Positions 1 to 64,000 of a stretch of 64,000 nucleotides of DNA are shown piece after piece (the stretch's first letter is position 1; every line of letters starts with the position of its first letter). The DNA is from Pseudoalteromonas shioyasakiensis (GTDB taxonomy: Bacteria; Pseudomonadota; Gammaproteobacteria; Enterobacterales; Alteromonadaceae): assembly GCF_001550135.1 (NCBI RefSeq), contig NZ_LRUE01000024.1:124001-188000 (forward strand), read 5' to 3'. The notes beneath the pieces were generated by a model. That model searched no databases, was not told the DNA's origin, and saw only the letters and a program-made list of their open reading frames with translations. The translations under genes were made by a program, and so were the position numbers.

Positions 1-120
1 TGACTCCATTTCATTATAGCTAACAGCTAAATCCGCATACTCTAATTTTACTGGTTTGTCTGAGGTTGATGCGCAACCAAAGACAAACAAACTGCCAGCT
101 AGTATTAAAGAGTTTTTCAT
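1..120 (-). CDS. Lipoprotein, N-terminal 40 residues (partial)
   Basis: The reverse strand reads from an ATG at 120 to the window edge without a stop. The product begins with two residues after Met-Lys-Asn, a hydrophobic stretch and a lipobox (F-V-F-G-C, Cys near residue 17), followed by a Ser/Thr-rich linker, so it is a lipoprotein exported by Sec and lipidated. The remainder lies outside the window and the family cannot be named. It is transcribed in the same direction as barA and begins 37 bases beyond the barA stop, so it may share a transcript with it. Confidence 0.7.
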   Translation of the reverse strand, partial: MKNSLILAGSLFVFGCASTSDKPVKLEYADLAVSYNEMES

Positions 121-156
121 TAATATATTCCTTTATATAATTTATTGGGTGTTCTT

Positions 157-2925
157 TTATCTTTGTTGCTCAACCATACCTGCATCACTTAACAAATTAT
201 TCAGCTCATCAACAAGCTCAAATAGTTCAGGCTCAATGTAATTTAAATCGCAATCGCCTTTTAAAGCTGTCTCGAGTGTTTCGGCAAGTGATTTTAGTTT
301 TGGTACGCCTGTGTAACAACATGCTCCATGGAACTTGTGCACTATGCTAAGTACATGTTCACAATCTTCTTTTTCTATAGCTTCATTGAGTAGGCGCAAG
401 GTTTCAGGCACGCTGAGTAATAGCATGTTGAGCATTTCTAGTGCTAGTTCTTCTTTACCGCCTGCGCGTTGAAGTGCCAGTTGCCAATCGAGGCGGGCAC
501 TTTCAAATGGAGGTTCTGAGTCAACTGCGGCAGTTTTGCTACGTTCACGATTAATTGGCGATTGCGGGCTATGATCGCTAATTATTTGTTTTAGCATGTC
601 CTCATCAATAGGCTTAGTTAAGTAACCTTTAAAGCCATCTTTAAGCAGTTGCTCTTTTTCACCTGCGAGGGCGTGAGCAGTCACTGCAATGATAGGGGTA
701 TCTTCATTGAGAGATGACTCGCGAATAAGTTTACATGCGGTAATACCATCCATAATTGGCATTTGGATGTCCATAAAGATCAAGTCATATTTATGGCTTT
801 TACTTAAACTGTAAGCTTGTGAGCCATTATGTGCGGTATCAATTAGCTCAATTTGTTCTTCAAGCAAGGTGCAAATCAGTTTTAGGTTGGCATCGTTATC
901 GTCAACAACCAGTACTTTAAGTGGTAATAATTTTTCATCACCTTGCTCAATGTTATGCACCGGGTGGTCAAGACGGTAAGGCGCAGCAAGTACCTCACAT
1001 AATTTACGGTGGTTAAGCGGTTTACTTAAGCAAGCATCTGCACCGCTACCGACAAAGGCTTCACGCATATTATGCGAAACCGTATTAAGCATTATGTATA
1101 AATAATCAGTGACAGGGCGGACTGCTTTTACATAACTCTTAAGTTGCTGCATATCGTCAATAGTAGCGGTATGGCCAATAATACAAATATCGTAGCTGAA
1201 GTCTTTGTTGATCTCATTTAAGAAGCTTTCTTCATCCATGCAGGCGGTAACGCGAGTTTGCCATTCATGTAGTAGCGATAACGTTGCTTGATGGGTATGC
1301 TCATGAGGCTCAAGATACAAAATACGTTTATTGATCAGTGATTGAGTCGGTAAGTCACTGGTAATTGAGTTACTTGGCGTTCTGAATACGGCATTGAACG
1401 TAAAGCAGGTACCATTACCAGGTGCTGAGTTTAGGGTAATGCGGCCATTCATCGCTTCAACAATATGTTTAGTGATGATTAAGCCAAGACCTGTGCCACC
1501 AAATTTACGGGTGATACTAGAGTCTGCTTGGCCAAATGGTGTAAACAACGCATCTTGTTTATCCATTGGGATGCCCACACCGGTGTCGGTGACAGACACC
1601 AAAATCGAGGCGCGCTCTTCATCCAGTAAACGGTAGCCAACATCAACCTTGATTGAGCCTTTTTCAGTAAATTTAATGGCATTGCTTAACAGGTTTATCA
1701 AAATTTGTTTAAAGCGGGTCGGGTCGCCAGTTAGATTGTCTGGTACTTGTGGATGGATAAATATTGAAAGCTCAAGTTGCTTTTCGTGAGCACTCGGTGC
1801 CAACAAGGTCATAACTTCATTAATATTGTCACGGAGCTGGAATTGCATTGACTCAAGTTCCATGGCACCGGCTTCTAATTTCGAAAAGTCTAAAATATCA
1901 CTGATAATTGTAAGTAAGCTATTGGCCGACAGTTCAATGGTATCTAGATAATCTTTTTGATGCTTATTGAGCGGGGTTTTATAAAGCTGGCGCGTAAAAC
2001 CTATTACACCGTTTAAAGGTGTACGTAATTCGTGACTCATTTTAGCTAAAAAGTCTGATTTTACTCGGTTCGCATCTTGTGCATCTTTTTTAGCAATACT
2101 TAACTGAATATTTTGGGTTTCGTATTGTTCGAGTGTTTCGCGGTAATCAGAGGTTGCTTGGTCAATGTGCTTTTGCATCTCATCACGTTGCACAACCATA
2201 GTTTCTGAAATGGTATTTAAACCTGTGCGTAATAGCTCAAATTCGCCAAACATTTTTTGATCGAGCCCAGTGTCGACTTTACCTTCAATGAGTTTGTCGG
2301 TAGCTAGTACTAACTTATTAAGAGGCTGAATAAACATGCGGGTTAATCTGAACGCTAATACGGTGGCAAGTATGAGCGCGAGTAAAATTACCACGCCACT
2401 GACTAATAATGCCCGTTGCTGGCCAATAATGGCTTGTTGTTTGTTAAGCATGATCACCACAGTGCCCAGCGATGCTTGGTAGCTGTGATGATTCCAAATC
2501 ATGTCTTGGCGGCTATGATTAATTATGGCAGTAGAGAATGTTAGATAGTGCTCAGAATTTTGTACTTGAATGCCATCCATGCTGTTTGCATTGCTGCTAA
2601 CAATTTCTTTGAATTCACTTTGGTATTTACTAAAAATCACTAACTCATTGTTTTCATCAAAAATAGCAATTGATTGGATAGCAGGGGAGTGTTTGTTATG
2701 TGTATGACTAACTAAGCGAGTTAATAAGGCTTTATCACGCTTTATTAATGGTTGCTCAACAGCAATGGCGAGGGGCTCAATAATAGTCACGCCCTGTTGA
2801 TATAAAATTTCATCGAGCTCAATGTAACGATTTATTGTAAAATAACCGCCCAGCAACAAGCCTATGATCACAGTCGGTATAAGTGTAAGGGTTAAGACTG
2901 AGTCACGTAAGCCAAATTTAGTCAT
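157..2925 (-). CDS. barA: Hybrid sensor histidine kinase BarA
   Basis: About 922 aa, the size of BarA. An ATG six codons upstream (2943) is also possible; 2925 is preferred because the sequence M-T-K-F-G-L-R matches the family start. Two membrane segments (about 10-30 and 172-195) enclose a periplasmic sensor part, followed by HAMP, a HisKA motif (S-H-E-L-R-T-P, phospho-His near 298), HATPase N and G boxes (GTGLGL), a first receiver-like domain without the usual acidic pocket, a true receiver (V-D-D; phospho-Asp in FMDIQMP near 719), and a C-terminal HPt with K-F-H-G near 866. BarA phosphorylates the regulator UvrY/GacA, which drives Csr small RNAs. The degenerate first receiver is also typical of the family. 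Divergent from rlmD. Confidence 0.93.
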   Translation of the reverse strand: MTKFGLRDSVLTLTLIPTVIIGLLLGGYFTINRYIELDEILYQQGVTIIEPLAIAVEQPLIKRDKALLTRLVSHTHNKHSPAIQSIAIFDENNELVIFSKYQSEFKEIVSSNANSMDGIQVQNSEHYLTFSTAIINHSRQDMIWNHHSYQASLGTVVIMLNKQQAIIGQQRALLVSGVVILLALILATVLAFRLTRMFIQPLNKLVLATDKLIEGKVDTGLDQKMFGEFELLRTGLNTISETMVVQRDEMQKHIDQATSDYRETLEQYETQNIQLSIAKKDAQDANRVKSDFLAKMSHELRTPLNGVIGFTRQLYKTPLNKHQKDYLDTIELSANSLLTIISDILDFSKLEAGAMELESMQFQLRDNINEVMTLLAPSAHEKQLELSIFIHPQVPDNLTGDPTRFKQILINLLSNAIKFTEKGSIKVDVGYRLLDEERASILVSVTDTGVGIPMDKQDALFTPFGQADSSITRKFGGTGLGLIITKHIVEAMNGRITLNSAPGNGTCFTFNAVFRTPSNSITSDLPTQSLINKRILYLEPHEHTHQATLSLLHEWQTRVTACMDEESFLNEINKDFSYDICIIGHTATIDDMQQLKSYVKAVRPVTDYLYIMLNTVSHNMREAFVGSGADACLSKPLNHRKLCEVLAAPYRLDHPVHNIEQGDEKLLPLKVLVVDDNDANLKLICTLLEEQIELIDTAHNGSQAYSLSKSHKYDLIFMDIQMPIMDGITACKLIRESSLNEDTPIIAVTAHALAGEKEQLLKDGFKGYLTKPIDEDMLKQIISDHSPQSPINRERSKTAAVDSEPPFESARLDWQLALQRAGGKEELALEMLNMLLLSVPETLRLLNEAIEKEDCEHVLSIVHKFHGACCYTGVPKLKSLAETLETALKGDCDLNYIEPELFELVDELNNLLSDAGMVEQQR

Positions 2926-3005
2926 AAAGAATGTTGTTATCATTATTATCGTTGTTTAAGAGTATATACTTACTCCCGCTTTATCAATAATTAAGGTGTT
3001 GCCCG

Positions 3006-4331
3006 ATGGCACAGATTTTCAAAGCCAAAAAGAAATCCGTTTCGCAAAAAATGCTAACCCTCAATGTCACTGCTATGGATCACCAAGGGCGGGGCGTTGC
3101 TAAGCAGGGAAATAAAGTCTGTTTTGTTAATGGTGCTTTGCCGGGTGAAGAAGTAAAAGCGTTATTGATTGAAGATAAGGCACGTTTTGCCAGTGCTGAT
3201 TGTAAAAAAGTACTATCAGCCTCAGCGCATAGGGTTACTCCTTTTTGTCAGCATTATCAGGTTTGTGGTGGTTGTCAGCTACAGCATCTTAATGCAGAGC
3301 AACAATTGGTTGAGAAGCAAGCTGCGGTTAGCCAGCTGTTTAGCAAGTTTGCTAAAGCTGATGACTTAAATTGGCAAGCACCTCTGCTTAGTGAAGAGCA
3401 CCATTATCGTCGCTCTGCGCGTATTGCTGTAATGCATGACAAAGCCGCAAAGAAAATGCGTGTAGGGTATCGAGCTCAAGGCTCTAAACAATTGGTGAGT
3501 ATTGAAAGCTGTGATGTGCTGAGCGGCACATTTAAAGACGTTTTTTCAGTTTTTGATGTTCTTATCAACAGCCATTCAGGTCTTAGTAGTATTAGTCACT
3601 TACAATTATGTGAAGCTGATAATGCGGCCTTTGTGGTTATTAGGCATACCAAAGCTATTAATGCAGAGTTAAAAGCCATAGTCGTAGCGGCGTGTGATGA
3701 ATATAGCTGGCGTGTTGTGTGGCAATCACAAAGTGGTGAAATTGATCACAGTGACCATCCAATGCCGTACTACCAGATACCAGCTTATGATTTACGCTTT
3801 GAGTTTGGCCTTGAAAACTTTATTCAAGTTAACCCACAAGTTAACCAAGCTATGCTACATCAAGCAAAACAGTGGCTTGATTTACAAGGTCATGAGCAGG
3901 TATTGGATTTGTTTTGTGGTATTGGTAACTTTTCATTATTGATTGCAAAGTATGCTAAATATGTTATTGGTGTTGAAGGGGTCGATTCTGCGGTTGCATT
4001 AGCAAAACAAAATGCGCAAACTAACTCATTGTCGAATACCGATTTTTATTGTTTTGATTTAACAAAATCAATGCAATCAGCTGCTTGGTTTAGTGCCGAA
4101 CTTGACGTGTTAGTTCTTGATCCATCACGTACTGGCGCAATGGCTATTTTAGAGCAGTTACCACTTACTCAGTTTAAAACGATTTTATACGTCTCTTGTG
4201 ATCCTGTTACTTTAGCCCGTGACAGTGCAATTATTTTACAAGCAGGCTTTAGCATTGAAAAAATTGGGCTTATGAATATGTTCCCGCATACCGGGCATAT
4301 TGAAACGATGGCGTTATTTCACAGGAGGTAA
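3006..4331 (+). CDS. rlmD: 23S rRNA (uracil-1939-C5)-methyltransferase RlmD
   Basis: 441 aa, normal length. The order is an N-terminal TRAM RNA-binding domain, an iron-sulfur cluster motif C-x5-C-G-G-C around residues 80-95, then a SAM-dependent methyltransferase domain with LDLFCGIGNF (SAM loop), LDPSRTG and the catalytic cysteine in YVSCDP. It transfers a methyl group to U1939 of 23S rRNA in the cytoplasm. Its stop codon lies inside the ribosome binding site of relA, so the two are probably cotranscribed and translationally coupled, an arrangement also known in enterobacteria. Confidence 0.95.
   Translation: MAQIFKAKKKSVSQKMLTLNVTAMDHQGRGVAKQGNKVCFVNGALPGEEVKALLIEDKARFASADCKKVLSASAHRVTPFCQHYQVCGGCQLQHLNAEQQLVEKQAAVSQLFSKFAKADDLNWQAPLLSEEHHYRRSARIAVMHDKAAKKMRVGYRAQGSKQLVSIESCDVLSGTFKDVFSVFDVLINSHSGLSSISHLQLCEADNAAFVVIRHTKAINAELKAIVVAACDEYSWRVVWQSQSGEIDHSDHPMPYYQIPAYDLRFEFGLENFIQVNPQVNQAMLHQAKQWLDLQGHEQVLDLFCGIGNFSLLIAKYAKYVIGVEGVDSAVALAKQNAQTNSLSNTDFYCFDLTKSMQSAAWFSAELDVLVLDPSRTGAMAILEQLPLTQFKTILYVSCDPVTLARDSAIILQAGFSIEKIGLMNMFPHTGHIETMALFHRR
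4323..4329 (+). promoter_or_regulatory. relA ribosome binding site overlapping rlmD stop
   Basis: A full Shine-Dalgarno AGGAGGT ends on the first base of the rlmD TAA (4329-4331) and is spaced 9 bases from the relA ATG at 4339. It decides the relA start and implies translational coupling. Confidence 0.85.
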
Positions 4332-4338
4332 AGCGCAC

Positions 4339-6498
4339 ATGGTAGCCACTAGACAGTCACATCAGCTAACTAAGCCGAGTGATTTTGCCAGCCGTATCGA
4401 GCTGTTAGCGCTAACAGAAGACAAACATACCTTATTAGAGCAGGCTCACCAACTGTGCCTGCATTGCGATGATGCAAAACGTGAAAACACAGCCATTGAA
4501 ATGGTGGAGATTTTAGCTGAGCTAAATTTAGATGCAGACTCTCTTGCCACTGCTTTTTTAACGCCTTATTTTTTAGCCGAAAAAATTTCAATTGAGACAG
4601 TCACCGAAAAGCTAGGTAATCACGTTGCGTTATTACTAACAGGCGTAAGCCAAATGGCTACCATCAGTACCTTAGCCCACCAAGGTAAAGGCACTGTACA
4701 AATTGATAATATCCGCCGCATGTTACTAGCTATGGTTGAAGATGTGCGCGCTGTAGTGATTAAACTTGCAGAGCAAGTGTGCCACCTGCGTGATGTTAAA
4801 GATGCCAGTGAAGAAGAGCGCGTTATCGCCGCTAAAGAAACACGCGACATTTTTGCGCCCCTTGCGAATCGTTTAGGGATTGGTCAGCTTAAATGGGAAC
4901 TTGAAGATCTTTCGTTCCGTTATTTGCACCCAGATACCTATAAAAATATCGCCAAACAGCTGGATGATAAGCGCCTTGCCCGAGAAGCTTATATGGAGAA
5001 CATGGTTGCTTTAGTCAAAACACGCTTGACTGAAGCAGGTATTGAAGGTGAGGTGTATGGCCGCCCTAAGCATATCTACAGCATCTACAAAAAAATGGCA
5101 CAGAAGAACTACGAGTTCGACCAGCTTTTTGATATTCGCGCTATGCGCATTGTGGTAGAGCGTCTGCAAGATTGTTACGCGGCATTAGGTATCGTGCATA
5201 CTAACTGGCGCCATTTAAATAAAGAGTTTGATGATTACATCGCAACACCTAAGCAAAACGGTTATCAGTCAATTCATACCGTGGTATTTGGCCCAGAAGG
5301 TAAAACCGTTGAAATTCAAATTCGTACGAGCGAAATGCACCAAGATGCTGAGCTAGGTGTTGCTGCGCACTGGATGTACAAAGAAGGTGCATTGCCAGGA
5401 CGTGGTTCAGGCTACGAGCAAAAAATTAGCTGGTTACGTAAGTTACTGCAATGGCAAGAAGAAGTTGTTGATGGCAGTGACCTAGCGGAAGAGCTTAAAA
5501 ACCAAGTAGTAGAAGACCGTGTTTATGTGTTTACGCCAAAAGGGGATATTTTCGATTTGCCGCTGGGTGCAACACCACTTGATTTTGCTTATTACATTCA
5601 CTCAAATGTAGGGCATCGTTGTATTGGCGCAAAAGTGTTTGGCAAAATTGTGCCATTTACTCACCAATTAAGCACCGGCGATCAGGTTGAAATTTTAACT
5701 CAAAAGCAACCTAACCCAAGCCGTGATTGGTTAAACCCATCGCTAGGTTATATTAAGTCTTCACGAGCACGCTCTAAAATCCATCATTGGTTTAAGCAGC
5801 TTGATCGCGATAAAAACTTAAGTGCCGGTAAAGAAATACTTGAGACCGAGCTGCAAAAACTAGATTTAACAACCAAAGATCTAGCGCCAGCAATCGAGCG
5901 CTTTAACCTTAAAGGCCTTGACGACCTTATGGTTGCGGTAGGTGCTGGAGATGTTCGCTTAAACCAGTTATTAAACTTCATTAGTGACCGTGAGCATGAC
6001 GAACCACAAATTAAGTTTAAAAAGCCAAAAAGTGTCACCGGCGATAAGAACGGTATTGTTGTTGATGGGGTAGGTAGCTTAATGAGCCATGTTGCTAAAT
6101 GCTGCCGACCTGTGCCGGGCGATGAAATTATTGGCTACATTACGCAAGGCCGAGGGATTGCAGTTCACCGTGAAGATTGCGATTCGTTTGAGAAACTTCG
6201 CGAGAAGCATCCTGAGCGGGTGATATCAGTAAGTTGGTCAGACGATGTCAATGGCTCTTACTCATTAACGATTAAAGTTGAAGCGACCGATCGCTCAGGC
6301 CTTATTCGAGATATCAGCTCAGTGCTTGCAAACGAAAAAGTGAATGTGCTGAACATGAACGTCAACACGGTTGAAGATAAGCAGCTTGCGCTGTTTTCAA
6401 TGCAGGTTGAAGTACATGACTTATCAAGCACCAACCGCTTATTGTCTAAGTTACACCAAATAGAAGGTGTACATGATGCAAAGCGTGGTCATTCGTAA
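4339..6498 (+). CDS. relA: (p)ppGpp synthetase RelA
   Basis: 719 aa from the ATG at 4339, chosen because AGGAGGT at 4323-4329 sits 9 bases upstream and the product then begins M-V-A like other RelA proteins. The longer reading frame from 4300 overlaps rlmD and lacks a better site. Domains are a degenerate HD hydrolase region (no His-Asp pair near 105-115, hence synthetase only), a synthetase domain with YGRPKHIYSIYKK and NGYQSIHT, TGS (VYVFTPKGDIFDLP), a zinc-finger-like CC segment, and a C-terminal ACT domain. RelA senses uncharged tRNA on the ribosome and makes the stringent alarmone. Its TAA overlaps the mazG start by one base. Confidence 0.96.
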   Translation: MVATRQSHQLTKPSDFASRIELLALTEDKHTLLEQAHQLCLHCDDAKRENTAIEMVEILAELNLDADSLATAFLTPYFLAEKISIETVTEKLGNHVALLLTGVSQMATISTLAHQGKGTVQIDNIRRMLLAMVEDVRAVVIKLAEQVCHLRDVKDASEEERVIAAKETRDIFAPLANRLGIGQLKWELEDLSFRYLHPDTYKNIAKQLDDKRLAREAYMENMVALVKTRLTEAGIEGEVYGRPKHIYSIYKKMAQKNYEFDQLFDIRAMRIVVERLQDCYAALGIVHTNWRHLNKEFDDYIATPKQNGYQSIHTVVFGPEGKTVEIQIRTSEMHQDAELGVAAHWMYKEGALPGRGSGYEQKISWLRKLLQWQEEVVDGSDLAEELKNQVVEDRVYVFTPKGDIFDLPLGATPLDFAYYIHSNVGHRCIGAKVFGKIVPFTHQLSTGDQVEILTQKQPNPSRDWLNPSLGYIKSSRARSKIHHWFKQLDRDKNLSAGKEILETELQKLDLTTKDLAPAIERFNLKGLDDLMVAVGAGDVRLNQLLNFISDREHDEPQIKFKKPKSVTGDKNGIVVDGVGSLMSHVAKCCRPVPGDEIIGYITQGRGIAVHREDCDSFEKLREKHPERVISVSWSDDVNGSYSLTIKVEATDRSGLIRDISSVLANEKVNVLNMNVNTVEDKQLALFSMQVEVHDLSSTNRLLSKLHQIEGVHDAKRGHS

Positions 6499-7298
6499 TG
6501 TGTGATAAACAGGCAATTGAGCAGTCGCTTGCTATTATGGCCAAACTACGGGACCCAGAATCTGGGTGCCCGTGGGATTTAAAACAAGACTTTAAGTCAA
6601 TAGTGCCGCATACACTTGAAGAAGCTTACGAAGTAGCAGATTGCATTGAAAAAGGTGAGCTTACTGAGCTTAAAAGTGAGCTTGGCGATTTACTGTTTCA
6701 AGTCATCTTTTATGCTCAACTTGCCAAAGAGCAAGGATTATTTGATTTTACCGATGTGGCTAATACGCTTAATGATAAGTTAGTTCGTCGTCATCCCCAT
6801 GTCTTTGCAGAACAAAGTGAGCTGACTGACGCTGAGCTTTCTGAGCAGTGGCAGGCTATTAAAGCACAAGAGCGAGCAGAAAAAGCAGCTTCACCACAAA
6901 TGAGCCTGTGGCAAGACATTCCTGATGCTATGCCGGGGTTATCAAAAGCGAAGAAGATTCAACAGCGTGTAGCAAGCTTAGGGTTTGATTGGCCAAGTTA
7001 TCATGGTGCGCTCGATAAAGTTGCTGAAGAAGTAGACGAAGTAAAAGAAGCGCTGGCTCACGACCCTTATTCAGAGCACAGTGCAGAAGAGCTTGGTGAT
7101 TTACTGTTTGCAACAGTGAATGTTGCCCGTCATATTAAGCGCGATCCTGAGCAATTATTACGAAGTGCCAATGCTAAGTTCGCGTCACGCTTTGAAAAAG
7201 TGGCTGCTTACTTAGATGAACGTGGCCAGAGTTTAGAAACGGCTAGCCTTGAAGAAATGGACAACGCATGGGAAGCCATAAAAAAACAAGCCAGGTAA
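6498..7298 (+). CDS. mazG: Nucleoside triphosphate pyrophosphohydrolase MazG
   Basis: 266 aa. Two tandem MazG all-alpha NTP-PPase domains are visible: the first with EEAYEVADCIE and ELGDLLFQV (about residues 35-75), the second with EEVDEVKEAL and EELGDLLFA (about 175-205); the E-E-x-x-E and E-x-x-D residues bind magnesium. MazG hydrolyses NTPs to NMP and pyrophosphate and can lower ppGpp pools, in keeping with its place immediately after relA (TAATG overlap of one base). A hairpin and T-run follow the gene. Confidence 0.94.
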   Translation: MCDKQAIEQSLAIMAKLRDPESGCPWDLKQDFKSIVPHTLEEAYEVADCIEKGELTELKSELGDLLFQVIFYAQLAKEQGLFDFTDVANTLNDKLVRRHPHVFAEQSELTDAELSEQWQAIKAQERAEKAASPQMSLWQDIPDAMPGLSKAKKIQQRVASLGFDWPSYHGALDKVAEEVDEVKEALAHDPYSEHSAEELGDLLFATVNVARHIKRDPEQLLRSANAKFASRFEKVAAYLDERGQSLETASLEEMDNAWEAIKKQAR

Positions 7299-7308
7299 GT
7301 GCATTGTA

Positions 7309-7346
7309 GAGCAGTTTGGGTACAGTGTAACCAAGCTCGTTTTTTG
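7309..7346 (+). terminator. Terminator after rlmD-relA-mazG
   Basis: GAGC plus TTGGGT pairs imperfectly with AACCAA plus GCTC around a short loop, directly followed by a run of six T (7340-7345). It lies 10 bases after the mazG stop. Confidence 0.6.
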
Positions 7347-7392
7347 TGCACTTATTTGCTAATTTTATCTGGATTGATAGCAGCCCCTTTGC

Positions 7393-7398
7393 TATAAT
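7393..7398 (+). promoter_or_regulatory. Candidate -10 box of the pyrG promoter
   Basis: A perfect TATAAT lies 58 bases upstream of the pyrG start. No -35 box at a good spacing is clear: a TTGATA at 7374-7379 is only 13 bases away. It is suggested only from position and the -10 match. Confidence 0.35.
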
Positions 7399-7440
7399 AT
7401 CGCCCCGTCTTGATTCTATATTATTCCTTTTAATTCCTGA

Positions 7441-9090
<1,650 letters not shown>

Positions 9091-9093
9091 TTT

Positions 9094-9130
9094 AAATAGG
9101 CCGTGCTTTATGCACGGCTTATTTGTTTTA
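9094..9130 (+). terminator. Hairpin between pyrG and eno
   Basis: A 13-bp stem (9094-9106 with 9112-9124, one G-T mismatch) with core GGCCGTGC and a 5-base loop, followed by TTTGTTTTA. It is probably a partial terminator that separates pyrG from eno. Confidence 0.6.
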
Positions 9131-9173
9131 ATAAGCCAATGGCATTAAGGATAATTAATAAAATTGGCACTAA

Positions 9174-10502
<1,329 letters not shown>

Positions 10503-10526
10503 TCTGGCTTAGCTCATCAAGACTTT

Positions 10527-10553
10527 AAAAAACCTCCTTCGGGAGGTTTTTTT
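10527..10553 (+). terminator. Terminator after eno
   Basis: AACCTCC, loop TTCG, GGAGGTT with flanking A and T runs: a compact tetraloop Rho-independent terminator. The A run also makes it usable for the converging mutH transcript, whose stop codon overlaps it. Confidence 0.9.
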
Positions 10554-11223
10554 ATAGCTGAAATTGTTGTTTTAGGATTTCGCCGGTGAAGCTGGTTTTA
10601 AGATAAAAGCCGCGAGGTAAAGTTTGTACTATCTGGCCATTCGGGCCAATTGCATCAGTCAGCGCTTTGCTATTGGCAGCTTTTGGCCTTATTTGCATTA
10701 CATCACCTAAATGACCCGAAATTTCATCTACGCGACCAAGGGCGATTAGCTCCATTTGTTCTTCCCAATCACGCTGTAAAAGGGCATCTTGCTCTGCGCT
10801 TGGTTGCCATAAAAAGCCACTGCCTATGGTACGGTGAAAAGGCAGTATCTCGCGTTCGCCTAAAATAGGTAACCACAAAACATGATTCAACTTTTTACGA
10901 ACCGTACTTTGCTGCCAAGTCATTCCGGTTACATTTAATAGTGGTGTTACCGAAACAAAGGTTGTTTCGAGAGGTTTCCCTTTAAATGAGATAGGTAAGG
11001 TTTTTAGCTCAATGCCTAACTCTTCAAAATCAGGTGTTGGTTTTGAACCCGCTGTTGCACCAAGTACATATTCGATAAGTTGCCCGGTCCAGCCTTTTTC
11101 ACGTAGTAAATCGTCAGGGGTTTTAAACTTACATTGCTCGGCTAGCTGCCCTAGGGTTAGGCCAGCAATAGCATCAACACGTTGCATTAATTCGTTTATA
11201 GAAGCGGGTTTTATTGGTCGCAT
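10552..11223 (-). CDS. mutH: DNA mismatch repair endonuclease MutH
   Basis: About 223 aa from the ATG at 11223, matching family length; the open frame runs upstream to 11370 but those residues do not resemble MutH. Motifs are LGxLAE near residue 20, GWTGQLIE, GSKPTPDFEELGIELKTLP (the D...E-x-K active site), and PRGFYLKT near the end. MutH nicks the unmethylated strand at hemimethylated GATC sites after MutS/MutL activation, so a Dam-methylating host is implied. The start is not supported by a strong ribosome binding site; ATG at 11259 is an alternative. Convergent with eno. Confidence 0.92.
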   Translation of the reverse strand: MRPIKPASINELMQRVDAIAGLTLGQLAEQCKFKTPDDLLREKGWTGQLIEYVLGATAGSKPTPDFEELGIELKTLPISFKGKPLETTFVSVTPLLNVTGMTWQQSTVRKKLNHVLWLPILGEREILPFHRTIGSGFLWQPSAEQDALLQRDWEEQMELIALGRVDEISGHLGDVMQIRPKAANSKALTDAIGPNGQIVQTLPRGFYLKTSFTGEILKQQFQL

Positions 11224-11450
11224 AAGGCGTTTATTTGATTGTCTAATTAACCGTATCATGATAGCAAATGCGTGCCTTAGTGGATATCTTTGTGTTTGGG
11301 TGTTTTTTGCGCACGTTAAGGGTGGGCTAAAAATAATCAGTTTTACTTTTCGATGTTTTAGTCTAACCAACTGATATTTAATTGTTTTACTGTTTTTTTA
11401 TGTTGTTTCTATTTCATTAATTAAACAGTTGTTTGTATAAATACAGATAT

Positions 11451-11654
11451 ATAAACATGTTTATCCACAGTTTCTGTGGAGAAAGTGGATGTTTCAACTG
11501 TGGATTGTGGATTTGTTTGCGATTTAGGCATGATTTATAAAAGTTATGCACAAGCTGTGGGTAAGGTGATAAAAATACGGTTGTAAATAGTTATTTTAAT
11601 CAAACAGCACATTTTTATAATAATTACTTCGTAACACCTTGATTAAACATGTTT
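11451..11654. promoter_or_regulatory. DnaA-box cluster, DARS2-like, between mutH and rppH
   Basis: Two perfect DnaA boxes (TTATCCACA at 11461-11469; TTATGCACA at 11544-11552) each face an inverted near-box one mismatch away from consensus (11475-11483 after a 5-base gap; 11556-11564 after a 3-base gap). Two weaker inverted copies lie at 11499-11507 and 11506-11514. The palindrome AAACATGTTT occurs at 11453-11462 and 11645-11654, flanking the cluster. As I recall, E. coli DARS2, which regenerates ATP-DnaA, lies in this same mutH-rppH gap. Position and box content support a DARS2-like role; function is inferred. Confidence 0.6.
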
Positions 11655-11763
11655 GTTAAAAAATAATTTTTCAATCTAATTTAGGCTTAGGTGTAAAGTG
11701 TTTGCTGTATCGCAGGTTATGTGGAACAATCAATAAAAATCGACTTACAAATGAGGCACTAAG

Positions 11764-12282
11764 GTGATTGATGCCGAAGGTTTTCGTGCCAATGTCGGAA
11801 TTGTAATTTGCAATAATCAGGGACAAGTATTTTGGGCTCGTCGCTATGGTCAGCACTCTTGGCAATTTCCCCAAGGTGGTGTTGATGACGGCGAAACAGC
11901 AGAGCAAACCATGTACAGAGAATTACACGAAGAAGTGGGCTTGCTTCCTGAAGACGTTGAGATCGTCGCAAGTTCTAAACATTGGTTACGCTATAAATTA
12001 CCCAAACGTTTAATTCGCAGAGACTCAAGTCCTGTGTGTATTGGGCAAAAACAAAAATGGTTTTTACTGAAACTTCGTTGTAAAGATGAAGATGTAGATT
12101 TACTTAAAACTCATCACCCCGAGTTTGATGATTGGCGATGGGTGAGTTATTGGTATCCGGTTAGGCAAGTTGTTTCGTTTAAGCGCGATGTATATCGTCG
12201 AGTAATGAAAGAGTTTGCTCCGTTTGCAATGCCGTTTAATAAACGAGAGCAACACAAAGATCATTGGCGACATAAACGATAA
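11764..12282 (+). CDS. rppH: RNA pyrophosphohydrolase RppH
   Basis: 172 aa. Nudix hydrolase with a complete Nudix box from [11 protein letters not shown] through REL-x-EE-x-G (residues about 38-60) and the RppH-typical LRYKLPKRL and [11 protein letters not shown] segments. It removes pyrophosphate from triphosphorylated RNA 5' ends and so starts RNase E decay. The start is GTG at 11764, with GAGG at 11753-11756 upstream, because the product then begins M-I-D like the family. It heads the rppH-ptsP run. Confidence 0.95.
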
Positions 12283-12315
12283 GGGCAACCTTATTTAAAT
12301 CAAAGGAGCAGCATC

Positions 12316-14592
12316 ATGTTAGCCACGCTCAGATCAATTGCTGAGGCAGTGTCGCAACAGGCGGACTTGAATAGTGCGCTGGGGTGTTTTGTGCAAATGG
12401 TAAAAGATGCCATGCAAACACAGTGCTGCTCGATTTATTTTGCAGATTATAGCCAAGATAACTTTGTATTGATGGCCACCCAAGGCCTCAACCCAGATGC
12501 AGTGGGTAAGTTTCGTATAGGTTTTACCGAAGGCCTCGTGGGTCTTGTTGCTCAGCGTGAAGAGCCTATCAATATTGCTTTTGCTAAGTCTCACCCTCGT
12601 TTTAAACTCTCACCTGAAGTTAATGAAGAAGGCTATAACGCATTTTTGTCAGTGCCAGTCGTGCACCAGAAAAAGGTTTTAGGCGTTATTGTTGTTCAAC
12701 AAAAACTAGCCCGTGTTTTTAGCCCTGACGAGGAATCATTCTTAATTACGCTCTCGGCCCAGCTAGCTTCTCAGTTAGCTCATGCAGAAATAAAAGAAAT
12801 ATTACGCGTCGATGAGTTTTCACACCAAACCTCAGTACTAAAAGGGGTATCAAGTGCACCAGGTATTGCCATAGGTGAAGCCTTTGTGGTGATCCCTAAA
12901 CTTGACTTTAGTTCTATTGAACTGCAAAAAGACGACGATGTGAGCACCCAGCGTAAGCTATTTACCCAAGCTGTGGCTGCGACGCGTAACGAGTTTAATA
13001 CCTTATCTATGACTCTGAGCGACTCTATTCCGCAAGAGGCACTGGCTGTATTTGATGTTTATCAGCAGTTACTTGATGCCAAAAGTCTTGGTCAAAATGT
13101 TGAAGCGCAATTACAACAAGGCTGGAATGCTAAAAGCGCCCTGAAAATTGTAATTGAGAAATTGGTGACTCAATTCAATGCCATGCAAGATCCTTACATT
13201 AAAGAGCGTGCTGTTGATGTTAAAGATATTGGTTTACGGGTTTTACATCACTTAGTTAATACTGAGCATGCGGCAAAACCTTACCCTAAAGACACTATTT
13301 TAATTGCCGGTACATTAACTCCCGCAATGCTTGCTGAAGTACCTAAAGGGCATCTTGCTGGGGTTGTGAGTGTTAATGGTGCAGCAAATAGCCATGCTTC
13401 AATTTTAACTCGTGCTATGGGGATCCCTGCAATTTGGGGCATTGAAGATGTGCCGTTATTGCAGTTTGAAGGCAAGCAAATGATTTTAGACGCCTATGCA
13501 GGGCGTTTATATATTTCTCCTTCACAAATGCTGCAAGAGGAATACAGTCAGCTCAAATATCAAGAAGCCTTATTGAACGACCGTTTTGTAGCAGAGCAAA
13601 ACCTAGATGCCATCACTAAAGATGGCGAACACATTAGCTTATTACTTAACGCGGGTCTTGAATTAAATACCGAGCATGACAATAAGCCATTTTGCGATGG
13701 GGTAGGTCTTTATCGCACCGAAGCCTGGTTTATGCAAAAAGGCCAATTTCCTTCACAGTCAGAACAAGAAAGCTGGTATCGCGAAGTGCTTACTAGTTAC
13801 CATCCTAATCCTGTGGTGATGCGTACACTCGATATTGGTGGCGATAAAGTTTTAGATTACTTCAATATAACAGAAGAAAATCCATTTTTAGGTTGGCGTG
13901 GTATTCGCGTGACCTTAGATCACCCAGAGCTATTTTTAGATCAGCTCAAGGCAATGTTAAAAGCCAATATTGGTTTGGGTAATTTAAAAATCATGCTGCC
14001 GATGATCAGCGGCTCAGAAGAAGTGGATGAATCGTTAAAATTGCTCGAACAAGCCTATTTTGAGTTAAGTGAGCAATACCCTGAACAAGCCATTGAGCGC
14101 CCTGAAATTGGTGTGATGTTAGAAGTACCTTCAAGTGTATTTATGCTTGAAGAGTGGTCGCAAAAAGTCGATTTTTGCTCTGTAGGTAGCAACGATTTAA
14201 CCCAGTATATGCTGGCAGTTGATCGCTCTAATGCCCGTGTTGCTGAGCTATTTAACCCTTATCACCCAAGTGTACTTAGAGTGCTGTTAAAAATAGCACA
14301 AGAGTGTCAGCAACATGAGTTGCCATTTAGCTTGTGTGGTGAGTTAGGGGGCGACCCCGAAGGAGCGTTACTGCTTATTGCGATGGGGTATCGAAGCTTG
14401 AGCATGAACTACGCTTCGATTAGTAAAATTAAGTTCGTGCTTAGGCGATTAAATGTCAGTGATATGGAAAAGTTACTTGCAGAGTGTTTATTACAACCCA
14501 CTGCAAAACATGTACTTAGGTTAACGCGTAACTTTATGATTGAACATCAACTCGGTGAGCTATTTTACACCCCAAGCCAAGGTCAATCATGA
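12316..14592 (+). CDS. ptsP: Phosphoenolpyruvate-protein phosphotransferase PtsP (EI-Ntr)
   Basis: 758 aa. An N-terminal GAF domain (about 1-165), then enzyme I: the phospho-His region NGAANSHAS near residue 353, and a PEP-binding TIM barrel with RTLDIGGDK, GVMLEVPS, GSNDLTQY and the Cys in LCGELGGDP. PtsP moves phosphate from PEP to NPr and EIIA-Ntr in the regulatory nitrogen PTS. An AAGGAGC ribosome binding site precedes the ATG. It follows rppH by 33 bases, the conserved order. Confidence 0.95.
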   Translation: MLATLRSIAEAVSQQADLNSALGCFVQMVKDAMQTQCCSIYFADYSQDNFVLMATQGLNPDAVGKFRIGFTEGLVGLVAQREEPINIAFAKSHPRFKLSPEVNEEGYNAFLSVPVVHQKKVLGVIVVQQKLARVFSPDEESFLITLSAQLASQLAHAEIKEILRVDEFSHQTSVLKGVSSAPGIAIGEAFVVIPKLDFSSIELQKDDDVSTQRKLFTQAVAATRNEFNTLSMTLSDSIPQEALAVFDVYQQLLDAKSLGQNVEAQLQQGWNAKSALKIVIEKLVTQFNAMQDPYIKERAVDVKDIGLRVLHHLVNTEHAAKPYPKDTILIAGTLTPAMLAEVPKGHLAGVVSVNGAANSHASILTRAMGIPAIWGIEDVPLLQFEGKQMILDAYAGRLYISPSQMLQEEYSQLKYQEALLNDRFVAEQNLDAITKDGEHISLLLNAGLELNTEHDNKPFCDGVGLYRTEAWFMQKGQFPSQSEQESWYREVLTSYHPNPVVMRTLDIGGDKVLDYFNITEENPFLGWRGIRVTLDHPELFLDQLKAMLKANIGLGNLKIMLPMISGSEEVDESLKLLEQAYFELSEQYPEQAIERPEIGVMLEVPSSVFMLEEWSQKVDFCSVGSNDLTQYMLAVDRSNARVAELFNPYHPSVLRVLLKIAQECQQHELPFSLCGELGGDPEGALLLIAMGYRSLSMNYASISKIKFVLRRLNVSDMEKLLAECLLQPTAKHVLRLTRNFMIEHQLGELFYTPSQGQS

Positions 14593-14616
14593 GGGAAAAT
14601 TGTGTTGTGAAGCACT

Positions 14617-14881
14617 TATACCCAAGCCACCTCAAGATGTAGAATTCAGCGTTTCACAGGTGCTTAATATCAAGGCGTTACTTTGCAAGAATGGCCATCC
14701 CTTTTAAGAATTAACAACGATGAGAGTAAGTGCCTGTGAAACGCCCAAAGGGTTGGTTTAAAAGCGATTTATACTGCGTTATTGATTTTAACAATAGAAC
14801 CACTATTACTTGCAATCAATGCCTTGCCTAAATCGCTTTTAATTCCAACTGAAACTCGCATCTTGAGGTGGTTTGGGTATA
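14617..14881. repeat. 265-bp non-coding element with terminal inverted repeats (MITE-like)
   Basis: The ends are 23-bp inverted repeats with one mismatch (14617-14639 and 14859-14881; core CCTCAAGATG). Inside are two further hairpins: arms 14649-14666 with 14727-14744 (16 of 18 paired) and 14758-14771 with 14829-14842 (14 of 14, extended by a few pairs). The whole would fold as a three-way junction. There is no open reading frame. It starts and ends in TATA, compatible with TA target duplication. Most likely a non-autonomous transposable element or dispersed structured repeat; copies elsewhere cannot be checked here. Confidence 0.75.
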
Positions 14882-14930
14882 TATATTAGTTTAGTATATG
14901 TATATAACAAATTGAATATATGAGTGTGCT

Positions 14931-15740
14931 ATGCATGACGTGATACTTTTAATGGTGTACTGCGCAATTTTGGGCAGCGTGGTTGGATTTTTAGCTGGGT
15001 TATTAGGTATTGGTGGCGGTCTGATTATCGTGCCGGTACTTAGTGCGTTATTAGTATCGTTCAATGTTGCCGACCCAAGCCATGTATTAGTCATCGCGAT
15101 AGCAACCTCGTTAGCATCCATTATTTTTACCTCGACTTCTTCAGCCCTTGCTCATCATCGTAATGCTAACGTGCCTTGGGAAATTGCCCCATGGGTTATG
15201 ACTGGTGTTGGCCTAGGCGCATTGATCAGTGGCTTTGCTGCAAGCTTTATCCCAGAGCAGCTACTGCGCTTTGTTTTTGCCGGTAGCGTGGTGTTTATCG
15301 CGATCAGAATGGTGTTATCGACACGAAAAAAAGCAGCCAGTGAAAAGCCGCTTCCATCAGGGCCTATTCTTGGCTTTTTATGTGCCATAATGGGGGCGCT
15401 GTCAGGACTAATTGGTATTGGCGGCGGGGCGCTTATTGTGCCGCTACTGCATTATTTTTCTGTTGATATTAAAAAGGCCATTGGTTGTGCTGCTGCATGT
15501 GGTATTGTCATTGCCCTGTTCGGCTCGGTGGGTTACGTATCTGCCGGGTGGCAATTAACATCTTTCAGTGATGGATTTGCCGGATTTGTGTATTTACCTG
15601 CGTTAGTCGGGATTGTGGTTACCTCGTCGCTTATTGCGCCAATAGGTGCCAAAGCCACGCATTACTTGCCTGTGGCAACAATAAAAAAAGTATTCGCGCT
15701 ATTACTTGTCATAATTGCGCTTAAAATGGTGTTTAGTTAA
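14931..15740 (+). CDS. TSUP (TauE/SafE) family permease
   Basis: 269 aa, very hydrophobic with about eight membrane segments. The two halves are related: [14 protein letters not shown] near residue 25 and [14 protein letters not shown] near residue 160 are the duplicated TSUP signature. Family members move sulfite, sulfonates or other anions across the inner membrane; the substrate cannot be told. It ends 14 bases before lgt and is probably cotranscribed with it; the link is likely positional rather than functional. The inserted 265-bp element lies just upstream. Confidence 0.88.
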
Positions 15741-15754
15741 AGGTTTTTATTTTT

Positions 15755-16558
15755 ATGGCTCTTCAATTTCCAGATATCGATCCGGTTATTTTTTCGGTAG
15801 GCCCGCTCAGCGTACGTTGGTACGGTTTAATGTATTTAATTGGTTTTGCTTTGGCGATGTGGCTTGCTAATCGTCAAGCAGAAAAACCAAACTCAGGTTG
15901 GACAAAAGAACAAGTTAGTGACTTATTATTTTACGGCATGCTCGGGGTAATACTCGGTGGTCGTATTGGCTATGTATTGTTTTATCAGTTTAGTTATTTT
16001 ATTGAAAACCCGCTTTATTTATTCAGAATTGACCAAGGCGGCATGTCTTTCCATGGTGGTACGCTAGGTGTTATTACAGCAATAGCTATATTTGCCTGGA
16101 CACGTAAAAAATCATTATTTGAAGTGGGCGATTTTGTGGTGCCACTGGTGCCGCTTGGTTTGTTAGCAGGGCGTATTGGTAACTTTATTAATGGCGAGTT
16201 ATGGGGCCGAGTGACTGATGTACCTTGGGCGTTTATTTTCCCATCAGGTGGCCCAGAGCCTCGTCATCCATCACAATTATACGAAGCCTTTTTAGAAGGT
16301 TTGGTGCTGTTCTTAATATTACAATGGTTTATCAAAAAGCCTCGCCCAGCGGGAAGTGTTGCTGGGGTGTTCTTACTTGGCTATGGCGTGTTTAGATTTA
16401 TTGTTGAATATTTCCGTGAACCAGATGCTCATTTAGGTTTATTCGCAGGCTTTATCTCGATGGGGCAAATACTGTCATTGCCGATGGTAATTGGTGGCCT
16501 TGGTTTGTTAATATGGGCCTATAAAAAGCCGCAACACAGCGTGGCAAGCAAAGCATAA
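15755..16558 (+). CDS. lgt: Prolipoprotein diacylglyceryl transferase Lgt
   Basis: 267 aa, about seven membrane segments. The family signature [14 protein letters not shown] lies near residues 143-156, and the motif RWYGLMY is near the N terminus. Lgt transfers diacylglycerol from phosphatidylglycerol to the lipobox cysteine of prolipoproteins in the inner membrane; this window encodes about ten candidate clients (SPOR, FlgO, FlgP and FlgH lipoproteins). Precedes thyA by 13 bases, the common gammaproteobacterial pair. Confidence 0.96.
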
Positions 16559-16571
16559 CAAGAGCAAATCA

Positions 16572-17423
16572 ATGAAACAGTATTTAGATTTATGTCAGCG
16601 TATTGTTGACGAAGGTGTGTGGGTTGAGAACAAACGCACAGGTACCAAGTGTTTAACCGTTATTAATGCCGATCTTGAATATGATGTGGCAAATAATAAG
16701 TTTCCGCTAATAACAACGCGCAAGAGCTTTTACAAAGCGGCGATAGCGGAGTTACTTGGTTATTTACGTGGTTACGACAGCGCTGCACAGTTTCGTGATA
16801 TCGGCTGTATGACTTGGAATGCTAACGCAAACGAAAACAAAGCTTGGCTAGAAAACCCACATCGCCGTGGTGAAGATGATATGGGTCGAGTGTATGGTGT
16901 GCAAGGCCGCAGTTGGCAACGTCCGGATGGCAGCCACCTTGATCAACTTAAAAAAGTTATCGATAACTTATCAAAAGGGATTGATGATCGCGGTGAAATC
17001 GTCACATTTTATAACCCAGGTGAGTTTGAGTTAGGCTGTTTACGCCCTTGTATGCACACGCACACCTTTTCTTTGTTGGGCGATACTCTATACTTAACAT
17101 CATACCAACGTAGCTGCGATGTGCCTCTGGGTTTGAACTTTAATCAAATTCAATGTTTTGTGTTACTTGCTTTAGTTGCACAAATCACCGGCCACAAACC
17201 GGGTAAGGCGTATCATAAAATAGCGAATGCGCATATTTATGAAAACCAACTTGAGTTGATGCGTGATGTGCAGCTTAAGCGTGAGCCATTCGCGTCGCCA
17301 GAATTAAAAATAAACCCAAATATTAAATCATTAGAAGACATTGAAACCTGGGTTACAAAAGACGATTTTGAAGTAGTAGGTTATCAGTGTCACGATGCAA
17401 TTAAGTATCCGTTTTCAGTTTAA
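16572..17423 (+). CDS. thyA: Thymidylate synthase ThyA
   Basis: 283 aa, slightly longer than the 264-aa E. coli enzyme. It has RTGTKC near the N terminus, the catalytic cysteine in LRPCMHTH (about residue 161), the [17 protein letters not shown] segment that binds dUMP, and NAHIYENQ. It methylates dUMP to dTMP with methylene-tetrahydrofolate. The segment after the catalytic Cys differs from the enterobacterial form, so it belongs to another branch of the ThyA family. Probably in one transcript with lgt. Confidence 0.95.
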
Positions 17424-17449
17424 GAACAATAAAATTTAAGGAGAAATCA

Positions 17450-18331
17450 ATGAAAGCAGTGATCCCAGTTGCTGGTCTTGGCACGCGTATGTTACCTGCA
17501 ACAAAAGCAATCCCTAAAGAAATGCTTCCTATTGTTGACCGCCCGTTGATTCAGTACGTTGTGAATGAAGCAATTTCAGCAGGAATTAAAGAAATTGTTT
17601 TAGTAACGCATTCAAGTAAAAACTCAATTGAAAACCACTTTGATACCAGTTTTGAGTTAGAAGCAACGCTTGAAAAGCGTGTTAAACGTCAGTTACTCGC
17701 AGAAGTACAATCAATCTGCCCGAAAGATGTAACAATTATTCATGTTCGCCAAGGTGAAGCGAAAGGCCTTGGTCATGCGATTAACTGTGCTGCACCTATC
17801 ATAGGTGATGAACCGTTTGTTGTTATCTTACCGGATGTGATCATCGATGATGTAGCAAGCGACCTTAAAAAAGATAACTTAGCTGAAATGATCCAGCGTT
17901 TTGAAACCACCGGCGAGAGCCAAATTATGGTTGAGCCTGTGCCGCAAAACGAAGTAGACAAGTTCGGTGTTGTCGACTTAGGTGATGTAAAAATCAATCA
18001 AGGTGAAAGCGCAGCTATTTTAAATATGGTTGAAAAGCCTCCAGTTGATCAAGCTCCATCAAATCTTGCTGTTGTGGGTCGCTATGTATTGAGCAAAAAT
18101 ATTTGGCCATTACTTGCAAAAACCCCAGCCGGTGCAGGCGATGAAATCCAATTAACAGATGCCATTGCCATGCTCATGGAAAAAGAGATTGTTGATGCTT
18201 ACTCAATGAAAGGTAAAAGCCATGACTGCGGTAGCAAAATTGGTTATTTAAAAGCCATAGTTGAGTTTGCACTGCGTCGTGATGAATTCAAAGGTGAGCT
18301 TACAGACTTCATAAAGTCGCTGGTTAAATAA
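17450..18331 (+). CDS. galU: UTP-glucose-1-phosphate uridylyltransferase GalU
   Basis: 293 aa. The nucleotidyltransferase signature [20 protein letters not shown] is at residues 8-27, followed by GLGHAI and VEKP, typical of GalU. It makes UDP-glucose for cell-surface sugars. AAGGAGA precedes the ATG. A terminator follows 30 bases downstream, ending this block. Confidence 0.95.
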
Positions 18332-18362
18332 GCAATTCAAATTACTTAGTTGAAAATTATGT

Positions 18363-18390
18363 AAAAAAAGTGTCTATATGGCACTTTTTT
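18363..18390 (+). terminator. Terminator after galU
   Basis: An A-run with AAGTG pairs across a loop with CACTT and a T-run of six. It marks the boundary between the housekeeping block and the accessory cluster. Confidence 0.7.
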
Positions 18391-18767
18391 GTTATTTACA
18401 TGTTCCTCCCAATTGTCGATTATTACCCAATAAAGGATTTTTCTGATATACCTAAGTCTTAACGCATTGTTAAGATTAAAGATCAGTGAGATGCTTATTT
18501 ACCCCTGTAGGATAGTTAAACTCAGCTATACTTATAAAAATACCTATGTAAAGACGGATTTTTATTGCTTTAGGTTGTCTAATATGAAAACTTAAGTATT
18601 AGGGTGTCATTAAGTTTTTATTGCAGTTAGTTAAGCACTGTACTGAAAATATTATAATAACAAATAATGTGTTAGAGTTTTCTTATGCAATGTCGTAAAT
18701 CACTTTTATGGTTTTTGTATAGGTAAGTGCTAACAGATAGACTTCTTTAAAAAGAAGCAAATTTTTA
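18391..18767. other. Intergenic region upstream of the accessory cluster
   Basis: About 380 AT-rich bases without an open reading frame of note or a recognisable RNA gene. It must hold the promoter of the downstream gene cluster, but I see no clear sigma-70, sigma-54 or sigma-28 match. A long 5' leader is possible. Confidence 0.5.
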
Positions 18768-18791
18768 ATGGTACGTTTAAGAATCCTACTT

Positions 18792-19328
18792 ATGAAATAT
18801 TGCTCAAAACCTTTGCGTTACAGTATATACCTGTTGGTGTTATTGACTGTGTCTGGTTGCAGTAATAAGGCATTTCCTGATATCTCTTTTAACAAGCTTC
18901 CTGTTTTCAATGTTGTTCAGTACCTTAGTGATGTAACGCTAATGCAAAACTCATTTTTGTTGGCGCAAACCCAAAGTGAACCTGTCAGTACAGTGCTAGA
19001 ACAGGCTGATACTTCTCAAGCACTATCAAGCGACTCTAAAGACTCTGTTAAACCTGACTATGCATTTGCTTTGCAATTAGCGTCTGTTAATACGGAACAA
19101 GGTCTTGCTTATACATTAAAGAAAATGGCTAAACGAGCACCCAGTATTTTTCAAGGAAAGCCGATACTTAATGTTGAAGTCGCTGATGTAAATGAGCATA
19201 CCTACTATCGACTTAAGTTTGGTGGCTATAAGTATTTGAAAAACGCGAAAGCTGATTGTGAAGCGATTAAACGACAAGGCATTGATTGCTGGGTAAGTAA
19301 CTACACTGACAACCGAATTTATTTTTAG
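18792..19328 (+). CDS. SPOR-domain lipoprotein (1 of 3)
   Basis: 178 aa from ATG 18792; an ATG at 18768 would add eight residues. A signal peptide ends in a lipobox (T-V-S-G-C, Cys near 23). A low-complexity linker follows, and a C-terminal SPOR-type domain (about 95-175) starts with FALQLASV and ends in a C-x9-C pair (CEAIKRQGIDC). SPOR domains bind peptidoglycan stripped of stem peptides. The function of this protein is unknown. Its domain closely resembles that of the lipoprotein at 25008 in the same cluster, which suggests they arose by duplication. Confidence 0.75.
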   Translation: MKYCSKPLRYSIYLLVLLTVSGCSNKAFPDISFNKLPVFNVVQYLSDVTLMQNSFLLAQTQSEPVSTVLEQADTSQALSSDSKDSVKPDYAFALQLASVNTEQGLAYTLKKMAKRAPSIFQGKPILNVEVADVNEHTYYRLKFGGYKYLKNAKADCEAIKRQGIDCWVSNYTDNRIYF

Positions 19329-19401
19329 CGTCAAATGTTCACTCTAAAGGTGGCATTTTTATTGCTAAGATTTAAGTCTGTTTTTTAGAATTGACGTCAC
19401 C

Positions 19402-20010
19402 ATGCATTTTTCTATTTTTTCTAAATATCTACTGATAACCATCAGCTTAACTGCTCTAACAGCATGTATGATGAGCCAAGAGCAAGCCCAGCCAGCTTAC
19501 ACTGAGCAGCAAGTACAGCAATTTGCTGCCGAGTGGCAAAATAAACAACCTAGTATTGAACGTCTTGCGTTGATGGAAAAAGACCTTGCGTTGTTAATCG
19601 AAGTGCTTTCAGCCAATAGCGATTTAACCGCACAACCATCACAATTTGAGCCACAAAATGATGTGATTATTCATCAAAGCGAACAAACGCAAGTACAGCA
19701 AACATCATCCACAGACTCACTTGAGGCGATTATTGCAGCAAACAAAGCGGCTGAAGCGGGTGTGCAATTAGGTTTATATTTAACGCCGAAAAAAGTTAGT
19801 TATCAGGTCTTAAAGCTCAAACGTGATTATCCTGCTGTTTTAAATGGCCTTGATTTTCGTTTTAAAACACGAGAGCAAAAAGGCGTAACCGTGTATGGGT
19901 TAAGGGCCGGTCCATTTGCAAATTATACTCAGGCTACTGCATTTTGTGAGATAGCCAAAAGAATGGGGCAAACCTGTGTGACGGCACCATTTATTGGAGA
20001 GATGCTTTAA
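19402..20010 (+). CDS. SPOR-like lipoprotein (2 of 3)
   Basis: 202 aa. Signal peptide with lipobox L-T-A-C at about residue 22, a Gln-rich linker, and a divergent C-terminal SPOR-like domain (about 115-200) with GVQLGLYLTPK, GLRAGPF and a C-x9-C pair (CEIAKRMGQTC). It lies 73 bases after the previous gene in the same direction. Not recognised as a named protein; assigned to the cluster by context and by the shared domain. Confidence 0.68.
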   Translation: MHFSIFSKYLLITISLTALTACMMSQEQAQPAYTEQQVQQFAAEWQNKQPSIERLALMEKDLALLIEVLSANSDLTAQPSQFEPQNDVIIHQSEQTQVQQTSSTDSLEAIIAANKAAEAGVQLGLYLTPKKVSYQVLKLKRDYPAVLNGLDFRFKTREQKGVTVYGLRAGPFANYTQATAFCEIAKRMGQTCVTAPFIGEML

Positions 20011-20121
20011 GCATCTTTCCTCTTAAAAATTAGGTAATTAATCTTAAAGTATTTGTTCTAGAGGTCGATAAAGCTTAAGATACAGAAAAATGGCTTAGCC
20101 ATTTAATTATAAGGACTTAAT

Positions 20122-20721
20122 ATGAAATTACCTCTTTCTTTACTTTCTCTTAGTGTTATTTTCGCCTCATCAACTGCCTTTTCTGCTACTGAAACTTTTC
20201 GTGCTGAAGTTACAGTTCAAAACACTGTTGTTTTGACCAAAGATAGTGACCTTAATTTTGGGACTATTCGTGCTGTTGCAGACCCATCTGGAACCGATCG
20301 AGCAAGGCTTACAGTTAATGCGACTCCAAATGCTAGTCCAATTTCAGTAAGTAGCAATAATACAGAAAACGCTTTATTTGCTGTCATTGAAGATGGCGAG
20401 CCTGCGGCGTTTACTGTGTCTGAAGCTGTTCCAAATGCTATTTTATCGATTACTGAGCCTACTCAGACTCAGTTAGAATTTGAAGATGGACAAGATACTG
20501 ACCGTCCTGACTTTGAAATTGGTAATTGGTTATTCGTTATTACTAGCGGGCCAAACGCAAATGCGAACTACAATTCTGGTACACCTAACTTACAGGTTGC
20601 GCAAGACGGTACTGTGTCATTCAATATTGGCGCAAGCTTAGATACATCAGATCGTACTACCACAAAGCCATATGCTGATGGTGTTTATGCGGGGACTTTT
20701 CAAATCGAAGTCGCTTATTAA
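20122..20721 (+). CDS. Secreted DUF4402-type pilin-like protein (major)
   Basis: 199 aa. A cleavable Sec signal ends in A-F-S-A near residue 22. The mature part is beta-rich, cysteine-free, begins with the repeated-strand pattern TFRAEVTVQNTV and LNFGTI, and ends YADGVYAGTFQIEVAY, the closing strand typical of DUF4402 proteins. Such proteins are encoded with chaperones and ushers and are probably surface-fibre subunits. A second, smaller relative follows after 18 bases, then the chaperone and usher genes, supporting a fimbrial role. It is the more likely major subunit because of its length and typical N terminus; this is inferred. Confidence 0.72.
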   Translation: MKLPLSLLSLSVIFASSTAFSATETFRAEVTVQNTVVLTKDSDLNFGTIRAVADPSGTDRARLTVNATPNASPISVSSNNTENALFAVIEDGEPAAFTVSEAVPNAILSITEPTQTQLEFEDGQDTDRPDFEIGNWLFVITSGPNANANYNSGTPNLQVAQDGTVSFNIGASLDTSDRTTTKPYADGVYAGTFQIEVAY

Positions 20722-20739
20722 TTATTTTAGGTAATTTTT

Positions 20740-21207
20740 ATGCGCTTTTTGCTATTGGCCACTGTGCTATTTTCTGTTTTCTCTTTGCCTCTACAAGCAG
20801 CGAGCACAGAGCAACAAGCGCTTGATTTTGGCACTCTTGTTATTTTAGCTAATACAAATACCAGCTCTGTAATTGTCAAAGATGATGGCAGTATCAATAC
20901 TCAGGGCTCAGTTTATGTACTTGAAAATGGCCACCCAGCAGAATTATTACTTACTGACTTTCCTGCCAGAACCCAACTAACTATGAATCTAGTTGCTCCA
21001 GTTGACTTAATACATGATGTAGATGGCAACACGAGTGCTGAGTTTTCTGTGCGCCTTAATGGTTTTCCTAAATATGTGATCACCAATGAGTTTGGTGAGG
21101 CAAAAGTATTTATTGGCGGTATTTTAACAACAGATCGTAGCGCTAAAGCATACGCAGATGGTCATTACTCTTCTTCAACTTATTTAGAAATATCGGTCGA
21201 TTACTAA
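20740..21207 (+). CDS. Secreted DUF4402-like protein (minor subunit?)
   Basis: 155 aa. Signal peptide ending L-Q-A-A near residue 20; mature beta-rich domain with LDFGTLVI near the start and YADGHYSSSTYLEISVDY at the end, the same pattern as the preceding gene. It is shorter and may be a tip or minor subunit. It ends 8 bases before the chaperone gene, so it is in the same operon. Confidence 0.65.
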   Translation: MRFLLLATVLFSVFSLPLQAASTEQQALDFGTLVILANTNTSSVIVKDDGSINTQGSVYVLENGHPAELLLTDFPARTQLTMNLVAPVDLIHDVDGNTSAEFSVRLNGFPKYVITNEFGEAKVFIGGILTTDRSAKAYADGHYSSSTYLEISVDY

Positions 21208-21215
21208 GGATAGAT

Positions 21216-22007
21216 ATGTTCGCAAAACGTCTTTTATGTGGACTCTTTTTTGTTTTATTCAGTCAATATGCAACAGCAAATTTACTTATTTCACCAACGC
21301 GGGTTTCATTTGATGAGCGCCAACGTAGCGCAAAAGTCACCGTCATTAATAGCTCAGATGAATATAGAACATATCGCGTGGTATGGAGCGAAAAATTAGC
21401 GCTCCCCGCAGGTGGTTACCAAACATTGAGTGAGCCTGTAGCAAGGAGCCTTTCACCAATGACGCGTTTATCCCCAAAGCAAATTCGCTTAGCACCGGGC
21501 GAAAGGCAAACGATTAAAATAGCAATTAGAAAGCCTAAGAATTTGGCTAAAGGGGAGTATCGTTCTCACTTATTGTTTCAAGCATTACCCAATGAAGTGA
21601 AAAGCACTAAACCAGGTATTAAAGTGAACATGATAATGAGTTTTAGTATTCCAGTTGTATATCGTGAGCAAGGCGAACAACCGAATGTTAAAATTAGGGA
21701 CGTTAAGCTGGTTGAAGACTCTATTAATAAAAAACTTAGTCTTGCAGTTAAGTTAACCGAAAGCCAAGGCTTTAGTAGTTATGGGAGGCTCAGTGCGTAT
21801 GCAACTAATACAGCGGGTAAACAAGAGAAAATCGCTGAAATTGGTAACTTGAGTTTGTACCCTGAAGTCAATGAAACAACAGCTTACCTAGCTCTATTTA
21901 CCGATAAAAAACTACCGAAGAAAGGGCCTATTGAGATTAAATATGAAGGTGCTGATGAGTATGAAGGTATAGTTTTTGACTCATATTCATTTGCTATTCG
22001 ACATTAG
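21216..22007 (+). CDS. PapD-like periplasmic pilus chaperone
   Basis: 263 aa. Signal peptide to about residue 21, then two Ig-like domains. The N-terminal domain has LLISPTRVSFDERQRSAKV, the R/Y-x-V-W strand (YRVVWSE) and LAPGERQTIKIAIRKP, patterns shared with fimbrial chaperones. Chaperones of this kind cap pilin subunits in the periplasm and bring them to the usher. It lies between the pilin-like genes and the usher-like gene. Confidence 0.78.
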   Translation: MFAKRLLCGLFFVLFSQYATANLLISPTRVSFDERQRSAKVTVINSSDEYRTYRVVWSEKLALPAGGYQTLSEPVARSLSPMTRLSPKQIRLAPGERQTIKIAIRKPKNLAKGEYRSHLLFQALPNEVKSTKPGIKVNMIMSFSIPVVYREQGEQPNVKIRDVKLVEDSINKKLSLAVKLTESQGFSSYGRLSAYATNTAGKQEKIAEIGNLSLYPEVNETTAYLALFTDKKLPKKGPIEIKYEGADEYEGIVFDSYSFAIRH

Positions 22008-22027
22008 GGATTAATGCGAAAAAACTT

Positions 22028-24994
22028 ATGAATCGCTTATTTGCGTTAGGGCTTATGCTATTAAGCCCTATTAGCTTTGCTAATTCGACTGTGAGTACAG
22101 AGGGTGTACTAGCTAGACTCAATGCCATAAAGGCTAAGCTAAATGGCGAACAGCTTCATGCTCCACAATCAAAGCATACACCTGCTGTCAATCATTCTGC
22201 AGACACCTTAGACACCCAGCAGCGAATTGCGACTGGGGAGTTTTTGCTATTTTCAATTTATTTAAATGAAAATTACCTCGGTGAGATTTTTGCCCTTAAG
22301 TCTGATCAAGACATATTGCTGGGGCTTTCAGGGCTAGTTGATATCTTACAATTAGCAATCAATGTCGATTTATCAGCCGAGAGTGCAGAAGGTTGGTTCA
22401 TCAACGCTAATAAAACCTTTCAATTAACAGCTCAAAAAGAGCTGATTACAGATAACAAAAAGTGGCAGCTTACTGAGCAACAAATTAGTGTTGACGATGA
22501 TATTTATATTGAGGCAGCAGTACTTGCAGAGGCTTTAGAATTTAAGCACCGCTCTGACTACGCAAGCTTAGAGCTACATATTGAAACTGAGTCTGTTTAT
22601 CCGGTTGTCGCCCAAGCGCAGCGTCATAAAAAACAACTGCAAAGCTATAGTACTCAAAAACAAGCAACCTTACCTTGGAAACCAAGCCCATATCAGGCCT
22701 TATCTGTCCCTGTGGCTGACTTACAATTGAATTACACCCAAGATAATGATGGCAGTCAGGCAAGTTACTCATTACTTGGCTCGCAAGATTTTGCATATTT
22801 AACGATGGAATACTTTTTATCGGGTCGTGAAAGTGATTTATTGAATAACTCAAGGCTAACTTTCTCCAAGCAAGATGTGAATAATCAATTGTTAGGTCCA
22901 CTTGCTGCAAGTCTTATTGAAGTAGGTGATGTCACAGCTACGCAAGTTGGCAGCCGTTATAACAACCAATACGGTCGCGGGGTTAAAATTTCGAATTATC
23001 AACTAGGGCAAGCTATTGATAATAATCGGGTGAATCTAACTGGTGCAGTACAGCCAGGTTGGGATGTTGAATTATATCGTAATGGCATTTTAATTGATCA
23101 GCAGCTGAGCTTGACTGATGGTCGCTATGTTTTTGCTGATATTGATTTACTGTTTGGTGAAAACAGCTTTGAGTTGATCTTTTATGGCCCACAAGGACAA
23201 GTAGAGCGAAAAACTGAATATTACTACATTGATGGCACGCAGCTTGAGCAAGGGGAAGCTGTTTATGAGCTATCTGTTTCAGAGCAAGGTGAGCAGTTAC
23301 TTGGCAGCAGTAACTACAGTGCCAACAAGGGCTGGGTTGCTGCAGGGCGATACCAATATGGTGTGAGTGATAACATTGCCATGTATTCAGGCTTCATGGC
23401 GCAAAAACGAGAGCAAGATGAGCTATATCATGTTGCTCTAGGAACGAACCTTAGCTTGTTAGACAGGTTTTTGGTTAATCTGGAATATGAAGAAAACAAT
23501 CAACAACAAAGAGAATTTGAATTAACAACAAGAACTAAATTGGCTGATCAGTCTTTGCTATTCAGCGCAACGAACCGTACTGATAATCAGAATGGTCGAG
23601 ATATAACGCTGAAAAGCTATCAGTTTGATATGTCTGGTGAGCTGATGAAAAATGATTTTGGGCGGCTTAATTATCAGAACAACTTTCTGATTCAACATGC
23701 ACAAAGTGGTGATTTAAAGCAAATTTATAACCGTTTAAATTACAGCTATGCAAACGTCTCTATAAATAATTTATTGCAGTGGCAAGACTTAAGTGTTGGG
23801 CAAGAAAGTGTTGATGGTACGACGCGTTTACAAACACGCCTAGGTAGAGTGTATAGTCGATTTGGGGTTAATTATCGACTCTCTCCGGTTAGTGAAATAG
23901 TGAGTTATGAAGCTGAGTTTAGCAGAAGTTTAGGCCCAAGCTTACAAACAGAACTAACTTTAAGGGATTCTCTAGATTACGATGTTCAGTCTGCCGAATT
24001 AGGATTAACGTGGCAAAATGACAGGATTAACTTAAGCAGTAATGTTAATTACGACAGCAATGATCAATGGCAGATTCGCTTAAATAGTCGATTTAGTTTT
24101 GGCTTTGATAGTCAATATAATCAGCCATTTATGAGTAATCGAACATTGACCAATACTGGTAGTTTGATGGTTAATGTGTTTTTAGATGAAAATGATAATG
24201 GCCTTAAAGACTACAATGAAAAAGGCTTGGCGGGTGTTAAAGTAAAAGGCTTACAAAATTATCGCCAAGCTATTACCGATGAACAAGGTATTGCGATTCT
24301 TTCAGCTATGCCAGCTAATCGCACAACAGATATAGTGCTAGATCGTGACAGTTTTTCTGACCCTTTTATGATCCCCGCCCACGATGGTTTCTCCATAACA
24401 CCACGAGCAGGTTTTGTTGAGTACATGGATTACCCAGTAAATAATGCCAGCGAAATAGAAGGTACTGTTTATCAGCAAACAGAGCAAGGCTCTAATGTTC
24501 AACCTTATGCCCAAATTACTTTAGTGGATGAACAAGGTAATGATGTAGCTACTACGCAAGCGGCTTATGATGGCTATTACTTGTTTACTGATATTAAACC
24601 CGGTAAGTATAAAGCGGTTGTTGATAAGCAATACCAAGAGCAAAAATCACTGACCAGTGCTCAAACACACAAAATACAATTATCGCCTAAAGGTGATGTG
24701 CTGGTGGGGGTTGATATTACTTTGCGACCACTCGAAAAGCGCCAAGGATATATAGCGAGTATTGGCAAGTTTAATTCACTGAAAATTTTAAAGGTGTATT
24801 ACTCATTGGTGAAACAGCGTTTGTTACAGCAAGGGTTACATAACGCTTTTTATATACACGATAAAGCAAATGCACACTACACGCTTGCGATAGGCTTTGA
24901 CCCACAGTCTGCAAACGAGCTTGAGCATCAATGTGTGCGGCTAATATCACAAGCAATTAAATGCCATGTAACAGAACAGCATGTTCAACACTAG
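22028..24994 (+). CDS. Usher-like outer-membrane assembly protein with C-terminal SPOR-like domain
   Basis: 988 aa with a signal peptide. An N-terminal periplasmic region (about 60-200) is followed by an Ig-like segment with GWDVELYRNG and FGENSFELIFYGP near 345-390, a long array of alternating polar/aromatic strands up to about 705 that look like an outer-membrane barrel, two B-type Ig-like repeats (VNVFLDENDNGLKD near 715; a second near 810), and a final 75 residues that resemble a SPOR domain with a C-x9-C pair (CVRLISQAIKC). It resembles ushers of the alternative (CS1/alpha-like) type more than PapC. The SPOR-like tail on an usher is unusual. Overlaps the upstream open frame of the next gene. 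Confidence 0.68.
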   Translation: MNRLFALGLMLLSPISFANSTVSTEGVLARLNAIKAKLNGEQLHAPQSKHTPAVNHSADTLDTQQRIATGEFLLFSIYLNENYLGEIFALKSDQDILLGLSGLVDILQLAINVDLSAESAEGWFINANKTFQLTAQKELITDNKKWQLTEQQISVDDDIYIEAAVLAEALEFKHRSDYASLELHIETESVYPVVAQAQRHKKQLQSYSTQKQATLPWKPSPYQALSVPVADLQLNYTQDNDGSQASYSLLGSQDFAYLTMEYFLSGRESDLLNNSRLTFSKQDVNNQLLGPLAASLIEVGDVTATQVGSRYNNQYGRGVKISNYQLGQAIDNNRVNLTGAVQPGWDVELYRNGILIDQQLSLTDGRYVFADIDLLFGENSFELIFYGPQGQVERKTEYYYIDGTQLEQGEAVYELSVSEQGEQLLGSSNYSANKGWVAAGRYQYGVSDNIAMYSGFMAQKREQDELYHVALGTNLSLLDRFLVNLEYEENNQQQREFELTTRTKLADQSLLFSATNRTDNQNGRDITLKSYQFDMSGELMKNDFGRLNYQNNFLIQHAQSGDLKQIYNRLNYSYANVSINNLLQWQDLSVGQESVDGTTRLQTRLGRVYSRFGVNYRLSPVSEIVSYEAEFSRSLGPSLQTELTLRDSLDYDVQSAELGLTWQNDRINLSSNVNYDSNDQWQIRLNSRFSFGFDSQYNQPFMSNRTLTNTGSLMVNVFLDENDNGLKDYNEKGLAGVKVKGLQNYRQAITDEQGIAILSAMPANRTTDIVLDRDSFSDPFMIPAHDGFSITPRAGFVEYMDYPVNNASEIEGTVYQQTEQGSNVQPYAQITLVDEQGNDVATTQAAYDGYYLFTDIKPGKYKAVVDKQYQEQKSLTSAQTHKIQLSPKGDVLVGVDITLRPLEKRQGYIASIGKFNSLKILKVYYSLVKQRLLQQGLHNAFYIHDKANAHYTLAIGFDPQSANELEHQCVRLISQAIKCHVTEQHVQH

Positions 24995-25007
24995 CAAGGA
25001 GCAAATT

Positions 25008-25610
25008 ATGGTTTTTACTACTTTTCAAAATCTGAAGAAAGTATGGTTAGTCTTACTGGTTACTCCTATCATTGGTTGCCAAAGCATGTCAGAGCCACAA
25101 GTGAGTGAAGAAAACTTAGTAAAAATTAGCCAGCAAGAGCTTATAGAGCTGAGGCAGTCGCATCAACAATTCCAAGCGATGAAGCCAGAGCTTGAGCGCT
25201 TGCTGACAATAGAAAGTGAATTAACCTTACTCACTGAACAACTTACTTTGCTAAATGCGCAGCAAACTGAGCCTGAAAAGACTAAAAAGTCATCCGTAAC
25301 CGCACCTCAGTTTATAGCTGAGCCTACAGCCAAATTTGCACTACAACTTGCTTCCGTAACAGAATTACCTCGACTAACAGCTCGCCTTGCTGAAATTAAA
25401 AAACAAGCGCCGGCGCTATTTAATGGCCAGTTTATTGCTAATGTAGAGTCAGTAACAGTGAATGGCAGCACTTTTCATCGTTTGAAAATTGGTGCATATC
25501 AACAAAAGCAGCAAGCAGCTAATGATTGTAAAAAGTTAGCATCATTCGGGGTGGCATGCTTGGTATCACATTATGTACAGAATCCGCTTGATTTATCCCA
25601 TCAACAATAA
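25008..25610 (+). CDS. SPOR-domain lipoprotein (3 of 3)
   Basis: 200 aa from ATG 25008, chosen because AAGGAG at 24996-25001 fits it; an in-frame ATG at 24981 overlaps the usher gene. Signal peptide with lipobox P-I-I-G-C, a coiled-coil-prone Glu/Gln/Leu segment (about 35-90), and a C-terminal SPOR domain starting FALQLASV with the pair CKKLASFGVAC. It begins 13 bases after the usher stop, so the two are surely one operon. May anchor or guide the usher complex through peptidoglycan; this is inferred. Confidence 0.75.
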   Translation: MVFTTFQNLKKVWLVLLVTPIIGCQSMSEPQVSEENLVKISQQELIELRQSHQQFQAMKPELERLLTIESELTLLTEQLTLLNAQQTEPEKTKKSSVTAPQFIAEPTAKFALQLASVTELPRLTARLAEIKKQAPALFNGQFIANVESVTVNGSTFHRLKIGAYQQKQQAANDCKKLASFGVACLVSHYVQNPLDLSHQQ

Positions 25611-25664
25611 TACTTAGGCATAATTATTGCTTTGTACTTACTAAGTTTAGTGAGGATGGCAATT

Positions 25665-26258
25665 ATGCGCCTGTTATTTTATTCAGTTTTTTTAGTGTTG
25701 GTGGGTTGTAGCTTAACTGAAGAGCCACAAAAAACGCCCCCTAGAGAAACCCCAAAATCGCCGATGGCACCTTATACGGTGCATCAATACGTTGCTGATT
25801 TAAGTAGTCAGCTGAGCCGTATTCAAGGCCCTTACAAAGGCAATGCACGTATTGCTGTGACCAGTTTTTATATGGCTGATGGCTTAGGTACTGATTTAGC
25901 TGAAGATCAGGGCAGTGGCTTGAGTCAGCAAATTCAAGAAAGTTTATTAACGCAATTTACTCAGCTTGGTTTTCATACCATTGAGTATCGATTAGAAAAT
26001 ACTTTAAATTTGCAGCAATCGGCCGATAGTGTACTTAGTCGTGATGTAAATACCTTACGTCAACGTCAGAATATTGACTTTGTTATTACCGGCACACTGA
26101 CGCGGCAACAACATGCCTACATAGTTAACGCCCGATTGGTAAATACCAAAGATCTGCGAATAGTATCAGCAGCAAGCACTGAGATCCCTATCAATGTAAT
26201 GTGGGGCGCTGAAAAAGTTCAGCAACGTGATGGCCAGTTGTATCGAAGCGAATATTAA
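25665..26258 (+). CDS. FlgO-like lipoprotein (1 of 3)
   Basis: 197 aa from ATG 25665 (GAGG just upstream; in-frame ATGs at 25632 and 25656 are less suited). Lipobox L-V-G-C near residue 15. The FlgO-type domain has IAVTSFYMADG, GSGLSQQIQESL, SRDVNTL, ITGTLTR and YIVNARLV. It is the most divergent of the three tandem relatives. FlgO of Vibrio is an outer-membrane lipoprotein linked to the flagellar base; whether this copy has a flagellar or a pilus role is unknown. Confidence 0.7.
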   Translation: MRLLFYSVFLVLVGCSLTEEPQKTPPRETPKSPMAPYTVHQYVADLSSQLSRIQGPYKGNARIAVTSFYMADGLGTDLAEDQGSGLSQQIQESLLTQFTQLGFHTIEYRLENTLNLQQSADSVLSRDVNTLRQRQNIDFVITGTLTRQQHAYIVNARLVNTKDLRIVSAASTEIPINVMWGAEKVQQRDGQLYRSEY

Positions 26259-26272
26259 GAGGAACTCATTTA

Positions 26273-26947
26273 ATGAAACGTTTAATTTTAACTTTATGTT
26301 TGCCGTTTGGCTTTGGTTGCTCGTCAATGTTAACTGGTGATGCAACACAACACGAAAATGATCCTCAGTTAGCTGCGCAAAGAGAAGTCGCCGCGCCACA
26401 TAGTAACGACAGTGTGTTTCAAACCAATCAGGCGGTGATGAATAATAGCACCTTTACAGCAGCACCAACGCGTAAAAATATTAATCACTATGTGCGTGGC
26501 ATCATGCAGGATCTTGTTGAAAACTTGCAATATGTTAGTGATAGCACGCCGGTTGCTGTTTCAAGCTTCATATACCTTGATGCAGATTACAACTCAACGA
26601 ATCTGCTAGGTAATCAAATTGCCGAAAGCTTCATTCATGAACTTCATGCGTTTGGTGTGCCTGTCATTGATTTTAAAACCACGGATTATATGCGTGTTAC
26701 GCCAAGTGGTGATTATGTTTTCAGTCGTGATTATTTAGAGCTTAGCCAAGACCAAAACTTCAATTATGTATTGGCAGGTACTTTGGTTAATCATCAAAGT
26801 GGTGTGCTCGTGAATGCACGTATTGTTGGTTTAGCAAGCAAAGCAGTTGTAGGGTCAGCGCAAGGTTTTATCCCGCAATCAGTGGTTGATGCCCTTGATA
26901 GTACCAACCGCAGTGATGGTATTACACTAAAACAAGCAAGTGAGTAA
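26273..26947 (+). CDS. FlgO-like lipoprotein (2 of 3)
   Basis: 224 aa. Lipobox F-G-F-G-C at about residue 16. The C-terminal two thirds carry the FlgO pattern: YVRGIMQDLVENL, VAVSSFIYLDAD, GNQIAESFIHELH, VIDFKTTDY, VTPSGDYVFSRD and LAGTLVNHQ-x6-NARIV. Closer to canonical FlgO than the preceding gene. Fourteen bases separate it from the upstream gene and three from the next, so the three are cotranscribed. Confidence 0.75.
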   Translation: MKRLILTLCLPFGFGCSSMLTGDATQHENDPQLAAQREVAAPHSNDSVFQTNQAVMNNSTFTAAPTRKNINHYVRGIMQDLVENLQYVSDSTPVAVSSFIYLDADYNSTNLLGNQIAESFIHELHAFGVPVIDFKTTDYMRVTPSGDYVFSRDYLELSQDQNFNYVLAGTLVNHQSGVLVNARIVGLASKAVVGSAQGFIPQSVVDALDSTNRSDGITLKQASE

Positions 26948-26950
26948 GCT

Positions 26951-27616
26951 ATGAAAGGTTTTATCTTAGCATCGTTAACGCTCGCACTATCTGGCTGCCA
27001 ATTGCTGCCGGAGCAATCAGCAGAGCCGCAAAATACAGCTCAAAATGTACCTGCATCAGCAAATACTCAAGTCGATTACGTTGCTATGCTACAAGCGCTT
27101 GAACAAAATGATATGCAGCAGGATAACGCTAACCATCGTTTATTTGTGCCTTATCAACATCATAAAACCGTTGTTAATTATGTCGAGCAAATGGCCCTTG
27201 AGTTAGTGGATACCATGCAACAAGAAAGCGAGTTAGGAATAGCCATAACTAGCTTTGTTGATTTAGATGCGAGCCTAAAAAATAGCTCTCAACTTGGTAA
27301 TCAACTCTCTGAAACAATGATGCATCAGCTGCAAAAATTTGGCTTTGGCGTTGTTGATTTTAAAGCGATGGATATCATTAGTGTGACATCACGTGGTGAT
27401 TTTGTGATGTCGCGAGATGTAGAAGAGTTAGCCGAGCGTCGCATCGCGAGCCATGTACTTACAGGCACGCTGATATACCGCCCAAATGGTGTTGAAGTGA
27501 ATGCTCGAGTAATTAATTTAAACTCAAAGCTGGTTATTGCCAGCGCACAAAAAGTGATCCCATATTTTGTGTTAAAAAATGAGTCAATCAAATCAGCAAC
27601 GGCTAGCGTTAACTAG
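26951..27616 (+). CDS. FlgO-like lipoprotein (3 of 3)
   Basis: 221 aa. Lipobox L-S-G-C at about residue 16. FlgO-type domain with YVEQMALELVDTM, IAITSFVDLDAS, GNQLSETMMHQL, VVDFKAMDI, VTSRGDFVMSRD and LTGTLIYRP. Best match of the three to the known FlgO pattern, and could serve as the flagellar FlgO, since no flgO lies beside flgP or flgT in this window. It ends the accessory cluster and is followed by a terminator. Confidence 0.75.
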   Translation: MKGFILASLTLALSGCQLLPEQSAEPQNTAQNVPASANTQVDYVAMLQALEQNDMQQDNANHRLFVPYQHHKTVVNYVEQMALELVDTMQQESELGIAITSFVDLDASLKNSSQLGNQLSETMMHQLQKFGFGVVDFKAMDIISVTSRGDFVMSRDVEELAERRIASHVLTGTLIYRPNGVEVNARVINLNSKLVIASAQKVIPYFVLKNESIKSATASVN

Positions 27617-27629
27617 CCTCATTATTTTG

Positions 27630-27663
27630 CCAATCGACTTACTCACAAGTCGATTGGTTTATT
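27630..27663 (+). terminator. Terminator at the end of the SPOR/usher/FlgO cluster
   Basis: Perfect 11-bp stem CCAATCGACTT / AAGTCGATTGG with a 6-base loop, followed by TTTATT. Located 14 bases after the last FlgO-like gene. Confidence 0.8.
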
Positions 27664-27701
27664 CTCTTGATTACCAAAGCCTTAGACCGTTATAATTTTC
27701 C

Positions 27702-27757
27702 GTAAGCTGTAAGCTGTAAGCTGTAAGCTGTAAGCTGTAAGCTGTAAGCTGTAAGCT
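27702..27757. repeat. Tandem heptamer repeat, eight copies of GTAAGCT
   Basis: Eight uninterrupted perfect copies of a 7-base unit occupy 27702-27757, ending 18 bases before the tRNA gene. There is no coding potential. Such a perfect short tandem repeat is prone to slippage, so copy number may vary between strains; it may lie in the tRNA promoter region. Confidence 0.95.
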
Positions 27758-27775
27758 TTACCTCAGCTTTTGAGT

Positions 27776-27850
27776 GGCCTCTTAGTTAAATGGATATAAC
27801 GGCCCCCTCCTAAGGGGCAGTTACAGGTTCGATTCCTGTAGGGGCTACCA
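27776..27850 (+). tRNA. tRNA-Arg (anticodon CCU)
   Basis: Folds as a 75-base tRNA including an encoded CCA: D stem GTTA/TAAC, anticodon stem GCCCC/GGGGC with loop CTCCTAA (anticodon CCT), T stem ACAGG/CCTGT with loop TTCGATT, acceptor GGCCTCT/AGGGGCT. The first acceptor pair is G1-U72, not a Watson-Crick pair. It reads the rare AGG codon. No integrase or attachment duplication is visible next to it. Confidence 0.93.
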
Positions 27851-27875
27851 AGTTTCTTCAGCAGCCCCAATTAAA

Positions 27876-28940
27876 TTAACCCGTTACTTTTTCAAGCTCG
27901 CCTGTGCGCCATGGTTCAATGATGATTTTGATATGGTCGTTTGGTTTAAATAAGGTATCAAACGCACCTTGTACGCCGTCTATGCCGACTTTACCAGTAC
28001 GCATTTTTTGCCATGCAATTTTGCCTGACGCGATGTTCTCAAGTGATTGTGCAAACTCTTCTGGCTGGTAGTAATAAGAGAAAATAAGGTCTAACTCTTT
28101 CACTGTGGCATAGGCAAAGTTAACGTTGAGTGGCGCGGTATGTACACCCGTTACAATGATTTTTGCTTTTGCTGGTGCACGTAAAATGTAGTCGTTCAAT
28201 AAGCGGCTTACACCGGCACATTCAAAAATAACCACCTTATTGTTACCCGCAAGTTCTGCGGCTTTAGCAACTTCATCACCTTCCATAGGGTTAACATATT
28301 CTGTGGCGCCAAATTCAAGGGCAATTTGTTTTTTGCTCTCTTGTGGATCAGAGGCAATGATGTGTTTTACGCCTTGAAGCTTTAACGCGGCAATCGCGGC
28401 AAGGCCAATTGGGCCACAACCAACCACAATGGCAACATCATCATTATTCATTTGTGCGCGGTTCACTGCGTGCAGGCCAACAGCAAGTGGTTCTGTAATG
28501 GCTGCCGCTTCTGATGGAACAGCATCAGGAATAGGTAATATTAAGGCTTCATCAACAATAAAGTATTCAGAATAGGCACCATATAGCCCTGGGGTTACAC
28601 CTACGCCAGCGCCGCCCGCAGAAAGTAAAATTGGTACTGAGGTGACACGGGTGCCTTTCGCTAATTCGCCTTTAGTATTTGGGCCGTAGCTAACGATTTC
28701 AGCCGCATATTCATGGCCTAATAATACTTCTTGGTCATCGCCTGCATCTTTAGCCATGATGCCAAGGTTTTTATAGATATCGAATACATCGCTGGTGTGG
28801 CGGGTTATATGAATATCAGAACCGCAAATGCCGCAAGCTAGGCTTTTTACCAGTACTTGGCCGGGTCCAGGTGTAGGGATATCAATTTGTTTTACATGCA
28901 GCTTGCCATTTTGCATGGCAACAGAATTCATTTGGCTCAT
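27876..28940 (-). CDS. Zinc-dependent medium-chain alcohol dehydrogenase
   Basis: 354 aa. GroES-like catalytic half with CGICGSD (catalytic zinc Cys near 36) and GHEYAAE, and a Rossmann half with VVGCGPIGLAAI (NAD(P) binding near 170). The structural zinc four-Cys loop is absent. Substrate unknown; relatives oxidise polyols, threonine or aldehydes. It stands alone on the minus strand, with no partner to suggest a pathway. Confidence 0.85.
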   Translation of the reverse strand: MSQMNSVAMQNGKLHVKQIDIPTPGPGQVLVKSLACGICGSDIHITRHTSDVFDIYKNLGIMAKDAGDDQEVLLGHEYAAEIVSYGPNTKGELAKGTRVTSVPILLSAGGAGVGVTPGLYGAYSEYFIVDEALILPIPDAVPSEAAAITEPLAVGLHAVNRAQMNNDDVAIVVGCGPIGLAAIAALKLQGVKHIIASDPQESKKQIALEFGATEYVNPMEGDEVAKAAELAGNNKVVIFECAGVSRLLNDYILRAPAKAKIIVTGVHTAPLNVNFAYATVKELDLIFSYYYQPEEFAQSLENIASGKIAWQKMRTGKVGIDGVQGAFDTLFKPNDHIKIIIEPWRTGELEKVTG

Positions 28941-29078
28941 ATGTGTGTCCTCAATTCACCTTATTTGTGAATTATTAGACTAAAGTAAAGCGCCTGTCTT
29001 AATCTTGACTTTTTGCGACAAAAACACAGCTTATTACGACACTGCTGTTTATAAACTGCTCATTGTGGAATATTTAAA

Positions 29079-29110
29079 GTAAAAACCCTCAAAGTGATAA
29101 GGGTTTTTAC
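29079..29110 (-). terminator. Terminator after nhaD
   Basis: Perfect 11-bp inverted repeat GTAAAAACCCT / AGGGTTTTTAC around a 10-base loop, 12 bases beyond the nhaD stop; the A/T flanks make it usable from both sides. Confidence 0.75.
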
Positions 29111-29121
29111 TTTATTAAGGT

Positions 29122-30555
29122 TTAGCCGAAGTAGGCTGTATTGAGGTATAAATGAGTTAATACTCCAGCAAAGTAACCTAGTAAAATGACCGGCGACCAT
29201 TTTAAGTGGCTATTAAAGGTGTATATCCCTCGCGCTTGACCCATTAGTGCAACTCCTGCCGCAGAGCCAATTGATAACAGGCTGCCACCAATTCCTGCTG
29301 TTAGCGTAATAAGCAGCCATTGACCGTGCGACATATCAGGCATCATTTGTAACACTGCAAACATCACTGGAATGTTATCGACTACCGCTGACATTAAACC
29401 AAGAATAATGTTCGCACCGGTAGCAGACCAGTTGTTATAAAGTAAGTCAGAAAGCAGCGCTAAGTAGCCGATAAACCCTAAGCCTCCAACACAAATAACG
29501 ATGCCATAGAAGAACAAGAGCGTGTCCCACTCGGCTCTCGATACACGGCTAAATACATCAAAAGGAACAACGTTACCTAAGCGAGATAAGCGTTCTTTAT
29601 CACCTTCGCGCTCTGCCATCGCACGCTTTCTAGCAAGAGAGCCGGGGAGTGTCACGCGTAAGAAGTAACCAAAAAATTGTAAATAGCCAAGGCCCATCAT
29701 CATGCCCACAACCGGTGGTAAACCAAAGGCGGTTTTTAGCACCACCGCGGTGAGTATTGTCAGTAAGAATAAGCACAATATGCGAAGCGCACCCCGTTTA
29801 AGTTCAATATCTTCATCGGCCGTATCCGGGTGACGGTTATTGATAAATAAAGACATAACAAATGCAGGAATAATATAGCTGACTAAAGCTGGTAGGAATA
29901 AAACAAAGAACTCGGTAAAGGCAACAACATCGGCTTGCCAAACCATCAGTGTCGTGATGTCACCAAATGGGCTGAATGCGCCACCGGCATTTGCGGCTAT
30001 TACAATATTGACGCACGACATAGCAATGAAGCGGTTATCATTTGCTGCTACCTTCATTACCACTGCGCATAAAAGTAGGGCAGTAGTTAAGTTATCGGCT
30101 ACAGGTGAAATACAAAATGCCAGTACACCGCTTATCCAAAATAATTGTTTGTAGCTAAAGCCCCTCGCAACCAACCAACTTCTTAGACCATCAAATAAAC
30201 GACGCTCTTCTAGTGCGTTGATGTAGGTCATCGCAACGAGCAAAAATAGCATTAACTCCGAAAATTCTAACAAGGCGTGACGAAATGCGTCGGTGCTAAG
30301 ATCAGATAAGTTTTGTGCACTGTACTGCCAAGCAATAAGGGTCCAAATAATCCCGGCTGCAACCAATACGGGTTTTGATTTGCGTAAGTGAATTTTTTCT
30401 TCGAGTATGACGAGCACATAAGCAAAGATAAAAATAACAAGGCAGATAATGCCAACAGGGTGGGTAAGTAAATCGATAGTACCAGTTGACGCAGCATGAG
30501 CTTGGCCACCGAAACATAGCAAGGAAAGGAGCAATCCTTGTGTTAGTTTTTTCAT
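29122..30555 (-). CDS. nhaD: Sodium/proton antiporter NhaD
   Basis: About 477 aa from ATG 30555, with GGAA in the right place; the open frame also allows a TTG 12 bases upstream. A signal-like first segment is followed by about twelve membrane segments. NhaD/ArsB-type motifs include SPVADNLTTALL and NAGGAFSPFGDITTLM, which hold the conserved Asp and polar residues for cation exchange. It expels sodium in return for protons, as expected in a marine organism. Monocistronic by spacing. Confidence 0.9.
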   Translation of the reverse strand: MKKLTQGLLLSLLCFGGQAHAASTGTIDLLTHPVGIICLVIFIFAYVLVILEEKIHLRKSKPVLVAAGIIWTLIAWQYSAQNLSDLSTDAFRHALLEFSELMLFLLVAMTYINALEERRLFDGLRSWLVARGFSYKQLFWISGVLAFCISPVADNLTTALLLCAVVMKVAANDNRFIAMSCVNIVIAANAGGAFSPFGDITTLMVWQADVVAFTEFFVLFLPALVSYIIPAFVMSLFINNRHPDTADEDIELKRGALRILCLFLLTILTAVVLKTAFGLPPVVGMMMGLGYLQFFGYFLRVTLPGSLARKRAMAEREGDKERLSRLGNVVPFDVFSRVSRAEWDTLLFFYGIVICVGGLGFIGYLALLSDLLYNNWSATGANIILGLMSAVVDNIPVMFAVLQMMPDMSHGQWLLITLTAGIGGSLLSIGSAAGVALMGQARGIYTFNSHLKWSPVILLGYFAGVLTHLYLNTAYFG

Positions 30556-30746
30556 TGTATATTCCAATTAAATCATCTTAATTTCGTTACGGTTTAAGTA
30601 AATGTAGCTGCAGACATTTTAGATTCATTCTTTGCTTTATGTAACAAATTGGTAACTAAGATGTTGGTATTTTGAATATAAATACGGGTGATGGCGAGAG
30701 CAGACCAGTTATATAATTTATTATTTAATCAATGTGTTGTGGTTTT

Positions 30747-30777
30747 AAAATAATAAAGGGCTGCAATTAGCAGCCCT
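30747..30777 (-). terminator. Terminator after the peroxiredoxin-glutaredoxin gene
   Basis: On the minus strand, GGGCTGC, loop TAATT, GCAGCCC, then TTTATTATTTT: a clear Rho-independent terminator starting 11 bases after the gene's stop. Confidence 0.85.
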
Positions 30778-30787
30778 AACTTGAAAA

Positions 30788-31516
30788 TTATGCAAAGTGT
30801 TTTTCTAAATCGTCAGAGCCACCAATGTGCTCACCGCCTATGAATACTTGCGGAACTGTTTCACGACCAGAAATCGCTTTTAAACTAGTTAGTGAAGCGT
30901 GTTGACCTAATACAATTTCTTCGTACACATAACCTTTGGCCTCTAGTAACGCTTTAGCTTTTGTACAGAACGGACAATTAGGCTTAGTAATAATGCTCAC
31001 AGATTCTGGTTTTACCTGTGCTGGGTTAATGTATTCGAGCATGGTATCTGCATCAGACACTTCAAACGGGTCGCCAGGCTTTTGTGGCTCGATGAACATT
31101 TTTTCGATAACGCCGTCTTTAACTAGCATAGAATAACGCCAGCTACGCTTACCAAAACCTAAGTCGTTTTTATCGACTAGCATACCCATGCCGTCGGTAA
31201 ATTCGCCGTTGCCGTCTGGCAATAAAGTGATATTTTGCGCTTCTTGGTTTTGTGCCCATGCATTCATTACGAAGGTATCGTTTACAGAAATACAGACAAT
31301 GTCATCAACACCGTTTTGTTTAAATACAGCCGCAAGCTCGTTATAACGTGGCAAGTGAGTTGATGAACATGTTGGTGTAAATGCACCTGGTAATGCAAAT
31401 AGCACAACTGTTTTACCTTTAAAAATTTCGTCAGTGGTCATTGATTTCCACTGCTCGTCTACACGTGTTGCGAATGTAACGTTTGGTACTTTTTGGCCTT
31501 CAATATTGTTTAACAT
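30788..31516 (-). CDS. Peroxiredoxin-glutaredoxin fusion (hybrid Prx5/Grx)
   Basis: About 242 aa from ATG 31516 (GAGGAA upstream). The N-terminal Prx5 domain has PGAFTPTCSSTHLP with the peroxidatic cysteine (about residue 50); the C-terminal glutaredoxin domain has KPNCPFCTKAK and the glutathione-binding TVPQVFI. It reduces peroxides with electrons from glutathione without a separate glutaredoxin. Divergent from oxyR across a shared OxyR site, so it is very likely peroxide-induced. Confidence 0.92.
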   Translation of the reverse strand: MLNNIEGQKVPNVTFATRVDEQWKSMTTDEIFKGKTVVLFALPGAFTPTCSSTHLPRYNELAAVFKQNGVDDIVCISVNDTFVMNAWAQNQEAQNITLLPDGNGEFTDGMGMLVDKNDLGFGKRSWRYSMLVKDGVIEKMFIEPQKPGDPFEVSDADTMLEYINPAQVKPESVSIITKPNCPFCTKAKALLEAKGYVYEEIVLGQHASLTSLKAISGRETVPQVFIGGEHIGGSDDLEKHFA

Positions 31517-31576
31517 TGTTTTGATTCCTCTTGATTTGTTGAGTGCCATTATGCGATTAAATTTTCGATAGCTCCA

Positions 31577-31613
31577 ATCGTTTGTTTGTATTAGTATGAT
31601 AGGTAAAAGCTAT
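31577..31613. promoter_or_regulatory. OxyR binding site between prx-grx and oxyR
   Basis: The right half (31599-31613) matches the OxyR half-site ATAG-N-T-N3-A-N-CTAT at all fixed positions. Seven bases upstream lies a second half (31577-31591) agreeing at most positions. The spacing is that of a full OxyR tetramer site. It ends 12 bases before the oxyR ATG and is about 61 bases from the divergent start. Confidence 0.75.
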
Positions 31614-31625
31614 TGGGGGTGTGAT

Positions 31626-32525
31626 ATGAATTTAAAAGACTTTGAATACGTAAAAGCGGTTGCACAATACAAGCACTTCAGAAAAGCAGCTGATGCTTGC
31701 TATGTCAGCCAACCGACATTAAGCGGGCAAGTTAAAAAGCTTGAACAAGAGCTGGGGGTTGTTATTTTTGACCGTTCAACAAAGCAGGTCACGTTGACTG
31801 TGCAAGGTGAACAACTTCTTAAGCAGATCACACTGATCCTAGATCAAACCCAAGTGCTTAAAGAAATAGCCGCCAGCTCACATGACCCACTAAAGGGTAA
31901 AATCAATGTAGGTATTATTCCTACCATTGCACCTTATTTACTGCCAACACTCTTAACTTCTATGAAGCAGGCCTTTAGTGAAACCCAGTTTTCATTTATA
32001 GAAATGCAAACAGCGCAAACGCTGGTGGCTCTTGATAATGGTGAGATTGATATTGCAATTGTTGCTGATGTGGCTGATTTAGCGCCTTATCATGTGTCAC
32101 CGCTTTATAAAGAAGACTTCTTAGTTGCAGTTTCTGAGCAACACGCTTTAGCAAAACATACTGAAGTTGCGTTGGCTCAATTACATGAATGTGACTTATT
32201 AATGTTAAACGAAGGGCATTGCTTTAAAGAGCAAGCAGAGCAATTTTGTTTTTCAGCTGGGGTTGAAGTCTCGAACCAATATAAAGGTAACAGTATTGAA
32301 ACCTTACTCGCGTTGGTGGCAATGGATGATGGGGTAACCTTTGTTCCTAAGCTTGCATGTACACCACGTGAAGGAGTGAAGTATTTAGCTATAACACCAA
32401 ATCAGCAACGCCAAGTTGTCATTGCAACTCGTAAACACTACCCACATATAGCAGGCGTTGAGCAATTAGCTAGTTGGCTAAATGCTCATGAAGGCCTACA
32501 AGCTCATTTACTCACTAGCAGCTAA
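31626..32525 (+). CDS. oxyR: Hydrogen-peroxide sensor regulator OxyR
   Basis: 299 aa from ATG 31626; the open frame extends ten codons upstream across the operator. LysR-type winged helix (residues 1-60) and a substrate-binding-like domain with both redox cysteines in GHCFKEQAEQFC, in the positions of E. coli Cys199 and Cys208. Peroxide forms a disulfide between them and activates transcription. The operator next to the start suggests autoregulation. Its stop overlaps the convergent flgT end by 18 bases. Confidence 0.95.
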   Translation: MNLKDFEYVKAVAQYKHFRKAADACYVSQPTLSGQVKKLEQELGVVIFDRSTKQVTLTVQGEQLLKQITLILDQTQVLKEIAASSHDPLKGKINVGIIPTIAPYLLPTLLTSMKQAFSETQFSFIEMQTAQTLVALDNGEIDIAIVADVADLAPYHVSPLYKEDFLVAVSEQHALAKHTEVALAQLHECDLLMLNEGHCFKEQAEQFCFSAGVEVSNQYKGNSIETLLALVAMDDGVTFVPKLACTPREGVKYLAITPNQQRQVVIATRKHYPHIAGVEQLASWLNAHEGLQAHLLTSS

Positions 32526-33698
32526 TTCAACAATATCGTTAATTTGAATGTTAGGCAGTGGTTGCTTATCTATACTCATGGCAACCGCTGATTGCTGATA
32601 AAGCTGAGTCACTTTTACCTGATTAAGTGTAGTGATTTTGTGCGGGAGCTTATTACCCTGTGCATCCGTTAGGTAATTATGATGGGCAATATTTAAAATT
32701 TGCCCTTGCTCAAGCCCATGCGCCTTACCCAAGTTGATGATTAGCCTGCCGTTTTCTATATGCAGTATTTTACCTTGCGTGGGTAAGCAGGCCATAGCTG
32801 CTTGTAAGTCATAGGTTAGGGTTTGGTTTATATCGCTAATAGCTTGGCCATAGTCAGTTGCCCAAAATCGGTCGCTATATACATCGATGATCTCAGTCTT
32901 TTTATACGGCCAAATACCTTCTGTTTGGTAGCTTTTTTGCCAGAGCTTTTCGTAAGTGGTGCCATCAAATAAGACGTAATCTACTTTGTATGCACGCTTG
33001 AAACTATCATCTTGCCAAAATGCATAATCGTTGTTGATCTTATGGTTAACTGATAAATCACGAATACGGCTCAGTAATACATATTGCGAGTTACTGCGGC
33101 TAGTGATCTCTTCAAGTAGCGCATTACTGTAATCGTATTGCTGAGTGAAAAAATGATCTACTCGCAAAGGCATATTGTAATAGGCTGTCGGTTTAGCTGC
33201 CATTTGCGTATTACTTAAGCTGGCATATAAGTGTTCACTAATGGCTTTGTTTACGTCAAAAATTTGGCCCATACGCGCTTGCTCGCGATTGGCGAGTTGG
33301 CTTTGTGTCACAGCAATAAATTTTGTGTATTGGTTTGCAGGGCATTCTTCTGCTTGAGCAAAAATATCGAGGCGAAGCGTGATGGCATAGGTGTCGTTAT
33401 GGCGGTCTTCGCTGATCAATTCTATTTTCTGGATTTCACCATGGCTGCTTATTTTCAGCTGATCTTGCGTCAAAACCCCGTCAACTAAGGTCTGTACAGA
33501 GGTTACTCGAGCGCCAGAAAACACTAAAGCCTGAGTTATGGCGTCTTTAATGGCGGCAGATTTGGCTTGGCTCGTATCGCCATTTTTTACAACTGCATGG
33601 CCTGTAGATTCAAACCACTGAGCTAAGCTATTGTTAGAAAACAAAATTGTAAAGGCTAAGCCAAGGCCTTTTAAGCTGGCTATTGTTTTATTTTTCAT
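32508..33698 (-). CDS. flgT: Flagellar H-ring protein FlgT
   Basis: About 396 aa from ATG 33698. Signal peptide (cleavage near S-L-A, residue 26), then mature WFESTGHAVV and AAIKDAITQAL, typical of FlgT, and a C-terminal beta domain with GRLIINLGKAHGLEQGQ. FlgT builds the H-ring around the basal body of sodium-driven polar flagella in Vibrio and recruits MotX/MotY. Divergent from flgP, its usual neighbour. Confidence 0.88.
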   Translation of the reverse strand: MKNKTIASLKGLGLAFTILFSNNSLAQWFESTGHAVVKNGDTSQAKSAAIKDAITQALVFSGARVTSVQTLVDGVLTQDQLKISSHGEIQKIELISEDRHNDTYAITLRLDIFAQAEECPANQYTKFIAVTQSQLANREQARMGQIFDVNKAISEHLYASLSNTQMAAKPTAYYNMPLRVDHFFTQQYDYSNALLEEITSRSNSQYVLLSRIRDLSVNHKINNDYAFWQDDSFKRAYKVDYVLFDGTTYEKLWQKSYQTEGIWPYKKTEIIDVYSDRFWATDYGQAISDINQTLTYDLQAAMACLPTQGKILHIENGRLIINLGKAHGLEQGQILNIAHHNYLTDAQGNKLPHKITTLNQVKVTQLYQQSAVAMSIDKQPLPNIQINDIVELAASE

Positions 33699-33756
33699 GC
33701 TGACACCTAGCATTAAAACCAATGAATAACCTAAATGAGCAAGGACTGTACCACAG

Positions 33757-33772
33757 TGGCATTAAACGTGCA
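33757..33772 (+). promoter_or_regulatory. Sigma-54 type promoter for flgP
   Basis: TGGCATTAAACGTGCA: GG and GC are separated by exactly ten bases and the -24 box is close to TGGCAC. It lies 36 bases before the flgP ATG. Vibrio flgP is under RpoN control, which agrees. Confidence 0.65.
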
Positions 33773-33808
33773 TATTTGTAGCCAAAGAGTTTTAAGCGGA
33801 AGCAAATT

Positions 33809-34267
33809 ATGCGAGCACTTCTATTCGGTGGGCTGGTTGCCTGCGCAGCATTAACCGGCTGCAGTAGTATTTTTGATAAACATGTAGAATACACTTACAT
33901 TGAGCCAGATAGCTACCCAGTGCTAAAAGCCGTGGGTTATGCGCCAATTAGTGCTCAACCAGGTAACAATGAATCGCAGCGTACTCTACTTGCGATTAAA
34001 GCCTCAAAGCTTGAAGCTTACCGCGAGCTTGCTGAGCAAGTTTACGGGCAAAGAATTTCCGCAGGCACCACAGTGCAAAATAGTATTGCTCATAACGATC
34101 AATTACAAAGCCAAGTACAAGGTGTGATTAAAGGCGCACAGGTTATTAAAACCTATGCGGTAGGGGATACCTACGCAACTGAATTACAGCTTGATATGAA
34201 GCGAGTGCACGATTTATACATCGGCGAAGTAAAACCGCGCCAAGTGAAAAAAGTAACATATTATTAG
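33809..34267 (+). CDS. flgP: Flagellar outer-membrane lipoprotein FlgP
   Basis: 152 aa, LPP20-family lipoprotein. Lipobox A-L-T-G-C near residue 18; the body has AVGYAPIS, AIKASKLEAYRELAEQVYGQ and ATELQLDMKRV. In Vibrio and Campylobacter it forms a disk or ring near the flagellar base. The usual partner flgO is not adjacent; three FlgO-like genes lie 6 kb upstream instead. Confidence 0.88.
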   Translation: MRALLFGGLVACAALTGCSSIFDKHVEYTYIEPDSYPVLKAVGYAPISAQPGNNESQRTLLAIKASKLEAYRELAEQVYGQRISAGTTVQNSIAHNDQLQSQVQGVIKGAQVIKTYAVGDTYATELQLDMKRVHDLYIGEVKPRQVKKVTYY

Positions 34268-34330
34268 GTGCAACTTAGTCTAGTTGTAACCTATTGGCTT
34301 GCCGCATAAGTCCAGCAAATTCTGCAAGCA

Positions 34331-34369
34331 TTAAAAAAGCGCGATAACTTAGTTATCGCGCTTTTTTAA
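34331..34369. terminator. Bidirectional terminator between flgP and flgN
   Basis: A perfect 19-bp inverted repeat with GCGCGATAACT at its core, flanked by A6 and T6 tracts, between convergent flgP and flgN. Confidence 0.92.
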
Positions 34370-34380
34370 TGAAATAGTAT

Positions 34381-34818
34381 TTAGGCTTTCAAGTTGTGAA
34401 CGATTTTCTTATCGCCTTGAATCACGCTGCCGCCTTGGTCGTAGGTCATCGATGATGGTGCACCGATTAAAATATCTTTAAGTTGCTTAACACTCAACTG
34501 TGCTTGATGGGCCGCGTGAGCGTTTACATCATTTTTCTTCTTGCAGCTTGCTAGGAGAGTATTTACTTGCTTAATGAGTGCACTTACTTCGTCATCTTGC
34601 GATTCGTTGTGCGCAACAAGCTTTTGCACTTCTTTATCAATGGTTTGAATTTGTTGGAGCAAAGAGATTTTTTGTTGGGCAATACTCTTTAATCCGTCAC
34701 CACGCTTTGCAGCAATGGCTGTCAACTCATCATCTAACAGCGCAGCAATAGACTCCAAGCAAGAAACTTGTTGTGTTAATTTGCTAGCTATTAAATGATT
34801 ATGATCAGCCATAGACAT
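34381..34818 (-). CDS. flgN: Flagellar export chaperone FlgN
   Basis: About 145 aa, mainly helical; the start is either ATG 34818 or 34812, both inside the end of flgM. Helical heptads through residues 10-110 fit FlgN, which carries the hook-filament junction proteins FlgK and FlgL to the export gate. Recognition rests mostly on place (flgA-flgM-flgN order), size and helix pattern. Confidence 0.82.
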   Translation of the reverse strand: MSMADHNHLIASKLTQQVSCLESIAALLDDELTAIAAKRGDGLKSIAQQKISLLQQIQTIDKEVQKLVAHNESQDDEVSALIKQVNTLLASCKKKNDVNAHAAHQAQLSVKQLKDILIGAPSSMTYDQGGSVIQGDKKIVHNLKA

Positions 34819-35125
34819 CAAACTCGAATGCAGCGATGTTCTTTGCTAGCTTTTCAGCATCAATTTGGTATTTACCTTCACTGATTGCCTTTTTCAGCTC
34901 AGCCACTTTATTGCTATCAAAGCCAGATGATTGCTCTGCTTTTTCTTGCAAAGATTTTAGCTGCTTAGCTTGAGGAGTTAAGCTCACAGAATCTGCACTT
35001 GCTTTTGGTGCGGCCGATTTTGCAGCGGCTGCATTAGCATTATCTTTTTGTAAATCAAGCTTTTTTTGCTTGGTATTTGTCAACACAGAAGGCTGTTGTT
35101 GACCATTATTGACATTGCTTACCAT
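34805..35125 (-). CDS. flgM: Anti-sigma-28 factor FlgM
   Basis: 106 aa. Disordered Ala/Lys/Ser-rich N terminus and the conserved C-terminal part with DSVSLTPQAKQL, VAELKKAISEGKYQIDAEKLAKNI (read in short pieces). FlgM holds FliA until it is exported through the finished hook. A sigma-28 type promoter sits just upstream, and flgN overlaps its end. Confidence 0.92.
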   Translation of the reverse strand: MVSNVNNGQQQPSVLTNTKQKKLDLQKDNANAAAAKSAAPKASADSVSLTPQAKQLKSLQEKAEQSSGFDSNKVAELKKAISEGKYQIDAEKLAKNIAAFEFDVYG

Positions 35126-35160
35126 AATTTTGACCTATACATTACCCAACATATGCCTAT

Positions 35161-35187
35161 ATATCGGCGGGCACAGCGGATACTTTA
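35161..35187 (-). promoter_or_regulatory. Sigma-28 type promoter for flgMN
   Basis: On the minus strand TAAA, 15 bases, GCCGATAT: correct spacing and one mismatch to TAAA-N15-GCCGATAA. It lies 36 bases before the flgM ATG, giving the FliA/FlgM feedback loop. Confidence 0.8.
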
Positions 35188-35203
35188 GCATAAATATAAA
35201 AAA

Positions 35204-35908
35204 TTAAATATTTACTTGTACAGACTCGACCCCATCCACACGTGCATTTAATACTTTACCTGATTTTTTGTTTTTTACACGTACTAATTCGTCTAACGTG
35301 CCATCTTCTAGAGCAATTCCGGTGGTTTTAATTCTTAAGCCGCGTAATGAAGCATAGATAGTTACATTATCGCCTTTACAAACCATACAAACCTGGCTCA
35401 TTACAATCGGACTACCATCACGCAAGTTACGCTTACTGCGACTGCCAATAAGTATAGCCTCATCTTGAACATATTGCGTTCTAACAAATTGCTTTGGCTT
35501 CATTTCGAGGCGTAAATGTTCAGGGCGAATGACCTCTCCACGGGCTAAATTAGTGGTAACAACAACCACAGGTTCTAGCTCAATAATGCGCACGTGAACG
35601 TATTGGGTCCAACTATTTAAATCTTGGCACTTAAGTTGTACAGTTACCTGCCGATTAAAAGGAGGCTCTGTTGGTAACTCTTTGTTAATTGGTGACTCAC
35701 ATAACCTCTCAGGAATGCGACTATCTAATGGTAAAGCACTAATTTGAGGTGTGGTGTCCAGATCAGGGAGCTGCTCGCTAACAAAATCGATGGCGATTTG
35801 TTGAAGTTGCTCGGTATTATAAACTTCTGCCTGTAGTTGTGTTGTAAACAACAGGCTAGTAAGAAAATAAAAAACACTGTATCTTCGGCTTTTTTTTAAC
35901 AAACTCAT
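35204..35908 (-). CDS. flgA: Flagellar P-ring assembly chaperone FlgA
   Basis: About 234 aa from ATG 35908, which gives a signal peptide ending near Q-L-Q-A; the open frame extends to 35998 without a signal. SAF-type domain with ARGEVIRPEHLRLE, RNLRDGSPI and GDNVTIYASLRGLRIKTTGIAL (in pieces). It aids FlgI ring formation in the periplasm. Seventy-eight bases separate it from flgM, which has its own promoter. Confidence 0.92.
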   Translation of the reverse strand: MSLLKKSRRYSVFYFLTSLLFTTQLQAEVYNTEQLQQIAIDFVSEQLPDLDTTPQISALPLDSRIPERLCESPINKELPTEPPFNRQVTVQLKCQDLNSWTQYVHVRIIELEPVVVVTTNLARGEVIRPEHLRLEMKPKQFVRTQYVQDEAILIGSRSKRNLRDGSPIVMSQVCMVCKGDNVTIYASLRGLRIKTTGIALEDGTLDELVRVKNKKSGKVLNARVDGVESVQVNI

Positions 35909-36004
35909 ATTGTTTCGACTATGCTTATGGTTGAAAACAAGGTATAAATATTTTGCGTCAAAAAACAGACGCTTTGTAACCTTATGTAGCTTTAACACAA
36001 AGAA

Positions 36005-36020
36005 TGCAATTATTGTTCCA
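36005..36020 (-). promoter_or_regulatory. Sigma-54 type promoter for flgA
   Basis: On the minus strand TGGAACAATAATTGCA: GG and GC ten bases apart, only one mismatch in the -24 box. It lies about 96 bases upstream of the flgA ATG. Confidence 0.7.
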
Positions 36021-36050
36021 GCTCTGATTGTTTATCTTTAGGAGATTGAA

Positions 36051-36983
36051 ATGGCAGGCATTTTAGACTCAGTTAACCAGCGTACTCAGTTGGTTGGGCA
36101 AAACCGCCTTGAATTACTATTATTCAAACTCAGAGGGCGACAACGCTTTGGTATAAACGTGTTTAAAGTAAGAGAGGTTCTGCAATGTCCACCACTTACT
36201 AACATGCCTAAATCAAATGCGTACATTCGCGGTGTTGCGCATATCCGTGGTCAAACTATCTCTGTTATTGATTTATCGATGGCTGTAGGTGGCCCTGCAA
36301 TTGAAAATATCAAAGACAGTTTTATCATCATTGCTGAGTACAACCGTTCAGTGCAAGGGTTTTTAGTTGGTGGTGTTGAACGCATCGTGAATATGAACTG
36401 GGAAAAAATAATGCCGCCGCCTTCGGGAGCCGGACGTTATTCTTACCTAACTGCGGTCACTGAGATTGAAAACGAATTAGTTGAAATTCTCGATGTAGAA
36501 AAGATATTAAACGAAATTTGCCCAGTTAACACTGAAGTGAGTGCTGAAGTAGTTGGTGAAGGTGAGATTCAGCGTGACTTAGGTGAGCGTATTGTCTTTA
36601 TTGCTGATGACTCTGCAGTAGCTCGAAACCAAGTTAAGCGTGCGCTTGAACCTCTAGGTGTACAAACTGAACTAGCTAAAAACGGAAAAGAAGCGCTTTT
36701 ACGTTTAAGAGAGATTGCTCAGCTCGATTGTCAAAATGATATTACTGAACGTGTTGGTCTATTAATATCTGATGTAGAAATGCCAGAAATGGACGGTTAT
36801 ACCTTAACCGCTGAAATTAAGGCTGATCCAAAATTATCACCTTTGCATGTGATCTTGCATACCTCTTTAAGTGGGGTGTTTAACCAAGCAATGATCGAAA
36901 AAGTGGGTGCTGATGATTTTATTGCAAAATTTAACCCAGATGAATTAGCGACAGCTGTGAAGAAGTGGGTTCATTGTGATTAA
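36051..36983 (+). CDS. cheV: Chemotaxis coupling protein CheV
   Basis: 310 aa. CheW-like domain (about 15-160) with RQRFGINVFKVREV and RGVAHIRGQTISVIDL, then a receiver domain (about 180-308) with FIADDSAV, the phospho-Asp in ISDVEMPEMDGY and a Lys in DDFIAKF. It links chemoreceptors to CheA and may buffer phosphate. It precedes cheR, as in Vibrio polar flagellar loci. AGGAGA lies upstream. Confidence 0.94.
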   Translation: MAGILDSVNQRTQLVGQNRLELLLFKLRGRQRFGINVFKVREVLQCPPLTNMPKSNAYIRGVAHIRGQTISVIDLSMAVGGPAIENIKDSFIIIAEYNRSVQGFLVGGVERIVNMNWEKIMPPPSGAGRYSYLTAVTEIENELVEILDVEKILNEICPVNTEVSAEVVGEGEIQRDLGERIVFIADDSAVARNQVKRALEPLGVQTELAKNGKEALLRLREIAQLDCQNDITERVGLLISDVEMPEMDGYTLTAEIKADPKLSPLHVILHTSLSGVFNQAMIEKVGADDFIAKFNPDELATAVKKWVHCD

Positions 36984-37004
36984 TTATTTATAGGTGGTAT
37001 TACT

Positions 37005-37835
37005 TTGGAAAATAAGCATTTACAACAAAGCGAATACGATCAATTCCGCTCTTTTTTAGAGCAACAATGTGGCATTGTGCTTGGCGATAATAAACTTTAT
37101 TTAGTTAAAAGCCGCCTTGCGCCGCTTATGGCGCGTTTTAATGTTGAGTCTTTATCACAGTTGGTAAGTAAAACACTAAGCCCTCATGAGAGGCAGCTTC
37201 GTGCCGCTGTCGTTGATGCGATGACAACCAATGAAACGCTTTGGTTTCGTGACCAATATCCGTTTGAGTTATTGAAAACAAAACTATTTCCTGAGCTTAA
37301 AGATGTGCGTAGGCCACTAAAGATATGGTCAGCGGCAAGTTCATCAGGACAAGAGCCGTACTCAATTGCCATGTCGGTTGCCGAGTTCCAATCTAAAAAC
37401 CCAGGCGTATTAAAGATGGGTGCGCAAATTATTGGCACTGATATCTCTAATACCATGCTTGATATGTGCAAGAATGCTGAGTATGACTCGCTAGCCCTTG
37501 CTCGTGGCTTGTCGATGGAGCGTCGTCAAAAGTTCTTCAAGGACAGCGGTAATGGAATGGCTCAGGTAGTTGACCCTATACGTAAAATGGTCAGCTTTAG
37601 ACATTTAAACTTACTCGATTCATATGCCCTAATGGGCAAGTTTGACATCATATTTTGCCGTAATGTGTTAATTTACTTTTCACCAGAAGTAAAAGCTAAA
37701 ATCATTTCGCAATTTGCTCAAGCTTTAAACCCGAAAGGTTACCTGTTTTTAGGTGCGTCAGAATCAATGGCGGGCTTAAGTGATAGCTTTGATATGGTTC
37801 GTTGTAACCCCGGTATCATCTATCAGAAAAAGTAA
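37005..37835 (+). CDS. cheR: Chemotaxis protein methyltransferase CheR
   Basis: 276 aa. Start is TTG at 37005, with AGGTGG seven bases upstream. N-terminal helical domain with VKSRLAPLM, SAM-binding domain with TNETLWFRD, IWSAASSSGQEPYS and FCRNVLIYF. It methylates glutamates on chemoreceptors. In operon with cheV (21-base gap). Confidence 0.94.
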   Translation: MENKHLQQSEYDQFRSFLEQQCGIVLGDNKLYLVKSRLAPLMARFNVESLSQLVSKTLSPHERQLRAAVVDAMTTNETLWFRDQYPFELLKTKLFPELKDVRRPLKIWSAASSSGQEPYSIAMSVAEFQSKNPGVLKMGAQIIGTDISNTMLDMCKNAEYDSLALARGLSMERRQKFFKDSGNGMAQVVDPIRKMVSFRHLNLLDSYALMGKFDIIFCRNVLIYFSPEVKAKIISQFAQALNPKGYLFLGASESMAGLSDSFDMVRCNPGIIYQKK

Positions 37836-37842
37836 ACTCTCC

Positions 37843-37878
37843 TTAGCAACCTAGCCCTTAGGTTGCTAAATTTACCTA
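37843..37878 (+). terminator. Hairpin after cheR
   Basis: An 11-bp perfect stem TTAGCAACCTA / TAGGTTGCTAA with a 5-base loop, then AATTTACC. The T tract is poor, so termination may be partial. Confidence 0.55.
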
Positions 37879-37919
37879 TTTTTCAGTCTCTTATATAAAT
37901 TAAATCACTCCTAAATTTT

Positions 37920-37935
37920 TGGCTTAGCTTTTGCA
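37920..37935 (+). promoter_or_regulatory. Sigma-54 type promoter for flgBCDE
   Basis: TGGCTTAGCTTTTGCA: GG-N10-GC and a full TTGCA -12 element, 36 bases before the flgB ATG at 37971. Confidence 0.75.
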
Positions 37936-37970
37936 TTAACCACTACAGAGTCAATTTTTTGGAGATGGTT

Positions 37971-38381
37971 ATGGCTATCAGTTTTGATAAAGCATTTGGT
38001 GTTCATCCTCATGCGATGTTGATCCGTTCACAACGCGCTGAGTTATTAGCGACAAATATCGCTAATGCTGATACGCCGGGCTATAAAGCGAAAGATATCG
38101 ATTTTGCCTCGGCATTAAAAGCGGCAAAAAGCAACCAGCAAGGCGGCAATAGCATGGTAAGAACCGATGCTAAACATATTGCCGGGGGCAGTCGTTTTGT
38201 TGGCAGTGCAGAAATGTTTCGTACGCCAAATCAAGCAGATACAGGTGATGGTAACTCAGTCGATATACAAGTGGAACGAAACTTGTATGTACAGAACTCA
38301 TTAGAGTATCAGGCAAGCCTGCAATTTATGAGTAGTAAAATTAAAGGCCTTAAAAAAGCCCTCGGTAGTCAAGGAGCTTAA
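37971..38381 (+). CDS. flgB: Flagellar proximal rod protein FlgB
   Basis: 136 aa from ATG 37971 (GGAG 6 bases upstream); an ATG four codons earlier overlaps that site. Family start with LLATNIANADTPGYKAKDIDF near residue 30 (read in parts) and C-terminal NSLEYQASLQFMS helix. Forms the first rod segment in the periplasm. Two bases separate it from flgC. Confidence 0.95.
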   Translation: MAISFDKAFGVHPHAMLIRSQRAELLATNIANADTPGYKAKDIDFASALKAAKSNQQGGNSMVRTDAKHIAGGSRFVGSAEMFRTPNQADTGDGNSVDIQVERNLYVQNSLEYQASLQFMSSKIKGLKKALGSQGA

Positions 38382-38383
38382 TC

Positions 38384-38815
38384 ATGAGTTTGTATAATGT
38401 TTTTGATATTTCAGCAACCGGTATGAGTGCACAAAATGTTCGCTTAAATACCACAGCCAGTAATATCTCGAATGCGAATACGATTAGTTCCAGCCAAGAT
38501 CAGACATACCGAGCGCGCCATCCTGTTTTTGCTGCAGAGCTGACTAAAGCGTCATCATCACAAAGCAATCCTCAGGGCTCTTCTGTTGGCGTTAAAGTAT
38601 TAGGTGTTGTAGAGAGCGATAAACCTCTGCAAATTGAATATAACCCGAACCACCCAAGTGCGGATGAAAATGGTTATATCTACAAACCTAACGTTAATGT
38701 TGTAGAAGAAATGGCAAATATGATTTCAGCCTCTCGCTCTTACCAAACAAATGTGCAAGTTGCTGATGCAGCTAAGCAAATGTTAAGTAAAACACTGTTG
38801 CTTGGGCAGCGGTAA
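38384..38815 (+). CDS. flgC: Flagellar proximal rod protein FlgC
   Basis: 143 aa. Begins with SATGMSAQNVRLNTTASNISNA (in parts) and ends with NVVEEMANMISASRSYQTNVQV, the rod/hook family N- and C-terminal helices. Proximal rod. Next gene flgD is 13 bases on. Confidence 0.95.
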   Translation: MSLYNVFDISATGMSAQNVRLNTTASNISNANTISSSQDQTYRARHPVFAAELTKASSSQSNPQGSSVGVKVLGVVESDKPLQIEYNPNHPSADENGYIYKPNVNVVEEMANMISASRSYQTNVQVADAAKQMLSKTLLLGQR

Positions 38816-38828
38816 CCGAGGATAAGTT

Positions 38829-39509
38829 ATGAGTAACGACATCAGCAGTGCGTCATCAACGTATTTAGATAATTTACGTTGGCAAGACAATCAAAATAAA
38901 ACAGAAGAGAAAGATGATACTTTAACGCAAGAAGACTTCTTCTCACTTTTAACACAACAGTTGTCGTTTCAAGACCCAAGCAAGCCAGCTGACAACGATC
39001 AAATGATTGCGCAGATGACGAATTTCACTATGGCTGAGGGTATTTCAAACTTAAATGAGAAGTTTGAATCACTCACTGCATCAATGACATCTAACTCTGC
39101 CTTACAGGCTTCAACGCTTGTTGGTAAGCAAGCGTTACTTGAGTCTGACACCATTGATTTTGATGGCGAAAATCTCGCTAAAGGTTCTGTGGTTGCAGAA
39201 ACCGCTGTTGAATCTTTAACGCTAAGAATAACGGATTCATCAGGCCAGTTAGTGCGTACCATTGAATTAGGTTCTCAGTCAGCGGGTGCACTTCGTTTTG
39301 AATGGGATGGTAAAGACAATGATGGCAATGTGCTACCTGAAGGTGAATATGACATCAGTGCTGAAGGCTTTGTAAATGGAGACTACAGCAGTATGCCAAT
39401 GGCGACCTTTAAGAATATTGAAAGTGTCAATATTAATGGCGCAAGCGGCATTATCGTAAATACAAAAGAGGGTGCGGTTAGGCTAACTGATATAGCTGAA
39501 ATCGCATAA
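38829..39509 (+). CDS. flgD: Hook-cap protein FlgD
   Basis: 226 aa. N-terminal export region with LTQEDFFSLLTQQLSFQDPSKP (in parts), then FlgD Ig/tudor-like domain with FEWDGKDNDGNVLPEGEYDI. It caps the growing hook and is later shed. flgE follows after 51 bases. Confidence 0.95.
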   Translation: MSNDISSASSTYLDNLRWQDNQNKTEEKDDTLTQEDFFSLLTQQLSFQDPSKPADNDQMIAQMTNFTMAEGISNLNEKFESLTASMTSNSALQASTLVGKQALLESDTIDFDGENLAKGSVVAETAVESLTLRITDSSGQLVRTIELGSQSAGALRFEWDGKDNDGNVLPEGEYDISAEGFVNGDYSSMPMATFKNIESVNINGASGIIVNTKEGAVRLTDIAEIA

Positions 39510-39560
39510 GTAAAAAAGGTTTGGGTTAGCTTAGGCTAAGAGATAGGTTAGAGGTGAGTT

Positions 39561-40928
39561 ATGAGCTTCAATATTGCATTAACAGGCTTAGCAGCCGCGC
39601 AAAAAGATTTAGACGTTACAGCAAATAATATTGCTAACGTGAACACTACAGGCTTTAAAGAGTCTCGTGCAGAGTTCGCTGATGTATACGCATCATCAGT
39701 ATTTAGTTCTGGTAAAACAAAAAATGGTGACGGTGTAAGAACGACAATGGTGGCACAGCAATTCCACCAAGGTTCGTTATCTTTCACAAATAACTCTCTT
39801 GACTTAGCGATCACTGGTGAAGGTTATTTCGCAATGGCGAATGACCTAGGTGCGCAAGACTTCACATATACTCGTGCAGGTGCGTTTAAATTAAATCAGG
39901 ATAACTTTATTGTTGATGCAAGCGGTAACTACTTACAAGGTTTCCCTGTTGATGAAGCAACTGGTGATACCACTTCTGTTAGCTTAAGTACATCTTCAGC
40001 GTTACAAATTCCTGATGCATCAGGTTCACCTCGTGCAACCACGAATGTTTATTCATCATTTAACCTTGATTCACGTGCCTCTGCGCCAACAGTGACACCG
40101 TTTGATCCTGAATCAAGTGCTACATATAATAGTTCAACATCAACAACTGTGTATGATTCATTAGGTGAGCCACATATTTTACAGTTCTTCTTCGTTAAAA
40201 CTGATGCAGCTGTGACAGGTAATGACAATGAGTGGCAAGTATACGCCACACTGGATGAAAAACCATTTGATGCAAGTGGTGTAGAGCAAACAACAACGCC
40301 TTATACACCACTAACTACATTCCAATTTGATTCAAGTGGTTTACCACTTAACACGGATGGTGTTGCTAATACTGATGCATCATTTAACCCATTAACTTTA
40401 CCAAATGGCGCAGGCGCTGCGACAGGTTTATCTGACTTACTATCTAATGGTGCTAGTTTCCCTGATGATGTAACGATGAACTGGCGTGATGAAGCGGCAA
40501 CAGCGAATAAAGTACCTACTCAATATGCTAGTAACTTTGAAGTAAAAGCACTGGAACAAGATGGTGCGACTGTAGGTCGTCTATCGGGTATCGATATCGG
40601 TTCTGACGGTAAAATTGTTGCTTCATACAGTAATGGTGACACTTCATTCTTAGGTCAAGTTGCCATGGTACGCTTTTCGAACTCACAGGGTTTACAACAA
40701 GTGGGTGATACTTCTTGGAAGAAGAGTTTAACGTCAGGTGAGCCTATTGCTGGCGAACCAGGTTCAGGTACCTTGGGTTCAATTAACTCATCTGCGCTTG
40801 AACAATCAAACGTAAACCTAACTAACGAACTTGTTGACTTGATTAGTGCGCAGCGTAACTTCCAAGCAAATTCACGTGCGCTTGAGGTTAACTCAACACT
40901 ACAGCAAAACATCCTACAGATCCGTTAA
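39561..40928 (+). CDS. flgE: Flagellar hook protein FlgE
   Basis: 455 aa. Starts MSFNIALTGLAAAQKDLDVT with NNIANVNTTGFKESRAEF; the C-terminal SNVNLTNELVDLISAQRNFQ helix is typical. The middle is rich in Ser, Thr and Asp, as in exposed hook domains. Forms the universal joint. Ends the flgBCDE unit before a terminator. Confidence 0.95.
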   Translation: MSFNIALTGLAAAQKDLDVTANNIANVNTTGFKESRAEFADVYASSVFSSGKTKNGDGVRTTMVAQQFHQGSLSFTNNSLDLAITGEGYFAMANDLGAQDFTYTRAGAFKLNQDNFIVDASGNYLQGFPVDEATGDTTSVSLSTSSALQIPDASGSPRATTNVYSSFNLDSRASAPTVTPFDPESSATYNSSTSTTVYDSLGEPHILQFFFVKTDAAVTGNDNEWQVYATLDEKPFDASGVEQTTTPYTPLTTFQFDSSGLPLNTDGVANTDASFNPLTLPNGAGAATGLSDLLSNGASFPDDVTMNWRDEAATANKVPTQYASNFEVKALEQDGATVGRLSGIDIGSDGKIVASYSNGDTSFLGQVAMVRFSNSQGLQQVGDTSWKKSLTSGEPIAGEPGSGTLGSINSSALEQSNVNLTNELVDLISAQRNFQANSRALEVNSTLQQNILQIR

Positions 40929-40958
40929 TTTTAACGGCTCTAAGCTTAATCCGACACG

Positions 40959-40989
40959 AAGGCTGCTCCCTCTATTGGCAGCCTTTTTT
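40959..40989 (+). terminator. Terminator after flgE
   Basis: AAGGCTGC / GCAGCCTT stem with an 11-base loop and a T6 tail; closes flgBCDE before the sigma-54 promoter of flgF. Confidence 0.88.
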
Positions 40990-41037
40990 CATTCTAATTA
41001 TTCATTTTTCTCTTCTATTTTAGTGTCAATTTTACTT

Positions 41038-41053
41038 TGGCACTTTTATTGCA
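41038..41053 (+). promoter_or_regulatory. Sigma-54 type promoter for flgFGHI
   Basis: TGGCACTTTTATTGCA: the -24 TGGCAC and -12 TTGCA are both exact, with GG-N10-GC spacing. It is 36 bases before flgF. The best of the sigma-54 sites here. Confidence 0.85.
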
Positions 41054-41088
41054 TTTCTTAGTTATCGTATTTTTAGTGAGTCAATGTT

Positions 41089-41853
41089 ATGGACAAAATG
41101 GTCTACATTGCCATGTCGGGTGCTAAGCAAAGTTTGCGAGGTCTTGAACTCAAGGCCAACAACCTTGCTAATGCTAACACCACTGGCTTTAAAGCTGATT
41201 TTGCACAAGCTCGCTCTATGCAAGCCTTCGGTGAAGGTCTGCCATCTAGGGTGTTTGCAATGCAAGAACGCCCTGGATCTAATATGGAATCGGGTGGTTT
41301 TGTTGAAACTGGCCGCGAGCTTGATATCGCGATGAGTGACCGTGGTTGGTTGAGTGTACAAGATGCATCAGGCAATGAGGCGTACACCAAAACTGGCACA
41401 TTAAACATTACTCCAGATGGCGCGTTGATCACTAGCCATGGCCGTCAAGTAATTGGCGAAGGTGGTCCAATCATTTTGCCATTACCTATCGAGAAAGTTG
41501 AGTTTAGTGAAGACGGTGCTATTCAGGTTCGCCCACAAGGAGCGCCAGCAAACTTTTTGGAAGTGGTTGATCGCTTAAAAGTGATTGAGGCTGATAACAC
41601 TCAGCTTGAAAAAGGTAATGACGGTTTATTTCGACCAAAAGAAGACATGTTGGTCAATGACCTTTGTGGTTTTTGTGATATTTCACCAAACGTAAAAGTA
41701 CTGTCGGGTACGCTTGAAATGTCGAACGTAAACCCAGTGCATGAAATGGTCGACATGATCAGCAATCAACGCCAATTTGAATTACAAGTTAAATTAATGA
41801 AAACAGCCGAAGAGCTCGACGAGCGTCAAGATCAGCTGTTACGCATTGTTTAA
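41089..41853 (+). CDS. flgF: Flagellar rod protein FlgF
   Basis: 254 aa. Starts M-D-K like the family; YIAMSGAKQ, ANNLANANTTGFKADF and a C-terminal SNVNPVHEMVDMISNQRQFE are present. Forms part of the proximal rod. flgG follows after 21 bases. In-frame ATG at 41098 is possible but less likely. Confidence 0.95.
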   Translation: MDKMVYIAMSGAKQSLRGLELKANNLANANTTGFKADFAQARSMQAFGEGLPSRVFAMQERPGSNMESGGFVETGRELDIAMSDRGWLSVQDASGNEAYTKTGTLNITPDGALITSHGRQVIGEGGPIILPLPIEKVEFSEDGAIQVRPQGAPANFLEVVDRLKVIEADNTQLEKGNDGLFRPKEDMLVNDLCGFCDISPNVKVLSGTLEMSNVNPVHEMVDMISNQRQFELQVKLMKTAEELDERQDQLLRIV

Positions 41854-41874
41854 GATGACTGAGAGGGTAGAGTT

Positions 41875-42663
41875 ATGAATCCTGCATTATGGATCAGTAA
41901 AACCGGGCTTGACGCCCAACAAACCGATATTTCGGTGATCTCAAATAATCTCGCGAATGCCAGCACGGTCGGCTATAAAAAAAGCCGCGCCGTATTTGAA
42001 GATTTACTATATCAAAACATCAATCAACCAGGTGGTCGTTCATCTCAAGACACTGAAATGCCATCGGGTTTAATGCTTGGTGCCGGTGCCAAAGTGGTTG
42101 CTAACCAAAAGAACTTTTCACAAGGTAACATGCTTACCACAGAAAATTCATTGGACTGGATGATTTCAGGCCCGGGTTTCTTTGAAGTGCAATTACCAGA
42201 TGGCAACATTGCATACTCACGTAATGGTCAATTCACCACTGACGAAGATGGTCGCATTGTAACTTCTGGTGCGGGTTTTCCATTACAGCCAGAAATGAAC
42301 GTACCAGACGATGCACAATCAATTACTGTTTCGCAAGACGGTGAAGTGTCGGTACGTATTTCAGGACAAGCAGAGAACGTGGTAATTGGTCAGCTAACAA
42401 TTAGTGACTTTATTAATCCATCAGGTCTTGAGCCAATGGGGCAAAACTTGTACACCGAAACCGCTGTGAGTGGTGCACCTGTGCAAGGGAACCCAGGTAT
42501 CGATGGTTTAGGTACTGTGGTTCAAGGTTCTCTAGAAACGTCTAATGTGAATGTAACAGAAGAACTCGTTAACTTGATCGAAACGCAACGAATTTATGAA
42601 ATGAATTCAAAAGTGATTTCAGCGGTTGATGAAATGCTTAGTTACATCAATCAACAGCTTTAA
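41875..42663 (+). CDS. flgG: Flagellar distal rod protein FlgG
   Basis: 262 aa. MNPALWISKTGLDAQQTD, SNNLANASTVGYKKSRAVFE in parts, and C-terminal SNVNVTEELVNLIETQRIYE. Distal rod through the outer rings. flgH follows with 15 bases between. Confidence 0.96.
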   Translation: MNPALWISKTGLDAQQTDISVISNNLANASTVGYKKSRAVFEDLLYQNINQPGGRSSQDTEMPSGLMLGAGAKVVANQKNFSQGNMLTTENSLDWMISGPGFFEVQLPDGNIAYSRNGQFTTDEDGRIVTSGAGFPLQPEMNVPDDAQSITVSQDGEVSVRISGQAENVVIGQLTISDFINPSGLEPMGQNLYTETAVSGAPVQGNPGIDGLGTVVQGSLETSNVNVTEELVNLIETQRIYEMNSKVISAVDEMLSYINQQL

Positions 42664-42678
42664 TGGGTAGGAGGCAGC

Positions 42679-43362
42679 ATGCGTAATATTATCTTAGTCA
42701 CATCGGCAGCATTAATGCTGGGTGGTTGTATGACAACGCAAAATCATCATGTGGTTCAGGATGACCCTTACTATGCGCCTATGTATCCGGAGCCAACAAC
42801 AGAGCCAATGGTACCAACGGGTTCGTTGTTTGATAGTTATTCAGCAGATGACTTGTACTCAGATAAAAAGGCATTGCGCGCTGGTGATATCATCACGGTT
42901 AAATTGCAAGAATCAACGCAAGCCACCAAAGCCGCTAAAACCGAAACCGATAAAGAAACGGACGCTAGTTTAGACCCTGTTATTGGGCTTGGTGGCAATC
43001 CTGTGAATATTGGTGGTGATAGCATTCAGTTTGGTATTGGTTCTGGGGCATCGTTTAAAGGTGATTCAAAGTCTAACCAATCAAATAGCTTATTTGGTGA
43101 TATTTCTGTCAATGTGATGCGTGTTTTACCTAATGGAAACTTGGTTATTCGTGGTGAAAAATGGCTTACTTTGAATACCGGTGAAGAATTTATTCGCCTT
43201 GAAGGCTTAGTTCGTCCTGAAGATGTGCAAGCAGATAACACGGTCACATCAAACCGTATTGCTAATGCGCGAATTCAATACTCAGGTAAAGGGCAAATTC
43301 AAGAAACGCAAAGTGCAGGTTGGCTGTCTCGTTTCTTTAGTAGTTCGCTTTTCCCATTTTAG
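42679..43362 (+). CDS. flgH: Flagellar L-ring lipoprotein FlgH
   Basis: 227 aa. Lipobox L-G-G-C near residue 17; SLFDSYSADDLYSDKKALRAGDIITV in parts, VMRVLPNGNLVIRGEKWL, and C-terminal IQETQSAGWLSRFF. Makes the L-ring in the outer membrane. Confidence 0.96.
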   Translation: MRNIILVTSAALMLGGCMTTQNHHVVQDDPYYAPMYPEPTTEPMVPTGSLFDSYSADDLYSDKKALRAGDIITVKLQESTQATKAAKTETDKETDASLDPVIGLGGNPVNIGGDSIQFGIGSGASFKGDSKSNQSNSLFGDISVNVMRVLPNGNLVIRGEKWLTLNTGEEFIRLEGLVRPEDVQADNTVTSNRIANARIQYSGKGQIQETQSAGWLSRFFSSSLFPF

Positions 43363-43374
43363 AGGAATAAAGTC

Positions 43375-44469
43375 ATGAATGGGTTTAAATACATCATCGC
43401 TCTTTGCTTAATTAGCCTGCAGTTTTCTGCACAGGCTGAGCGAGTCAAAGATGTATCTATGGTTGAGGGCGTGCGCGCAAATCAATTAGTGGGTTATGGT
43501 TTGGTTGTCGGTTTGCCTGGCACAGGTGAACAAAGCCGATTTACTCAACAAAGCTTTAAAGCCATGCTGAATGGTTTTGGTATTACCTTACCTGATAGCT
43601 TAAAACCTAAGATTAAAAATGTTGCAGCTGTGGCTGTGCATGCAGAGTTACCGGCATTTAGAAAACCCGGTCAAACCATTGATATTACGGTTTCGTCTAT
43701 CGGTAGTGCCGGTAGTTTACGTGGCGGTACTTTATTACAAACCTTCCTAAAAGGGGTTGATGGTAATACCTATGCGATTGCACAAGGCAGCTTAGTCGTT
43801 GGTGGCCTAGGTGCCGAAGGAGCAGACGGTAGCCGTGTAATTATTAACACACCCACAGTGGGCCGTATTCCAAACGGTGCCATTGTAGAGCGTGCTATTA
43901 AGAGCCCGTTTATGCAAGGTGACTACATTACCTTTAATTTAAATCGTCCTGATTTCACAACGGCTAAACGCTTAGAGCAAACGATTAATGATTTAGTGGG
44001 CCCTGATAGCGCTCAGGCAATCGATGCAGCTTCAGTACGAGTGTTAGCACCGCGTGATGCTTCTCAACGTGTTGCTTATTTGTCGACACTTGAAAACTTA
44101 GAGTTTAAGCCAGCAGACACAGCAGCAAAAATTATTGTGAACTCTCGCACAGGCACAATAGTGATTGGCAAAAACGTGAAGCTACAGCCAGCGGCGATTA
44201 CACATGGTGGTTTAACGGTCACCATTGCTGAGCAGCAAAATGTGTCACAGCCAAATGCTTTAAGTGATGGTGAAACCACGGTTACCAATCAAAGTATTAT
44301 TGATGTGAACGAAGATGATTCACGTGCTTTTGTATTTAATCCAGGTGTTAATCTTGATGATCTCGTGCGTGCAATCAATGAAGTTGGGGCCGCACCGGGT
44401 GATTTAATGGCAATCCTTGAAGCTTTAAAAGAAGCGGGGGCGATAAACGGGCAACTGGTTATCATTTAA
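43375..44469 (+). CDS. flgI: Flagellar P-ring protein FlgI
   Basis: 364 aa. Signal peptide ending A-Q-A near residue 21; [30 protein letters not shown] in parts, and C-terminal [17 protein letters not shown]. Forms the P-ring in the peptidoglycan layer. Follows flgH by 12 bases; a terminator follows. Confidence 0.96.
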
Positions 44470-44472
44470 ATT

Positions 44473-44498
44473 AAAACGCGCTTTCGAGCGCGTTTTTT
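44473..44498 (+). terminator. Terminator after flgI
   Basis: AAAACGCGCT, loop TTCG, AGCGCGTTTTTT: a tetraloop terminator 4 bases after the flgI stop. Confidence 0.92.
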
Positions 44499-44609
44499 GT
44501 TTTAGTAATTCTTAAATCGTTCAGTGTATAAACATCAGCCAAAATCTTGGCTCTGAAGTTACTCCATTCCTGTATAAGTTATTAGCCATTCATTTATAAA
44601 GTTTTTTAT

Positions 44610-44625
44610 TGGCGCAATTTTTGCA
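44610..44625 (+). promoter_or_regulatory. Sigma-54 type promoter for flgJKL
   Basis: TGGCGCAATTTTTGCA: GG-N10-GC spacing and exact TTGCA. It lies 39 bases before the flgJ ATG. Confidence 0.8.
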
Positions 44626-44663
44626 TTTTAATTTTCATTATTAACTATTGTGTCAAAAAGCTG

Positions 44664-45632
44664 ATGGATACTAATCATCTCGACAAGCAAAACTTTTTTG
44701 ATTTAGGCAACTTAGACTCATTACGTCAAAATGCCTTAAAAAGTGATGCCTCTAGCGATGCGTCAAAAGAGGCGCTGAAAAAAGCGGCGGCACAATTTGA
44801 ATCTATCTTCACTCAGATGCTGCTTAAAAGTATGCGTAAAGCAAATGAAGCGTTTGAAGACAAAGACAGCCCATTTAATTCAAGCGGCGTTAAATTTTTT
44901 GAAGAGATGCATGACCAACAAATGTCGATTGAGCTTTCATCAAATGGCTCGTTGGGTCTAGCTGACTTGATTGTTCAGCAACTCTCGCCAGACGGTAAAG
45001 AGTTTACACCAGGTTCTGTACTAAGAACGACGGCTGACTTTGATAGTGATAAACGCGCAAGCGGTGTTGTTGATAGCACTACTGAGGCTAAGGCTAAACC
45101 ACAAGCTGTCGAGGATACATCAGCGAACGAGCAATCAGAAAACCGCTTTGAAGATGCTGAGTCTTTCATTAGCTCTGTTTGGGAGCACGCTAAAAATGCG
45201 GCTGAGAAAATTGGCTTAAACCCAGCTGTGATGGTTGCTCAAGCAGCACTTGAGACGGGGTGGGGTAAACACATCATCAGTAAAGCTGATGGCACAAGTA
45301 GTAACAACTTATTCAATATTAAATCGGATAGGAGCTGGCAAGGTGATAAAGCAAGCAAAGTCACGCTTGAGTTTGAACAAGGTGTGCCAGTTAAAAAGCA
45401 AGCAAGTTTTCGCTCTTATCAATCGATTAAAGATAGTGTGAACGACTTTGTGGATTTTTTAAATGAAAACCCACGTTATCAAGAAGCACTTAATAATACC
45501 GCAGAACCTGCAGCCTTTTTAGATTCGTTACAAAAAGCAGGCTATGCAACAGATCCAAATTATGCCGATAAAATTAAGCAGGTATTGAAGCGCGTTGAGC
45601 TTCAAAGCGTCGCTGCTTCATTGGTACGTTAA
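44664..45632 (+). CDS. flgJ: Flagellar rod-cap peptidoglycan hydrolase FlgJ
   Basis: 322 aa. N-terminal rod-binding domain with AAAQFESIFTQMLLKSMRKA (about 40-60) and C-terminal glucosaminidase/muramidase domain with VMVAQAALETGWGKH (catalytic Glu near 198) and NLFNIKSD. Caps the rod and opens peptidoglycan for it. flgK follows after 13 bases. Confidence 0.95.
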   Translation: MDTNHLDKQNFFDLGNLDSLRQNALKSDASSDASKEALKKAAAQFESIFTQMLLKSMRKANEAFEDKDSPFNSSGVKFFEEMHDQQMSIELSSNGSLGLADLIVQQLSPDGKEFTPGSVLRTTADFDSDKRASGVVDSTTEAKAKPQAVEDTSANEQSENRFEDAESFISSVWEHAKNAAEKIGLNPAVMVAQAALETGWGKHIISKADGTSSNNLFNIKSDRSWQGDKASKVTLEFEQGVPVKKQASFRSYQSIKDSVNDFVDFLNENPRYQEALNNTAEPAAFLDSLQKAGYATDPNYADKIKQVLKRVELQSVAASLVR

Positions 45633-45645
45633 GGAGTAGACCCTC

Positions 45646-47655
45646 ATGTCATTTAGCTTATATGACATAGCAAATGCCGGTGTAAGAGCTAACTCTGAGC
45701 TTTTACAAACCACCAGTAAAAACATCGCCAACGTTAATACCGAGGGCTATGTACGTGAGCGTACTGAGTTCACAACCATGATCGATAACCAAGTCGGCCG
45801 TGGTGAAACGTATCGCTTACTAAATGAATTTGCACAAAAGCAATTAAATAGAGATACCTCTAATAAAGCGTTCTTTGATCAGTTTGTAACTGAAGCAAGC
45901 CGTGTAGATAGCTTGTTTTCAGAAGAGTCAAACAGCTTATCAACGAGCGTAAATTCGTTTTTTAACAATGTACAAGAAAGCTTAAACCAACCGTCATCAA
46001 CAGTAGCTCGTTCACTGGTCATGACGGATGCACAAAATTTGATTGATCAAATGGACAGATTATCGAGCATTGTGGTTGACCAAAAAGCAGTAGTAAATGA
46101 GCAGCTAGAAATCTTTTCAGATGAAGCAAATAACCTGATCCAAAATATCAGTGATTTAAATACCAAGATTGCTTCGGTTCATGGTACTGATCGTGAGTCA
46201 GTATCAAGTGGTTTATATAATGAACGTGATAAAGCAATTCGTGATCTATCTGAGCTGATTGATATTGAAACACTCGATGGTAATAACGGCGAGAAACAAG
46301 TGTATTTAGGCTCTGGTCAAGCACTTGTAATGCAAAGTGGCACATTTAACCTGTTTTCATTCAGTGGCGATCCAGATCCGAACTTTAAAGAATTAAAACT
46401 TGATGTAAACGGTGGCAAAGCCGTGCCGCTTGAAGTTGATGTGAGTAAATTGAAAGGCAAAATTGGTGGCTTACTGGCATTTCGTGACGATATTTTAGTG
46501 CCAGCGCAAAACCAACTTGGTCAAATGGGCTTAGCATTAGCCGATGCCTTTAACCAACAAAATAGCTTAGGTATGGACGCTAATGGTGAAATTGGCGGCG
46601 ATATTTTTGCTATTCCAACGGTAGATGCGTTTGGTTATCAAGCCAATACGGGCACATCAACAATGACGGCAACCCTTGAACCTGGTAAAGGCAGCGAATT
46701 GCCAGCAAGTGACTTTATCGTTACTTATACCAGTGCCACCACTGTTGAGATTCAGGCAATCGATAATAAAGGTGAACCCATTGGCACCGCATCTACAGCA
46801 AATGTGACTGCCGGTGTGATTGACTCATCAACTATTACAGGTGGTGAAGCGTTTGGTTTACAACTCAACGTATCAGGTGCTGCAAATACTGGTGACCAAT
46901 TTATGGTTAAGTTGAACTCTCAGGCTGCAACTAGCTTAGAGCTTGCAACTGAACGTCCTGAAGATTTAGCGTTAGCATCACCTATTCGAACTGCGAACGA
47001 TATCAATAATACCAGTGATGCAAGTATTTCTGCTGGCACAGTGTCCGATATTGACAACTCAACGGGTATTACCGTGGGTCCTCCACCGAGTTTGGCGAAT
47101 GGCGATATCACACTCGTGAAAACGGCGAATGCTAACGAGTATCAAATTACAGATGGTAACGGTACATCGACGTTTACCATAACACCGCCTGCTGAGAATA
47201 TTCTTGCTCAAGCAGGGGCGCCTTACGATACCTACGGTTTTGACTTTAATATTGAAGGATCACCTGCAACAGGTGACACCTTCACAGTAGAGTTTAACAC
47301 TGGTGGTTTTGATGATAACCGTAATGGTTTGCTATTGGCCGATTTACAAAATGGTGAGCTAGTACGTCAAAATGTTGAAGCAAGTAGTACAGCCGATAAT
47401 CATAAAACGTTTAATCAGGCCTATTCAGGCATTGTCACTGATATTGGTGTAGTGACTAGTCAAGCCCAAACGAATGGTGCGGCCTTTACAGCACTAGCTG
47501 ATCAGTCAGAAGCTTGGTATGAATCACTATCAGGTGTAAACCTTGATGAAGAAGCGGCAAACTTACTGCGCTTTCAACAATCATATGCTGCATCGGCACA
47601 GGTACTTTCAACAGCACGTACTATTTTTGACACCTTATTAAGTGCGGCGAGGTAA
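45646..47655 (+). CDS. flgK: Hook-filament junction protein FlgK (HAP1)
   Basis: 669 aa, longer than the enterobacterial protein (about 547), with extra Ser/Thr/Asp-rich sequence in the exposed middle (about 330-570). N-terminal TTSKNIANVNTEGYVRERTEF in parts and C-terminal SGVNLDEEAANLLRFQQSYAAS are typical. First junction protein; client of FlgN. Confidence 0.95.
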   Translation: MSFSLYDIANAGVRANSELLQTTSKNIANVNTEGYVRERTEFTTMIDNQVGRGETYRLLNEFAQKQLNRDTSNKAFFDQFVTEASRVDSLFSEESNSLSTSVNSFFNNVQESLNQPSSTVARSLVMTDAQNLIDQMDRLSSIVVDQKAVVNEQLEIFSDEANNLIQNISDLNTKIASVHGTDRESVSSGLYNERDKAIRDLSELIDIETLDGNNGEKQVYLGSGQALVMQSGTFNLFSFSGDPDPNFKELKLDVNGGKAVPLEVDVSKLKGKIGGLLAFRDDILVPAQNQLGQMGLALADAFNQQNSLGMDANGEIGGDIFAIPTVDAFGYQANTGTSTMTATLEPGKGSELPASDFIVTYTSATTVEIQAIDNKGEPIGTASTANVTAGVIDSSTITGGEAFGLQLNVSGAANTGDQFMVKLNSQAATSLELATERPEDLALASPIRTANDINNTSDASISAGTVSDIDNSTGITVGPPPSLANGDITLVKTANANEYQITDGNGTSTFTITPPAENILAQAGAPYDTYGFDFNIEGSPATGDTFTVEFNTGGFDDNRNGLLLADLQNGELVRQNVEASSTADNHKTFNQAYSGIVTDIGVVTSQAQTNGAAFTALADQSEAWYESLSGVNLDEEAANLLRFQQSYAASAQVLSTARTIFDTLLSAAR

Positions 47656-47657
47656 TT

Positions 47658-48890
47658 ATGCGTATTTCAAATAACATGATGTATAAGAATAACCTTAACT
47701 CTATTCTTAACTCACAACAAAATGTAAACAAAGCGCAAGAGCAGGTTAATACTCAAAAGCGTGTATTGACTGCTGCTGACGATCCTTCCGCAACGGCTCG
47801 CGCGTTACTTTATACAGATCGCATTCAGGGTAATGAGCAGTTCACAAAAAACATTACTATGCTGAATAGCCGCCTAACAACAGAAGAAAGTGTGCTGCAA
47901 AATATTAAAGGCGCACTTGAGTCCGCGTATACGTTATCGATTCAAGCTGGTAACGGTGCCTATAGTGATATCGACCGTGAAGGTATTGCTGAAGAAGTTA
48001 AAGCATTGCAAAGTACGGTACTTGATTTGATGAATGCAAAGACCGAAGACGGTAAATTTATCTTTTCGGGTTACCAAGATAATACCCCATCTTATAGTTA
48101 CAATAGTACTTCTGGACGCTATGAATATGGTGGCGATCAGGGGCAACACAAGATCAAAGTAGCTGAAGGTGTAGAAATCAAATCAAGTGACAATGGTTTT
48201 GATACATTCGAAAAAGTAAATGCACGCCTAAATGTAGCTTCAAACGATGGCACAGTTTCGGGCGGTATTACAAGCTCAAAAATTTATGTTACTGAGCAAG
48301 CTGATTTCGATAAATTCCATCAGGCAAATTACAACGCTGATCCTGCTGCAGCGGCAAATGCCAATACACTAAGCTTTATTACCACCACAGGCACACCTAA
48401 TACATTTGTTGTGCAGCAAGCAGGTGTAACAATTGACAGCGGCAGCTTTGAAAACGGTAAAATCGAATATCAAGGTATGGAAATTTCTGTTTCGCCTGTT
48501 GCAAACGGCCAAATCGACGTAGACCTTGAAGCGCCACAAAAAGAAAATGCGTTAAATACCTTGGACGATCTGATAGCAGGACTAACCAATCCTGATTTAA
48601 CCCAAGAAGAGTTTGATCAAGTTTTAGCTGATGCCATCGTACAACTCGATAATGCCAAAAATCAGGTTTCACTTGTTCAGGCCGGTTTGGGTGGTCGGTT
48701 AAATACGGCCAAAAAAATCGAACAATCTAATAGTGACTTAGATACTAGCAATAAAGCTGCTAAAGCTGAGCTTGTTGAGCTTGATATGGCTGAAGCGATT
48801 ACTGAACTCACCAAACAAGAAACATCACTGCAAGCTGCACAGGCAACATTTGGCCGTTTGGCTAACCTCTCATTATTTGATTACTTATAA
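47658..48890 (+). CDS. flgL: Hook-filament junction protein FlgL (HAP3)
   Basis: 410 aa. Flagellin-like N terminus MRISNNMMYKNNLNSI with ADDPSATARALLY, and C-terminal EAITELTKQETSLQAAQATFGRL in parts. Two bases after flgK, so translationally linked. A perfect inverted repeat follows the stop. Confidence 0.95.
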   Translation: MRISNNMMYKNNLNSILNSQQNVNKAQEQVNTQKRVLTAADDPSATARALLYTDRIQGNEQFTKNITMLNSRLTTEESVLQNIKGALESAYTLSIQAGNGAYSDIDREGIAEEVKALQSTVLDLMNAKTEDGKFIFSGYQDNTPSYSYNSTSGRYEYGGDQGQHKIKVAEGVEIKSSDNGFDTFEKVNARLNVASNDGTVSGGITSSKIYVTEQADFDKFHQANYNADPAAAANANTLSFITTTGTPNTFVVQQAGVTIDSGSFENGKIEYQGMEISVSPVANGQIDVDLEAPQKENALNTLDDLIAGLTNPDLTQEEFDQVLADAIVQLDNAKNQVSLVQAGLGGRLNTAKKIEQSNSDLDTSNKAAKAELVELDMAEAITELTKQETSLQAAQATFGRLANLSLFDYL

Positions 48891-48896
48891 TTTATG

Positions 48897-48927
48897 TAGG
48901 TTAAGCTTATTTAATAAGCTTAACCTA
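48897..48927 (+). terminator. Hairpin after flgL
   Basis: A perfect 13-bp inverted repeat (TAGGTTAAGCTTA and its complement) with a 5-base loop, 6 bases after the stop. There is no T-run, so it may be a protective 3' structure rather than a strong terminator. Confidence 0.55.
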
Positions 48928-49117
48928 TAAAACCTTCCTTAAGCTTTCCATTTAAACAGCGGTTTTAACGCACTCTTTGTCGCGTTTTGATCTTCAGTAA
49001 TATTCACAGAAACGATTTTAAAGACAACCAGGCGCCATCTTTAGCTAAAGTTTTAAAATATTTTTCCTTTAAATACATCGTGTTAAATAAAAAATGAAAA
49101 ATTGTTTAAAAATTCAC

Positions 49118-49144
49118 TAAAGGATTTTTTGAGCGGACCGATAA
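49118..49144 (+). promoter_or_regulatory. Sigma-28 type promoter for flagellin 1
   Basis: TAAA, 15 bases, ACCGATAA: one mismatch to TAAA-N15-GCCGATAA at exact spacing. It leaves a leader of about 85 bases. The rest of the 346-base gap between flgL and the flagellin (48891-49236) holds nothing else recognisable besides the flgL hairpin. Confidence 0.8.
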
Positions 49145-49236
49145 CTTAATTAACCAAGCAGAGTAACAAATAACAGTTACCGCTTAATTAGAGTAAGTTT
49201 GAGAGTAAATGATAAGTTTACTTCGGGAGAAATATC

Positions 49237-50208
49237 ATGGCACTTTATGTAAATACAAATGTTAGTTCATTAAACGCTCAAAGACAATTAATGAATTCTG
49301 GTAACTCACTTGATACATCATTCAAGCGTTTATCATCAGGTCTTCGTATCAACAGCGCAGCTGACGATGCGGCTGGTCTACAAATTTCTGACCGTTTAAC
49401 ATCGCAAATCAACGGTCTTAATCAAGGTAACCGTAACGCGAATGACGGTATCTCTTTAGCGCAAACAGCTGAAGGTTCACTAGACGAAGTAACATCAATG
49501 TTCCAACGTATTCGTACTCTTGCACAACAAGCTGCGAATGGTTCAAACACAGATGAAGACCGCTTAGCGATTCAAGAAGAGATTCGTTCATTATCAGCAG
49601 AGGTTAACCGTGTAGCTGAAGATACAACATTCGGTGGCCAAAACCTTCTTGATGGTTCATACGATGCTAAATTCCAAGTTGGCGCAGATGCTATCCAAAC
49701 GATTGGTTTCAGTATGAAGGATGTAGGCGCAACGACGAATGGTGCTAATGGTATGTCTGCAAACGGTGGCTTTACTATGTCAGGTATTGCTCAAGTTGCA
49801 ACTGCTGTAACAGGTAAGGCGATGTCTAGCCTTGCTGCCGGTATTAGTGGTGTCGATTCTGGTTTAGCACAAGCAAGTGTTGGCTTCTCAAGCTTCGGTG
49901 CAACGACTATCAGTGTGTCTTCACAAGGTAACGCTCAACTTATCATGGCAGGTATGGACTCTCTAATCGCTGTTGTTGATAAAAAGCGTGCGGAGTTAGG
50001 TGCGGTTCAAAATCGTTTCCAATCAACGATTCGTAACCAATCGAATATCTCTGAAAACTTAAGTGCAGCGAAATCACGTATTAAAGACACCGACTTTGCT
50101 CAAGAAACAGCTAACTTAACTAAGATGCAAATCTTACAACAAGCTAGCCAAACAATTTTGAGTCAAGCTAACCAACGCCCTCAAGCGGCACTAAGTTTAT
50201 TAGGTTAA
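49237..50208 (+). CDS. Flagellin 1
   Basis: 323 aa. Conserved D0/D1 ends: [17 protein letters not shown] with [20 protein letters not shown] at the N terminus, and SRIKDTDFAQETANLTK with [14 protein letters not shown] at the C terminus. The variable middle is short, so D2/D3 are largely missing, as in many polar flagellins. A 260-bp stretch (49651-49910) is identical to flagellin 3. Filament subunit; likely glycosylated by the Maf system downstream. Confidence 0.95.
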   Translation: MALYVNTNVSSLNAQRQLMNSGNSLDTSFKRLSSGLRINSAADDAAGLQISDRLTSQINGLNQGNRNANDGISLAQTAEGSLDEVTSMFQRIRTLAQQAANGSNTDEDRLAIQEEIRSLSAEVNRVAEDTTFGGQNLLDGSYDAKFQVGADAIQTIGFSMKDVGATTNGANGMSANGGFTMSGIAQVATAVTGKAMSSLAAGISGVDSGLAQASVGFSSFGATTISVSSQGNAQLIMAGMDSLIAVVDKKRAELGAVQNRFQSTIRNQSNISENLSAAKSRIKDTDFAQETANLTKMQILQQASQTILSQANQRPQAALSLLG

Positions 50209-50256
50209 TAGTTGGGATTTGAGTTAAAGTGAAGTCAAAACTTTGACTTAAAGAAA

Positions 50257-50292
50257 AGCGCCTTTGTCTAATGGGGTATTAACAAAGGCGCT
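50257..50292 (+). terminator. Hairpin after flagellin 1
   Basis: Perfect 11-bp stem AGCGCCTTTGT / ACAAAGGCGCT with a 14-base loop, 48 bases after the stop. No T-run follows; it may protect the flagellin mRNA 3' end, with the stronger terminator at 50426. Confidence 0.6.
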
Positions 50293-50636
50293 AAGATAGG
50301 ATTATAAAGCGGAGGCGCTCAAAATCCTGACAGTAGTGTTCTAACATTTGTAAGAACATAAAATATAAAGCACAGATTATGCCATAATTTGTGTGATTGA
50401 ACCCACTCTTAAACTTATCTCTCTTAAGGCTCCTAAATGGAGCCTTTTTTCATTCCTTTTTAATTTCAATTAATAGTTGGCCTATTAATTGCTCTATTTA
50501 TTTCAAGTTAATTAACTAACAAGCAAAGTGGCAGTTTTTTGCCCCAGGCGACTTAGATTTGCCGCTGTAAGGGTCACTTTGTCAAATTCACTTTTTGAAA
50601 GTGACTTTACTTTGACAGATAAGAAGAGAGTTTATT
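50293..50636. other. Flagellin 1-flagellin 2 intergenic region with leader hairpins
   Basis: About 340 bases without a gene. It holds the terminator at 50426-50450, a GG-N9-GC motif at 50529-50543 that is one base short of a sigma-54 promoter, and nested inverted repeats at 50573-50617 (GTCACTTT pairing with AAAGTGAC, and TGTCAAA with TTTGACA) directly before the flagellin 2 ribosome binding site. No good sigma-28 match was found. Confidence 0.55.
50426..50450 (+). terminator. Terminator between flagellins 1 and 2
   Basis: AAGGCTCC, loop TAAAT, GGAGCCTT followed by T-run to 50450. A strong Rho-independent terminator. Confidence 0.9.
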
Positions 50637-51611
50637 ATGGCTTTATATGTAAATACTAATGTTAGTGCATTAAACGCACAAAGGCAGCTAGATAGAACAG
50701 GTACAGATTTAGATACTTCGTTTAAACGCCTTTCATCAGGCTTGCGTATCAACAGTGCAGCAGATGATGCGGCTGGTTTACAAATATCTGACCGTCTACA
50801 ATCACAAATTTTGGGTTTGAATCAAGGTAACCGAAATGCGAATGATGGTATTTCACTTGCGCAAACAGCTGAAGGTGCGTTAGATGAAATTACTTCAACA
50901 TTCCAACGAATTCGTACTCTTTCTCAGCAAGCTGCAAATGGTTCAAACACCGATGAAGATAGACTCGCAATTCAAGAAGAGATCCGTCAATTATCAGATG
51001 AGGTTAACCGTATTGCAGCTGATACCACATTTGGCGGTCAAAACTTACTCGATGGTAGTTATGAAGCTAGCTTTCAAGTAGGTGCTGATGCTGTTCAAAC
51101 AATTGGCTTTAGTATGAAAAGTGTGGGTGCGACTACGAATGGTCAGGTTTCTATGACGAATAATGGTGGTTTTACCATGTCAGGAATTGCAGCAATCGCT
51201 TCTGCCGTTGGTGGTAAAGGAATGTCTTCGCTTGCGGCTGGTATAAGTAGTGTTTCGTCAGCGCTAACAGAAGCAACGGTTAGTTTCAGCAGTATTACTG
51301 CTGGTGATATCAGTGTTTCAAGCCAAGTGAATGCTCAGCAAGTATTTGCTGCAATGGATGCAATGATCGCTGTAGTAGATAAAAAGCGTGCTGAATTGGG
51401 TGCTGTGCAAAACCGTTTTCAATCAACAATTCGTAACCAAGCGAACATATCAGAAAACTTATCTGCAGCAAAATCACGTATCAAAGATGCTGATTTCGCA
51501 GCTGAAACGGCTAATTTAACTAAAAACCAAATTTTACAGCAAGCAAGCCAAACAATTTTAGGTCAAGCAAATCAACGACCTCAAGCGGCGTTAAGCTTGT
51601 TACAAGGTTAA
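50637..51611 (+). CDS. Flagellin 2
   Basis: 324 aa. Same D0/D1 ends as flagellin 1 ([37 protein letters not shown]) but a different middle (residues about 160-225, with [11 protein letters not shown] and [16 protein letters not shown]). It does not share the identical block of flagellins 1 and 3. Ends in QG instead of G. Has its own leader with hairpins. Confidence 0.95.
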
Positions 51612-51647
51612 AATTTAAAAAATAGTTAAAAAATTTACAAATAAAGC

Positions 51648-51674
51648 TAAAGCTTTCGCTTTATCAGACGATAA
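51648..51674 (+). promoter_or_regulatory. Sigma-28 type promoter for flagellin 3
   Basis: TAAA, 15 bases, GACGATAA: one mismatch to the consensus at exact spacing. It lies inside a short inverted repeat (ATAAAGC / GCTTTAT) and about 100 bases before the ATG. Confidence 0.78.
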
Positions 51675-51773
51675 ACGTGTTAGAGAACTATCAATCTAGG
51701 ACTCTATGTCGGTTAAATAGCAGGGTAGGGGTATCCCGCTGTTTAGCTATAAAATGATAAAGCGGAGGCTAAT

Positions 51774-52745
51774 ATGGCTTTATATGTAAACACTAATGTG
51801 AGTTCTTTGAACGCACAGCGCCAGCTAATGAAATCTGGTAACTCATTAGATACTTCTTTCCAACGCCTTTCATCAGGCTTACGCATTAACAGCGCAAAAG
51901 ACGATGCTGCAGGTATGCAGATTGCTAACCGTCTTACAAGCCAAGTTAATGGTTTAACGCAAGGTAACCGAAATGCGAACGATGGTATCTCTTTAGCGCA
52001 AACAGCTGAGGGGGCACTAGACGAAGTAACATCAATGTTCCAACGTATTCGTACGCTTGCACAACAAGCGTCGAATGGTTCGAATACTGATGAAGACCGT
52101 TTAGCACTTCAAGAAGAAATTCGCTCTCTTTCTGAAGAAGTGAATCGTGTCGCCGAAGATACTACTTTCGGTGGTCAAAACCTACTAGATGGTTCATACG
52201 ATGCTAAATTCCAAGTTGGCGCAGATGCTATCCAAACGATTGGTTTCAGTATGAAGGATGTAGGCGCAACGACGAATGGTGCTAATGGTATGTCTGCAAA
52301 CGGTGGCTTTACTATGTCAGGTATTGCTCAAGTTGCAACTGCTGTAACAGGTAAGGCGATGTCTAGCCTTGCTGCCGGTATTAGTGGTGTCGATTCTGGT
52401 TTAGCACAAGCAAGTGTTGGCTTCTCAAGCTTCGGTGCAACGACTATTAGCGTTTCAACACAAGGTAATGCACAACTCATTATGGCTGGAATGGATTCTC
52501 TAATCGCTGTTGTTGATAAAAAGCGTGCGGAGTTAGGTGCGGTCCAAAATCGATTCCAATCAACAATCCGTAACCAATCTAATATCTCTGAAAACTTAAG
52601 TGCTGCGAAATCACGTATCCAAGATACAGACTTTGCGACTGAAACAGCTAACTTAACCAAGATGCAAATCTTACAACAAGCTAGCCAATCAATCTTAAGC
52701 CAAGCAAATCAACGCCCTCAAGTAGCACTTTCACTACTAGGCTAA
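51774..52745 (+). CDS. Flagellin 3
   Basis: 323 aa. Conserved flagellin ends; differs from flagellin 1 at several N-terminal residues (SAKDDAAGMQIANRL) and at many silent sites, yet 52188-52447 is base-for-base the same as 49651-49910. Filament subunit. GCGGAGG precedes the ATG. Confidence 0.95.
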   Translation: MALYVNTNVSSLNAQRQLMKSGNSLDTSFQRLSSGLRINSAKDDAAGMQIANRLTSQVNGLTQGNRNANDGISLAQTAEGALDEVTSMFQRIRTLAQQASNGSNTDEDRLALQEEIRSLSEEVNRVAEDTTFGGQNLLDGSYDAKFQVGADAIQTIGFSMKDVGATTNGANGMSANGGFTMSGIAQVATAVTGKAMSSLAAGISGVDSGLAQASVGFSSFGATTISVSTQGNAQLIMAGMDSLIAVVDKKRAELGAVQNRFQSTIRNQSNISENLSAAKSRIQDTDFATETANLTKMQILQQASQSILSQANQRPQVALSLLG

Positions 52746-52754
52746 TATTTGTTT

Positions 52755-52800
52755 TATAAGTCACTTCAGACTCAGGAAATTTGCTTTGAAGTGGCTTATA
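52755..52800 (+). terminator. Hairpin between flagellin 3 and flaG
   Basis: A 14-bp stem (TATAAGTCACTTCA with its complement, one G-T) and an 18-base loop just after the flagellin 3 stop. No T-run follows; it may be a partial terminator or 3' stabiliser. Confidence 0.5.
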
Positions 52801-52831
52801 CTTAACGAGTAAGATATTAAGAGGTGTTACT

Positions 52832-53254
52832 ATGATAGATCTTAATTCAACACAAAGGTCTAACGATAACCTTGCTACCAGTGGAAATTCTGCAAATTTA
52901 AAAGCTGAAATCGATGATATTAAAGCAAATAAAGGCACAGAACTTGCTGGAAGAGAGGCGGTGGATATTGAGCTGGTTTCTAAACAAAATGAGCAAAAAG
53001 ACAAAAAAGATCTAATTGCCGAAGTAAAACAAAACTTAGAAAAGCTTAATAGTTATATCCCAGTTACATCAACAAATTTAATTTTTGAATTTGATGAAAA
53101 AGGGGATCCACCCATTATCAAAGTTCTTGATAAAGAAAATGATGAAGTAATTCGAGAGATTCCAACAGAAGAATTTCGCGAAGTAGCTAAAGCTTTAGAA
53201 GAATTTGCCGATAAATTAAGCAATAAAGGTTTGTTGTTCGATAGAACAGCGTAG
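52832..53254 (+). CDS. flaG: Flagellar protein FlaG
   Basis: 140 aa. Polar N-terminal half and conserved C-terminal FlaG domain with NLIFEFDEKG, IKVLDKENDEVIREIPTEEF in parts. Its loss lengthens filaments in some polar flagellates; precise role is unclear. Precedes fliD by 26 bases, as in Vibrio. Confidence 0.9.
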   Translation: MIDLNSTQRSNDNLATSGNSANLKAEIDDIKANKGTELAGREAVDIELVSKQNEQKDKKDLIAEVKQNLEKLNSYIPVTSTNLIFEFDEKGDPPIIKVLDKENDEVIREIPTEEFREVAKALEEFADKLSNKGLLFDRTA

Positions 53255-53280
53255 CAATACAGTTTTTTAGGAGTATTACA

Positions 53281-54684
53281 ATGGCATTAATTACATCTGC
53301 TGGGGTTGGTTCTGGACTTGATCTAGAAAGCATCATCAGTGCGACACTATCAGCTGAAAATACACCTAAATTACAAGCTTTTGCGGAGAAAGAAGAGACT
53401 TTACAGGTAGAGCTTTCGTCTTTAGGTGAAGTTAAGTCTGCAATGTCAAAGCTTCAGGACACTATTGAAAAGTTAGCTGATATAGATAACTTTAACAAGC
53501 GTGTTGCTAACATAAAGCAACCGACTAGTGATGATGGTGACCTCATATCTGTAACACCAACTTCAGATATTACCCCAGGGGATTTCAATATTGAAGTGAT
53601 TGAGCTTGCTCAGGGTAGTCGTGCTACCTCAAATGCTGGTCTATTTACTTCAACAGACGATGTTGTTACAGCTTCTGGCGGTACTTTATCTTTTGCTGCT
53701 GGTGATAAGAGCTTTGATTTAACGCTTGATGCAGGTGCGACCTTAGCGGATTTACGTGATGCTATTAATGATTCAGATGAGAACTTCGGTGTCACTGCAA
53801 ACATCATTAATACGGGCACGGAGTCTAAACTTGTTCTCACATCAAATGTATCAGGTGCAGGTAATGATTTAGTTATTACCAACGATACTGCCGAACTTGA
53901 TAATGTTTCGACACTCGCTAATGATGGTGTTACTGCAGGTGGAATTGCAATTGCTTCAGGTGATGAAGCTAAAAGTGCAGAAATCAAAGTTGATGGTATT
54001 TCAATTGTTAATGATACCAATACTTTTAAAGATGCTGTGCAAGACATGACTATAGTTGCAAAGCGACAAAGTGTTGACGGTGAAACTGCAAAGTTATCTG
54101 TTGAAGTAGATAGAGAGAGCGTCACAGCTTTAGTCGATGAATTTATCACAAATTATAATAATCTAATCGGTCAAATAGGCCTACAAACGCGTATTGGCAA
54201 ACCTTTAAACGCAGATTCAACAATTCGTTCATTCGATTCCCAGCTTGTTAATGCCCTTTCAACTCCAATTTCTGATGCTGGTCCATTTTCAAGTATCTTT
54301 GATATTGGTTTAGGTGTTGATAAAGAAGGTTACCTTGAAAAGTCGAGCTTAGTTCGTAGTTTAAACGAAGCTATGGATGAAAATTACGATAATATTGGCA
54401 AGGCTTTTGCAGGTGATGATGGGATAGCAAAGCAATTAGAGTCTCTTTTTGACAATTATTTAGACTCTAAAGGAATCATGAATCAACGAGAAACTAGTTT
54501 AAATTCTCAACTAGACGATCTTGAAGATGATGTTCTTAACCATGAATATAGAATGGAAGAGTTAGAAGCAAGGCTTCGTCAGCAATATGCAGGCTTAGAT
54601 GTGTTGTTAGCGCAAATGCAGTCAACTCAAACGTACTTAAGTGCACAACTTTCTAGTCTTCCAGGCTTTACTAAATCTTCTTAA
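53281..54684 (+). CDS. fliD: Filament cap protein FliD (HAP2)
   Basis: 467 aa. N-terminal ITSAGVGSGLDLESIISATLSAE in parts, an Ig-like middle, and C-terminal coiled segment with EYRMEELEARLRQQYAGLDVLLAQMQSTQTYL in parts. Caps the filament and folds flagellin subunits. In the flaG-fliD-fliS run. Confidence 0.94.
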   Translation: MALITSAGVGSGLDLESIISATLSAENTPKLQAFAEKEETLQVELSSLGEVKSAMSKLQDTIEKLADIDNFNKRVANIKQPTSDDGDLISVTPTSDITPGDFNIEVIELAQGSRATSNAGLFTSTDDVVTASGGTLSFAAGDKSFDLTLDAGATLADLRDAINDSDENFGVTANIINTGTESKLVLTSNVSGAGNDLVITNDTAELDNVSTLANDGVTAGGIAIASGDEAKSAEIKVDGISIVNDTNTFKDAVQDMTIVAKRQSVDGETAKLSVEVDRESVTALVDEFITNYNNLIGQIGLQTRIGKPLNADSTIRSFDSQLVNALSTPISDAGPFSSIFDIGLGVDKEGYLEKSSLVRSLNEAMDENYDNIGKAFAGDDGIAKQLESLFDNYLDSKGIMNQRETSLNSQLDDLEDDVLNHEYRMEELEARLRQQYAGLDVLLAQMQSTQTYLSAQLSSLPGFTKSS

Positions 54685-54724
54685 TTATAGCTAGTTTCTT
54701 TATCGTTTACGTATAAGGTGAACC

Positions 54725-55153
54725 ATGTACAACGCAAAAGTAAAAAATTACCAAAAGGAAGCACTTAAAACTCGCCTTGCAGGTGCTGACCGCTACGAAA
54801 TTATTCAAATGTTGATGGCAGGCGCTGTTGAGAAGATGGTACTTGCAAAAGTAGCCATCGAAAAAAAACACCTTGAAGCCAAGAGTGAACACCTATCAAA
54901 AGCATCAGCGATAATTGAAGCACTTAGAGGGTGTTTAGATTTTGATGCTGGTGGTGAAGTAACTGAAAACCTTTATGCATTGTATTCGTACATGATTGAT
55001 AGATTGTTAGATGCAAGTATCAAGAATGATCCAACCATTATTGACGAAGTAAGTGGCTTACTAAAAGAAATTAAGTCTGCATGGGACGCAATTCCTCATG
55101 AAGTAAGAGAACAAACTTTAAGAGATAATGGCGCTGACGCAAATGTCGGATAG
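54725..55153 (+). CDS. fliS: Flagellin export chaperone FliS
   Basis: 142 aa, helical. Family motif YNAKVKNYQKEALKTRLAGADRYEIIQMLMAGAVEKM in parts, and EALRGCLDFDAGGEVTENLYALYSYM in parts. Binds the flagellin C terminus before export. Overlaps the next small gene. Confidence 0.94.
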   Translation: MYNAKVKNYQKEALKTRLAGADRYEIIQMLMAGAVEKMVLAKVAIEKKHLEAKSEHLSKASAIIEALRGCLDFDAGGEVTENLYALYSYMIDRLLDASIKNDPTIIDEVSGLLKEIKSAWDAIPHEVREQTLRDNGADANVG

Positions 55154-55442
55154 TCAATTTTCCCAACTTGAAAATCAAATTGAGATACTTAACGCTCATT
55201 TAGACAAAAACAACCTTGATGCCTTCAACGCAAGCTTTATAGAGTTTGACCAAAAAGTAAGGTCACTATTTGGTAATATCAATAACTTATCACCTGAAAA
55301 TGTTAGGCGTTGTGAAGAAATTTTTAGTAAATTTGGCGCGTTGCTGCAACGCGCTGAAGGTCAAAAAAAGAATTTAGCAAAGCAAATAGGTGTTCATTTA
55401 AGTAATCAAAAAAAGCTTAACATATATAAAAGCATCAAGTAG
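55128..55442 (+). CDS. Small helical protein, FliT-like
   Basis: Up to 104 aa; the start is ATG 55128 or ATG 55143, both inside fliS. Wholly helical, with a coiled-coil-prone region and a basic C terminus. In polar flagellates a short FliT/FlaI-type gene occupies this place after fliD/fliS, so a chaperone role for FliD is likely. Sequence recognition alone is weak. Confidence 0.6.
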   Translation: MALTQMSDSQFSQLENQIEILNAHLDKNNLDAFNASFIEFDQKVRSLFGNINNLSPENVRRCEEIFSKFGALLQRAEGQKKNLAKQIGVHLSNQKKLNIYKSIK

Positions 55443-55452
55443 GTAAAGAATA

Positions 55453-57537
55453 ATGACAACACAAAAATCTGTTGAAGCTCAATTAGAATCACTTTCAGAG
55501 CAGCTTGAAGCGAAGTTAGAAAAACAGCAGAAAGAACAAATATTTGCAGAAAAAGCTAATCTAATGTTTGAGCGTAACCTATTGGCATTCAAACAGTTTT
55601 TTCCTGAAATTTACGATAGGTTTTTACACTATAATCCAGGCGAAAAATTTCAGCTACTCCTCAATGAAAATGGCACCGCTAATATAATAGATTATGAAAC
55701 CGGGGTGCCAATGTACTCGGAAGATCCAATAAGTCAGGCAAAAGAACAGGCTGAAAAAAATATAAATGCCCCAATTCTTGGGCGTACAGACCATTCAAAA
55801 GTTTCATTAATTGAAAATCCCCTTGATTTTTGCCATATCAAATTAATGAAAAATATGGGCTCGGTTTATTTGGAAGCAAAACAAGAACTCGAATTAAACA
55901 ATACGCTTGATGAAGTTATGCCTAGCTTGATTGTCTTTGGCATAGGTTTGGGATATCACTTACCGTACCTGCTTGATAGTAAGAAAATTAGCTTTATAAA
56001 TATTTTGGAGCCAAACGAAGACTATTTTTTTGCAAGTCTATTCGTTACTGATTGGCAGGAAATTTTAGAACATGTCAATCAAAGTGGTAGTTATCTTTAT
56101 TTAGGCATTGGCAAAACAGAAGTCGAAATTTTTCAAGATATTTATGAGCGCTCAAGAAATGTTGGTGTTGCATCAGTTAGTTTTACTTGGTTCTATCAGC
56201 ACTACCCATCTGTAACTGTTAATAACTGGATTAATCAATTTAAAGTTAATTTTCATCAATTTTTTACAGGTTTTGGCTTTTTTGATGATGCACTTATGGG
56301 AGTTGCCCACACATTGGGTAATGTCGATAATGGCCTCAACCTTATGGTTAATCATTTAAGTCAAGTTAGCGTCCCAAAATATGATAATTTTCCAATTGTT
56401 ATAATTGCTAATGGCCCATCTTTAGATAAAGAAATTGAAGCTCTTCAAAGTATTAAAGATAAAGTCGTTATCTTTTCATGTAATTCAGCTTCTACAGCGT
56501 TGATCCAATATGGAATTATTCCCGACTTTCATGTTGCATTAGAGCGTACAGAACAGACATATCATTTTCTCAAGGATTACCTCCCAGAATCTGCTCGAAG
56601 CAAGATTAACTTTTTGACAACTAATGTGATGCATCCTAGCGTATCAAGTCTTTTCCCTTGGACTGGCTTTGGATTAAAAGGTAATGAGTCTGCTACGCAA
56701 TTAATTCAATTATCACAGGTATTAGGCAAGCATGAATTTACGGGAAGTCTTTCATATTGTAACCCGCTAGTTGGCAACACAGCACTTAGTTTTGCATGTC
56801 ATTTGAATTTCAAAAATATTTATTTATTTGGTGTTGATAATGGTTATATAGATGAAACCCATCACCACTCTAAATCAAGTTTTTACTACAATGACAAAGG
56901 CGAAACAGTCCATCAACCTTTAAAGATGGGTAAGCAAATAGTACTGCCTGGAAACTTTGCACCTTCTGTTTTAACTGATGAATTTATGAGTGTTGGTAAC
57001 AGCCAAATGGAGAAACTCGTCGATTTATTTGTGCCAAAAGGTACACATTTCTTTAATTGTAGTAATGGTGCAAAAATTAAAGGGGCAATACCTTTAAAGT
57101 CAGAGGATATTTTCCTAGAGAATACTCAAATTGATAAACATGAGGTTATTGAATTTATCAAATCCACTAAATTCTCAGCTCCATATGATGCAGAGAAAGT
57201 TGAGTCATATTTGCAATACAATGAATTTGAAGAGTTTTGTTCTACGTTTGCAAATATACTAAAAGAAGATGTAAGCACTCGAGGTGATGCGTTAGATGCA
57301 TTACTTAAAAGTATTCGCTATCTCTATTCATTTAAAGATAATGCAAAATATTTAAATATTTTTCTAATGATGGAAGGGGAAACCTTATACACGACAGCTC
57401 TTTTGATATCTCTGTTGTACAACTTTGGGGATGAAGAGCAAATAATGCCTTACTATTTAAAAGCACTCCAGCATTGGATTGAGTTTATTGATTCGGCACC
57501 TGAGTACTACAAAGCTAATATTCGCTTGTGCAAGTAA
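55453..57537 (+). CDS. Motility-associated glycosyltransferase Maf
   Basis: 694 aa. Central DUF115/MAF_flag10 domain with PIVIIANGPSLDKEIEAL, VIFSCNSASTALIQYGI and PDFHVALERTEQTY in parts (about 310-370), and FGVDNGYIDETHHH near 460. Maf proteins attach nonulosonic acids to Ser/Thr of flagellin. It starts 10 bases after the FliT-like gene and leads the glycan synthesis genes, which ties the sugar to the flagellum. Confidence 0.88.
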   Translation: MTTQKSVEAQLESLSEQLEAKLEKQQKEQIFAEKANLMFERNLLAFKQFFPEIYDRFLHYNPGEKFQLLLNENGTANIIDYETGVPMYSEDPISQAKEQAEKNINAPILGRTDHSKVSLIENPLDFCHIKLMKNMGSVYLEAKQELELNNTLDEVMPSLIVFGIGLGYHLPYLLDSKKISFINILEPNEDYFFASLFVTDWQEILEHVNQSGSYLYLGIGKTEVEIFQDIYERSRNVGVASVSFTWFYQHYPSVTVNNWINQFKVNFHQFFTGFGFFDDALMGVAHTLGNVDNGLNLMVNHLSQVSVPKYDNFPIVIIANGPSLDKEIEALQSIKDKVVIFSCNSASTALIQYGIIPDFHVALERTEQTYHFLKDYLPESARSKINFLTTNVMHPSVSSLFPWTGFGLKGNESATQLIQLSQVLGKHEFTGSLSYCNPLVGNTALSFACHLNFKNIYLFGVDNGYIDETHHHSKSSFYYNDKGETVHQPLKMGKQIVLPGNFAPSVLTDEFMSVGNSQMEKLVDLFVPKGTHFFNCSNGAKIKGAIPLKSEDIFLENTQIDKHEVIEFIKSTKFSAPYDAEKVESYLQYNEFEEFCSTFANILKEDVSTRGDALDALLKSIRYLYSFKDNAKYLNIFLMMEGETLYTTALLISLLYNFGDEEQIMPYYLKALQHWIEFIDSAPEYYKANIRLCK

Positions 57538-57591
57538 AGTCATTTAAACGAGTAGTTGCGAATTCTTTTTTCACTTTTAGCGGATTTATTA

Positions 57592-58911
57592 ATGAATAAT
57601 AAAAAATTAGAAAAAAGCTTATCTTTACAAAAAAAAGCAAAGTCAATCATCCCTGGCTTAACCCAATTGCTTTCTAAGCGACCAGATATGTTTAGTACCA
57701 ATATTTGGCCTGGGTATTTTTCTAAATCAAAGGGATGCCAAGTTTGGGATCTTGATGGTAATGAGTACCTCGATATGTCTATTTCGGGTATCGGTGCAAA
57801 TATTCTAGGTTATGCGGTAGATGAAGTTGATGATGCGGTTATTAACTCTATTCGCAATGGGGTTAGTTCTAGCTTAAATTGCCCTGAGGATGTTGAGCTT
57901 GCTGAGAAGTTATTAGAATTACACCCTTGGTCTGAAGAAGTTAGATATGCCCGTTGTGGCGGTGAAGCAATGACTGTCGCAGTGCGTATTGCACGAGCAG
58001 CAACAGGTAAAGATAAAATTGCTTTTAGTGGTTATCATGGGTGGCATGATTGGTACTTATCTGCCAATGTTACAAGTAATAGTAATCTTAACGACCATTT
58101 AATTCCTGGCCTTTCACCTAAAGGTGTTCCAAAAGCGCTAGCAGGAACAGCACTCCCTTTTCCTTTTAATGATATCGAAGCGCTAGAGCAGTTAGTTGCA
58201 GAAAATGGTGATGAGCTTGCTGCTATCGTGATGGAGCCAATGAGAAATTTTGCCCCATCTGAAGAATACTGGCAGCAAGTTGAGGCGATTGCAGCACGAT
58301 TAAATATCCCATTAATTATTGATGAAATATCTATGGGCTTTAGGATCAACTGTGGCGGATCGCATTTGAAGCTGGGTATTAATCCTGATATTGCAGTTTT
58401 TTCTAAGGCAATGGCTAATGGCTATGCTATGGCTGCCGTAATAGGCAAGTCTAAATGGATGGATGCAGCACAAACTAGTTTTATATCTAGCACTATGTGG
58501 ACTGAACGAGTAGGGCCTACTGCTGCATTAGCAACGATTAACTATTACGAGCAACACCAAGTCCATGAGCATCTAGCTGTAATCGGTGCAAAAATTAAGG
58601 ATGGCTGGCTAAGTTTAGCGCAAAAGCATGGCCTTGAAATTCATGTTTCTGGTATTGATGCCCTTTGCCACTTTAGTTTAAAGAATGAAAACTTTTTGAC
58701 GCTTAAATCCTACTTTATTGAGAAAATGTTAGAGCAAGGTGTATTAGCAACTAATATGTTTTACTGCATGTATGCGCACAAAAAGCACCACGTTGAGACT
58801 TATTTAAAAGCGGTTGATAATGCGTTTTCTGCCATAGCCGATGCGATTGAAAACCCAGAGTTACTGGCACATGTTATTCCATCAACCTCGGGCTTTAAAA
58901 GGCTGAATTAA
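57592..58911 (+). CDS. Class III (glutamate-semialdehyde-aminomutase-like) PLP aminotransferase
   Basis: About 439 aa from ATG 57592; a non-ATG-rich extension to 57556 is unlikely. Fold-type I: GCQVWDLDGNEYLDMSISG in parts, FSGYHGWHDWY, IIDEISMGFR and the PLP lysine in VFSKAMANGYAMAA (about residue 275). It resembles HemL but lies in a sugar locus, so it probably aminates a glycan precursor or an acyl-group precursor. It is not PseC, which is of the DegT family. Ends 1 base before the GNAT gene. Confidence 0.82.
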   Translation: MNNKKLEKSLSLQKKAKSIIPGLTQLLSKRPDMFSTNIWPGYFSKSKGCQVWDLDGNEYLDMSISGIGANILGYAVDEVDDAVINSIRNGVSSSLNCPEDVELAEKLLELHPWSEEVRYARCGGEAMTVAVRIARAATGKDKIAFSGYHGWHDWYLSANVTSNSNLNDHLIPGLSPKGVPKALAGTALPFPFNDIEALEQLVAENGDELAAIVMEPMRNFAPSEEYWQQVEAIAARLNIPLIIDEISMGFRINCGGSHLKLGINPDIAVFSKAMANGYAMAAVIGKSKWMDAAQTSFISSTMWTERVGPTAALATINYYEQHQVHEHLAVIGAKIKDGWLSLAQKHGLEIHVSGIDALCHFSLKNENFLTLKSYFIEKMLEQGVLATNMFYCMYAHKKHHVETYLKAVDNAFSAIADAIENPELLAHVIPSTSGFKRLN

Positions 58912-58912
58912 G

Positions 58913-59401
58913 ATGAACTTACTGACTTCAGATAGGTTTAAACTAAGATACTTAGAAGCAGCGGATGCATCGGCTAAGTATTTAAACTGGTTGAATTCAG
59001 GTGTTAGCGAATTCATCCTAAATAAACCAGAGTCTAGCAGTGGCCTTGTTGCATATATTGAAGAGCAGCTGGCCGATAAAGATGTGTATTTTTATGGCAT
59101 TTTTACTCTTGATAGTGATGAGCATATTGGAAATATTAAGTTTATCATCAAAGGAAAAAGCCGCGATTGTGTTGAAATGGGGATTCTGATTGGTGAAAAA
59201 GCGTGGCATGGCAAAGGGGTTGCAAAGGAAGTAATTGAATGTTTTGCACGCCATGCAAAGCAGCAATTAGGTATTACTAAAATGCAGCTTGGTGTTGACT
59301 CAGCTAATACTGCTGCCGTTTCGGCTTATTATAAAATAGGTTTTAAAGTTGTAGATGATGGTCGAAATGATGGCGGTCTAACAATGTTATGGGAGTTTTA
59401 A
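58913..59401 (+). CDS. GNAT-family N-acetyltransferase
   Basis: 162 aa. RimJ/RimL-like GNAT: LRYLEAADA at the start, the acetyl-CoA loop GEKAWHGKGVAKE near residues 95-108, and SAYYKIGFK. In Pse pathways PseH acetylates an amino sugar; this protein may do that or another acyl transfer. Very tight spacing on both sides shows one operon. Confidence 0.8.
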   Translation: MNLLTSDRFKLRYLEAADASAKYLNWLNSGVSEFILNKPESSSGLVAYIEEQLADKDVYFYGIFTLDSDEHIGNIKFIIKGKSRDCVEMGILIGEKAWHGKGVAKEVIECFARHAKQQLGITKMQLGVDSANTAAVSAYYKIGFKVVDDGRNDGGLTMLWEF

Positions 59402-59402
59402 G

Positions 59403-60173
59403 TTGTTGAATAATTATACTGAACAGCTTGTTTCAAAGCTTCTGAACAACGATTTTTATATTGTAATTCAAGCTAGAATGACGTCATCTCGTTTACCTCA
59501 AAAGGTAATGCTACCTCTTGGAACAAAGCCAGTATTAGAAGTGATGCTTGAAAGATTAGCTCCTTTTAAAGAGAAGATCATTATCGCGACAACAGATGAT
59601 GGCACTCAACGACCGATCACTGAGTTGTGTGAACGACTGGGTGTGAAATACGTTGAAGGTGACACTAACAATGTATTAAGTCGCTATTACCTAGCTGCAC
59701 AGTTTGTAAAGGCAAACTTAGATACTGTGATTGTTCGTTGTACCAGTGATTGTCCTCTCATTGATTTAACTGAAACCGCACGTGTTATAGACCACTTCTA
59801 TAGTGTGCGCAGTGAGTATGATTATATTTCGGCTGGCCCTCACTGTGGTTTTCCTAATGGTTTTGATACAGAAGTGTTTACTTTTGAGGCGCTTAAATCA
59901 GCCTTTGAATGTGCAACAGAAGATTTTGAAAAAGAACATATGACGCAATATATTTGCAGAAATATGAAAGTGGCTGACTATAAGAACGTTGATGATTTCA
60001 GTCATTGGCGTTTAACTTTAGATGAGCCAGCTGATTATGAGTTAATTAAAGCCATTTATAGCTTATTCGATTACCGTACTGATTTCACATTTGATGAATT
60101 AAAACAAATGCTAAGCTCTCATCCTGATATACTTAAGATCAATGAGCACGTAGAACAAGTTCAAGTTGGGTAA
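59403..60173 (+). CDS. SpsF-like cytidylyltransferase
   Basis: 256 aa. Start TTG at 59403 with GGAG 7 bases upstream; the preceding stop ends two bases before. Nucleotidyltransferase motif VIQARMTSSRLPQKVMLP (about 21-38), VRCTSDCPLID and DEPADYEL. Related to KdsB and NeuA; likely makes the CMP-activated nonulosonate for Maf, in the place of PseF. Confidence 0.8.
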   Translation: MLNNYTEQLVSKLLNNDFYIVIQARMTSSRLPQKVMLPLGTKPVLEVMLERLAPFKEKIIIATTDDGTQRPITELCERLGVKYVEGDTNNVLSRYYLAAQFVKANLDTVIVRCTSDCPLIDLTETARVIDHFYSVRSEYDYISAGPHCGFPNGFDTEVFTFEALKSAFECATEDFEKEHMTQYICRNMKVADYKNVDDFSHWRLTLDEPADYELIKAIYSLFDYRTDFTFDELKQMLSSHPDILKINEHVEQVQVG

Positions 60174-60174
60174 T

Positions 60175-61212
60175 ATGTTTAAGAAAGAATTTAAAATAGC
60201 TGATACATGGGTAGGGCACGATCACCCTTGTTATATCATCGCTGAAATGTCAGCTAACCATGGTCAATGTTTAAATAAAGCTAAAGAGTTAGTTCATGCC
60301 GCTCATGAAGCCGGTGCTGATGCGATTAAGCTACAAACTTACACCGCAGATACTTTAACCATGGATTGTAAACTTCCACACTTTGAAGCGACGGGTCCAT
60401 GGCAAGGTCAATACTTACATGATTTATACAAGACAGCTTATATGCCTTGGGATTTTCATGCGGAACTGTTTGAACTATCAGCAAAACTTGGACTTACTTG
60501 TTTTTCATCACCATTCGATAAATCGGCAGTCGATTTATTAGCACAATTAGATGCTCCAGCCTATAAAATTGCTTCACCGGAATTAATTGACCACCAATTA
60601 ATTCGTGATGTAGCGGCTACCGGTAAACCCGTTATTATGTCTACAGGTGGTGCGACGTTAGTTGAAATTGCTGAGGCGGTAAAAGTCGCTGAAGATGCGG
60701 GTGTTACTGAACTTGCATTGATGAAGTGTACAAGCACTTATCCCGCTCCTGCAGAGACTATTAATTTGCGAACTATCCCTCATATGCAACAGGCTTTTGA
60801 ATGTCCGGTTGGTTTATCTGATCACACACTGGGAAATGATGTGCCACTGGCTTCAGTTGCCGTCGGTGCATGCATGATAGAAAAGCACTTTGTATTAGAC
60901 AAAACAGACAATACTGCAGATAGCTTTTTTTCAATGACGCCATCGGAGCTTCAGGCCCTTGTTCATGGTGTGAGACAAATTGAAAAAGCACTGGGCAAAG
61001 TTGATTACCCATCCGTTGCTTCAAAAGCACGTCGCTGTGTTTACATTATCAAAGATATTAAAGCTGGAGAGCAGCTGAGCCCTGAGCATTTAAGACAAAT
61101 GCGTCCTGGGGGCGGCGAAATTATGCCAAAAGAGCTGCCAAGCCTTATTGGGCGAACAGTTAATAAAGAATTACGCTGTGGCACTCAATTGTCTTGGAGT
61201 GATCTAAAGTGA
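60175..61212 (+). CDS. pseI: Nonulosonic acid synthase PseI/NeuB-like
   Basis: 345 aa from ATG 60175, one base after the preceding stop. NeuB TIM barrel with IIAEMSANHGQ, DAIKLQTYTADT, CFSSPFDKSAVD, KIASPEL and GLSDHTLG, then a C-terminal SAF (antifreeze-like) domain with DIKAGEQLSPEHLRQMRPG in parts. It condenses a 6-deoxy amino hexose with PEP. The TADTLT and SDHTLG forms favour the Pse branch (PseI) over sialic acid, but substrate is inferred. Confidence 0.85.
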   Translation: MFKKEFKIADTWVGHDHPCYIIAEMSANHGQCLNKAKELVHAAHEAGADAIKLQTYTADTLTMDCKLPHFEATGPWQGQYLHDLYKTAYMPWDFHAELFELSAKLGLTCFSSPFDKSAVDLLAQLDAPAYKIASPELIDHQLIRDVAATGKPVIMSTGGATLVEIAEAVKVAEDAGVTELALMKCTSTYPAPAETINLRTIPHMQQAFECPVGLSDHTLGNDVPLASVAVGACMIEKHFVLDKTDNTADSFFSMTPSELQALVHGVRQIEKALGKVDYPSVASKARRCVYIIKDIKAGEQLSPEHLRQMRPGGGEIMPKELPSLIGRTVNKELRCGTQLSWSDLK

Positions 61213-61469
61213 GCGATATGAAACAAGACTTAATCCATTCGGTTCAGCAATTTTTATTAGAACGCGGCGTATTTGTTGAAGATGCTGACATTGCTGAATA
61301 TGACTTTGTAGCTGCAGGGGCGCTAGACTCATTTGAAATACTGAGCCTTATAATGAGCTTAGAAACCGAATATGGTATTGCTGTTCCTCCAGAGTTAATG
61401 GTAGACAGTGAAAATGCAAAAGTAGGAAATTTAGCGACTGCGTTAGTGAAGTTAAATGATAGCAATTAG
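61209..61469 (+). CDS. Acyl carrier protein
   Basis: 86 aa. GTG start at 61209 overlapping the pseI stop (GTGA), with GGAG at 61196-61199; ATG at 61218 is an alternative. Acidic four-helix type with the phosphopantetheine Ser in GALDSFEI (about residue 38). It overlaps the next gene by 14 bases. A dedicated carrier protein inside a nonulosonate operon suggests an activated acyl group is made and passed to the sugar. Confidence 0.85.
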   Translation: MSDMKQDLIHSVQQFLLERGVFVEDADIAEYDFVAAGALDSFEILSLIMSLETEYGIAVPPELMVDSENAKVGNLATALVKLNDSN

Positions 61470-63018
61470 AGTCGATACACTATGTGGCTTGGGCCACTTT
61501 ATGCGTTGCAAATGGCTCGCGTTAGAGTTGCAATGTTTAGGTGAAGAAGTTGTTTTTTTAGTCGATACACAATTGTCGGATCATTTAACTAAAGAACTCG
61601 GGAATATACATTTATTACCCTATGCAAAAACACAGATAGAAGATGCGGCTAACTGTGTTCAGCTTTTCAACGAGCAACAACTCATCATTGATAAATTACT
61701 TGTTGATAGCTATCGTTTTGATATTGAATGGGAATCAGAGATGGCTAAATATGTGCCATCGATTATTGCGGTCGATGATCTTGAAAGAGACCATTTAGCA
61801 GAGCTGGTTATCGATAGTAAATGGAATGCTGAAAAGACTTCGTCTCGTTATCAAAGTACAGCACTTGAATCACAAAACTTTTTACTTGGTCCTGATTTTT
61901 CGATGCTGTCTAGGGCTTATCGAAACTGCGAACAAACAGAGCGCTCAAATAAAGAGCTTATGTTCTCTCTCGGCGGTGGTGGCGATTGGAAACAGCTTAC
62001 TGAAATCATACGATTAATTCTTGAAACAGCGCCAGAGTATAAAGTTAATCTAATTATAGGCCCTAATGCTACATCCGTTACTCAGCTACATGAGTTAGCT
62101 TTAGGTAACTCGCAATTAAATTTAATTGAAGCACCTCGTTGTTTAGCCAAATACTATAAAAGCTGCACCTTGTTTGTTGGCGCTTTAGGCACGTCCTTGT
62201 ATGAGCTGGCCGCGACTAAAACCCCTGCGTTAACCTTCTCAATCGCAAAGAACCAAGAAAATCAACAAACTGCATTAGATGATCTGGGGCATTATTTCCA
62301 TATCGCAAACTTAATAGACTATCCGCCAGAAAAGGTTTTAAAGCTCATTTTAGCAATGCTACAAAATATAGAGCGCATCCACCTAATGCGTGAAAATGTT
62401 GCTGTAAAAATTGATGGCGAAGGTGCAAGTCGTGTTGCCAAGTTAATTACTTCAGAGCTAGCTTCTAGCCAGATTACTCAAGGCAATAGCAACTTAATTG
62501 AAAGCCAGCACCAGCATTTAACCGACACAATCACGTTAAGGCGAGTGGTTGATCAGGACATAAACCGCTATTTGGCAGCGAGAAACTTACCGAACAATGC
62601 TTGGCGAATGACGATCACAAAAGATATCGATCAACTTGATCATTATTGCTGGTGGTTTGCTAATCGTCGCGACTCTTATGTAATGGAAGTTAAAGGTAAG
62701 CCGTTACTTTACGTTTGGCATCAATTGTATGAAATAGAGCAGCAAAATTATTTAATTGGTGGTTGGTTTGCTGCAAGTGACGATGTTAATTTTGCTCATG
62801 CTCAACTAGTATTAGATTGGCAACTAAAAGAGACTGAGCAAACATACCCAGATGCAATGTGGGTAGCCGTTATTAATAAAGAAAATAAGTTTGTAAATTT
62901 GCTTAATCAGCGAGCAGGATTTAAATCTATTGCAGGGGATGCGAAAAAAATGGCAGTGACCCAACATTTATTTCCAAATGCTTCGATTGATGATTTTAAT
63001 TTTGTAGGAAAAGGGTGA
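61456..63018 (+). CDS. PseG-like UDP-sugar hydrolase fused to an acyltransferase-like domain
   Basis: 520 aa. The N-terminal half (about 1-335) is PseG-like: IRVDTLCGLGHFMRC at the start, and a GT-B type fold with FSLGGGGDW and GALGTSLYELAAT. PseG removes UDP from the 2,4-diacetamido sugar just before PseI. The C-terminal part (about 355-520) begins TLRRVVDQDINRYL and looks like a GNAT domain. Such a hydrolase-acyltransferase fusion, next to an ACP, suggests joined steps of acylation and UDP release. Confidence 0.78.
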   Translation: MIAIRVDTLCGLGHFMRCKWLALELQCLGEEVVFLVDTQLSDHLTKELGNIHLLPYAKTQIEDAANCVQLFNEQQLIIDKLLVDSYRFDIEWESEMAKYVPSIIAVDDLERDHLAELVIDSKWNAEKTSSRYQSTALESQNFLLGPDFSMLSRAYRNCEQTERSNKELMFSLGGGGDWKQLTEIIRLILETAPEYKVNLIIGPNATSVTQLHELALGNSQLNLIEAPRCLAKYYKSCTLFVGALGTSLYELAATKTPALTFSIAKNQENQQTALDDLGHYFHIANLIDYPPEKVLKLILAMLQNIERIHLMRENVAVKIDGEGASRVAKLITSELASSQITQGNSNLIESQHQHLTDTITLRRVVDQDINRYLAARNLPNNAWRMTITKDIDQLDHYCWWFANRRDSYVMEVKGKPLLYVWHQLYEIEQQNYLIGGWFAASDDVNFAHAQLVLDWQLKETEQTYPDAMWVAVINKENKFVNLLNQRAGFKSIAGDAKKMAVTQHLFPNASIDDFNFVGKG

Positions 63019-63022
63019 GTAG

Positions 63023-64000
63023 GTGGATAAAGGTATTTATGAGTTATTTGCTACGCATGTCGCTAACAACCCCACTAAGGTAGCTGTTGTTTTTCAACAG
63101 CAAAGCGTAACGTATGATGAATTAAATCAGCAAGTTATTAAGCTTACTAGCCATTTTTTAAAACAAGGTGTTACACAAGGCCAACGTGTCGCAATATTTG
63201 CACCTAACGGTATTGAATTTATTGTTTCATTGCTGGCAATCGCTAAATTAGGTTTAGCCGCAGTGCCGTTACCTGTTAGCTTAAAAGGGCTTGCTCTAAC
63301 CGTTGCTCTTAAGAAAACCCCCGTTGCTAAGGTGATTGCTTGGCCGACCATTAGCAAATCACTTCTTGCAGATAATCTTATTGAAGCTGAAAATTTAATA
63401 ACATTAGGCCAAAGTGTTGCTAATGAAACAAATTGGCTTTGTGTTCAACAAGCTGAAGCAGAATGCTTTTTTACTGATACAATTGATACGCAAGCACCTT
63501 ACATCTTAACCATGACTTCTGGTTCTACCGGTCAACCTAAGCCAATAGTGTTGAGCCAAGCATGTAAAGTAAATAGAGCATTTGATGCGACCATAAACTA
63601 CTACGGATTAACGCCCGATGACGTTATTCTCGTAGCGACTCCTATGTACCACTCGCTAGCTCAGCGTGGTGTGCTCATGCCGTTGATGCTTGGTGCAACA
63701 ACGGTTGTATTACCAAAGTTTAATTTGAAGCTATGGCTACAAGCAATTGAACAGCACCAAGTGAGTTTTCTATTTGCCGTTTCATCTCAATTAGTAAGCT
63801 TAATTCAAAACGGCGTTGAAGGGCATGATTTGAGCTCTTTACGCTGCCTAGTATCCTCTTCGGCGGTATTAGATAAAGAGAGTAAACAAAGCTTACTTTC
63901 TTTGCTTAGTTGCCGCTTACACGAGTGTTACGGAGCTTCAGAGGTTGGTGTTGTGACTGATTTCGCGGTATCAGAACACCCTGAATTGAGCGGCAGTGTA
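63023..64000 (+). CDS. AMP-forming acyl-CoA/acyl-ACP ligase (partial)
   Basis: 326 codons are open from GTG 63023 to the window end with no stop; the gene is cut off. It starts 4 bases after the preceding stop and has AGG just before. ANL superfamily: ELFATHVANNPTKVAV, RVAIFAPNGIEFIV, and the P-loop motif TMTSGSTGQPKPIV near residues 163-176. It adenylates a carboxylic acid and probably loads it on the adjacent ACP. Confidence 0.85.
   Translation, partial: MDKGIYELFATHVANNPTKVAVVFQQQSVTYDELNQQVIKLTSHFLKQGVTQGQRVAIFAPNGIEFIVSLLAIAKLGLAAVPLPVSLKGLALTVALKKTPVAKVIAWPTISKSLLADNLIEAENLITLGQSVANETNWLCVQQAEAECFFTDTIDTQAPYILTMTSGSTGQPKPIVLSQACKVNRAFDATINYYGLTPDDVILVATPMYHSLAQRGVLMPLMLGATTVVLPKFNLKLWLQAIEQHQVSFLFAVSSQLVSLIQNGVEGHDLSSLRCLVSSSAVLDKESKQSLLSLLSCRLHECYGASEVGVVTDFAVSEHPELSGSV

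Follow-up and report, generated by a model that had tools for sequence, protein, structure and literature searches.

The window analysed here is a 64,000-nucleotide stretch of the Pseudoalteromonas shioyasakiensis genome, in which three flagellin-like reading frames are followed by an island of pseudaminic acid (Pse) genes that also encodes an acyl carrier protein (ACP), an AMP-forming ligase and two GNAT domains. The features are listed below, with positions counted from the first nucleotide of the window, so that those above 64,000 lie beyond it.

49237-50208, 50637-51611 and 51774-52745, plus strand: three flagellin-like reading frames, recognised by mutual similarity
55453-57537, plus strand: Maf flagellin glycosyltransferase (PF20157, 197 bits; PF01973, 112 bits)
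57556-58911, plus strand: class III (GSAM-like) aminotransferase (PF00202, 159.5 bits)
58913-59401, plus strand: GNAT1, a free, PseH-like acetyltransferase (PF13302, 58.5 bits)
59403-60173, plus strand: PseF-like CMP-sugar cytidylyltransferase (PF02348, CTP_transf_3, 81.6 bits, cut-off 22.6)
60166-61212, plus strand: PseI, pseudaminic acid synthase (TIGR03586, 431.7, cut-off 340.25)
61209-61469, plus strand: ACP (PF00550, 23.2 bits, cut-off 20.8)
61456-62517, plus strand: PseG domain (UDP-sugar hydrolase), N-terminal in a fusion protein of 520 aa (TIGR03590, 164, cut-off 153.55, over residues 2-273)
62518-63018, plus strand: GNAT2, a PseH-like acyltransferase domain fused to PseG (AlphaFold2, fold search and loop analysis)
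63023-64000, running on to 64528, plus strand: AMP-forming acyl ligase (501 aa and PF00501, 236.2 bits, for the full frame)
67767-68651: aldo-keto reductase (PF00248, 85.1 bits)
68648-69811, minus strand: PseC (TIGR03588, 558.8, cut-off 423.5)
69820-70881, minus strand: PseB (TIGR03589, 553.6, cut-off 407.75)

Every gene named in an earlier, sequence-only reading of the window proved to be an open reading frame at its assigned place with family matches, and PseB and PseC, for which that reading had suggested looking beyond position 64,000, are both present there on the minus strand, above their TIGR cut-offs. The frames of PseF and PseI, PseI and the ACP, and the ACP and PseG overlap, while 4 bases lie between PseG and the ligase. 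Maf is the only MptE/Maf match of the genome, PseI is present in a single copy, and the flagellin-like frames within 49237-52745 are the probable acceptors of the sugar. The attachment serine of the ACP (predicted pI 4.05) lies within GALDSFEIL, of which LDSF is invariant across 11 aligned sequences. The closest solved chains of the aminotransferase are a C-6' aminotransferase (7lm0) and GSAM (6w80), in a near tie, and its true start is probably downstream of the TTG, as judged from shorter relatives. Additionally, the region beyond the window (66.6-70.9 kb) contains, along with the aldo-keto reductase, PseC and PseB, a Gfo/Idh dehydrogenase, which tracks the acyl genes across related loci and did not figure in the earlier reading. 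Its closest solved chain is 3v5n, titled 'Oxidoreductase', and neither fold nor sequence identity to solved chains names its substrate.

The C-terminal part of the PseG fusion, which had been called GNAT-like from its letters, has no match of its own in Pfam or NCBIfam, the PseH model included; yet its AlphaFold2 model (mean pLDDT 93.8) adopts a GNAT fold, which superimposes on 3eo4 with a Z of 17.7 (rmsd 2.2, 146 aligned) and on Helicobacter PseH (4ri1) with a Z of 15.2. The NCBIfam PseH model gives a weak match in 4 of 11 relatives of this domain. GNAT2 is a divergent PseH that lacks the CoA pyrophosphate loop, since the pattern Q/RxxGxG/A is found in none of 37 GNAT2 domains. By a strict G-x-[GA] criterion, fixed after the alignment had been viewed, the loop is retained in 0/38 fused GNAT2 domains, in 25/25 PseH-like domains without a ligase within 5 kb and, as G-S-G, in 7/21 standalone PseH-like domains beside a ligase (Fisher p 4.8e-7 for the latter two groups, ignoring relatedness), with 15 of the 40 control loci and 15 of the 36 class loci left out of the count, as no PseH-like frame was found in them. 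A column-based count gives retention in 11 of the 21 ligase-adjacent domains (p 8.7e-5). The losses fall in about three clades of the tree. Because seven ligase-adjacent domains keep G-S-G, a ligase does not force the loss of the loop, and the rule that every ligase-adjacent PseH has lost it was rejected when closer alignment revealed this seven-row clade. Nor is a PseG::GNAT fusion a novelty by itself, as loop-keeping fusions occur in 7 of the 36 class loci (L133, L143, L145, L150, L151, L160 and L164). The loss of the CoA loop in GNAT2, together with its association with a ligase, thus indicates that its acyl donor is probably acyl-ACP.

Searches with the GNAT2 domain yielded 37 named loci, eight of which are from P. 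luteoviolacea, and ten further cassette loci, eight of them kept out of the counts because their contigs match those of named loci in length. Pseudoalteromonas strains with the island include P. gelatinilytica NH153 and P. flavipulchra (loci L024 and L038). The GNAT2-PseG fusion is present in all 37 loci, the ligase in 36, PseI in 35, Gfo/Idh in 34 and the ACP in 32 by BLAST, with two additional weak PP-binding frames in L056 and L057. Loci that miss any gene of the set all lie on contigs of 4.0-5.4 kb, and ligase, ACP, PseI and Gfo/Idh occur together in each of the 34 sufficiently long loci (two ACPs being weak). Chance neighbourhood of the island genes was rejected, since the set recurs in related loci; the cassette is also found in SAR11 and cyanobacterial genomes. 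The controls comprise 40 pse loci from the same family, chosen by hand in descending PseI rank among genomes that gave no match to GNAT2; their lack of GNAT2 is thus built into the choice. Gfo/Idh occurs in none of these 40 loci, and BLAST found no window-like ACP in them, other ACPs being present in several. A Gfo/Idh-like gene (26%) was seen in L144, a class locus without the cassette.

We consider it likely that the island encodes a single Pse pathway, in which a dedicated acyl-ACP has taken the place of acetyl-CoA as donor for N-acylation of the UDP-sugar's 4-amine, which becomes N-7 in the finished Pse. By family assignment, PseB and PseC would generate UDP-4-amino-4,6-dideoxy-L-AltNAc. 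The ligase would adenylate a free carboxylic acid and subsequently load the neighbouring ACP, from which GNAT2, the putative PseH equivalent by virtue of its loop loss and linkage, would transfer the acyl group to the 4-amine. The fused PseG would then remove UDP, after which PseI, PseF and Maf would carry the sugar through to CMP-Pse5Ac7Acyl and onto flagellin. Judging from its linkage, the Gfo/Idh dehydrogenase probably helps to make the acid. A line from acid through ligase and ACP to an acyltransferase had already been drawn for pseudaminic acid in the sequence-only reading, and it is supported by the conservation of the set as a unit, the single PseI and the CoA loop lost in GNAT2.

The second acyltransferase of the island, GNAT1, has a canonical CoA loop (HGKGVA) and outscores GNAT2 against a profile made from unfused PseH-like proteins (E 4.5e-15 vs 1.6e-7). 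It might accordingly be the true acetyl-CoA-dependent PseH, with GNAT2, ACP and ligase acylating another position or a second substrate. Against the PseH equivalog model GNAT1 reaches 22.3 bits, below the cut-off of 93.1; GNATs encoded elsewhere in the genome get weak PseH scores, all under the cut-off. We regard this assignment as unlikely, because GNAT1 is missing in 29/37 loci, in which no other unfused PseH-like frame was found and GNAT2 must therefore perform the PseH step; moreover, the fusion to PseG puts GNAT2 at that step. The likely user of acyl-ACP is thus the fused GNAT2 rather than the free GNAT1, which keeps the CoA loop.

The pocket motif of the window's ligase, HSLAQR, belongs to a pattern, HSL[AG][QE]R, found in 34 of 37 ligase rows, one cyanobacterial ligase at 24% identity included, while three SAR11 rows depart from it. 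That a fatty acid is loaded, making the flagellin sugar lipid-like, appears improbable. In NCBIfam, the ligase matches models of long-chain fatty-acid CoA ligases best, with every score far under its cut-off, and flagellin islands with ACP, FabG, an AMP-dependent synthetase, LuxE and LuxC, as found in Aeromonas Group II and enterobacteria, are read as encoding a 'liposugar' in the accessible portions of PMC7874193 and PMC4875605. However, the Arg at the pocket position is invariant in 34/37 ligases, and FabG, LuxE and LuxC were not found among the island genes scanned, whereas control locus L114 has them. The acid cannot be deduced from the nearest solved relatives of the ligase.

Slightly more doubtful still is that the class III aminotransferase supplies the cargo, an amino acid or another acid bearing an amine. 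This had been suggested before, and the aminotransferase does adjoin the acyl genes in the window, but it occurs in just 9/37 acyl-set loci and also in 8/40 controls, where neither Gfo/Idh nor a window-like ACP was found. In alpha-amino-acid adenylation domains, Asp at the Asp235 position binds the amine; the ligase has Ser at the equivalent position. Its pocket thus argues against an alpha-amino acid, which the substrate probably is not. The aldo-keto reductase accompanies the aminotransferase in 17/17 loci, and we propose that these two genes and GNAT1 constitute a second, independent and separable modification module; since the aminotransferase belongs to this module, the hint of an amino acid is left unsupported. 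Finally, a degenerate, non-catalytic GNAT2, with ACP and ligase serving a function unrelated to flagellin, would fit the absent family match and the lost loop and is nevertheless hardly credible, given the ten residues invariant over 24 aligned GNAT2 domains, distant lineages included, and the fact that ACP, ligase and PseI stay linked in 34/34 long loci.

Returning to the acyl-ACP-dependent pathway, FkbM methyltransferases lie beside 24/37 loci, as counted with a profile that was derived from members of the set and misses the FkbM-like gene of the window. Their presence suggests, weakly, a polar acid at N-7, perhaps O-methylated in many relatives. Furthermore, three Colwelliaceae loci contain a DAHP synthase-family gene and SAR11 locus L057 an aldehyde dehydrogenase, which could point to a sugar acid or an aromatic compound as precursor. 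Ligase motif and PseH clade correspond one-to-one in 21/21 standalone cases: YS[FY]GLS belongs to the loop-lost clade of 12 rows, R[FY]AGLQ to the clade of seven that keeps G-S-G and DHIGG to L121/L122, while HSL[AG][QE]R accompanies the PseG fusion in 34/37 rows. We tentatively advance that Pse acyl cassettes are interchangeable, with ligase, ACP and a matched PseH variant travelling together and the dependence on CoA repeatedly rebuilt into one on ACP; this may or may not hold.

As in Aeromonas Group II, an ACP and an AMP-forming ligase accompany the Pse genes of the window's flagellin island. Unlike that group, this island has Gfo/Idh in place of FabG, LuxE and LuxC among the scanned genes, and it carries PseH as a fusion with PseG. 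The Group II type is seen within the same family in control L114, whose ligase pocket motif differs from the window's. The aldo-keto reductase after PseC and the class III aminotransferase resemble the small islands of Aeromonas Group I, for which the available portion of PMC7874193 describes no ACP, ligase or Gfo/Idh; the present island differs from them in its ACP and ligase. In Acinetobacter, psaGH replaces psaDE for Pse5Ac7(R)-3-hydroxybutanoyl, so that there, too, the 7-N-acyl group changes through a swapped PseG/PseH pair; however, the module psaABCGHF lists no ACP or ligase gene (PMC9676051). A functional analogy may be drawn with AasR/AcpR of rhodobacterial sphingolipid synthesis, in which, according to the accessible part of PMC9386255, a dedicated acyl-ACP synthetase and ACP feed serine palmitoyltransferase: a dedicated ligase and ACP would likewise pass an acyl group to an enzyme that usually works on acyl-CoA, although the acceptor enzyme differs and the acids there are long-chain fatty acids. 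Shewanella oneidensis sfmABCDE, which encodes a TPP enzyme, a FabG-like reductase, a methyltransferase and an ATP-grasp protein, serves a mono-N-acetyl Pse-like sugar of 274 Da whose substituent is O-methylated and contains no nitrogen (C9H16O7 plus methyls); unlike the window, this operon lacks an ACP or AMP ligase (PMC3765264).

Flagellin islands with ACPs and ligases have thus been published before. New are the cassette itself, which the open-access literature searched does not show, its missing CoA loop and its presence in genomes of SAR11 and cyanobacteria. Islands with ACP and ligase have been known for years, with 'liposugar' as the sole suggestion of their product. A rule based on PseH loop loss beside a ligase and ACP, together with matched ligase pockets, would let sequence reveal the type of donor and perhaps the acyl class, and enzymes for unusual nonulosonic acids would become available. 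The occurrence of the cassette raises the question of why SAR11 and cyanobacterial genomes carry it; if acyl cassettes are indeed interchangeable, the window's cassette with Gfo/Idh would yield a 7-N-acyl Pse not described before, and would do so in ocean bacteria without flagella as well.

The island was read through past the end of the window, and family matches bear out the gene set ascribed to it by the sequence-only reading, which also proposed looking for PseB and PseC beyond 64000; both are there. The features are listed below in window coordinates, and L002 denotes the DNA that reads on past the window end (adding 61999 to an L002 position gives the window position).

up to 64528, plus strand: in order, Maf, class III aminotransferase, GNAT1 (a free PseH-like acetyltransferase), PseF, PseI, acyl carrier protein (ACP), PseG::GNAT2 (PseG with a PseH-like acyltransferase domain, GNAT2, fused to its C-terminus), ligase
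64567-65391, minus strand: FkbM-like methyltransferase (TIGR01444, 22.7 bits, under the cut-off of 37.7)
65483-66514 (L002 3484-4515), minus strand: radical SAM/SPASM protein, next to the FkbM-like methyltransferase
66567-67745, minus strand: Gfo/Idh dehydrogenase, beyond the window end
67767-68651, minus strand: aldo-keto reductase, beyond the window end
after the aldo-keto reductase, minus strand: PseC and PseB, beyond the window end
71000-71800, after PseB: flagellin
71943-73382, after flagellin: FleQ

PseI is present as a single copy in the window's genome, which holds four PP-binding frames and one phosphopantetheinyl transferase match. A 104 aa frame between the FliS-like gene and Maf (55128-55442), with no match in Pfam or NCBIfam, is possibly, at a guess, a FliT-like chaperone; short frames are found in a similar position before Maf in related loci.

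The fused GNAT2 domain occurs in 11 of 196 family genomes and 4 of 52 genera, its closest named relatives being those of Pseudoalteromonas gelatinilytica (99%) and, next, P. prydzensis (97%). When 369 genomes were drawn from the whole class, two matched: the window's own, and one in which a free PseH-like protein of the ordinary kind gave a weak, partial match (E 6e-4). Scanning named genome contigs for GNAT2 yielded 37 loci, in all of which the domain shares a frame with a PseG match, accompanied by ligase (36), PseI (35), Gfo/Idh (34) and ACP (32, by BLAST). The missing ligase, PseI or Gfo/Idh genes fall on L054, L058 and L060, contigs of 4.0-5.4 kb, while small PP-binding frames in L056 (Synechococcaceae) and L057 (Pelagibacteraceae) score 20.6 bits and 21.8 bits; with the cut-off at 20.8, one of them lies just under it. 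The remotest ligases are only 18-24% identical to that of the window; thus, the grouping outlives large sequence change. Among 40 control PseI loci, taken from genomes of the same family without GNAT2, neither Gfo/Idh nor a window-like ACP was found, and ligases of types different from the window's are present in 17 by BLAST and 20 by profile; a Gfo/Idh-like gene appears in one of 36 class-wide PseI loci (L144, 26%).

The predicted structure of GNAT2 adopts a GNAT fold (mean pLDDT 93.8), with 3eo4 as the top VIA-align match (Z 17.7; profile E 1.9e-5), and PseH 4ri1 (Z 15.2) and the 3-hydroxybutanoyl transferase FdhC (5ktc, Z 15.3) among the many GNATs listed; 4 of 11 relatives weakly match the PseH model. 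Since this likeness is accompanied by the absence of a second, unfused PseH-like frame in 29 of the 37 loci, the simplest reading of GNAT2 is as the PseH of the island's pseudaminic acid (Pse) pathway.

The pyrophosphate of CoA is held by a loop of the GNAT fold, scored here as contiguous G-x-[GA]. GNAT2 retains this loop in 0/37 cases by pattern and in 0/38 by alignment, window included. Other PseH-like domains without a ligase within 5 kb, counting L164 and L165, whose ligase lies farther off, keep it in 25/25 cases, versus 7/21 with a ligase (Fisher p 4.8e-7, the rows being related) or 11/21 by a looser column count (p 8.7e-5); 15 control and 15 class loci yielded no PseH-like frame and are thus outside these counts. 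The losses fall into three clades: one of the fused domains, one of 12 rows (support 100/99) and one that joins L121 to L122 (100/100). Ligase loci that keep the loop group as a fourth clade, of seven rows. The tree took 13 of 38 fused rows and has flagged long branches. We read the three losses as repeated switches from a CoA donor to an ACP donor. Together with the linkage of the set, loop loss makes an acyl-ACP route to Pse likely, and the proposed line from activated acid through ligase and ACP onto the sugar fits this evidence.

The accompanying hint of an amino-acid origin is unsupported. Aligned to a gramicidin synthetase adenylation domain, the ligase has Ser in place of the amine-binding Asp (Asp235 in PheA numbering) and Arg four residues on (239); the motif HSL[AG][QE]R is found in 34 of 37 rows, L057, L058 and L060 differing. 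This pocket speaks against an alpha-amino acid and favours a polar one. The aminotransferase behind the hint occurs in 9/37 cassette and 8/40 control loci, with the aldo-keto reductase in 17/17, and PMC7874193 describes the same pair in Aeromonas Group I islands; it is therefore part of a second, separable module. Of the 9 cassette loci with the aminotransferase, 8 also have GNAT1. The closest solved relatives of the window's aminotransferase are, nearly tied, a sugar C-6' aminotransferase and GSAM.

Control ligases have other pocket motifs, paired with PseH clades in 21/21 cases, which suggests that each pairing may itself be a cassette; the exception is L060, where a YSFGLS ligase stands beside the PseG fusion. 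At least three further ligase/PseH types, each with its own pocket motif, are seen in family pse islands (L096, L108, L111, L114-L117, L120-L122, L124-L126, L130, L132 and others). L114 holds PseH, a FabG-like SDR, ligase, LuxE and LuxC, a set like Aeromonas Group II, and L117 holds PseH, ACP, ligase and SDR.

Our best guess, held loosely, is a hydroxylated acid, in some cases O-methylated. One FkbM methyltransferase subtype is found in 24/37 cassette loci, 0/40 controls and 0/36 class loci, by a profile built from the cassette set itself that misses the window's own FkbM-like gene; all ten unlabelled frames searched in Pfam were FkbM. A DAHP synthase-family gene occurs in three Colwelliaceae loci (L017/L043, L044, L047), beside an FkbM methyltransferase; in L017 a 296 aa protein with no Pfam match is also a neighbour. 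In L057, an aldehyde dehydrogenase adjoins the ligase. Shewanella oneidensis flagellin carries a Pse-like sugar that is mono-N-acetylated and bears O-methyl groups and a substituent free of nitrogen, C9H16O7; the enzymes that make it differ from the island's (PMC3765264).

Flagellin islands with ACPs and ligases are already published (PMC7874193; PMC4875605), exchange of a PseG/PseH pair alters the 7-N-acyl group in Acinetobacter (PMC9676051), and a dedicated ligase/ACP pair feeds an acyltransferase in sphingolipid synthesis (PMC9386255). What sets the present system apart is the Gfo/Idh partner, the PseG::GNAT2 fusion, the lost CoA loop and the occurrence in SAR11 and one cyanobacterial genome. 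In the latter, a Synechococcaceae MAG (L056, 6264-11579), Gfo/Idh, an ACP-like frame, ligase, PseG::GNAT2 and PseI lie consecutively, with ArgJ on one side and other genes on the other. Elsewhere, a 774 aa protein with GT2 glycosyltransferase and radical SAM domains adjoins the cassette (L038, 12044-14368). On the Pelagibacteraceae (SAR11) contigs L057 (8717-17445), L058 and L060, PseG::GNAT2 is found together with PseI, ligase or both; L057 has in addition Gfo/Idh, the aminotransferase (47% identity) and radical SAM. If these bacteria are without flagella, the cassette there would serve a surface glycan other than flagellin.
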